Shown: positions 1 to 41,512 of the stretch, in pieces | How positions within the stretch are numbered: the stretch's first letter is position 1 | How the letters are laid out: each line of letters starts with the position of its first letter | The notes under the pieces: model-generated | Databases searched by the model: none | What the model was told of the DNA's origin: nothing | The model's input: the letters and a program-made list of their open reading frames with translations, nothing else | Program-made: the position numbers and the translations under genes | Assembly: GCA_945982035.1 (NCBI GenBank) | Contig: CAMFRO010000004.1 | Coordinates: forward strand, 1-41,512 | DNA length: 41,512 nt | Direction of reading: 5' to 3' | Source of the DNA: an uncultured Clostridia bacterium | GTDB taxonomy: Bacteria > Bacillota > Clostridia > Oscillospirales > Acutalibacteraceae

Positions 1-39
1 GTAGCGTCTCGTGGGCTCGGAGATGTGTATAAGAGACAG
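1..39. other. Untrimmed Nextera (Tn5) read-2/i7 adapter, sequencing artefact
   Basis: Positions 6-39 are GTCTCGTGGGCTCGGAGATGTGTATAAGAGACAG, the Nextera read-2 adapter ending in the 19-bp Tn5 mosaic end (21-39). Positions 1-5 (GTAGC) match the end of the reverse complement of the index GCTACGCT seen at the right end. Confidence 0.98.
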
Positions 40-94
40 TTTATATATTATTATAAGTAATATGTAATATTATGTAAAATGGAAGTACTGTGTA

Positions 95-922
95 ATGAAC
101 ATTTTGATTTGCGGCCTTGGATTAATAGGCGGCAGCCTGGCAAAAGCATTAAAAAAGAACACATCTTATAAAGTATTAGGCTGGAACAGAACAAAATCCG
201 TTGCCGAAAAGGCACTTGATGAGGGTGCGGTTGATGAAATCGGCGAGCTTGAGGATTTAATTCCAAAGGCAGATGTGACTGTAATTAATTTTTATCCAAA
301 GTCAATTGTACCTTTTATACTTGAGCATAAGGACTTGTTTAAAAAGGATTCTATCGTAACAGATTCCTGCGGAATTAAAACTGAAATCTGCCGAGAAATG
401 GAAAAGTATGATTTAGATTTTTACTTTATTGGCGCCCATCCTATGGCAGGCCGAGAGGTTGGCGGTTATGATAATAGCCTTGACAATTTGTTTGACAATG
501 CAAGCTTTATTTGTACTCCTACCGAGTCAACGCCGAGAAATAAAACAGACGCCCTTGTTGGTATTGCACAGAATATGGGCTTTGCAAGAACAGTTGTTAC
601 CACACCGGAGCATCACGACGAAATGATTGCATTTACCTCACAGATTGCTCATGTTCTTGCATGCTCATACGTACTATCTCCGCTTGCTCCTATGCACGAG
701 GGATACTCTGCAGGCTCCTACCGTGATGTAAGTCGTGTTGCACGAATTAATGCGGATATGTGGACAGAGCTTTTCATAGCAAACAAGGAACCTCTTGTAA
801 GAGAAATTGACGATCTTGTTTCAAATCTAATGCAATTTAAATATAATATCGTCAACGAGGACGAGGAGGCACTTAGAGCGCTAATGGAAAAGGGCAACAG
901 AATCAAGGAGGAAATAGGATAA
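95..922 (+). CDS. tyrA: Prephenate dehydrogenase
   Basis: N-terminal Rossmann motif GLGLIGGSLAKAL; internal GAHPMAGRE; 275 aa, no ACT domain apparent; first gene of an aromatic amino acid operon. Confidence 0.92.
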   Translation: MNILICGLGLIGGSLAKALKKNTSYKVLGWNRTKSVAEKALDEGAVDEIGELEDLIPKADVTVINFYPKSIVPFILEHKDLFKKDSIVTDSCGIKTEICREMEKYDLDFYFIGAHPMAGREVGGYDNSLDNLFDNASFICTPTESTPRNKTDALVGIAQNMGFARTVVTTPEHHDEMIAFTSQIAHVLACSYVLSPLAPMHEGYSAGSYRDVSRVARINADMWTELFIANKEPLVREIDDLVSNLMQFKYNIVNEDEEALRALMEKGNRIKEEIG

Positions 923-1974
923 TGAAAAAGCTGAGAGTAAATGTTGCTCAGGGATACGATATTTTGATTGGCAAAGGACTCCTTAATGATTTTGTCGGAT
1001 ATGTTGATGATATATGCAAGGCTAAAAAGGTTTGCTTAATCAGCGAAACAAATGTTTATCCCCTTTACGGACAGGACATTCATAATCAGCTTGAAAATAG
1101 AGGATACAAGGTTTTTGATTTTGTTTTTCCTGCCGGAGAGGAGTCAAAAAAGCCTCAAACCGTTATTGAAATGGTTGAATTTATGGCTGAAAACGGACTT
1201 ACACGAAATGATATTGCCATTGCCTTAGGCGGCGGTGTTTGCGGAGATATGGCAGGATTTGCCGCCGCAATTTATCTTAGGGGTATTAAGTTTGTACAAA
1301 TCCCAACATCGCTTTTGGCGCAGGTTGATTCCTCCGTGGGCGGTAAAACAGCGGTGGATTTGCCCCAAGGCAAAAACCTCTGCGGTGCATTTCATCAGCC
1401 GAGCCTTGTACTGATTGACCCGAACACACTTGACACACTGTCAGACCATTTTTTTGCAGACGGTATGGCTGAGGCTATAAAAATGGGATGCATCAAAAGC
1501 GAGTCCCTGTTTGAGCTTATTGAACAAAAGGATGTCAAAGAGAATATTGAAGATATAATTTATCAGTGCGTTAGCCTTAAGGCAGGCGTTGTTGAGCGTG
1601 ACGAAAAGGAGCACGGGGAAAGAGCGTTGCTGAACTTCGGTCACACACCAGGTCACGCTATTGAAAAGCTGCATAATTTTAAAACCGTATCCCATGGTGA
1701 AGCAGTGGGAATGGGTATGGTGCTTATTTCCTCAGTCGGTGAAAGCTTAGGCATAACGCCTAAGGGCACCTCTAAAAGAATTGCAGACATTCTTATTAAA
1801 AATAATTTACAGACACAGGATAATCACTCTGTTAAGGAAATTGTAAGCGCAATGAGTGCGGACAAAAAGCGAACAGGGGAGGGCATTAATTTTATAATGC
1901 TTCATTCTGTGGGTAACGGATTTATTTATCCTGTTGAAAATGAAAATATACCAAAGATGTTTGGAGTAGAATAA
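922..1974 (+). CDS. aroB: 3-dehydroquinate synthase
   Basis: GGGVCGDMAGFAAAIYLRGI, QVDSSVGGKTAVDLPQGKN, NFGHTPGHAIE motifs; 1-nt TAATG overlap with tyrA. Confidence 0.95.
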   Translation: MKKLRVNVAQGYDILIGKGLLNDFVGYVDDICKAKKVCLISETNVYPLYGQDIHNQLENRGYKVFDFVFPAGEESKKPQTVIEMVEFMAENGLTRNDIAIALGGGVCGDMAGFAAAIYLRGIKFVQIPTSLLAQVDSSVGGKTAVDLPQGKNLCGAFHQPSLVLIDPNTLDTLSDHFFADGMAEAIKMGCIKSESLFELIEQKDVKENIEDIIYQCVSLKAGVVERDEKEHGERALLNFGHTPGHAIEKLHNFKTVSHGEAVGMGMVLISSVGESLGITPKGTSKRIADILIKNNLQTQDNHSVKEIVSAMSADKKRTGEGINFIMLHSVGNGFIYPVENENIPKMFGVE

Positions 1975-3189
1975 ATGAGTAAAGTTTCTATAAGTCGTTC
2001 AAAATTAAACGGAAATATTACTGCACCGCCGTCAAAATCAGCGGCACACAGGGCATTGATATGCTCATACCTTGCAGGGGGAGGAACAGTTTCTCCCATA
2101 ATAAATTCAAAGGATATGCAGGCAACGCTGGGCGTTATTGACGGCTTAAAAGACAAATCACCACGTGTTCACTGTATTGAAAGCGGTTCAACCCTTCGCT
2201 TTATGATTCCCGTAGCCGCCTCTTTAGGCAAGTCGGTTACTTTTACAGGTGAGGGCAGTCTGCTTAAAAGAACTGTGGGAGAATACGTTGATTTACTGCC
2301 ACAGCACGGCATTACTGTTAAAAGCGACGGCTATCTACCGTTTACAATCAGCGGTCAGCTTCAAAACGGTAATTACGAGGTTGACGGTAATGTCAGCAGT
2401 CAGTACGTAACCGGATTGCTTCTTGCACTTGCAAATCTACAAGGGGACAGTGCAATTGTGCTTAAAACACCCCTTCAATCAAAGCCCTATGTTGATATGA
2501 CTGTAAAAATTATGAATGATTACGGCGTGCGAGTTGTGGAGACGAATTTCGGATACCTTATTAAAGGCTCCCAAAAATATCAGACTCTTGACTATAATGT
2601 TGAGGGTGATTGGTCCCAGGCGGCATTTTTCATGGCGGCAGGTGCAATATGCGGAGATGTTACCGTGTCGGGACTTGATTTGAAATGTGCCCAAGGCGAC
2701 AGATATATCATTGACGTGCTGGCAAATTTCGGTGCGGATATAGTTGTTGAGGGTAATCAGGTTCATTGCAAGCAAAGTGAACTTAAGGGCATAGAGGTTG
2801 ATGTTACAAATATACCCGACCTTGTACCGATAATCGCCGTTACGGCGGCATTTGCAAACGGTCAAACCGTTATAACCGGCGGCGAAAGACTGCGTTATAA
2901 AGAATCTGATCGGATTACAAGCGTTGTTACTAATCTTGAAAAAATGGGCGTTGATGTTATTGAACAGCCGGACGGTATGATTATTAACGGCTGCGGCGAC
3001 GTTTTCGGCGCTAAGCTTGACGGATTTAACGACCACAGAATTGTTATGGCGTTTTCCGTTGCGGCACTTGGAGCCTATGGAAAAACGGAAATAACCAACG
3101 CTGAAAGCATTAATAAATCATATCCTCAGTTCTTTGAGGATTATAATTCCTTGGGAGGTAAAGCAGATGTCATCTGTGATACTGAATAA
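1975..3189 (+). CDS. aroA: 3-phosphoshikimate 1-carboxyvinyltransferase (EPSP synthase)
   Basis: PPSKSAAHRALI, SGSTLRFMIP, GGERLRYKESDRI, DHRIVMAFSVAAL motifs. Confidence 0.95.
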   Translation: MSKVSISRSKLNGNITAPPSKSAAHRALICSYLAGGGTVSPIINSKDMQATLGVIDGLKDKSPRVHCIESGSTLRFMIPVAASLGKSVTFTGEGSLLKRTVGEYVDLLPQHGITVKSDGYLPFTISGQLQNGNYEVDGNVSSQYVTGLLLALANLQGDSAIVLKTPLQSKPYVDMTVKIMNDYGVRVVETNFGYLIKGSQKYQTLDYNVEGDWSQAAFFMAAGAICGDVTVSGLDLKCAQGDRYIIDVLANFGADIVVEGNQVHCKQSELKGIEVDVTNIPDLVPIIAVTAAFANGQTVITGGERLRYKESDRITSVVTNLEKMGVDVIEQPDGMIINGCGDVFGAKLDGFNDHRIVMAFSVAALGAYGKTEITNAESINKSYPQFFEDYNSLGGKADVICDTE

Positions 3190-4240
3190 AATTAAATTGT
3201 CTGTTTTCGGCGAAAGTCACGGTAACGGCATTGGCTGTGTAATTGACGGCTTGCCTGCCGGGGTAAAGCTTGATTTTGACAAAATATATAAGGATATGGC
3301 AAGGCGCGCTCCCGGTAAGGATTTGACATCTACGCCGAGGCTTGAAAAGGATATTCCCAATGTGATTTCCGGCGTTCTTAACGATACAACAACAGGCGCA
3401 CCCCTTGCTATGATTATTGAAAATACAAATACCCAAAGCGGTGATTATTCAAATTTGATGACCGTTCCAAGACCATCTCATAGTGACTATCCTGCCTATA
3501 TAAAATATAACGGCTATAACGATATACGAGGCGGCGGTCATTTCAGCGGCAGACTTACGGCTCCGATAGTGTTTGCCGGTGCTGTTGCGAAGCAGGTTTT
3601 AATGCAAAAAGGAATTACTGTCGGCGCTCATATTAAGCAAATCGGAAGCATTAAGGATACTGCGTTTGATATGAATAATATTAGTGCCGATGAGCTTAAT
3701 ACTCTTGCTTCAAAAAGCTTTTCTGCAATTAATGCGGAAGCAGAGCTTGCAATGCGTGCAGAGATTGAAAAATTCCGACTTGAGCAAGACAGCGTCGGCG
3801 GTATTATAGAATGTGCCGCAGTGGGATTGCCGGTAGGACTTGGCGGCAATATGTTTGATACGGTGGAGAGTACCCTTGCTCCGATACTGTTTGGTATTCC
3901 TGCCGTTAAGGGTGTTCAGTTCGGACTTGGATTTGATTTTGCCGATAAAAATGCAAGCCAAGTTAATGATGAATATGAGGTTAAGGATGAAAGAGTTACA
4001 CTTCTTTCAAATAATAACGGAGGTGTTCTCGGTGGTATGACCGACGGTGCACCGCTGGTATTTTCGGTTGTAATTAAGCCTACGCCGTCTATTTCAAAGC
4101 CTCAGCGAAGTGTTAATCTTCAAACCATGAAAAATGAAACACTTATAATTAGGGGTCGTCACGATCCCTGTATCGTTGCGAGAGCCGTGCCCGTTGTTGA
4201 AGCGGCGGCAGCTTTGGGAATACTTGATTTAATGATGTAA
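3167..4240 (+). CDS. aroC: Chorismate synthase
   Basis: FGESHGNGIGCVIDGLPAG, RPSHSDYPAYIKY, RGGGHFSGRLTAPIV, GRHDPCIVARAVPVVEA. The ORF track starts at 3134; the ATG at 3167 after GGGAGGTAAAGCAG is preferred. Confidence 0.95.
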   Translation: MSSVILNKIKLSVFGESHGNGIGCVIDGLPAGVKLDFDKIYKDMARRAPGKDLTSTPRLEKDIPNVISGVLNDTTTGAPLAMIIENTNTQSGDYSNLMTVPRPSHSDYPAYIKYNGYNDIRGGGHFSGRLTAPIVFAGAVAKQVLMQKGITVGAHIKQIGSIKDTAFDMNNISADELNTLASKSFSAINAEAELAMRAEIEKFRLEQDSVGGIIECAAVGLPVGLGGNMFDTVESTLAPILFGIPAVKGVQFGLGFDFADKNASQVNDEYEVKDERVTLLSNNNGGVLGGMTDGAPLVFSVVIKPTPSISKPQRSVNLQTMKNETLIIRGRHDPCIVARAVPVVEAAAALGILDLMM

Positions 4241-4257
4241 AAGGAAAGCATAATTAA

Positions 4258-5391
4258 ATGGATCTTTTAGGACTTAGAAAAGAAATTGACGAAATTGATG
4301 AACAGCTTATTCCGTTGCTTTTAAAGCGAATGGATATATCAAAGCAGGTTGCTCAATATAAGGTTGAAAGAGGCATACCTGTTTTAAACGAAAAAAGAGA
4401 GCAGGAAATTCTTGACAATGTTGCTGAAAAATGCGGAGAACAGGGCAATACTATAAAAACAGTGTTTTCCGCCACAATGGATGCGTCAAGAGCACTTCAG
4501 CATAAAATTATCGGCGGAGGAAAGGAGCTGCGAGATAAAATTAATAATGCATCTCGTGAGAAAAGTCTTACTGCCAACGGCGAGCCCATCGCCTGTCAGG
4601 GCGTTGACGGCGCATACAGCGGTAAGGCGGCTAATGCTTTGTTCCCCGACTCTCCTGTTAAATTTTTTAAGCAGTTTGAGGATGTTTTTGAGGCAGTAAA
4701 TCAAAATAAAGCAAAATTCGGAATAATCCCTGTTGAAAATTCTACGGCAGGCTCCGTTCACGAATCCTACGACTTAATTATGAAGTACCGTTTTTATGTG
4801 GTAGGTGCCTATGATTTAAAGATTGACCACTGCCTTTGCGCAATGCCTGATACAAAATATGAGGATATTGAAAATGTTTATTCTCATCCCCAGGCTTTGA
4901 GTCAGTGTAATGATTTTTTGAAATCATTTGATTTTACGGGAATTAACTTTACTAATACTGCCGCAGCGGCAAAGTACGTCAGCGAATGTGGTAAAAAGAA
5001 TGCTGCCGCTATTTGCAGTGAAAGTGCAGCTAAAAAATACGGACTTAAAATTATCAAAAAAGGTATTCAAAATATTTCTAATAATCAAACCCGTTTCATA
5101 GTAATTTCTAAGAGCCTTGTTATAGATGATGATGCAAATAAGATATCCCTTATTTTTACCGTATCTCATACCACCGGCTCTCTGTATAGAGTTTTAGGCA
5201 GATTTTCAATGTCGGGACTTAATCTTACAAAAATAGAATCACGTCCGATTGCAAACGGTGAATTTAGGTACTTTTTCTATGTGGATGTTCAAGGCTCGGT
5301 AAGAGATGAATCTACAATGGATTTACTGTGTGCCCTGTCGGACGAACTGCCCGATTTCTCGTTTTTGGGCAATTATTATGAAAAAAACTAA
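4258..5391 (+). CDS. pheA: Bifunctional chorismate mutase / prephenate dehydratase (P-protein) with C-terminal ACT domain
   Basis: N-terminal AroQ-type mutase (LRKEIDEIDEQLIPLLLKRMDISKQVAQYK), dehydratase motifs (FGIIPVENSTAGSVHESYDLI, YSHPQALSQC, NQTRFIVI), ACT-like (HTTGSLYRVLGRFSMSGLNLTKIESRP). Confidence 0.93.
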   Translation: MDLLGLRKEIDEIDEQLIPLLLKRMDISKQVAQYKVERGIPVLNEKREQEILDNVAEKCGEQGNTIKTVFSATMDASRALQHKIIGGGKELRDKINNASREKSLTANGEPIACQGVDGAYSGKAANALFPDSPVKFFKQFEDVFEAVNQNKAKFGIIPVENSTAGSVHESYDLIMKYRFYVVGAYDLKIDHCLCAMPDTKYEDIENVYSHPQALSQCNDFLKSFDFTGINFTNTAAAAKYVSECGKKNAAAICSESAAKKYGLKIIKKGIQNISNNQTRFIVISKSLVIDDDANKISLIFTVSHTTGSLYRVLGRFSMSGLNLTKIESRPIANGEFRYFFYVDVQGSVRDESTMDLLCALSDELPDFSFLGNYYEKN

Positions 5392-5421
5392 CAATATTTA
5401 ATCGGATTTGAGTGTGCAGTG

Positions 5422-6192
5422 ATGAAAAAAAGCAAACGTCATCAGACAAACTTAATATCTAATATTATTATTCTCGTTACTGTGGGGCTTATTGTGGTGC
5501 TTGGAATAATGCTTTATAATCACGTTAAGCTTGAAACGCGTTTTTATACTTTAATTAACTGGCTTACAAAGATAGATAACGCCGTTGCAAACCTTGACAG
5601 TCATACGGAAATAATTATATGTATTTTTGCTTTGTATATTGCAAAATGTCAGTTGCCCATACCGCTTAGCTTTTTGTGTGTAATATCCGGTATGGTATTT
5701 CCCATAAATCAAGCAATAATTATCAATGTAATTTGTATTTTGTTCTTCTTTACCGTCAAATATATTGAGGGTATGTGGATTGGCGGCGGCTGGGCAGGTA
5801 TGATACTGAATATTAAAAAGATTAAGTTCATACGTGACTGGATTCATTTTAAGGGTAACGGGAATCCCTACGTTTTGTTTGTTACGAGGCTGATACCGTT
5901 TATACCTCTCGGTATGGTATCAAAATATTACGGCTCAATGAAATACGATTATATATATTATTGCTGCCTTAGTATTGTGGGCTTTGCCCCGAGGCTTTAT
6001 ATATATACCAAGCTGGGAGCGGCGTTTACAAATCCGTTTTCGGCACAGTTCCTAACGCTGTTAATAATTATTGTGGCGTTTTCGGGTATTACAAGCTTGG
6101 TGTTCAATATTTTCTACGGCAGAAAAATGCGTCAGATGACGCAAACGCTGTTAATTTACAGCGAAAAAGGCAAATATAGAATTGTTCTTTAA
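5422..6192 (+). CDS. TVP38/TMEM64 (DedA/SNARE-associated superfamily) membrane protein
   Basis: Several hydrophobic segments; FVTRLIPFIPLGMVSKYYGSMKYDYIYY resembles the conserved core of VTT/SNARE-associated domain proteins. Start could equally be 5419 (MM). Confidence 0.72.
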   Translation: MKKSKRHQTNLISNIIILVTVGLIVVLGIMLYNHVKLETRFYTLINWLTKIDNAVANLDSHTEIIICIFALYIAKCQLPIPLSFLCVISGMVFPINQAIIINVICILFFFTVKYIEGMWIGGGWAGMILNIKKIKFIRDWIHFKGNGNPYVLFVTRLIPFIPLGMVSKYYGSMKYDYIYYCCLSIVGFAPRLYIYTKLGAAFTNPFSAQFLTLLIIIVAFSGITSLVFNIFYGRKMRQMTQTLLIYSEKGKYRIVL

Positions 6193-6204
6193 GTGGAGGG
6201 AATT

Positions 6205-7485
6205 ATGAAAGCAAAAGAATTAATTTCAGCATTAAGAAACGGGGAGTTTGACGGCGCATTAAAATCTGTTTATGTTGCCGACAGTGCCGTTATTAAGCAG
6301 AGAGAGAGGTATGCACAGACAGTTGAGGATTTCGGTGAATTGTTTGGCTGGGACAGAGAGGTAAGCGTTATGTCTGCCCCCGGCAGAACTGAAATCTGTG
6401 GAAACCATACCGACCATAATAACGGCAAGGTTTTGGCTGCGTCTATTAATCTTGACGCTATTGCGGTTGTCAGCCCCAACAGTGACAATACTATTCGTGT
6501 TAAGTCAAAGGGACACAAGATTAATATTGTTGATTTATCCGACCTTGAACCAAACGAAGCAAATTACGGCCATTCAACTGCTATGGTGCAGGGCGTCGCC
6601 GCAGGAATTAAAAATCTCGGATTTGAAGTATCGGGATTTGATGCCTGCACAACATCCGATGTAATGGGTGGTTCCGGTCTTTCATCCTCAGCAGCATTTG
6701 AGGTTCTTTTAGGCACGGTTTTGTCATATCTCTTTAATGACGGAAAAATTGATGCTGTTGATATTGCAAAGGTTGCACAGTACAGTGAAAACGTATTTTT
6801 CGGCAAGCCCTGCGGTCTTCTTGATCAAATGGCATCCTCTGTGGGAACATTTGTTACAATAGATTTTAAATCAACGGAAAGCCCTGTAATCAAAAAGATT
6901 GATTTTGATTTTTCAAAATCCGGCCACAGCCTTTGTATTGTTGATACCGGCGGAAATCACTCTGACCTTACCGATGACTATGCCGCAGTAAGAGGCGAGA
7001 TGGAGTCGGTTGCTCAGGCGATGGGTAAAAATGTGCTTAGAGAGATTACATACGAGGAATTTATGAAAGCACTTCCTCAGATTAAGGACAAGGTAAACGA
7101 TAGGGCAATTCTTCGTGCAATTCATTTTTACAATGAAAATAAGCGAGTTGATAACGCCGTACAAGCTCTTGAAGGCAATGATTTTGAAGCCTTTAAGCAG
7201 ATTATACTTGACTCAGGCAGATCATCATATATGTATAACCAAAACGTATATACCCCTAAAGCACCTACCGAGCAGAAGCTTTCTCTTGCACTTGCAATCA
7301 GTGATGAAATACTAAGAGGAAAGGGCGCATTTCGTGTTCACGGAGGCGGCTTTGCAGGAACAATTCAGGCTTTTGTGCCAAACGATTTGCTTGATGAATA
7401 TAAAACCGTAATTGAAAGCGTGTTCGGTGAAGGCAGCTGTCACGTTCTTATAATTCGTCCCGTAGGCGGAACAAGGGTAATCTGA
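6205..7485 (+). CDS. galK: Galactokinase (GHMP kinase family)
   Basis: PGRTEICGNHTDHNNGKVLAASI signature; GGSGLSSSAAFEVLLG ATP-binding loop; GGGFAGTIQAFVP. ATG at 6205 after GTGGAGGGAATT. Confidence 0.87.
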   Translation: MKAKELISALRNGEFDGALKSVYVADSAVIKQRERYAQTVEDFGELFGWDREVSVMSAPGRTEICGNHTDHNNGKVLAASINLDAIAVVSPNSDNTIRVKSKGHKINIVDLSDLEPNEANYGHSTAMVQGVAAGIKNLGFEVSGFDACTTSDVMGGSGLSSSAAFEVLLGTVLSYLFNDGKIDAVDIAKVAQYSENVFFGKPCGLLDQMASSVGTFVTIDFKSTESPVIKKIDFDFSKSGHSLCIVDTGGNHSDLTDDYAAVRGEMESVAQAMGKNVLREITYEEFMKALPQIKDKVNDRAILRAIHFYNENKRVDNAVQALEGNDFEAFKQIILDSGRSSYMYNQNVYTPKAPTEQKLSLALAISDEILRGKGAFRVHGGGFAGTIQAFVPNDLLDEYKTVIESVFGEGSCHVLIIRPVGGTRVI

Positions 7486-7514
7486 CAGGATTTTACGAAA
7501 AAGAGGGAATTGGT

Positions 7515-8477
7515 ATGAAATATGTTTTTATTGTTAATCCTATTGCCGGAAATGATGACAAAGCAAAGATATTTTCAAGAATTAAATCTACATTTCGCTT
7601 GATTGACGATGAAATGATAATTGAAGAAACTCACGCTCCCGGTGATGCAAAGCGCATATCCTCCGAATATAGCGAAAAATTCGGCTCCGACTGTGTAATT
7701 GTGTCCTGCGGCGGCGACGGTACTGTTCACGAAATTGCAAACGGTCTTGCCGGTACAAATACTCCTTTGATGGTTATCCCTTTAGGCACCGGCAACGATT
7801 TTGCAAAAAAAATTTACGGTACAAAAAAAATCAACGTGGAAAATGTAATAAAGTCCTTTGGACTATATAACGGCAAATTGAGATATGACGTTAAGCCCAT
7901 TGACCTTATTGATTATAACGGTGAAAAATGCATAAATGTTATGTCCTTCGGTCTTGATACTCTGGTTGAAACCATAGGCAGAAAAATTGCCGCAAAGGTT
8001 CCGTCATTGGGCCATCAGGCATATAATTTGGCTGTTGTACCTGTAATAACAAAGCCTCTCCATTATAATATCAGCTACGATATTACATGCTTTGATAAAG
8101 CTACAGGCACCGATTATCAAATGCAGGAAAACAACAAGGATTATGCCTTGTTTGCAATATGCAACGCCAGCTATTACGGCGGCGGCTTCTGTCCTGCACC
8201 TAATTCTCTTTTAGATGACGGACTTCTTGATTATGCTCTTGTTGACGGGACAAGACTTTCTAAGATTATTTCCTTAATTCCCAAATATGCAGCAGGCACC
8301 GCCAACGAAGAAACAGGCAAAGGCATTATTCATAATGGGTACATAAAAAGCGGACGTATTTGGATGGAGGACGGTTCACCTCTTCTCGGCAACTGCGACG
8401 GTGAGAATTTTGATTACAACGAGGTTGACTTTAAGGTTGAGCCGAAAAGCCTTAAGCTGTGCTTTATTAAGGATTAA
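7515..8477 (+). CDS. Diacylglycerol kinase-family lipid kinase (YegS/BmrU-like)
   Basis: FIVNPIAGN, SCGGDGTVHEIANGL, IPLGTGNDFAK motifs of the DAGK catalytic domain. Confidence 0.92.
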   Translation: MKYVFIVNPIAGNDDKAKIFSRIKSTFRLIDDEMIIEETHAPGDAKRISSEYSEKFGSDCVIVSCGGDGTVHEIANGLAGTNTPLMVIPLGTGNDFAKKIYGTKKINVENVIKSFGLYNGKLRYDVKPIDLIDYNGEKCINVMSFGLDTLVETIGRKIAAKVPSLGHQAYNLAVVPVITKPLHYNISYDITCFDKATGTDYQMQENNKDYALFAICNASYYGGGFCPAPNSLLDDGLLDYALVDGTRLSKIISLIPKYAAGTANEETGKGIIHNGYIKSGRIWMEDGSPLLGNCDGENFDYNEVDFKVEPKSLKLCFIKD

Positions 8478-8502
8478 TATAAAATCCTAAAAGGAGATTT
8501 TT

Positions 8503-11142
8503 ATGAAGGTAAGAGCAAAAAAAGCGCTTAAAATATTTTTAATAATTTTGCTGTGCCTGATTATTGCAATAGTAGGCTCCGCAGGTGTTTTTGCTGCGGT
8601 TTACAAGCCTGCGCTGACTCTTGATTTTTCGCAAAAAACAGGTCAGGTTACATCCGGTGCGTCGGGTTATCTGTATGGTATCGCACAGGACGGTGTTCCC
8701 AGTAGGGAAATGTGTGAAAGTGTGGATATATCCACGTCTTCTCAAATGGTAACTGATGGGCTTCAGCACCCGATTGGTGACATCAGCGACGTATATGCCT
8801 CCCTTGATAATACCGATTACAATGTGGTATATCTTCAGGATGTTTACGACACATGGTATTACAAAAAAGATGAAATTATGAGGCAGCGTCAAAACGGCTC
8901 CTACGACTGGCAGAAAATGATTACCGAGGATTATCTGCCTAAGGTTAAGCAGTCTGTGCAAAAGCTTTCAAAAGCTGAATATTCAAGCAAGGTTGTTTAC
9001 TGCCTATATAACGAGTGCGACAACGGCGTATGGTTCGGTGAAACAAAGAAAACCGACGATGAAAACAATGAATACGGCGTTTACTGCGAGTATAATGAAA
9101 AGGGCAGGGATAATTTCAATTCAGCATGGAAGCAGACCTACGAGCTTGTTAAATCAATAAATCCGGATGCTTTGATAGGCGGTCCCGGATTTTGCGATTA
9201 CGACAGTGATGAAATCGGATATTTTATGACCTTTTGTGCAAAAAACAATTGTGTTCCCGATATTATGATTTATCACGAGCTGGGCGAAGGCTCTGTGTAT
9301 TATTGGCAGGACCATGTGAATGATTACAGAAGCATTGAAAAATCTCTTAAAATCAGCGAAATTCCTATTATTGTTACCGAGTACGGACGTATGCAGGATA
9401 ACGGCTATCCCGGTGAAATGATTAAATATATCACCCAAATTGAAACGTCAAAGGTTTACGGTGATAACGCTTATTGGCGCCTTGCCGATAATCTAAACGA
9501 TGTTTGTGCCGATGATAACAGCCCCAACGCAAATTGGTGGCTTATGCGATGGTATGCAGATATGCAGGGACAGACTGTTAAAGGCGAATATCACGATATA
9601 ATGAAATCCGACTTCAAAAAGTCAATTAAGCAGCACAAAAAGCTGAATTATAAAGGATTTATGGGTATTGCATCAATAACCGACGCAGAGGATGAAATTA
9701 ATATTATTTGTGGCGGCGGTGACGATGATGCAAGAGTGGTCCTTAAAAATTTAAGCAAAACAAAGCTTAACGGAAAAACTGTTGAAATTAATATTGAGCA
9801 GACTGTTTATAAAGGTCTTTACGGCGTTGTGAATAGTCCCGTTGAGATAAAAAAATATTCCGCAAAGGTAACAGGCGAGGATTTAATTATTGATTTGAGC
9901 AATATGGACGAGGCGAACGCCTATCATATTGTGATTAAGGAGGCTGATGAAACAGCAGTTTCAGCTTATGAAAACACCTCCTTGCCTCAAAGGTATGAGT
10001 TTGAGGATGGCGAAATTTTAGGTAACGCTTATACCTATGAAAGCTACTGTCCTGCCTCCGGTGAGGAAGAAAATCTTGTAGGCGGTATGGAAAAAGACGG
10101 TGATGGCGTTGAAGTTACAGTAAATGTTGCCGAAAGCGCAATTTACGACTTGGACTTCGTTTACGGAAATTCCAACGACGGCAAAGAGGATGAAAACGGC
10201 AGACTAAATCCTGATGACAGAAAAACCTCTATTTCAAATTTGACAATAGACTCGAATGAACAGCAAATAAACTTTGCCAATACAATTAAAAGCGAATATA
10301 CCTCCTGCCAAAGTCTTAGCGTAAAGCTAAAAGCAGGGGATCATAAAATAAAAATTACTCATAACACAGGCACAATAGTTCTTGATTCTCTGATAGTTAC
10401 CTTGCATCAGCAAAGTGATTCGCCTGAAAATATTACGGTTCTTTACGATGCAGACAGAACTACCGATACTAATAAATCGTTTATTGCCATTGCACCGAAG
10501 GATAGCTATTACAGTATTACAACACCTTTAAATATTGTTGAAATGACGGTGGGCTCATCAAAAATTACCACCAACGAAATCGGTGCTGCAACTGTATATT
10601 TAAAGCGTGGTATTAATTATATTGATGTGGCTACAAATCAAGATGCAGTGCCTACTATATCGGAGTTTGACGATAACAATGCGTCGGTTATATCTCTTAC
10701 GCCTAAGCAGGCAAAGCTATCCGGCGGTGCAAGGCTTAAGAAAAATTCAACGGCTTTTGTTGATGGCAAAGTACAAAGCCTTGATTATATTTCGTCAATA
10801 AGCAGTAAATCCGGTAAGGCGGTATATGATTTTAAAGCCTCAAAAGCCGGTGCCTATAAGGTGACTGTACTTTATTCAAATAACGATGAAGGCGGAGACC
10901 ACGACTACAATGTTGATTTAATTGAACGGTATGTTACGGTTGATGTTAACGGCAAAAAGCAGAATGTTTACTGCCGCAACACTTACTCCTGGGATACCTA
11001 TAAAACTGTTACATTTACGGTAAATTTGAAAAAAGGCGAAAACAAAATCGTTCTGTCAAACGATGGCTCAAACAAATTTAATAACGTCGATACCTCGACG
11101 CCCTATATTTCATTAATTACCCTAAATCCTGCCCAGCAGTAA
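8503..11142 (+). CDS. Membrane-anchored glycoside hydrolase-like protein (clan GH-A, GH39-like) with two C-terminal CBM6/35-like modules
   Basis: N-terminal signal-anchor (ALKIFLIILLCLIIAIVGSAGVFA); candidate acid/base in VVYCLYNECDN (E171) and nucleophile in PIIVTEYGR (E293); C-terminal beta-rich repeats RYEFEDGEILGNAYTYES...HKIKITHNTGTIVLDSLIV and GGARLKKNSTAFVDGKVQSLDYIS...GENKIVLSNDGS. RBS AAAAGGAGATTTTT before the ATG. Confidence 0.7.
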   Translation: MKVRAKKALKIFLIILLCLIIAIVGSAGVFAAVYKPALTLDFSQKTGQVTSGASGYLYGIAQDGVPSREMCESVDISTSSQMVTDGLQHPIGDISDVYASLDNTDYNVVYLQDVYDTWYYKKDEIMRQRQNGSYDWQKMITEDYLPKVKQSVQKLSKAEYSSKVVYCLYNECDNGVWFGETKKTDDENNEYGVYCEYNEKGRDNFNSAWKQTYELVKSINPDALIGGPGFCDYDSDEIGYFMTFCAKNNCVPDIMIYHELGEGSVYYWQDHVNDYRSIEKSLKISEIPIIVTEYGRMQDNGYPGEMIKYITQIETSKVYGDNAYWRLADNLNDVCADDNSPNANWWLMRWYADMQGQTVKGEYHDIMKSDFKKSIKQHKKLNYKGFMGIASITDAEDEINIICGGGDDDARVVLKNLSKTKLNGKTVEINIEQTVYKGLYGVVNSPVEIKKYSAKVTGEDLIIDLSNMDEANAYHIVIKEADETAVSAYENTSLPQRYEFEDGEILGNAYTYESYCPASGEEENLVGGMEKDGDGVEVTVNVAESAIYDLDFVYGNSNDGKEDENGRLNPDDRKTSISNLTIDSNEQQINFANTIKSEYTSCQSLSVKLKAGDHKIKITHNTGTIVLDSLIVTLHQQSDSPENITVLYDADRTTDTNKSFIAIAPKDSYYSITTPLNIVEMTVGSSKITTNEIGAATVYLKRGINYIDVATNQDAVPTISEFDDNNASVISLTPKQAKLSGGARLKKNSTAFVDGKVQSLDYISSISSKSGKAVYDFKASKAGAYKVTVLYSNNDEGGDHDYNVDLIERYVTVDVNGKKQNVYCRNTYSWDTYKTVTFTVNLKKGENKIVLSNDGSNKFNNVDTSTPYISLITLNPAQQ

Positions 11143-11158
11143 AATAGCAAAAAAATAA

Positions 11159-11185
11159 CGGTGCAGATTAATACAGTCTGCACCG
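11159..11185 (-). terminator. Rho-independent terminator of the 44-aa minus-strand ORF (may also stop the upstream + strand operon)
   Basis: CGGTGCAGA ... TCTGCACCG 9-bp stem; on the minus strand it is followed by TTATTTTTTTGC. Confidence 0.8.
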
Positions 11186-11204
11186 AAAATTTTACAGCTT
11201 TTTG

Positions 11205-11339
11205 CTAACGTATAAGGGCAAAGCCTAAATCAATAACGCCTCCGAGAATTTTGGAGGTTTTGTGCATGCCCAAGGTTTCCGTAATCCAAAGAATAAGCAG
11301 CGCAACAAGAATTGCAATAATCATAGCCTCTTTGCTCAT
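11205..11339 (-). CDS. Small single-pass membrane protein, 44 aa, unknown function (below the ORF-track length cutoff)
   Basis: Minus-strand translation MSKEAMIIAILVALLILWITETLGMHKTSKILGGVIDLGFALIR*. GGAGG SD (complement of 11350-11354) 10 nt before the ATG, predicted sigma-A promoter upstream, terminator downstream. Confidence 0.7.
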   Translation of the reverse strand: MSKEAMIIAILVALLILWITETLGMHKTSKILGGVIDLGFALIR

Positions 11340-11394
11340 TTTGATAATTCCTCCAATCGGTTACATAATAATTATATAATAACTCACAATATTT

Positions 11395-11422
11395 ATTATA
11401 TACAATTTTTAAAATAAATCAA
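11395..11422 (-). promoter_or_regulatory. Predicted sigma-A promoter for the 44-aa ORF
   Basis: Minus strand TTGATT (complement of 11417-11422), 16-nt spacer, TATAAT (complement of 11395-11400). Confidence 0.5.
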
Positions 11423-11480
11423 TACTAAACAGTTATTTTTTATTCAACTTGACGGAAATAAAAAAATATACAAATTTACG

Positions 11481-11509
11481 TTGAAAATTTGCGGTTATTG
11501 CATTATAAT
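11481..11509 (+). promoter_or_regulatory. Predicted sigma-A promoter for oadG-oadB
   Basis: TTGAAA (11481-11486), 17-nt spacer, TATAAT (11504-11509). Confidence 0.7.
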
Positions 11510-11544
11510 ATCAATTAAAGAATTAATAATGGGGGAATTTGGTT

Positions 11545-12015
11545 ATGAATCCGATTCTTATGGCAACAAGCATAACTCCCGACACAAGCTTGGGCTTTAC
11601 ATCTACTGTTGTAATTTCAGGAATAGGGATAGTAGTATTAATCCTTGTTATTTTGATTATAGTGTTCCAGCTGTTCGGAGCAGGAATGTCTAAATCCCAG
11701 GCTGCTGCTAAAAAAAGAAAAGCAAAAAAGCTTGAAGAACAAATGAAGGCTGACGCCGCCGAAGCTTCGGCTGCTGCATCCTCTCCTGCACCGGCTCCTG
11801 CCCCTGCACCGGCAGTGCAAGGCGGAATCAGCGGCGAAATCGTTGCGGCTATAAGTGCCGCCGTGTATGCTATGGAGGGCGAGGGCGCAAGCGTTACTTC
11901 AATAACACCTGTTGCATCAGCGGCTGTCGCCGTTCCTGCAATGAGGAAAAATCCGATTACCGTTAGAAACCCCTGGGCACAGGCGGCGGTAACGGAGAAT
12001 ATCAGACCTTTTTAG
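11545..12015 (+). CDS. oadG: Sodium pump decarboxylase gamma subunit (OadG-like)
   Basis: Single N-terminal TM (VVISGIGIVVLILVILIIVFQLFGAG), charged stretch, Ala/Pro linker (PAPAPAPAPA), C-terminal RNPWAQAAV; directly upstream of oadB. ATG at 11545 after GGGGGAA. Confidence 0.72.
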   Translation: MNPILMATSITPDTSLGFTSTVVISGIGIVVLILVILIIVFQLFGAGMSKSQAAAKKRKAKKLEEQMKADAAEASAAASSPAPAPAPAPAVQGGISGEIVAAISAAVYAMEGEGASVTSITPVASAAVAVPAMRKNPITVRNPWAQAAVTENIRPF

Positions 12016-12027
12016 GAGGACTAATAA

Positions 12028-13239
12028 ATGTCAGAAATATTACAGGGCGTATGGCAGGCTATCTCAAGCATATTTGCCAACAGCGGTTACGCCTATTTCT
12101 TCACAAACCAGGATGGTTGGAAAAACCTTGTAATGCTTTGCGTTGCATTTTTCTTCCTGTGGCTGGGAATTAAAAAAGGCTTTGAGCCTTTGCTTATGAT
12201 ACCTATTGCTTTCGGTATGCTTTTGGCAAATCTGCCCGGTGCAAATCTTGCGGTTCAGTATCACGATTTGGCAGGATTCTTTGATTTGCTTAAAGGCAGA
12301 GGAGAATTTGTAGGCTGTACGCCGGGACTTATGGATTTTCTGTATTTCGGTGTAAAGGCGGGAATTTATCCTCCGCTTATTTTCCTGGGTATCGGTGCAA
12401 TGACCGATTTCAGCTCGCTTATTGCCAATCCTAAATCATTTATTTTGGGTGCGGCGGCGCAGTTCGGTATTTTCTTCACTTATATCGGTGCGATTCTTTT
12501 AAAATTCACACCTGCACAGGCCGGTTCAATTGCTATTATCGGCGGTGCTGACGGACCTACGGCAATATTTGTTACGTCCCAGTTAGCACCCGAGTTATTG
12601 GGTACTATCGCCGTGGCGGCGTACTCGTATATGGCACTTGTTCCTGTAATCCAGCCCCCTGTTATGAAGCTTCTTACAACCAAGAAGGAGCGAAGCGTTG
12701 TAATGGATGGATTACGTCCCGTATCAAAGCTTGAAAAAATACTTTTCCCCATTATGGTAACAGTTATTGTTTCCTTGCTTCTTCCGGATGCGGCTTCTCT
12801 TGTAGGTATGCTTATGCTCGGTAACCTGCTTAAGGAAAGCGGAAGAACGGAGCGTATTGCAAAAGCGGCTCAGAACGAATTGATGAACATTGTTACAATT
12901 CTTTTGGGTATTTCAGTAGGTGCTACAACATCTGCTAAATCATTCCTTAATCTTAAAACCTTGGGAATTGTTGCTCTCGGTCTTGCGGCATTCGTTCTTG
13001 GTACTGCCTGCGGTGTTCTGTTCGGTAAGCTTATGTATATCTTCTCTAAGGGCAAGGTTAATCCGCTTATCGGCTCAGCCGGTGTATCGGCAGTTCCTAT
13101 GGCAGCCCGTGTAAGCCAGAAGGTTGGACAAAAGGAAAATCCGTCAAACTTCCTGCTTATGCACGCTATGGGTCCCAACGTATCAGGCGTTATCGGCTCA
13201 GCAGTTGCGGCAGGTGTATTGCTTACACTTCTTAAGTGA
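12028..13239 (+). CDS. oadB: Sodium-ion-translocating decarboxylase beta subunit (OadB/GcdB/MmdB family)
   Basis: Polytopic; [94 protein letters not shown] are diagnostic of the family. Confidence 0.95.
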
Positions 13240-13252
13240 TTTTAAAATAAAC

Positions 13253-13286
13253 AAAAGGGCGGTCTGTCAAATCAAACCGTCCTTTT
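13253..13286 (+). terminator. Rho-independent terminator after oadB
   Basis: AAAAGGGCGGT ... ACCGTCCTTTT stem (one G-U) followed by a T-rich tract (ATTTTGC). Confidence 0.72.
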
Positions 13287-13315
13287 ATTTTGCTTGCGAA
13301 AAAAGGATTTTTGTT

Positions 13316-15598
13316 ATGAATAAAGATGCTGTAAAACCAAATAAAGAACAACAAAGAGTAATTGATACCCTTGACGGTCCTGTGCTTGTTGTTGCCGGCG
13401 CAGGAACAGGCAAAACCGCCACAATAGTTAAAAGAATTGAGCATATCATCAACGATTTATATGCAAGGCCGTGGCAGGTGCTTGCCATAACCTTTACCAA
13501 CAAGGCGGCAGGCGAGCTAAAGGAAAGGCTTGCAGACACTATCGGTGACGAGGCAGGGGATATATGGGCATATACCTTTCATTCAATGTGTGCCCGTATT
13601 TTGCGTCGCTTTGCTGATAGGCTTGGATACACCGAGCATTTTACGATTTATGATACCGATGACCAAAAGAGAGTTATGAAAAGATGCCAAAAGGCACTTG
13701 GTATTGAAGATAAATTTCTTAATCACAGGTCAATTCTTGCGGAAATCAGTCACGCAAAGGATAGCTTAATCGGTGTTAAAGAGTATAAGGCAACCACCGC
13801 CAATGATTTTAGAAAGGCTAAAATTGCCCAGTGCTACGAAATGTATCAGCAGGAGCTTTTACGCAGTGATGCTATGGATTTTGACGATATGATTTTTAAC
13901 ACCGTGCGCCTGCTCAAAGAAAATGAAGACGTGCTTGAATTGTATCAAAATCAGTTTAAATATGTTATCGTTGACGAATATCAGGATACAAGCTACGCTC
14001 AGTATATTCTTACATATCTGCTATCGGGAAAGTGGCATAATATCTGTGTAGTAGGCGATGATGATCAGAGCATTTACCGCTTTCGCGGTGCAACAATAGA
14101 GAATATTCTGAGATTTAAGGAGCGCTACGAGGATGAGGGATTAAAGGTTATCCAGCTTGAGCTTGCGGAAAATTACCGTTCTATGCAAAATATTCTCAAT
14201 GCCGCAAACGCAGTAATCGCCAATAATAAAACACGACTTGCCGATAAAAAGCTTCGTTCATATTCCGGTAAGGACGGCGATAAGGTTGTGCTTTATACCG
14301 CTGACAACGAAATGGAAGAGGCACAGTTTATTATTGATGAAATAACGGAAAATGTTAAATGCGGCAGAAGCTATAAAGACCATGCTGTGCTTTACAGAAT
14401 GAATGCCCAGTCACGAAATATAGAAATTATGATGGCAAAATCGGGTATATCATATAAGATTATAGGTGGTAACAGATTCTTTGACCGTAAGGAAATAAAG
14501 GATATTATCTCTTATTTTGCCGTAATTAACAATACCGCAGACAACGTAAGGCTTCAGCGTATTATTAATGTTCCAAAGCGTGGAATCGGCGATACAATGA
14601 TTAATTATATCCTTGAAATTGCAGCGGCCAATAAAATGACCGCATTTGACGTGTGCAAGCACGCCGATGAATTTCAAAAGACCGCCCGCAGTGCGAAAAA
14701 GCTGAAGGAATTTTGCCAAATGATAGAGAATTTTCAGCTTTGCATTGAGGAGGGTATGAGCGTTAACGATTTACTTCAGGAAATTCTTGATACTACAAAA
14801 TATTTTGAATATCTTGACGAGGAGGACCCCCAGAAGGCAGAGGACAGAAAAAACAATGTCAGCGAGCTTTCGTCAATGTTTTTGAAATATCAGGAGGAGG
14901 ACGAGAATTTTGATTTGTCCGTATTCCTTGAGGACGTTGCCCTTGTGTCCGATATTGACTCATATAATGAAAATGACGACTGCGTTGTACTTATGACTCT
15001 TCATTCCGCTAAAGGCTTGGAATTCCCGGTGGTGTTTATTCCCGGTATGGAGGAGGGCATTTTCCCCGGTAATCAGAGTATGTACAGTGACGAGGATTTA
15101 GAGGAGGAACGCCGTCTTGCTTATGTGGGTATAACCCGTGCGAAAGAAAAGCTTTATCTCATAAATGCACGCAGACGTATGCTTTACGGTACAACCTCAC
15201 GCAATATGCCCTCAAGATTTTTAAGAGAAATTCCCGTTTCTGTCACCGAGGACAGAACTGTAAGTGCTTATTCATCAGGCAGCCTTGGCAGCTCCTCATA
15301 CGATTCAATGTCACATTTCGGCACACCGAAAAAAGCAAGCCCTTACAGTAAATCAACAAAAATCGGAGAGGCGACAAAAAGCAGTAATACAGCTCACAGC
15401 TTCGGTCAGGCAGGCAATACAAAGCAAAATGTTACCGTGGCTTATTCCGTTGGTGATACTGTACGCCATAAGTCCTTTGGTACAGGCGTAGTTTTGTCTA
15501 TTCAGCCTATGGGCAACGATACTCTTTTGGAGGTTGCCTTTGATAAAGCCGGTACAAAAAAGATGATGGCAAACTTTGCCCGCCTTGAAAAGCTATAA
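13316..15598 (+). CDS. pcrA: ATP-dependent DNA helicase, UvrD/PcrA type
   Basis: VVAGAGTGKTATIVKRI, AITFTNKAAGELKERL, VDEYQDTSYAQY, GDDDQSIYRFRGA, MTLHSAKGLEFPVVFIPGMEEGIFP, EERRLAYVGITRAKEKL. ATG at 13316 after AAAAAAGGATTTTT. Confidence 0.95.
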   Translation: MNKDAVKPNKEQQRVIDTLDGPVLVVAGAGTGKTATIVKRIEHIINDLYARPWQVLAITFTNKAAGELKERLADTIGDEAGDIWAYTFHSMCARILRRFADRLGYTEHFTIYDTDDQKRVMKRCQKALGIEDKFLNHRSILAEISHAKDSLIGVKEYKATTANDFRKAKIAQCYEMYQQELLRSDAMDFDDMIFNTVRLLKENEDVLELYQNQFKYVIVDEYQDTSYAQYILTYLLSGKWHNICVVGDDDQSIYRFRGATIENILRFKERYEDEGLKVIQLELAENYRSMQNILNAANAVIANNKTRLADKKLRSYSGKDGDKVVLYTADNEMEEAQFIIDEITENVKCGRSYKDHAVLYRMNAQSRNIEIMMAKSGISYKIIGGNRFFDRKEIKDIISYFAVINNTADNVRLQRIINVPKRGIGDTMINYILEIAAANKMTAFDVCKHADEFQKTARSAKKLKEFCQMIENFQLCIEEGMSVNDLLQEILDTTKYFEYLDEEDPQKAEDRKNNVSELSSMFLKYQEEDENFDLSVFLEDVALVSDIDSYNENDDCVVLMTLHSAKGLEFPVVFIPGMEEGIFPGNQSMYSDEDLEEERRLAYVGITRAKEKLYLINARRRMLYGTTSRNMPSRFLREIPVSVTEDRTVSAYSSGSLGSSSYDSMSHFGTPKKASPYSKSTKIGEATKSSNTAHSFGQAGNTKQNVTVAYSVGDTVRHKSFGTGVVLSIQPMGNDTLLEVAFDKAGTKKMMANFARLEKL

Positions 15599-15657
15599 CA
15601 TCAATATATAAAACATATTGTATTGACAATTTGAAATCACCTGAATTTTAATTTGTG

Positions 15658-15686
15658 TTGTCAAAAATAAAACTCCTTCATAGTAT
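15658..15686 (+). promoter_or_regulatory. Predicted sigma-A promoter for the Cys-rich protein
   Basis: TTGTCA (15658-15663), 17-nt spacer, TAGTAT (15681-15686). Confidence 0.5.
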
Positions 15687-15724
15687 ATAACGAAGTGTAC
15701 TTCAATACTTATAAAGGAGTTTTT
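15669..15724 (+). repeat. Inverted repeat / long imperfect hairpin that includes the SD of the downstream gene
   Basis: AAAACTCCTT (15669-15678) and AAGGAGTTTT (15714-15723) are perfect complements; inner pairing ATAGTAT/ATACTTAT (one bulge) and GAAG-TGTA-CTTC. AAAGGAG is the SD for the ATG at 15728. Confidence 0.75.
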
Positions 15725-15727
15725 ATT

Positions 15728-16540
15728 ATGCCTGAAAGCACAGCAGAAAACTGTGAAAGACGTATAAAAGAGGCAGTTTGCATAGACACAAAGCGGATTT
15801 TTGATTCCTGTGTCAGCAAAGATTGCCTTGAGGATTTAAGGGTAACGTTTTTCGGTCCGTCTCAACGGCTTATTGATGAGGCTGTTACGGTAAAATGCAG
15901 GGACTGCACTATAAAAGCAGTGGGAATTGATGTGGAGGAAGTGCCTTTTAACAGGGGATTTTACAGCGTTACCATTAATTTCTATTTCAAGCTGAGATTT
16001 GATACTTATTCTGCACCCTGTACGGTGCCGAGGATGGCAGAGGGTTACGCTCATTTTGAAAAGAAATGCATACTCTACGGCTCAGACGGAGACGTAAAAA
16101 TTTTTACATCAAACCCTGTGTCCGAGCATCTTGACTGCCCTGAGGCACCTCAGTATTCTAACCCGGTAGCAAAGGTGCAGGCGGTTGATCCCGTTGTTCT
16201 CAGTACGGATATTATTGAGTGCTGTGACTGTCATATTCCCTGTGTAACATCATTCCCACGGTCAATTTTGAAAAATTGTGAAGATACTGTAATACCTACG
16301 GAATGTACAAAAGCAGTGGTTGTAACTCTCGGACTGTTCTCAATAGTTCAAATGGAGCGAGATGTTCAGCTTCTCATCCCGGCATACGATTATTGCATAC
16401 CTGACAGAGAGTGTAATTGCAACACAACAAGTCCTTGCGAAACCTTCCGTAAAATTGAGTTTCCTGTGGACGAATTTTTCCCCGTTGATAAGGATGACCG
16501 TACCTGCAAGCCCTGTAAAAACGGCGAAGACGACGATTGA
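15728..16540 (+). CDS. Cysteine-rich protein of unknown function (270 aa, 21 Cys)
   Basis: ATG at 15728 after AAAGGAGTTTTTATT; no signal peptide or TM apparent; CxxC-like clusters VKCRDC, IECCDCHIPC, RECNCNTTSPC, RTCKPCK. Confidence 0.78.
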   Translation: MPESTAENCERRIKEAVCIDTKRIFDSCVSKDCLEDLRVTFFGPSQRLIDEAVTVKCRDCTIKAVGIDVEEVPFNRGFYSVTINFYFKLRFDTYSAPCTVPRMAEGYAHFEKKCILYGSDGDVKIFTSNPVSEHLDCPEAPQYSNPVAKVQAVDPVVLSTDIIECCDCHIPCVTSFPRSILKNCEDTVIPTECTKAVVVTLGLFSIVQMERDVQLLIPAYDYCIPDRECNCNTTSPCETFRKIEFPVDEFFPVDKDDRTCKPCKNGEDDD

Positions 16541-16560
16541 CACGAACAAATAATTTATAA

Positions 16561-16603
16561 AAAACGGCTTCCCGTGGGATTAACCTTGAGGGAAGCCGTT
16601 TTT
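16561..16603. terminator. Bidirectional terminator between the Cys-rich gene and malQ
   Basis: AAAACGGCTTCCC ... GGGAAGCCGTTTT 13-bp perfect stem, T-run on both strands. Confidence 0.88.
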
Positions 16604-18120
16604 CAATCAAACGCCGGATAAGTTCTGCGGTAAAGTGAATTTATCCTTCTGAAATACTCGCTGTCAATGCTATCAATGGTGTCGGCGGTTGTTCTGAAAC
16701 GCCAATTTTTTTCGGGTACGCCGGGTATGTTCATTCTTGCGTCACTGCCAAATCCGCACATATCTTGAAGCGCAATTATGGCTGTGTTGGAGGAGCTTTT
16801 CCACACCGCCTCAATAATTTTGCGGCAGGATTTGGAATAATAACCGCCCTCGCCCCAGTTGTCGCCTTCAAAGCCTGCATAATCAAGAGCAAACCTGCGC
16901 TCCTTTTCGCTTGCCTCCCACAACCAGCCTAAAATGGTGTTGTTGTCGTGGGTGCCTACATAATTAACCGAATTTGCACAAGCATTATGGGGAAGATGAG
17001 ATGAGTCAGCGTTGGGGTCAAAGCCGAACTGAACCACCTTCATTCCGGGAAATCCCGTGTCCTCAAGAAGCTTTACAACATCCTCACCGAAAACACCCAA
17101 ATCCTCGGCGATAATCGGTGCCTCGCCAAACACATCCTTAACTCTGTTAAACAAATCCATTTTTGGACCGTCAAGCCATTCTCCCACCTTTGCAGTGTCA
17201 CTATCAGCAGGAACTGCCCAATAAGACGCAAAGGCACGGAAATGATCAATTCTAACAGTGTCGTAGGTTTTTAAAGCCTGAGAAAGTCTTGATATCCACC
17301 AGGAATATTCGTCCTCCTTCATAGCCTGCCAGTTATAAATAGGATTGCCCCACAGCTGACCGTCCTCGCTGAAATAATCAGGCGGAACACCTGCTACCTT
17401 TTCAGCAGTCAGCGTTTTTTCATCAATAAGAAACATCTCAAGATTTGACCATACATCTACGCTGTCCATAGCTACATAAATAGGCATATCACCGATTACC
17501 GCAACACCTTTTTTGTTTGCGTATTCCTTTAACTCGTACCATTGCTTGAAGAAAATGTACTGTACAAATTTCCAAAATGCCGCCCTGTCCTCGTAGGAGA
17601 AAATATCCTTTATGCACTCGTGATACCGGGCGTGCTTTTCGCTCCATTCCCACCAGGGCTTGCCGTTTTCAATTTCTTTAATCGCCATAAATACTGCGTA
17701 ATCCGTTACCCAGTCATTGCTTAATTCAAATTCCTTGATTTCCTTTGCAAGCCTTTCGTCAATGCTTAAAAACGCTTTGTGCAGAAGCTCAAGACGTTTT
17801 TCACCTGCAAATTCATAGTCGGCGGTGTAGGGTGAGCCGTTGTAGATATTGCTTTTTACATCATCTTCATCAACAAGACCCATATCCTGTAGGCCCTTTG
17901 GGTTTATGAACATAAAATTACCCGCAAAGGCGGAGGGGGAGCAGTAGGGAGAATTTGCCCCGTCAACAGGGTTAAAGGGCAAAACCTGCCAGTATGTAAA
18001 ACCCATATCTGAAATTTTATCAATAAATCGGCGTGCGTTATCATCAAAAACACCTACGCCGTAGGGCGAGGGCATTGAGCTTATGTGCAAAAGAACGCCT
18101 GCGCCTCTCTTCTTTAACAT
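16603..18120 (-). CDS. malQ: 4-alpha-glucanotransferase (amylomaltase, GH77)
   Basis: LHISSMPSPYGVGVFDDNARRF, YWQVLPFNPVDGANSPYCSPSAFAGN, VAGVPPDYFSEDGQLWGNPIYNW, VRIDHFRAFASYWAVP, IIAEDLGVFGEDV, NYVGTHDNNTILGWL. Confidence 0.95.
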   Translation of the reverse strand: MLKKRGAGVLLHISSMPSPYGVGVFDDNARRFIDKISDMGFTYWQVLPFNPVDGANSPYCSPSAFAGNFMFINPKGLQDMGLVDEDDVKSNIYNGSPYTADYEFAGEKRLELLHKAFLSIDERLAKEIKEFELSNDWVTDYAVFMAIKEIENGKPWWEWSEKHARYHECIKDIFSYEDRAAFWKFVQYIFFKQWYELKEYANKKGVAVIGDMPIYVAMDSVDVWSNLEMFLIDEKTLTAEKVAGVPPDYFSEDGQLWGNPIYNWQAMKEDEYSWWISRLSQALKTYDTVRIDHFRAFASYWAVPADSDTAKVGEWLDGPKMDLFNRVKDVFGEAPIIAEDLGVFGEDVVKLLEDTGFPGMKVVQFGFDPNADSSHLPHNACANSVNYVGTHDNNTILGWLWEASEKERRFALDYAGFEGDNWGEGGYYSKSCRKIIEAVWKSSSNTAIIALQDMCGFGSDARMNIPGVPEKNWRFRTTADTIDSIDSEYFRRINSLYRRTYPAFD

Positions 18121-18151
18121 AAAATCACCTTATAATTCATCGTTAAAATAA

Positions 18152-18180
18152 ATAATATCACTTTATGAATTAAAAATCAA
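18152..18180 (-). promoter_or_regulatory. Predicted sigma-A promoter for malQ
   Basis: Minus strand TTGATT (complement of 18175-18180), 17-nt spacer, TATTAT (complement of 18152-18157). Confidence 0.55.
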
Positions 18181-18233
18181 CAACGCCTTATTATATATTA
18201 ATAATAATTATAATATTTTTAATAAAATAGATA

Positions 18234-18262
18234 TTGAATATATATAATCTATTTGTTATAAT
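18234..18262 (+). promoter_or_regulatory. Predicted sigma-A promoter for the miaB operon
   Basis: TTGAAT (18234-18239), 17-nt spacer, TATAAT (18257-18262). Confidence 0.65.
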
Positions 18263-18297
18263 ATCACAGTGTAGATTTTTATGCAGGAGGTATAGTT

Positions 18298-19722
18298 ATG
18301 GCTGTTAATGTTCGCAAAATATCCGAGCAGGAGCTTGAAGCTCAGCGTGCCTACGAGCAGAAAGCTCTGTCGCTTCTTCAAAAGCGTTACACGTCAAAGC
18401 CGCTTGCCTGCGTAATTACCTACGGCTGTCAGCAGAATGTTGCCGACAGTGAAAGAATAAAGGGAATGCTTGAAAAAATGGGATACGGCTTTACCGATGA
18501 TCGCCTTTCGGCAAAGTTGATCATTTTTAACACCTGTGCCGTGCGTGAGCATGCCGAGGATAGAGTATTCGGCAACGTGGGTTCTCTTAAAAAATACAAG
18601 CTCAGCAATCCCGACGTGGTAATTGCCCTTTGCGGATGTATGATGCAGCAGCAGCACATTGCCGACAAAATAAAACAGTCCTTTCCTTTTGTGGATTTGG
18701 TTTTTGGCACCCACGTTATTCACCGTGTACCTGAACTTATCTACAAAGCTTTAACGCAGAAGAAAAGAATTTTTGAACTGCCGGACGAGGACGGAGTTAT
18801 TGCTGAAGGCTTGCCGGTCAAGCGCGATAATGATAAAAAAGCCTGGATTCCCATTATGTACGGATGCAATAATTTTTGCTCCTACTGTATTGTGCCTTAT
18901 GTCAGAGGACGTGAGCGCAGCCGTAAAGTTGAGGATGTTGTTAAGGAATTTAAAGGTCTGGTGAATGAAGGCTATAAGGAAATTACACTGCTTGGTCAGA
19001 ATGTTAATTCCTACGGAAAGGATCTTGAACCTGCGGTTAACTTTTCCGAGCTTTTGCGTATCTTAAACGATGTTGACGGTGATTTTAGAATAAGATTTAT
19101 GACGAGTCACCCTAAGGATTGCACAAAAGAGTTGCTTGAAACCATGGCGCAGTGCGACAAGGTTGCCTGCCATCTGCACCTGCCATTCCAAAGTGGAAAT
19201 AACAGAGTGCTTAAAGCTATGAACAGAGGATACACGAGAGAAAAGTATCTTGAGCTTATTAACTATGCAAGGGAGCTTATGGGCGACGAGCTTTCAATAA
19301 CCAGCGACATTATAGTAGGCTTCCCCGGTGAAACCTACGAGGAATTTCAGGACACGCTGTCCCTGATTGAAGAAATTAAGGCAACAAGTCTTTTTACCTT
19401 TATCTACTCCCCCAGAAAGGGAACACCTGCGGCTGAAATGGATGACCCTATAAGCTATGATGAAAAATCAAAATGGCTTAGAGAGCTTTTGGCATTGCAG
19501 GAAAAAATTTCGGCTTCGCAAATGGCGTTGCACAAGGGCAAAACATTTAAATGCTTTGTGTACGGCAAAGGGAAGTTAGGTGATAATTATCTTGCCGCAA
19601 GAACCGACGGTAATTTGATTATAGAATTTGAGGGTGACGACAGGCTCATCGGTACCTTCAAAAAAATAAAAGTAACAGAGCCGCTCACCTATGTAATGAA
19701 GGGTGAATTGGAAAGGATGTAA
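18298..19722 (+). CDS. miaB: tRNA-2-methylthio-N6-dimethylallyladenosine synthase (radical SAM methylthiotransferase)
   Basis: TYGCQQNVADSERI, YGCNNFCSYCIVPYVRGRERSR, LLGQNVNSYG, HLPFQSGNNRVLKAMNRGYTR, DIIVGFPGET. Confidence 0.95.
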   Translation: MAVNVRKISEQELEAQRAYEQKALSLLQKRYTSKPLACVITYGCQQNVADSERIKGMLEKMGYGFTDDRLSAKLIIFNTCAVREHAEDRVFGNVGSLKKYKLSNPDVVIALCGCMMQQQHIADKIKQSFPFVDLVFGTHVIHRVPELIYKALTQKKRIFELPDEDGVIAEGLPVKRDNDKKAWIPIMYGCNNFCSYCIVPYVRGRERSRKVEDVVKEFKGLVNEGYKEITLLGQNVNSYGKDLEPAVNFSELLRILNDVDGDFRIRFMTSHPKDCTKELLETMAQCDKVACHLHLPFQSGNNRVLKAMNRGYTREKYLELINYARELMGDELSITSDIIVGFPGETYEEFQDTLSLIEEIKATSLFTFIYSPRKGTPAAEMDDPISYDEKSKWLRELLALQEKISASQMALHKGKTFKCFVYGKGKLGDNYLAARTDGNLIIEFEGDDRLIGTFKKIKVTEPLTYVMKGELERM

Positions 19723-19724
19723 TT

Positions 19725-20138
19725 ATGAGTTTAGAATCAGCACTCAGAGAACTCGGCAAAGAAATTCAGGCAGATGAGCGTTTTTCCGCTCTTCAGGCTG
19801 CAGCAAAGGTTAACGATGCAGACGAAGCTCTCCAGCAGCAGATGCAGGAGATGCAGCTTCTCTCTCTCAAATATCAGCAGGAGGCTGAAAAAGGAGAAGA
19901 GGCTTCTCAGGACAGAATTGCAGAGCTTCAGCAGCAGTATCAGGATCTTTACAACGAGATTATGCAGGGCGAAAATATGCAGAATTATTCAGTAGCCGCT
20001 TCCGCTATGGAGGAAATGGCTCAGTATATCAGCTCTATGATCGGTCTTTTCTTTGACGGTCAGGACCCTGAAACCTGTGAGATTCCTGCATCTGACGGAT
20101 GCACTCACGATTGTAGTACCTGCGGCGGCTGCCACTAA
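19725..20138 (+). CDS. YlbF/YmcA (Ric) family protein with a C-terminal cysteine cluster
   Basis: Helical, Gln-rich YlbF-like sequence; directly after miaB, as ymcA follows ymcB (miaB) in Bacillus subtilis; tail CEIPASDGCTHDCSTCGGCH. Confidence 0.78.
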   Translation: MSLESALRELGKEIQADERFSALQAAAKVNDADEALQQQMQEMQLLSLKYQQEAEKGEEASQDRIAELQQQYQDLYNEIMQGENMQNYSVAASAMEEMAQYISSMIGLFFDGQDPETCEIPASDGCTHDCSTCGGCH

Positions 20139-20215
20139 TCAGGTAAATATGTTTCTGCGGCGGATATTCTTCGCCGCAGGACAGGTTAAACCAAAAACGA
20201 GAAAGGACGGAGAAT

Positions 20216-22849
20216 ATGGCAAAAAAAGGCGAGCTGTCACCTATGATGCAACAGTATTTTAAGGTAAAAAAAGAATATCCCGGAGTGCTTTTATTCTTTC
20301 GTCTGGGCGATTTTTATGAGATGTTTTTTGACGATGCAAAAACTGCTGCGGCAGAGCTTGACCTGGTTTTAACAGGCAGGGACTGCGGTCTTGACGAAAG
20401 GGCGCCTATGTGCGGAGTACCCTTTCACAGTGCAGACAGTTATATTGCAAAATTGGTTGCAAAGGGCTATAAGGTCGCAATATGCGAGCAAATGGAGGAC
20501 CCTGCAAAAGCAAAGGGCATAGTTAAAAGAGATGTCATAAGAATTATTACACCGGGTACGGTTATTGAGGGAAATATGCTTGAGGAGGGCGCAAACAATT
20601 ATCTTTGTGCCGTATGTAAGGGCAGTAAAATGACGGGAATGTGCTTTGCCGATATTTCAACAGGCGAATTTCATATTACCGCCGTGTCCGGCGACGATGA
20701 GCAAAATCAAATTAATAATCAGCTTTCCGCCTATGCACCTAAGGAGATAATTGTTAACAGCTCCGCTTTTGATATGCAGGCAGTACGCACCTTTGCTGAG
20801 GTACGGCTTAACGCTAATTTTGAAAAAGCCGACGACAGTGTGTTTGATTATAACAACGCCTCGGATTTGGTTATTCAAACTCTCAGCAAGGAGGAAATCT
20901 CCTCTCTTAATATAGGCAGAAGCGAGGAAGCAGTATGTGCCTTGGGTGCGGTAATTGCTTACCTTAGAGATACTCAAAAAACCAATAATATTGAAAAGCC
21001 GGGAGAAATTGATTTTTATGACAACAGTCAGTTTATGGCATTGGACATTAGCGCACGCCGTAATCTTGAGCTTACAAAATCAATGATGACCGGCGACAAG
21101 AAGCATTCTCTTTTATGGGTTATTGATAAAACAAAAACGGCTATGGGTAAGCGCATGATACGCTCTTGGCTTGAAAAACCGCTGATGAGCATTGCAAAAA
21201 TAGCCAAGCGACAAAACGCTGTGGCTGAGCTTGCCGATAACGGTATAATGCGTGATGATATACGAGAGTGCTTAACAGGTGTAAATGATATGGAAAGGCT
21301 TATGAGCCGTATTGCATATTCTACTGCTAACGCTAAGGAGCTTAACGCTCTTGCCTCTACAATCACTCACCTACCGAATATTAAAAGTATTCTTGCCTCC
21401 TCGTCAAGTGCAATGCTTAAGTCAATTAATGGGGATATTGACCTTTTGGAGGATGTTTACAGTCTTATTAAATCAGCTATCACGGACGAGCCTCCCATTA
21501 CTCTGCGTGAGGGCGGAATTATCCGTGACGGATTTAACGAAGAAATTGATTCTCTGCGTACAATAATGAACGACGGCGCAGGAATTATCAGTTCTATAGA
21601 GGCACAGCAGAGAGAGGCTACGGGAATACCAAAGCTACGTGTAGGATATAATAAGGTTTTCGGCTACTATATTGAGGTTACAAATTCCTACAAGGATATG
21701 GTGCCCGATACCTATATAAGAAAGCAGACATTAACTAATTGCGAAAGATATATTACCCAGGAGCTTAAGGATTTAGAGGGCAAAATTATCGGTGCTAAGG
21801 ATAGGTCCGTATCTCTTGAATACGAGGTTTTCTGCTCCGTTAGAGAGCAGATTGCCGGTGAGGTTGAAAGAATACAGAAAACTGCCAGAGCCCTTGCCTG
21901 TCTTGACTGTCTTGTCTCTCTTGCACAGGTTGCGGTTAACAATAATTACACCTGTCCGCAAATTACCAATGACGGAATAATTGATATTAAAAACGGCAGG
22001 CATCCTGTTGTGGAATCACTTTTGAAGGATGCACCATTTGTTCCCAACGATACCCTGCTTGATAATGATAAAAACAGATGCGCTATTATTACCGGTCCTA
22101 ATATGGCAGGCAAGTCAACATATATGCGCCAGACTGCTTTGATAACTCTTTTAGCGCAGATAGGCTCCTTTGTTCCTGCCGAAAGCGCAAAAATTTCCGT
22201 GGTTGATGCCATATTTACAAGAGTGGGTGCATCGGATGACTTGGCGACAGGTCAGTCAACCTTTATGGTTGAGATGAATGAGGTTTCAACCATACTTAAA
22301 AATGCCACCGCCTCGTCACTTATCATACTTGATGAAATCGGCAGAGGCACATCAACCTTTGACGGTATGAGTATTGCGAGAGCGGTGCTTGAATATGTTG
22401 TAAAGAAAAAGACTCTGGGCGCAAAAACACTTTTTGCCACTCATTATCACGAGCTTACGGCGATGGAGGGTATGCTTGACGGCGTAAACAACTATTCAAT
22501 AGCAGTAAAAAAACGTGGCGACGATATTACATTTCTACGCAGGATTGTGCACGGCGGAGCTGACCAGAGCTTCGGTATAGAGGTTGCAAAGCTTGCAGGA
22601 ATACCGGACAGCGTAATCAAACGAGCGAAGGTTATTCTTAAAGAGCTTGAAGCCAACAAGACGGAAATTGAGTTTAAAGCGGAGGATACTGATGTTCAGG
22701 AAGATAATGACATCCAGTACAATTTTACAACAAATTCCGTAAACGATATTCTTGAACTAATCAAAACCATAGATATAAACACATTAACACCTATTGAGGC
22801 AATGCAAACATTGTACGACCTAAAAAAGAAAGCTGAAGAGGTTTCATAA
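20216..22849 (+). CDS. mutS: DNA mismatch repair protein MutS
   Basis: FRLGDFYEMFFDDA, GPNMAGKSTYMRQTALI, DEIGRGTSTFDGMSIA, FATHYHELT. Confidence 0.97.
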   Translation: MAKKGELSPMMQQYFKVKKEYPGVLLFFRLGDFYEMFFDDAKTAAAELDLVLTGRDCGLDERAPMCGVPFHSADSYIAKLVAKGYKVAICEQMEDPAKAKGIVKRDVIRIITPGTVIEGNMLEEGANNYLCAVCKGSKMTGMCFADISTGEFHITAVSGDDEQNQINNQLSAYAPKEIIVNSSAFDMQAVRTFAEVRLNANFEKADDSVFDYNNASDLVIQTLSKEEISSLNIGRSEEAVCALGAVIAYLRDTQKTNNIEKPGEIDFYDNSQFMALDISARRNLELTKSMMTGDKKHSLLWVIDKTKTAMGKRMIRSWLEKPLMSIAKIAKRQNAVAELADNGIMRDDIRECLTGVNDMERLMSRIAYSTANAKELNALASTITHLPNIKSILASSSSAMLKSINGDIDLLEDVYSLIKSAITDEPPITLREGGIIRDGFNEEIDSLRTIMNDGAGIISSIEAQQREATGIPKLRVGYNKVFGYYIEVTNSYKDMVPDTYIRKQTLTNCERYITQELKDLEGKIIGAKDRSVSLEYEVFCSVREQIAGEVERIQKTARALACLDCLVSLAQVAVNNNYTCPQITNDGIIDIKNGRHPVVESLLKDAPFVPNDTLLDNDKNRCAIITGPNMAGKSTYMRQTALITLLAQIGSFVPAESAKISVVDAIFTRVGASDDLATGQSTFMVEMNEVSTILKNATASSLIILDEIGRGTSTFDGMSIARAVLEYVVKKKTLGAKTLFATHYHELTAMEGMLDGVNNYSIAVKKRGDDITFLRRIVHGGADQSFGIEVAKLAGIPDSVIKRAKVILKELEANKTEIEFKAEDTDVQEDNDIQYNFTTNSVNDILELIKTIDINTLTPIEAMQTLYDLKKKAEEVS

Positions 22850-22870
22850 ACAGATTTAAGAGAAGGGACG

Positions 22871-24787
22871 GTGAGCACTTTGCCGCAGATTAATGTTTTA
22901 CCAAAAGAAGTATATCAGTTAATTGCCGCCGGCGAAGTGGTTGAAAGACCGTCCTCTGTTGTTAAGGAAATGATTGAAAATTCCGTTGACGCCGGTGCAA
23001 AGAACATTACAGTTGAAATAAGACGGGGCGGAACGGAATACATACGAATTACCGACGATGGCAGCGGAATAGATAAAGATCAGGTTGAAAAGGTTTTTAT
23101 ACCTCACGCTACCAGTAAAATTAAGTATGCCGACGATTTGAACTCAATCGGTACTCTCGGCTTCAGAGGCGAGGCAATGGCGTCTGTTGCAGCAGTTGCA
23201 AGGGTAGAACTGCTTTCAAGAACGAAGGACAGTGATATCGGCAGCAGGTATGAAATTGCCGGAGGAGAGGAAATTGATTTTTCCGATGCAGGCTGTCCCC
23301 GGGGTACAACAATAGTTGTAAGGGATTTATTCTTTAACACCCCCGCCCGTATGAAGTTTTTGAAAAAGGATGTTACCGAGGGTAATGCCGTAGCAGGTGT
23401 TGTTGACAGAATGGCAATCAGCCATCCGGATATTTCCTTTAGATTTATCAGGGACGGCAAGCAGACCCTTATAACCTCCGGCAGCGGAGATTTAAAGTCA
23501 ACTGTATATTCTGTTTTCGGCAGAGAGTTTTCGTCAGCCCTTATTGACGTTGACTATTCTGTTAACAATATGCGTGTTACCGGCGTTGTTACAAAGCCGA
23601 CACAGTCACGCAAAAGCAGAGCAATGCAATTTTTTTATATTAACAACCGCCTTGTAAAGTCAAAAACCGCTATGGCTGCGCTGGAGCAGGCGTATAAAAA
23701 TAATATTATGGTTGGCAGGTTTCCCGGATGCGTTCTCAATATAGAATGTGATTCATCATTTGTTGATGTAAATGTTCACCCTGCTAAAACAGAGGTGCGT
23801 TTTGCAAATGAGCGTCCTGTGTTTGAACTGATTTACTACGGCGTAAAATCCGCAATAGAAACAGGGGATACCTTTAAAGAGGCAAAAATAACCCCTAAGC
23901 CTGTATATGAAAATGCACAGGGCAGGCTTGATTTTGTAAAAGATAAATCAAGCGAGCCTCAGCAGATAATTTTTAAACAGAAACCGAAAAATGAAAATTT
24001 TTGGAACGTGTCAAGTGTACAGGATTATAAAAATGATTTAAGTGAAAACATAAGCTCCCTACCTAAAGATAATGAGAAGGATACGCTTAACATTAATTTA
24101 AACAGAATTTTTGATACCTCTGTTAAGCCTGCCGAGTCTGATAAAAGTGAAAGCATTATCAGCAAAACCCTTGAAACAAACAAAGAAAACAAACAAACTG
24201 ATTCTGATAATGAAATTGAAATTCCCGATTTTAGGGTAATCGGGGAAGCCTTTAAAACCTATATTATTGTTGAGATTGACAGGAATTTATATTTTATAGA
24301 CAAGCATGCCGCCCACGAGCGTATGAATTTTGAAAGGCTTAAAAGCGAGTCCGAAATTAATTCACAGATTTTGCTTTCCCCTGTGGCAGTAAAGCTTTCA
24401 AAGGAGGAATATACGGCGGTTTGCGAAAATCTTGATTTGTATAAAAAATGCGGCTTTGTAATTGAAGACTTCGGCAATTCCTCCGTTATTGTAAGGGAGT
24501 GCCCTTCAATTCTTGATAACGAGGATGTGGAGGATTTGGTTATTGAAACCGCACAGAAGCTACTTGACGGCAAAACCGATATAACTCCCGAGCAGATGGA
24601 TTGGATTTTTCATTCAACCTCCTGCCGTGCCGCTGTTAAAGCCGGGGATTATACCTCACCCTACGAGAGAGAGTTATTTGTTAAAAAGCTCCTTTCAATG
24701 CCGGAAATAAGATATTGTCCCCACGGCAGACCGGTACTGATAAAAATGTCAAAATATGAGATTGAAAAGCAGTTCGGCAGGGCTTGA
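22871..24787 (+). CDS. mutL: DNA mismatch repair protein MutL
   Basis: GHKL ATPase motifs (IENSVDAGA, DDGSGI, LGFRGEAMASV, GTTIVVRDLFFNTPARMKFL); C-terminal CPHGRPVLI. GTG start. Confidence 0.96.
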   Translation: MSTLPQINVLPKEVYQLIAAGEVVERPSSVVKEMIENSVDAGAKNITVEIRRGGTEYIRITDDGSGIDKDQVEKVFIPHATSKIKYADDLNSIGTLGFRGEAMASVAAVARVELLSRTKDSDIGSRYEIAGGEEIDFSDAGCPRGTTIVVRDLFFNTPARMKFLKKDVTEGNAVAGVVDRMAISHPDISFRFIRDGKQTLITSGSGDLKSTVYSVFGREFSSALIDVDYSVNNMRVTGVVTKPTQSRKSRAMQFFYINNRLVKSKTAMAALEQAYKNNIMVGRFPGCVLNIECDSSFVDVNVHPAKTEVRFANERPVFELIYYGVKSAIETGDTFKEAKITPKPVYENAQGRLDFVKDKSSEPQQIIFKQKPKNENFWNVSSVQDYKNDLSENISSLPKDNEKDTLNINLNRIFDTSVKPAESDKSESIISKTLETNKENKQTDSDNEIEIPDFRVIGEAFKTYIIVEIDRNLYFIDKHAAHERMNFERLKSESEINSQILLSPVAVKLSKEEYTAVCENLDLYKKCGFVIEDFGNSSVIVRECPSILDNEDVEDLVIETAQKLLDGKTDITPEQMDWIFHSTSCRAAVKAGDYTSPYERELFVKKLLSMPEIRYCPHGRPVLIKMSKYEIEKQFGRA

Positions 24788-24788
24788 T

Positions 24789-25709
24789 ATGAAGAAAATT
24801 AAAATTATTTGTGTTGTGGGACCCACCGCCTCGGGTAAAAGTGATTTAGGTGTGTATCTTGCAAAAAATCTCGCAGGAGAAATTATCAGCGCCGATTCAA
24901 TGCAGGTTTACAAGGGTATGTCTGTGGCAACCGCCGCCGTAACGCAGGAGGAAATGCAGGGCGTTCCCCATCATCTTGTGGAGATTTTAGACCCTTCACA
25001 GCGCTTCAGCGTAGCGGATTTTATCACACAGGCTACACAGGCGGTAAAGGAAATAACCGGCAGAAATCATACGCCCTTCATTGTTGGCGGAACAGGACTT
25101 TTTGCAGATAGCTTTATAAATAACATTACCTTTTCGGATGTGGGTGTTAATACTGCTTTACGGCAGGAGCTTGAGCAGAAAACCAATGATGAACTGTACG
25201 AGGAGCTGCTGAGACTTGACGAAAAGGCTGCCTCAGATATTCATAAGAATAACAGAAAGCGTGTAATCCGTGCCATTGAGCTTTGCAAAGGCGGAATCAC
25301 GAAAACACAGCAAAACGAAAATTCACGTCTTATTGAAAGTCCCTATGACGCTCTGTATATCGGCATTAATTATCAGGACCGTGAAAGGCTTTACGAAAGA
25401 ATAAACAAGCGTATTGACATTATGCTGAAAAACGGATTGGTTGACGAGGCAAAATCCGCCCTTAAAAACGCAGGTCCCACCTCGGCACAGGCAATAGGGC
25501 ATAAGGAGCTTTCACCGTATTTCAACGGCAGTATGACGCTTGATGAAGCGGTGGAAAATTTAAAGCGTGAAACACGGCGATACGCTAAAAGGCAGATTAC
25601 CTGGTTTCGCCGAAATGAAAAAATAAATTGGCTTTACGCTGACAGTATGAATAAAGATGAGTTGTATGCAGAGGCGTTAAGTCTTGCAAAGGATTTTTTA
25701 AGTCAGTAA
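24789..25709 (+). CDS. miaA: tRNA dimethylallyltransferase
   Basis: VVGPTASGKSDLGVYLA, ISADSMQVYKGM, FIVGGTGLF, NRKRVIRAIE. ATG at 24789 overlaps the mutL stop region. Confidence 0.95.
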   Translation: MKKIKIICVVGPTASGKSDLGVYLAKNLAGEIISADSMQVYKGMSVATAAVTQEEMQGVPHHLVEILDPSQRFSVADFITQATQAVKEITGRNHTPFIVGGTGLFADSFINNITFSDVGVNTALRQELEQKTNDELYEELLRLDEKAASDIHKNNRKRVIRAIELCKGGITKTQQNENSRLIESPYDALYIGINYQDRERLYERINKRIDIMLKNGLVDEAKSALKNAGPTSAQAIGHKELSPYFNGSMTLDEAVENLKRETRRYAKRQITWFRRNEKINWLYADSMNKDELYAEALSLAKDFLSQ

Positions 25710-25730
25710 ATTTAGAAAGGAGAATGTACT

Positions 25731-26963
25731 GTGAAAAAATACAAAAAAGACAGTATTGCAATATTGATTGCCGTGGCACTTGTGTTTGTATATATTTTTT
25801 ATCAGTGCTACTCCGTTACTCATATAGACCTTGAAACACAGACGGCACTGACATCAACTGTTTATGAAAAAATTGATGCTGAAGCGTTGATAATTCGCCA
25901 GGAGCAGTTGGTGGACAATCCGTCAACCGGCGTAACCCTACCCTGCATTGACGACGGCGACAAAATCAATAACGGCGGAAATGTGGCAATGGTGTTTTCT
26001 TCAAACGAGGCCGCCGAAAATTATTCACGTTACAGTGAAATCAGCCGTCAGTTAGAATATTACGAGGATTTGGAATCTCAATCAATGGGACAGGCGGCAA
26101 ATGTTGAGTCAATAGATAATGAAATCGGCGAGGATATTAACGAATATATCCGTACCATATCAAGCAAATCCCCCACGGATGTCAGCGAAAAAGGTGAGTC
26201 GGTAAACGATTCTCTTATCCGACGTCAGATGATTATCGGCAAAAGTGTTGATTTTGCCTCTGTTACAAAGGAGCTGAGAAGTGAACAGCAAGCTCTTGCC
26301 GAATCAGCTTCAAAGCCCGACAGATATATTACCACCGATGCATCCGGCGTATTTACAAGCTATACCGACGGATATGAAAATCTTGTGGATTATGATAAGG
26401 TTGGTGACCTTACCGTAAAACAGTTAAATGAATATCTTAAACAGGTTAATGACGAGCCGAAGAAAAAGACCGGTGCGCTGGGAAAGCTTGTTACAGGATA
26501 TAATTGGTACTTTGCAGTTGTAATCAGTGCCGATGAAGCGGAGCAAATATCCGACGGCGACAGGGTTGAGATTGCTCTTAAGGACAATAACGATACAGTA
26601 ATAAATGCGGTGATTGTCAGCGGAGCCGACCCGGATGCAGGTGTAAAGCAGTCGGTGCTTTTGCTCAAATGCAACAATATGGACACACGGATTGCCGCAA
26701 GACGAAGTGAAAATATAGAAATAAGATACGGCAGCTATACAGGTGTTAAGGTGCCTGTTGATGCTGTTCACGTTGTTGACGGAAAGAAAGGTGTGTATGC
26801 CCTTATTTCAAGTCAGGTTAAGTTCAGAGAGGCGGAAATACTCTATACAGGTGACGACTATGTTTTGCTCTCCTACGACCCTGACAGCGATAACGGTATT
26901 CGTCTTTATGATAAAATAATCACTCAGGGAAAGGATCTTGAAGATGGAAAAGTTTATACCTGA
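25731..26963 (+). CDS. HlyD-like membrane-anchored protein (adaptor-like)
   Basis: N-terminal TM (IAILIAVALVFVYIFYQCY), barrel-sandwich-like DNPSTGVTLPCIDDGDKINNGGNVAMVF, helical middle, beta-rich C-terminus; GTG start; co-directional with yggS. Confidence 0.6.
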   Translation: MKKYKKDSIAILIAVALVFVYIFYQCYSVTHIDLETQTALTSTVYEKIDAEALIIRQEQLVDNPSTGVTLPCIDDGDKINNGGNVAMVFSSNEAAENYSRYSEISRQLEYYEDLESQSMGQAANVESIDNEIGEDINEYIRTISSKSPTDVSEKGESVNDSLIRRQMIIGKSVDFASVTKELRSEQQALAESASKPDRYITTDASGVFTSYTDGYENLVDYDKVGDLTVKQLNEYLKQVNDEPKKKTGALGKLVTGYNWYFAVVISADEAEQISDGDRVEIALKDNNDTVINAVIVSGADPDAGVKQSVLLLKCNNMDTRIAARRSENIEIRYGSYTGVKVPVDAVHVVDGKKGVYALISSQVKFREAEILYTGDDYVLLSYDPDSDNGIRLYDKIITQGKDLEDGKVYT

Positions 26964-27672
26964 TGAAGGCAGAATAAAATCCACCTTAAATAATTACAGA
27001 CGCATTAAAGCCGATGTGGAGGAAACTGCCGTAAAAGCAGGCAGGGACCCAAAGGACGTAAGGCTGATGTGCGTTACAAAAACAGTTGAGGCGCAGTATA
27101 TAAACCCGGTTCTTGACGATGGTGCGAATCTTATAGGCGAAAACAGAGTGCAGGAGTTTTTAGGCAAAAAGGACGACCTTCACCTTGATAAAGTTGAAAA
27201 GCATCTTATCGGCCATCTGCAAACCAATAAGGTAAAGCAGATTGTGGGCGAGGTTGATATGATAGAATCCGTTGACTCAATTAAACTTGCAAAGGAAATA
27301 AGCAAGGAATCGGTAAAAAAAGGCGTTTGCACCAATGTTCTTGTAGAGGTTAATGTTGGAAAAGAGGAATCAAAAAGCGGTATTTATATTGAACAGCTGG
27401 AGGATTTGCTCTTTCAAATATCCGAGCTTCCATCAATTTGTGTAAAAGGACTGATGACAATACCGCCGATTTGCGATAATGATGCCCAAGTACGTAAATT
27501 TTTTGCAATAATACATCAATCCTTTATTGACATAAAAGCCAAAACAATAGATAATGTAAGTATGGACATTCTCTCAATGGGTATGAGTGCCGATTACGAG
27601 CAGGCGATTATGGAGGGTTCAAATATTGTAAGAGTAGGCTCCGCCATTTTCGGAGCGAGAAAATATTGTTAA
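26944..27672 (+). CDS. yggS: YggS/YlmE family PLP homeostasis protein
   Basis: LMCVTKTVEAQYI, IGENRVQEFLGK, HLIGHLQTNKVKQIV, LSMGMSADYEQAIMEGSNIVRVGSAIFGAR. Confidence 0.93.
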   Translation: MEKFIPDEGRIKSTLNNYRRIKADVEETAVKAGRDPKDVRLMCVTKTVEAQYINPVLDDGANLIGENRVQEFLGKKDDLHLDKVEKHLIGHLQTNKVKQIVGEVDMIESVDSIKLAKEISKESVKKGVCTNVLVEVNVGKEESKSGIYIEQLEDLLFQISELPSICVKGLMTIPPICDNDAQVRKFFAIIHQSFIDIKAKTIDNVSMDILSMGMSADYEQAIMEGSNIVRVGSAIFGARKYC

Positions 27673-27693
27673 GTTTAAGCGAGGTATGAAAAG

Positions 27694-28161
27694 ATGGGAT
27701 TTTTTGACAAGGTAAAAGAAATTATCAGCGAAAATGACGACGATGATTTTGATGAATACTATGACGATGCCGAAGCTTCATTTGAAAAATCGTCAAAGAG
27801 CGAGCGTTCAAGAGAAAGAGAAGAAAAGATTGAACGTCCACGCCGAGCACGCAGCAGCGATAAGGTGGTAAATATACATACCACAGCACAGCTTCAGGTT
27901 GTGCTTGTAAAACCCGAAAGATATGAGGAGGCGGCTTCCATAGCCGATAACCTTTGTGAAAAACGAACCGTAGTTCTTAATCTTGAAAGCACAAACCGTG
28001 ATATAGCACGCCGTTTGCTTGATTTCCTGTCAGGCGTTGCCTATGCAAATAACGGACAGATTAAGCGTGTTGCAAACAGTACCTATATCATAACGCCGTA
28101 CAATGTTGACGTTATGGGTGACTTGATTGATGAACTTGAAAATAACGGAATGTTTATGTAA
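27694..28161 (+). CDS. sepF: Cell division protein SepF
   Basis: 155 aa; DLINLE-like core region VVLNLESTNRDIARRLLDFLSGVAYANNGQIKRVANSTYIITPYNVDV; sits between yggS and divIVA as in other Firmicutes. Confidence 0.93.
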   Translation: MGFFDKVKEIISENDDDDFDEYYDDAEASFEKSSKSERSREREEKIERPRRARSSDKVVNIHTTAQLQVVLVKPERYEEAASIADNLCEKRTVVLNLESTNRDIARRLLDFLSGVAYANNGQIKRVANSTYIITPYNVDVMGDLIDELENNGMFM

Positions 28162-28179
28162 TCGGGAGGATATGTAATA

Positions 28180-29640
28180 ATGATAAGTGCTAATGAATTG
28201 AGGAAAGTACAACTGTCAAGCGGAGAAAACGGCTATGATACCCAGCAGGTTAATGCTGTTATTGAGGAAGCCGCCAAAACCATTGATGCTTATGTAAACG
28301 AAAACAAGGAACTTTATCGCAAGATGGAAATTCTTGCAAAAAAGATTGAGGAATATCGTGAGGAAGAGGACTCAATTAAGGCGGCTTTGATTACCGCTGA
28401 AAAAATGGCGGAGCAAATCAGACGTGAGTCTAACGAAAAAGCCAGTGCGCTGATTTTAGAAAGCGAAAAAACTGCCAAGAATAATATTACAGAAGCTCAG
28501 GAAAAGGCGGATAAGGTAATTGCCGAAGCAAGAGAATATGCCTCCTCCGTAATTAAGGAGAAAAATGAGCAGGCGTCCGAAATTATGGCAAACGCAGAAA
28601 AGAAAGCAAATGACGCCATTAACGGCTCTAAAATTGTTGCGCAGAATATTCTTGATCAAGCTAAGGAAATTTCCGACGATCTTGTATCAAAATCAAAAGA
28701 CGAAAAAGAGGCTTACGAAAACCTTGTAACTGCCCTTAAAAGTGACGCTGAAGCCTTTATCTCAAATCTTAAAGCACTTTATTCAAATCAGCTTTCAGTG
28801 CTTGAGCAGGCAAAGCTTGAAAGTGATTCTCCCGAAGCAGCGGAGAAAAAAGAGAATATTAATTCACTGCAAAATGAGGTTGACAGCCTTATCGGTGAAA
28901 TGAAGGAAATGGAAAATGCAATTCCCGATAACATTTCCTTTGACGAGCCGGAATATTCTGAGGTGAAGGCTCCTGAGCTTGAAGATATTGCAAAGCAGGA
29001 GGAGCCTGTCAAGGAAATTCAGCAGACGGAAAATGATATTATTCCCGAGGATGCAGAATTTGAAGAAATAGAAGATACAGAAGACTCCGAAGTAGCTGAG
29101 GATACAGAGGACACTCTTACTGAGGATTCTCAGGTTGAAGAAGCCGCAGCTCCCGTTGAGGAAATTGTTATTGATGATAAAAATGATGACGCAGACGATT
29201 GGTATGAATTTCGTCAGTCAATGAAGAATAACGAAATTATCTCTGACTACAAGGAAGAAAAAGAAGAGGATCCGATGGTTGCCATTGACGATATAATCGG
29301 TAACATTCAGGATAGCGGAGATGATACAGGCACACAGGATAAGACAGATCCGATGGAGGCAGTGAAGGCATTTTCAACCGACGAAATAACGCCTATTGAT
29401 AAGTCCTTTGCGGCAGTTAATGAAATAAGCGATGACGCAGAGCTTGAAAAGGTTGACGGTGATGACGAATCATTGTTTGACAGTCAAAATCAGCTTCCAT
29501 TTGAGTCTTATTTCAACATAAAGCGTGAGGATTCGCACACAGACAGAACACAGACCATTTCCCTTGTACCTCCGGAGGAGGAAGAAGAGGATGAGGACGA
29601 TCAGCCGAAATTCAGAGGCTTTTTCAAAAAGAAAAAATAA
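28180..29640 (+). CDS. divIVA: DivIVA domain-containing protein with long acidic C-terminal extension
   Basis: N-terminal SANELRKVQLSSGENGYDTQQVNAVIEEAAKTID, long coiled coil, acidic tail ending FRGFFKKKK; sepF-divIVA-ileS order. Confidence 0.85.
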   Translation: MISANELRKVQLSSGENGYDTQQVNAVIEEAAKTIDAYVNENKELYRKMEILAKKIEEYREEEDSIKAALITAEKMAEQIRRESNEKASALILESEKTAKNNITEAQEKADKVIAEAREYASSVIKEKNEQASEIMANAEKKANDAINGSKIVAQNILDQAKEISDDLVSKSKDEKEAYENLVTALKSDAEAFISNLKALYSNQLSVLEQAKLESDSPEAAEKKENINSLQNEVDSLIGEMKEMENAIPDNISFDEPEYSEVKAPELEDIAKQEEPVKEIQQTENDIIPEDAEFEEIEDTEDSEVAEDTEDTLTEDSQVEEAAAPVEEIVIDDKNDDADDWYEFRQSMKNNEIISDYKEEKEEDPMVAIDDIIGNIQDSGDDTGTQDKTDPMEAVKAFSTDEITPIDKSFAAVNEISDDAELEKVDGDDESLFDSQNQLPFESYFNIKREDSHTDRTQTISLVPPEEEEEDEDDQPKFRGFFKKKK

Positions 29641-29675
29641 TTAATGATAAATAATAAACTAAGGAGCACAAATTA

Positions 29676-32465
29676 ATGGACTATAATCAAACACTAAATT
29701 TACCTAAAACCGATTTTCCTATGAGGGCGTCACTTCCTCAAAGGGAGCCGGAATTTCTTGAACGCTGGGAGAAAAATGACCAGTACAAACAGCTTATGAA
29801 GCACAACGAGGGCAAGCCGTTGTTCGTTCTTCACGACGGACCTCCGTATGCTAACGGTGATGCTCATATCGGTCACGCACTTAATAAAACACTTAAGGAT
29901 TTTATTGTTAGATATAAAAATATGACCGGATTTCAGTCTCCTTACGTTCCCGGTTGGGATACTCACGGTCTGCCTACCGAGCTTGCGGCAAGAAAGAAGG
30001 CAGGTATAACCGCTGAAAGTAATATTTCCGATTTGGAGTTGCGTAAAATCTGCCGTGATACTGCGCTTTCGTTTGTTGACATTCAGCGCAAATCCTTCAA
30101 GCGTATGGGCGTAATCGGAGAATGGGATAATCCATACATTACATTACAGAAGGAATTTGAGCAGGAGCAGATTAAGGTTTTTGCCCAAATGGCGTCAAAG
30201 GGCTACATCTATAAGGGCTTAAAGCCTGTTTATTGGTGCAGCGACTGTAACACCGCTCTTGCCGAGGCTGAAATTGAGTACGCAGAGGATCCCTGCCATT
30301 CAATATATGTAAAATTCAATGTAACCGATGATATGGGCAAGCTTACTGCTATGGGCGCCGACTTGTCTAAAACATATTTCGTAATTTGGACCACAACTAC
30401 TTGGACTCTGCCTGCAAATGTGGCAATCTGTGTAGGCCCGAATTATGAGTATTCGCTTCTTAAGGCAAACGGCGAATACTACGTAATGGCAACAGACCTT
30501 GCTCCTATTGCTATGGAGGATGCAGGTATTACCGATTACGAAACCGTAGGTATTATCCGTGGCAACGAGCTTGAATATATGAAAACACAGCACCCATTTA
30601 TTGACAGAACTTCACTTGTAATTGTGGGCGACCATGTTACTCTTGAAAGCGGTACAGGATGTGTTCATACTGCTCCCGGTCACGGTGTTGACGATTTTAA
30701 CGTATGTCGTAAATATTCAGAAATTCCGATTGTTGTTCCTGTTGACGACAAGGGCGTTCTTACCGAGGAGGCAGGCCAGTTTGCAGGTCTTACAACCGAG
30801 GACGCAAACAAGCCTATTGCCGAGCATTTGGAAAAAACAGGTGCATTATTCGCTCTTAAAAAGATTAAGCACCAGTATCCTCACTGCTGGAGATGTCATA
30901 AGCCTGTAATTTTCAGAGCAACAAGTCAGTGGTTCTGCTCCGTTGATGATTTCAAGGATGCAGCAGTTAAAGCCGCCGAGGATGTTAAGTGGTATCCTGA
31001 ATGGGGTAAAGAAAGACTTCAGTCAATGATTATGGAGCGTGCCGACTGGTGTATTTCCCGTCAGAGAAAATGGGGCGTTCCCATTCCGGTTGTTTATTGT
31101 AAGGAATGCGGCAAAGAAATTATTGATAATGATATTATGCAGCGTGTGTCCGATGTTTTCGGTCAGGAAGGCTCCGATGCATGGTATGCACACGATGCTG
31201 AATATTTTGTACCCGACGGATTTAAGTGTCCTCACTGCGGTGCAAGCACAGGCTTTGAAAAAGAAAAGGACATTATGGATGTTTGGTTTGATTCCGGCTC
31301 ATCACATATGGCTGTATGCAAAAAGAGAGACTATCTCAAATGGCCGGCAGACGTTTATCTTGAGGGTGCCGACCAGTACAGAGGCTGGTTCCAATCATCT
31401 ATTCTCACTGCTGTTGCAGGCGGCAACGGTGCTCCCTACAAGCAGATTATTACTCATGGATGGACTGTTGACGGCGAAGGCAGAAAGATGTCAAAATCTC
31501 TCGGCAACGGTATTGCACCACAGGAAATTATTGATAAATACGGCGCAGACATTCTTCGTCTGTGGGTTGCTTCTGCCGATTATCACGCAGATATACGTAT
31601 CAGCCCCGAAATTCTTAAGCAGATTTCCGATAACTACCGTAAAATCAGAAATACAGCCAGATATTGTTTGGGCAACCTTTATGATTTCAACCCGGATAAG
31701 GATATGGTAAGCAACGATGAGCTTGAGGACCTTGATAAATACGCTCTTATGAAGCTTGACGAGGTGCTTAAAACTGCGAGATACGGCTATGATAACTACG
31801 AGTATCATACAACCGCTCACGCTCTTCACAATTTCTGCGTTGTTGATATGAGTAACTTCTATTTTGACGTGCTTAAAAACAGACTTTATACCTCTGCTCC
31901 CGCTTCAAAATCAAGAAGGGCGGCGCAGACTGTATTGTACAAGGTTCTTGATGCACTTACTCTTGTTCTTACTCCTATTCTTGCATTCACCTGCGATGAA
32001 ATTTGGAGAGAGATGCCGCATGACAGTTCAAGAAACGGAGAATCACCGTTGTTTAACGATATTCCCGAGGCTGATTATATTGAAACAGATGAGGCATTTA
32101 TTTCTAAGTGGGACAGAATTCACGAAATCAGAACAGACGTACAGAAGGCTCTTGAGGAGGCTCGTAAGGCTAAGATTATCGGTAAACCTCTTGAGGCAAA
32201 GGTTACTCTTTTTGCTGACGGCGAGTTAAAGGATTTCCTTACCGAAGTAGAAGCACAGCTACCTGAAATTTTCATTACCTCAGCAGTTGAAATTGCTCAG
32301 GGTGAGGGCGAAATTAAGGGTGATGTTGACGGACTTTCCGTTACAGTTGCAAGAGCCGAGGGCGAAAAGTGTGAAAGATGCTGGAAGTTCTCACAAACTG
32401 TTGGAGATAGTGCAGAGCATCCTACTCTCTGTTCAGAATGTGCCGAAACTATGGCTCAGTTATAA
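29676..32465 (+). CDS. ileS: Isoleucyl-tRNA synthetase
   Basis: GPPYANGDAHIGHALNKTLKD, KMSKSLGNGI, C-terminal zinc-binding CERCWKFSQTVGDSAEHPTLCSECAE. Confidence 0.97.
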   Translation: MDYNQTLNLPKTDFPMRASLPQREPEFLERWEKNDQYKQLMKHNEGKPLFVLHDGPPYANGDAHIGHALNKTLKDFIVRYKNMTGFQSPYVPGWDTHGLPTELAARKKAGITAESNISDLELRKICRDTALSFVDIQRKSFKRMGVIGEWDNPYITLQKEFEQEQIKVFAQMASKGYIYKGLKPVYWCSDCNTALAEAEIEYAEDPCHSIYVKFNVTDDMGKLTAMGADLSKTYFVIWTTTTWTLPANVAICVGPNYEYSLLKANGEYYVMATDLAPIAMEDAGITDYETVGIIRGNELEYMKTQHPFIDRTSLVIVGDHVTLESGTGCVHTAPGHGVDDFNVCRKYSEIPIVVPVDDKGVLTEEAGQFAGLTTEDANKPIAEHLEKTGALFALKKIKHQYPHCWRCHKPVIFRATSQWFCSVDDFKDAAVKAAEDVKWYPEWGKERLQSMIMERADWCISRQRKWGVPIPVVYCKECGKEIIDNDIMQRVSDVFGQEGSDAWYAHDAEYFVPDGFKCPHCGASTGFEKEKDIMDVWFDSGSSHMAVCKKRDYLKWPADVYLEGADQYRGWFQSSILTAVAGGNGAPYKQIITHGWTVDGEGRKMSKSLGNGIAPQEIIDKYGADILRLWVASADYHADIRISPEILKQISDNYRKIRNTARYCLGNLYDFNPDKDMVSNDELEDLDKYALMKLDEVLKTARYGYDNYEYHTTAHALHNFCVVDMSNFYFDVLKNRLYTSAPASKSRRAAQTVLYKVLDALTLVLTPILAFTCDEIWREMPHDSSRNGESPLFNDIPEADYIETDEAFISKWDRIHEIRTDVQKALEEARKAKIIGKPLEAKVTLFADGELKDFLTEVEAQLPEIFITSAVEIAQGEGEIKGDVDGLSVTVARAEGEKCERCWKFSQTVGDSAEHPTLCSECAETMAQL

Positions 32466-32525
32466 TAATTTTACATCAAATACGGGCGTACAATATTGTG
32501 CGCCCATTGTTCTATGGGAGTAAAA

Positions 32526-33020
32526 ATGCACAAAAAGAAGCATATTTGGTGCAGCATAATGATTATTCTGATTGTTGCATTTGATCAGATAACAAAATAT
32601 TTGGCAGAGCATTTTCTTAACAATTCCGACGGACAGGGGAAAGTGATTATTAAAAGCTTCCTGCAGCTTCGCTATGTACAGAATACAGGAATGGCGTTTT
32701 CTATGTTCTCGGGTGCAAGGTGGGCGTTTGTGGCTTTAACACTGATTGTCTGCGTTGGTGCATTGTGGTATTTGTTTTCCAACCGTTGTAAAAGTCTTTG
32801 GCTTTACTGGAGCGTAGGCGTTGTTGTTGCAGGCGGTATAGGCAATCTCATTGACCGTGTTGTTTACGGATATGTGGTTGATTTTATTGAACCGCTTTTT
32901 GTAAATTTTGCCGTGTTCAATATTGCCGACTGTGCCGTTACCTGCGGAGCAGTGGTGCTTATCGGGTATCTTGTTATTGACTCTTTCACTGGAGATAAAA
33001 AAGATGAGCAAAAGCATTAA
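32526..33020 (+). CDS. lspA: Lipoprotein signal peptidase (signal peptidase II)
   Basis: FDQITKYLAEHF, YVQNTGMAFSMFSG, GGIGNLIDRVVYGYVVDFIEPLFVNFAVFNIADCAVTCG. ATG at 32526 after TGGGAG. Confidence 0.95.
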   Translation: MHKKKHIWCSIMIILIVAFDQITKYLAEHFLNNSDGQGKVIIKSFLQLRYVQNTGMAFSMFSGARWAFVALTLIVCVGALWYLFSNRCKSLWLYWSVGVVVAGGIGNLIDRVVYGYVVDFIEPLFVNFAVFNIADCAVTCGAVVLIGYLVIDSFTGDKKDEQKH

Positions 33021-33975
33021 TATTTGTGTGGATGACTCCCATACAGGATTGCGTATTGATAAATTTATCGTAGATTGCGGCGAGTGTGAATTAACACGCT
33101 CAGCCTTGCAAAACATAATAGAAAACGGTGAAGTTACCGTTAACGGTATAGTTGTAAATAAAAATTATAAATGTCGTTTAAATGACGAAATTAATATTAC
33201 AATTCCCGACCCTCGTCCTCTTGAAGCAAAGGCAGAAAATATACCACTTGATATTGTTTATGAGGATAACGATTTGATAGTGGTTAACAAGCCAAAGGGT
33301 ATGGTGGTTCACCCTGCCGCAGGTAATTATGAGGGTACGCTTGTTAATGCACTTTTGTATCATTGCAAAAGCTCCCTGTCGGGAATTAACGGTGTTATAC
33401 GTCCCGGAATCGTTCACAGAATTGATAAGGATACCTCCGGATTGCTTATTGCGGCAAAAAATGATGACGCACATATAAAGCTTGCCAACCAGATTAAGGA
33501 GCATTCCTTTTCCCGTGCGTACGAGGCGGTGACCTACGGCAGTTTTAAGGATAAAAACGGTACCGTTAATCAACCTATCGGCAGAAATACAAAGGACCGC
33601 AAAAAAATGGCGGTTACTATGAAAAATTCAAAAAATGCCGTTACCCATTATAATGTAATAACTGATTACGGTGCTTTCAGTCATATTAGATGCACTCTTG
33701 AAACGGGAAGAACACATCAAATAAGAGTTCATATGGCTTATATGGGGCATCCTTTGGCAGGCGACAGTGTTTACGGTCCAAAAAAAGTAATCACCGAGCT
33801 AAACGGTCAATGCCTGCATGCAAAGCATATTGGATTTGTTCATCCCACCACAGGCAAATATATGGAATTTGAGTCTGACTTGCCTGATTATTTTACCAAT
33901 TTTCTTGATAAATTAGACAGTAAATATACAGTAAATTACAGTAATGCGGAGGAGATTTATGGACAGGACATTTGA
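33004..33975 (+). CDS. rluD: RluA/RluD-family 23S rRNA pseudouridine synthase
   Basis: N-terminal S4-like domain; GIVHRIDKDTSGLLIAAKND, LETGRTHQIRVHMAYMGHPLAGDSVYG. ATG at 33004. Confidence 0.93.
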   Translation: MSKSINICVDDSHTGLRIDKFIVDCGECELTRSALQNIIENGEVTVNGIVVNKNYKCRLNDEINITIPDPRPLEAKAENIPLDIVYEDNDLIVVNKPKGMVVHPAAGNYEGTLVNALLYHCKSSLSGINGVIRPGIVHRIDKDTSGLLIAAKNDDAHIKLANQIKEHSFSRAYEAVTYGSFKDKNGTVNQPIGRNTKDRKKMAVTMKNSKNAVTHYNVITDYGAFSHIRCTLETGRTHQIRVHMAYMGHPLAGDSVYGPKKVITELNGQCLHAKHIGFVHPTTGKYMEFESDLPDYFTNFLDKLDSKYTVNYSNAEEIYGQDI

Positions 33976-34816
33976 AAATTGGCTTGTAGTATCCGACATT
34001 GACGGAACGCTGAACAACAAAATTAGAAAGCTGCCCAAAAGAAATTATGACGCAATTAAAAAATTTACCGATTGCGGCGGTAATTTTACCTTAGCGTCCG
34101 GCAGACTTCAGTCAAGTCTTGAGAGAAATTATAATCGTATTACGCCTAATCAGCCTGCTATTGTGCTTAACGGCGCAGGCATATATGATTATAACGAAAG
34201 AAAAATGCTATGGCGCAGTACAATAGGTCCTAAAGGACGTGAATTTGTCAAAACCATTGCAAAAGAGTTTGACGAAATTTTCAAAAGTGTTGATATAGGC
34301 GTTTATTTTGATGATTACGTTTATATTGTTAAAAGCGGCTTGCTTGCCAAAGGTACAATGTATTTTGACAAGGCAAAGCACGAATATGTTAAATCCATTG
34401 ACGACGTACCCGAAGAAGGGTGGATGAAGGTGATTTTCTGGTCAAATCCATTAACCATCAACAAGCTGGAGCATTTGGTTGATAAAATGGAAAACCCTGA
34501 TGCTAATTTTATGTCGTCTTCGCCGTTTTCCTTTGAAATGCTCCAAAAGGATACCCACAAGGGTGTGGGAATTATGAAGCTTGCGGATATGCTTGGTATA
34601 GAGAAAAGCCACGTTGCCGCCATAGGTGATTATTATAACGATTGGGATATGCTTAAAACCGTAGGACTTCCTGCATGTGCAGGTCAGGCACCATCGTCAA
34701 TACATAAAATTTGCAAATTTGAGGCATGCCATTGTAACAAGGGCTGTGTAGCCGACTTGCTTGAATACATAATGAGCGGCGACGCCGACAGAGATATTGC
34801 GGAGGGTAAAATATAA
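33959..34816 (+). CDS. HAD superfamily (Cof-type) hydrolase
   Basis: [68 protein letters not shown] at 33959 after GGAGGAGATTT. Confidence 0.9.
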
Positions 34817-35646
34817 TGCTTGTTATCGGTGCACATTTATCAGCATCAAAGGGATTTTGCGCAATGCTTGATACGGCACTGAGCATCGGTGCAAATACAT
34901 TTCAGTTTTTTACACGAAATCCACGAGGCGGTCAGGCAAAGGATATTGACGAAAGGGATATTAAGGAATTTATCAGTCGTTCAAAGGAAAATAATTTCGG
35001 CACAATTCTTGCCCACGCACCTTATACCCTTAATTGCTGCAGCGGCAAGCCTGAGGTCAGGGAGTTTGCTCTAAACACCTTTAAGGATGACATTTCAAGA
35101 ATGGAGCTTATACCCGGACAGTTATATAATTTTCATCCCGGTTCTCACGTTGGACAGGGCGAGGATATAGGTATAAGCCTTATTGCCGAAACGCTGAATG
35201 ATGTTCTTTATGAGGATATGACAACAACGGTTTTGCTGGAAACTATGGCAGGTAAAGGCTCTGAAATAGGAAAAAGCTTTCAGGAGCTTCGCAGTATAAT
35301 TGACCTTGTTGACCTTGACGGCAAGGTGGGTGTTTGCCTTGATACCTGCCATGTCAGCGATGGCGGATATGATATAGTAAATAATCTTGACGGCGTTCTC
35401 GAGGAATTTGATAGCGTAGTGGGAATTGACAGATTAAAGGCTTTGCACCTAAACGATTCAAAAAATCCTCTCGGTGCCCATAAGGACAGACACGAAAAAA
35501 TCGGCGAAGGCTTTATAGGTATAGATGCCTTTCAAAGAATTATCAATCATCCTCAGTTAAGGGATTTGCCTATGTTTCTTGAAACGCCAAATGAGCTTGA
35601 CGGCTATGCACAGGAAATAGCATTGTTGAAATCATTGAGAAAATAA
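34816..35646 (+). CDS. nfo: Endonuclease IV (AP endonuclease family 2)
   Basis: [79 protein letters not shown]. Confidence 0.95.
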
Positions 35647-35648
35647 AT

Positions 35649-35683
35649 AAAAAAGATGCAGAAGATTTTTCTGCATCTTTTTT
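35649..35683. terminator. Bidirectional terminator between nfo and glgA
   Basis: AAAAAAGATGCAGAA ... TTTCTGCATCTTTTTT stem with A/T tails. Confidence 0.85.
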
Positions 35684-35699
35684 GTTTAATATGATTTAT

Positions 35700-37124
35700 T
35701 TATTCTTTGACAAGAGCTTTATACATCTTTATGTACTCGTTTGCACTCTTGCCCCAACTCATATCACATTCAAGGGCACGCTGAACAAGTGTGGGCCAAT
35801 ATTCCTTATTGTTGTACGCCTCAACACCTCTGTAAATTGCACCTAACATATCATAAGCGTCGTAGGTTTTGAATGTAAATCCGTTGCCTTCACCGTCGCC
35901 GCTGTCTGAGATAGAGTCTTTAAGACCACCGGTTTCACGTACAATCGGAATTGTACCGTAGCGCAGTGCTACCATCTGAGACAAGCCGCAGGGCTCGCTC
36001 TTGCTTGGCATCAGGAATAAATCTGCACCTGCATAAATTTTTCTTGCAAGCTCGGGAACAAAGCCAATTGTAACGCCCACCTTATCGGGATATTTGTTGT
36101 GGAGCTCTCTGAAAAAGTTTTCATACTGCCATTCACCGGAGCCCAGTACAACATATTGAACATCACGTTCCCACAAGCTCTTTTCAAGCACCGCCTTCAT
36201 CAAATCAACGCCCTTGTGACCTACAAGACGGCTGACAATTCCGATAATGGGTACGTCCTCTCTCACTGCAAGACCCATTTCCTCCTGAAGTGTTTTTTTG
36301 CACTGTGCCTTACCGGAAAAATCACTTGATGAATAGTTTACGGCTATGTTTTTGTCGGTCTCGGGATTGTAGTTTTCTACATCAATTCCGTTAAGAATTC
36401 CGCATAGCTTCCAGCTGCGCTGATTTAGTATAGGGTCAAGACCGTGGCTGTACCAAGGGTCAAGAATTTCCTTGGCATAGGTGGGGGATACGGTAGTAAC
36501 CTTATTTGCACATTCAATGCCGGCTTTCATAAAATTAACAAGTCCATCGTACAAAATAAGATTGTTAAATTCAGGAGCAATTCCGAGAACATCGTTCAAA
36601 AGTTCGTCGCCGTACTTGCCCTGATACTGAATGTTGTGAATTGTGAAAACGGTTTTTATGTTTTCATAACCCATACGGTTAGCATAATAACAGCTGTAAT
36701 ATAATGGTGTTAATGCGCTCTGCCAATCATTGCAGTGAATAATGTCCGGTTTCCATTCAATAGCAGGTATTATTTCAAGCACCGCACGGGCAAAAAATGC
36801 AAATCTCTCTGCGTCATCATAGTGACCGTAAATTCCGTCACGCTTGAAATAATACTGATTGTCAAGAAAATAATATATTACTCCGTTGTGCTTTGCCTCA
36901 AAAATACCGCAGTATTGACGTCTCCATGAAACAGGCACGGATATTGAGGTTATAAACTTCATTTTATCCTTGTATTCCTGCTTGATTGAATCGTAAAGAG
37001 GCATTACAACACGGCATCCGATAAGACGCTTTCTCAGGGCAACAGGTAAGGAGCCTGCCACATCTCCAAGTCCACCCGACGCCATAAAGGGAAGTGCTTC
37101 TGAGGCAACATAAAGTACCTTCAT
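35700..37124 (-). CDS. glgA: Glycogen synthase (ADP-glucose)
   Basis: YVASEALPFMASGGLGDVAGSLP, HCNDWQSALTPLY, FTIHNIQYQGKYG, LFLMPSKSEPCGLSQMVALRYGTIPIVRETGGLKDS. Confidence 0.95.
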   Translation of the reverse strand: MKVLYVASEALPFMASGGLGDVAGSLPVALRKRLIGCRVVMPLYDSIKQEYKDKMKFITSISVPVSWRRQYCGIFEAKHNGVIYYFLDNQYYFKRDGIYGHYDDAERFAFFARAVLEIIPAIEWKPDIIHCNDWQSALTPLYYSCYYANRMGYENIKTVFTIHNIQYQGKYGDELLNDVLGIAPEFNNLILYDGLVNFMKAGIECANKVTTVSPTYAKEILDPWYSHGLDPILNQRSWKLCGILNGIDVENYNPETDKNIAVNYSSSDFSGKAQCKKTLQEEMGLAVREDVPIIGIVSRLVGHKGVDLMKAVLEKSLWERDVQYVVLGSGEWQYENFFRELHNKYPDKVGVTIGFVPELARKIYAGADLFLMPSKSEPCGLSQMVALRYGTIPIVRETGGLKDSISDSGDGEGNGFTFKTYDAYDMLGAIYRGVEAYNNKEYWPTLVQRALECDMSWGKSANEYIKMYKALVKE

Positions 37125-37138
37125 TTATAAAATTCCTC

Positions 37139-38263
37139 CTATATTCTGGTGTCCTTTGACAGACAAACAGGGAAGTTTGCTGCACCTGAAAGTTCAACAC
37201 CTGATTTAATGTTTACGTTTTTGTCCGCAATTATATAATTGATTTTTGCACCTTCACCAACTACTGTATCCTGCATAAGAATAGAATTTTTAACCACAGC
37301 GCCTTTTTCAATTTTAACACCCTTAAAGAGAATACAATTTTCAACAGTTCCCTTAATTTCACATCCGTCTGCCACAAGAGCGCCTACAACCTTGCCTTCC
37401 GGACCGTAAAGTGTGGGCATATCATCTCGTTCCTTTGTGTAAATAGGTCTGCTTGGGTTGAATAGCTTGTTTTTTGTGTCCTTGCAAAGCAGAGTCATTG
37501 AAATATCATAGTAGCTTTGAATACTGTCTATTGTGCCTACAAAGCAGTCAGTTGCATCATAGGCATAAACATTCTTGTTTGCAATACAGTCCAAAATTAT
37601 ACTTCTTTGGAAGGATACCTCATTCTTTGAATGAGCGGTGGCAACAAGTGATTCAAGCATATATTTTTTCATTAAAAGAATGTTGCAGGAGTAGAATACA
37701 TCGCCATTGGCATCAGGGTCAAGTGATGCTTCCTCAATTTTGCCGTCGCTGTTAACCTTGTCGAAAACAAGTACGGAGGAAATTGATGTGGGCTTTTTAG
37801 CTTTAACGCCTACGATGGTGATGTCGGCGTTATTCTTTTCGTGAGCGTCAAAAACCTTTTCAAAATCAATGTTTAATACATGGTTGCAGTCACTCATCAG
37901 CACATATTCCTGGTTGGAATGGTCAAGAAAATTCATATTGCCGAAAATAGCGTCAATTCTGTTGCCCCACATTGTAACCGAATTTGATGCGAAGGGCGGA
38001 AGAAGAAAGAGTCCGTCTGTTTTCCTGCTTAAATCCCAGGGCTTTCCTGTTCCCACATGGTCCATAAGAGAGTTGAAATTTGCGTTGGTAACAACACCTA
38101 TTTTTGTAACTCCGCTCTCTACCATATTTGAAAGAGGAAAGTCAATTAAACGATAACGGGAGCAAAACGGCACACTGCCCATAGTTCTCAAATCAGTGAG
38201 AGAACCGAGAGCCTCCTCGTGAATGTTTGCAAATATCATACCGAGTACATTTTTTCCGTTCAT
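37139..38263 (-). CDS. glgD: Glucose-1-phosphate adenylyltransferase-like regulatory subunit
   Basis: Nucleotidyltransferase-like fold with RYRLIDFPLSNMVESG, MSDCNHVLNIDFEK, C-terminal left-handed beta-helix repeats; adjacent to glgC, weaker catalytic motifs. Confidence 0.9.
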   Translation of the reverse strand: MNGKNVLGMIFANIHEEALGSLTDLRTMGSVPFCSRYRLIDFPLSNMVESGVTKIGVVTNANFNSLMDHVGTGKPWDLSRKTDGLFLLPPFASNSVTMWGNRIDAIFGNMNFLDHSNQEYVLMSDCNHVLNIDFEKVFDAHEKNNADITIVGVKAKKPTSISSVLVFDKVNSDGKIEEASLDPDANGDVFYSCNILLMKKYMLESLVATAHSKNEVSFQRSIILDCIANKNVYAYDATDCFVGTIDSIQSYYDISMTLLCKDTKNKLFNPSRPIYTKERDDMPTLYGPEGKVVGALVADGCEIKGTVENCILFKGVKIEKGAVVKNSILMQDTVVGEGAKINYIIADKNVNIKSGVELSGAANFPVCLSKDTRI

Positions 38264-38266
38264 ATT

Positions 38267-39475
38267 TTATACCTCCTCTCCCGATGCTATCATTTCCTTG
38301 GGAGCAATTTTTTTGCCCTCGGTGATTTTAGCCGAAGAACCTATAACTGCTACGCCCCAGGTTGACGGGTCTTCAAGATTTTCGGGAATTTCACCTATTT
38401 GAGCATCCTTTTCAATTACTGCGTCCTCTGCGATTATTGAATAATAAACCTTTGCGCCTTCTTTTACCGTTGCGCCGGGCATAATTACGCTGTACTTAAC
38501 CTCTGCGCCCTTTTCAATTTTTACATTAGATGAAATTACGGAATAATCTACTGTTCCGTCAATTTCACAGCCTTCACTTACCGATGAATTTTCAATTACT
38601 GCATCGGGTCCTACGTAATGCGGAGGTGATTCGGGATTTCGTGAGTAGATTTTCCAGCTTTTGTCTGACAAATCAAGGTCAACATTAGGGTTGATTATAT
38701 CAAGATTTGCTTCCCAAAGTGAGTCAATGGTGCCAACATCCTTCCAATAGCCCTTGAACGGAAAAGCAAACATTCTCTGTCCGTCGTCAAGCATTTTTGG
38801 AATAATGTTTTTACCAAAATCGTTTGAGGAGTCCGGATCAGCCTCATCCTCAATAAGATATTTTCTAAGCTTATCCCATGAGAATACATAAACACCCATT
38901 GAAGCCTTGTTTGATTTAGGCTGCTCGGGCTTCTCGGCAAATTCGTAAATTCTGTCGTTTTCATCAGTTGCAAGAATTCCGAATCTGCTTGCCTCCTCCC
39001 AGGGTACCTCTAATACGGCTATTGTGCAGTCCGCATCGTTCTTTTTGTGAAAATCAATCATTTTTGCGTAGTTCATTTTATAAATATGGTCGCCTGAAAG
39101 AACTACAACATATTCCGGATCATATTTTTCAATGAAAGCAATGTTCTGGTAAATGGCGTTTGCCGTGCCCTTAAACCATTCGGCACCGCCTCTTGCTTCG
39201 TAAGGGGAAAGTACGTGTACACCGCCGTTTAGTCTGTCCAAATCCCAAGGCTGACCATTGCCTAAATAATCATTAAGCACCAACGGCTGATATTGGGTTA
39301 GCACGCCTACGGTATAGATACCGCTGTTTACACAGTTTGACAGAGGAAAATCAATAATTCTGTAATTTCCGCCGTAGGGGACCGCAGGCTTTGCGATGCT
39401 TTTTGTAAGCACACCGAGTCGGCTTCCCTGTCCGCCTGCCAACAGCATTGCTACTACTTCTGTTTTATGTGACAT
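38267..39475 (-). CDS. glgC: Glucose-1-phosphate adenylyltransferase
   Basis: [75 protein letters not shown]. Confidence 0.96.
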
Positions 39476-39486
39476 AAAAATCCTCC

Positions 39487-41427
39487 TTATGATTTCTTCT
39501 TTTCTGTTTTCTTCTTTTGAGCAGGTTTGCTTGCTTTAGATTTCTTGTCTGCGGTTTTCTTTAAATAAATTGCCGAAAGACCGCTGAGCTTAAGGTCAAT
39601 ACATTGGTCAAATCCGTGCAACGGCTTTTTGGATGTTTTGTAGGTTCCTGCAAGACGTTGTTTTTCTCCGCCGTATTTAGCAATATTTGTATCAAATATT
39701 ACCTTGTATGTACCTTCCTCGGGTACGCCGATTTTGTAGCTGTCAAAGCTGTTGGGGGTCCAGTTGAATACGGTAATTAATTCCTCGCCGGCCTTGTTCA
39801 TACGCCTGAATGCGATTATTGAATTACTGTTGTCGTCACTGGAAATCCACTCAAAGCCGTCCCAGCTGTAATCAATTTCCCAAAGCTCGCTGTGTTCCTT
39901 GTAAAACTCATTAAGCTCCTTGGAAAATCTCTGCATTTGTCTGTGCTTTTCGTAGTCAAGCAATAACCAATCAAGACCCTGCTTGTAGTTCCACTCAATA
40001 AACTGTCCGAATTCCGAGCCCATAAATAATAGCTTTTTGCCGGGATGAGCCATCATATATGCCAAAAACAGCCTCATACCCTGAAATTTCATATCGTAGT
40101 CACCGGGCATTTTGTTTATAAGTGAGCATTTGCCGTGAACAACCTCATCGTGGCTTATAGGAAGAATAAAGTTCTCCGAAAAAGCGTAGAAGAAGCTGAA
40201 TGTTATGCAGTTGTGATTTCCTTTTCTAAACAACGGGTCAAGGGAGGTGTAGCGAAGCATATCGTTCATCCATCCCATATTCCACTTAAAGTTGAATCCA
40301 AGTCCGCCTATATCGGGGGGCATTGTTATCATCGGCCATGCCGTTGATTCCTCGGCGATCATCATTGTGTTAGGATGCTCCGTGAGAACTGAAGTGTTCA
40401 GTCTGCGGAAGAATTCTACCGCTTCAAGATTCTCTCTTCCGCCGTTCTTATTAGGCGTCCATTCTCCATCGTTTCTGCCGTAATCAAGATAAAGCATTGA
40501 TGCAACGGCGTCAACTCTCAGCCCGTCAAAATGGAATTTTTCAACCCAGTAGTTTGCTGATGAAATGAGGAATGAAATTACTTCGTTTTTTGAATAATCA
40601 AATACACGGGTACCCCATTCCTTATGCTCGCCCTTCTTTAAGTCGGAATATTCGTAGCAGCACTGTCCGTCAAACTCGTACAAACCGTAACCATCCTTTG
40701 GAAAATGCGCCGGAACCCAGTCAAGTATTACACCGATGCCGTTTTTGTGACATGTGTCAACAAAATACATCAAATCCTCCGGCACACCGTATCTTGAGGT
40801 GGGGGCAAAGTAGCCTGTAACCTGATAGCCCCAAGAGCCGTCGTAGGGGTATTCCATAATGGGCATCATTTCAATGTGGGTGTATCCCATTTCCTTTACG
40901 TATGGGACTAACTGCTCCGCCATTTCCCTGTATGTAAGGAAGTTTCCGTCATCGTGCTGCTTCCAGGAGCCGAAATGTATCTCGTAAATGTTAACAGGTC
41001 TTTCAAGAACGCTGCCCTTTGAATTTTTCTTCGCCCATTTTTCGTCGGTCCACTTGTAATCACTTAGCTCGTACACCTTTGATCCGGTGCCGGGCCTTGT
41101 TTCTGCGTGAACTGCGTATGGGTCGGATTTAAGTATCAACCTTGAATCTGCTGTGGTAATTGCATATTTGTAGCAGTCATAAACAAGTGCATTGTCAATG
41201 ACTGCTTCCCAAATTCCCGGGGAGATGCACACACACTTGTTTTCGTTTTCGTCCCAGTTGTTGAAATCACCTACAACGCTTACAGCCTTTGCATGGGGAG
41301 CCCATACTCTGAAAGCATAGCTTTTACTATCTATTTTATGAACTCCGAAGAATTCGTATGCCTTGTAGTTTTTTCCTGCGTGAAATAAATACAAGGGAAA
41401 CTTGTATTCATCTTTTATTTCAGACAT
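39487..41427 (-). CDS. glgB: 1,4-alpha-glucan branching enzyme with Lys-rich C-terminal tail
   Basis: [86 protein letters not shown]. True start at 41427 (MSEIKDEY..., AAAGGAG upstream); the first 23 aa of the listed ORF are leader plus adapter. Confidence 0.95.
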
Positions 41428-41467
41428 ATTTCTCTCCTTTGTATTAATGTTGCGGTGAGCAACATCT

Positions 41468-41512
41468 CTGTCTCTTATACACATCTCCGAGCCCACGAGA
41501 CGCTACGCTATC
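41468..41512. other. Untrimmed Nextera (Tn5) adapter plus i7 index, sequencing artefact
   Basis: CTGTCTCTTATACACATCTCCGAGCCCACGAGAC (41468-41501), then GCTACGCT (8-base index) and ATC (start of the P7 sequence). Perfect reverse complement of the left end over 39 bp. Confidence 0.98.

Follow-up and report, generated by a model that had tools for sequence, protein, structure and literature searches.

A 44-amino-acid open reading frame on the minus strand of the window (the whole 41,512-nucleotide stretch of DNA analysed, from an uncultured Clostridia bacterium) is, on comparative evidence, a real protein-coding gene under purifying selection, and its product represents a taxon-restricted family that is unnamed in the libraries searched. 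The gene is divergent to oadG and oadB, which encode membrane subunits of a Na+-translocating decarboxylase, and the most likely mechanism, held tentatively from sequence and from analogy with other membrane complexes, is that the microprotein may serve the OadGB pump as an accessory or regulatory peptide peculiar to this clade. At this size the gene falls below standard length cut-offs and was missed for that reason. The gene, its signals and the adjoining pump genes were assigned as follows.

11205..11339, minus strand: coding sequence of the 44-aa membrane microprotein, ATG to TAG, product MSKEAMIIAILVALLILWITETLGMHKTSKILGGVIDLGFALIR
11350..11354, minus strand: Shine-Dalgarno sequence GGAGG, 10 nt before the microprotein ATG, read from the sequence
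11395..11422, minus strand: microprotein promoter TTGATTTATT..TATAAT (TTGATT-16-TATAAT, spacer 16)
11159..11185, minus strand: intrinsic terminator stem-loop of the microprotein gene, 9-bp stem CGGTGCAGA/TCTGCACCG and 9-nt loop
11158-11149, minus strand: T-rich tail TTATTTTTTT after the terminator stem
11481..11509, plus strand: oadG promoter TTGAAA-17-TATAAT, divergent to the microprotein gene and conserved in most loci
11545..12015, plus strand: oadG (OAD_gamma, PF04277), Na+-translocating decarboxylase gamma subunit
12028..13239, plus strand: oadB (OAD_beta, PF03977), Na+-translocating decarboxylase beta subunit

The frame given in the original prediction was exact to the base, and the Shine-Dalgarno sequence, promoter and 9-bp terminator stem that it described were all located on the same strand. 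Purine-rich Shine-Dalgarno sequences were also found 5′ of the homologues. The terminator stretch, with its GC-rich stem, folded at -21.8 kcal/mol (z = -4.8 versus shuffles), and terminator-like hairpins were detected by our own scan 3′ of the gene in 55 of 70 loci. The promoter is of a near-consensus sigma-A type, and the gene usually has a terminator of its own. TTGAT(T/A) and TATAAT separated by a spacer of 16–17 nt were present in 66/70 loci, with the -35 box extended to TTGATTTATT in nearly all of the 66. When the pattern TTGATTTATT-N12/13-TATAAT was searched for, the window contained one match (0 expected in shuffles), the microprotein promoter, which was also the sole match in the whole genome from which the window comes; most of the 80 genomes of the genus had one to a few forward matches, while the same pattern read backwards, as a control, gave a single match in all 80 together. 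Judging from these boxes, strong promoters seem to drive both the microprotein gene and oadG.

Conservation extends to the spacer of the microprotein promoter, with a dyad-like TATT-N4-AAATA (window 11395-11422, minus strand) that is suggestive of a regulator site overlapping this promoter. At other loci in several genomes of the genus (for example G017:C174:2872-2900, G027:C7:86241-86269 and G096:C19:11499-11527) another promoter-like sequence recurs, TTGATTTATTATGxTATTTTAxxTATAAT. Both ends of the contig carry untrimmed Nextera adapter (window 1-39 and 41469-41512), consisting of AGATGTGTATAAGAGACAG and its reverse complement CTGTCTCTTATACACATCT, with index bases flanking them, and adapter sequence supplies the first 10 residues of the listed open reading frame at 39487-41496.

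Full-length homologues were found in 75/80 genomes of the genus, including 50/51 of good quality, so that conservation of the frame in relatives was confirmed; Eubacterium coprostanoligenes ATCC 51222 is among the carriers. The five genomes without the microprotein are assembly gaps, with the locus absent or cut by a contig end: in G019 and G085 the oadB contig stops before the microprotein position (in G085 the conserved microprotein promoter stands at the end of the contig, and the gene would have been next), in G092 the contig starts within oadB, and the assemblies of G079 and G018 lack oadB. Scanning named genomes yielded 72 loci, and the gene was present as a single copy per genome at a fixed locus. 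For 70 distinct coding sequences, mean pN/pS was 0.28, and median dN/dS, calculated from the less saturated pairs, was 0.21. Together with the homologue count and the promoter conserved in 66/70 loci, these values lie far outside what chance would produce. These 70 sequences were chosen by motif; invariant residues were therefore taken from a separate alignment not so chosen, and were I8, A13, L17, W18, E21, T22, T28, G34, D37 and R44. The collected homologues were free of indels, with a length of 44 aa, or 45 aa where the ATG precedes L-S-K.

Carriers were confined to the genus of E. coprostanoligenes and its two sister genera, G386 and G352, with the gene in the same genomic place, and on the OadB tree they formed one clade (support 0.995). 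When 398 genomes from 135 genera of the family were searched with a profile, no credible homologue appeared outside these three genera, and an order-level profile search returned no further one. Among the matches rejected, one at family level (in G351) contained an internal stop, and two at order level lay inside long frames, the first of which (in G056) encodes on reading a soluble DNA-methylase-like protein and was treated as noise; the second was in G315. In G386 (locus L064) the microprotein gene lies between galactokinase and oadG. The near outgroup G388 has galactokinase (galK), about 30 bp, oadG, oadB and pcrA, which leaves no room for the microprotein gene. The simplest reading of this distribution is a single gain, in the ancestor shared by all three genera, of a gene that may have been inserted or may have arisen de novo.

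The structure was modelled with AlphaFold2 from an alignment of 42 homologues (mean pLDDT 94.8, pTM 0.67), which gave helices at residues 3-22 and 26-43. Helix 1 (pLDDT above 90) is predicted to be transmembrane, its length and hydrophobicity (peak 2.6 in a 17-residue window) being sufficient to span the membrane. The hinge E21-T22-x-G-M-x-K-T-S is predicted to lead into an amphipathic helix, 26-43, lying in or on the membrane, with a hydrophobic moment of 0.45-0.60, a polar face made up of K27, R30, G34, D37, A/S41 and R44, and three of the invariant residues (G34, D37 and R44). The single strong transmembrane helix expected at the outset was thus retained in the model, but a second, amphipathic helix accompanies it. 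Fold comparison was uninformative, as Foldseek against the PDB matched only Rop-like hairpins with E above 5.

Divergent oadG and oadB were present in 64/64 loci with enough sequence. The proposal of an independent small membrane protein gene divergent from oadG-oadB is supported. The opposite flank was occupied by 23 different gene clusters, nearly always convergent. As a control, pcrA was the next gene after oadB in 58/60 loci and also in some outgroups; we know of no functional tie between the PcrA helicase and the Na+ pump. Because this unrelated adjacency is equally conserved, synteny to oadGB does not by itself establish a function: the linkage is suggestive of a functional tie, not proof of one, and may reflect inertia combined with the promoter region that the genes share. 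Approximately 93 other genera of the family have OadB with no detectable microprotein homologue, so the microprotein is not a component of such pumps in general. The idea that it regulates the neighbouring pump accordingly remains plausible on the linkage kept in 64 loci, but is tempered by these genera and by the equal linkage of pcrA.

Several observations concern the surroundings of the pump genes. The 879-aa protein encoded at window 8503-11142 (plus strand) has a membrane or signal segment at its N-terminus and only a sub-threshold CBM6 match, and it was a neighbour of the microprotein gene in no more than a few relatives. In another genus of the family (locus L143), a different 75-aa open reading frame with a hydrophobic stretch (MIPMVFTQAYLD...) lies approximately 380 to 130 bp 5′ of oadG, on the same strand as oadG. 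The OadA-type soluble arm, biotin carrier and carboxyltransferase are on another contig of the same genome as the window, where locus L152 (G000:C6, 1399-4213) has a carboxyltransferase (PF01039), a biotin carrier and an OadA-type subunit (HMGL/PYC_OADA) in tandem. PF01039 gave a single match in this genome and in each tested carrier-clade genome having a match; AccD-type proteins are expected to match PF01039 too. By its composition the L152 set looks like a transcarboxylase, and it may stand in for acetyl-CoA carboxylase.

In the mechanism proposed, the microprotein would be expressed from the twin strong promoter beside the pump, with the soluble arm (OadA and biotin carrier) encoded elsewhere, and would dock on the OadB/OadG complex within the membrane, acting as an accessory subunit or as a modulator. 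Docking on OadB or OadG would be analogous to that of KdpF and CydX with their complexes, and would stabilise the OadB/OadG assembly or tune Na+ coupling. In Salmonella, the membrane complex of OadB and OadG is beta3-gamma3, and the gamma subunit stabilises the holoenzyme (PMC7274780). The fuller evolutionary statement, of a lineage-specific extra subunit or regulator of an OAD-type Na+ pump that was acquired a single time, between galactokinase and oadG, by the ancestor of the three genera and has been fixed since, is possible, and we put it forward with more reserve.

Almost as likely as a pump accessory peptide is a free-standing membrane microprotein (an envelope or stress peptide, or a modulator of some other membrane protein) that has stayed beside oadG solely because rearrangements would damage the compact divergent promoter region common to both genes. 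In its favour are its own conserved promoter, in most loci its own terminator, and the many genera that run OadB without it; the oadB-pcrA neighbourhood is just as static, and the outgroup G388 keeps galK-oadG-oadB-pcrA with no microprotein gene. Against this stands the fact that the gene was never parted from oadG in 64 loci, despite the variety of clusters on the other flank.

A small hydrophobic toxin, of a type I toxin-antitoxin system or a similar membrane-depolarising peptide, is improbable. Length, the strong transmembrane helix and the C-terminal basic residues are in keeping with toxins of this kind, but in place of the patchy or multicopy occurrence looked for in a type I toxin, the gene is single-copy, sits at a fixed locus in about 80 species, is not mobile and is under purifying selection. 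The promoter is strong and conserved, no antisense partner is visible inside the gene, and Rfam gave no match, antitoxin RNA families included, in a search that covers known families and would miss a novel antisense RNA. A function of the transcript or promoter region rather than of the peptide, as a small RNA or regulatory spacer, is less probable again: in its favour, the microprotein promoter is more conserved than its surroundings, but selection acts at the codon level, the frame is conserved, a Shine-Dalgarno sequence precedes it in the species examined, and Rfam, as noted, was silent. A spurious open reading frame, to which only the length below the usual cut-offs might point, is refuted by all of the conservation data.

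The analysis gives an uncharacterised small membrane protein family a defined position, the boundary of its clade and a clear hypothesis for its partner; the genus throughout which the family occurs is common in gut and rumen and has a cultured member in E. coprostanoligenes ATCC 51222. As unannotated taxon-restricted small families are common (GMSC catalogue, PMC11364881), the find is modest until function is shown. Should the microprotein bind OadGB, a primary Na+ pump would have a clade-specific component not recognised before, and the origin of a membrane peptide could be located between two known genes; a primary energy-converting pump would then have recruited a membrane peptide that is new and possibly arose de novo.

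The family was not recognised when the gene was first proposed, and searches of Pfam, NCBIfam and PDB sequences with the microprotein gave no usable match, while literature searches yielded nothing on the family. One or two members weakly hit DASS symporters (E 0.02), MAG0130 membrane proteins (best E 0.0025) and PAP2 (E 0.11), hits that were attributed to chance on hydrophobic helices. The PHROGs family phrog_7319 (phage, function unknown, 54 positions) was matched weakly over residues 6-38 (best E = 0.00097), near the noise level for hydrophobic helices, and viral contigs and phage genomes held no relatives of the microprotein. TatA and TatE share with the microprotein a transmembrane helix, a short hinge and an amphipathic helix, but there was no Tat match in Pfam, and the microprotein is very short and lacks the TatA signature; a Tat assignment was dropped.

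Among pump subunits, MmdE (epsilon) of methylmalonyl-CoA decarboxylase belongs to the Oad pump family as a very small additional subunit, and resembles the C-terminal part of the delta subunit. The microprotein was rejected as its counterpart, aligning, not significantly, only with the transmembrane stretch of OadG. Like OadG, GcdD and MmdD (PF04277), the microprotein is small, has an N-terminal transmembrane helix and is encoded beside OadB; unlike them, it ends at residue 44 with neither an AP-rich linker nor the OadG C-terminal tail, and its locus has a separate oadG next door. No PF04277 match rose above noise, hhalign to the window's OadG gave a probability of 9.7, and the comparisons lent no support to derivation from OadG or OadB. 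GcdD is the OadG counterpart in Clostridium symbiosum (PMC7145394).

CydX of cytochrome bd (PMC4325964) and KdpF of KdpABC (PMC3618439) are peptides of 30-45 aa with one transmembrane helix, each belonging to one large membrane complex. The microprotein differs from both in being divergent from its putative partner rather than in the partner operon, in its added amphipathic helix, in matching no library sequence and in being missing from most bacteria that have the putative partner; it resembles them in its short length, its transmembrane helix and its fixed genomic association with putative partner genes.
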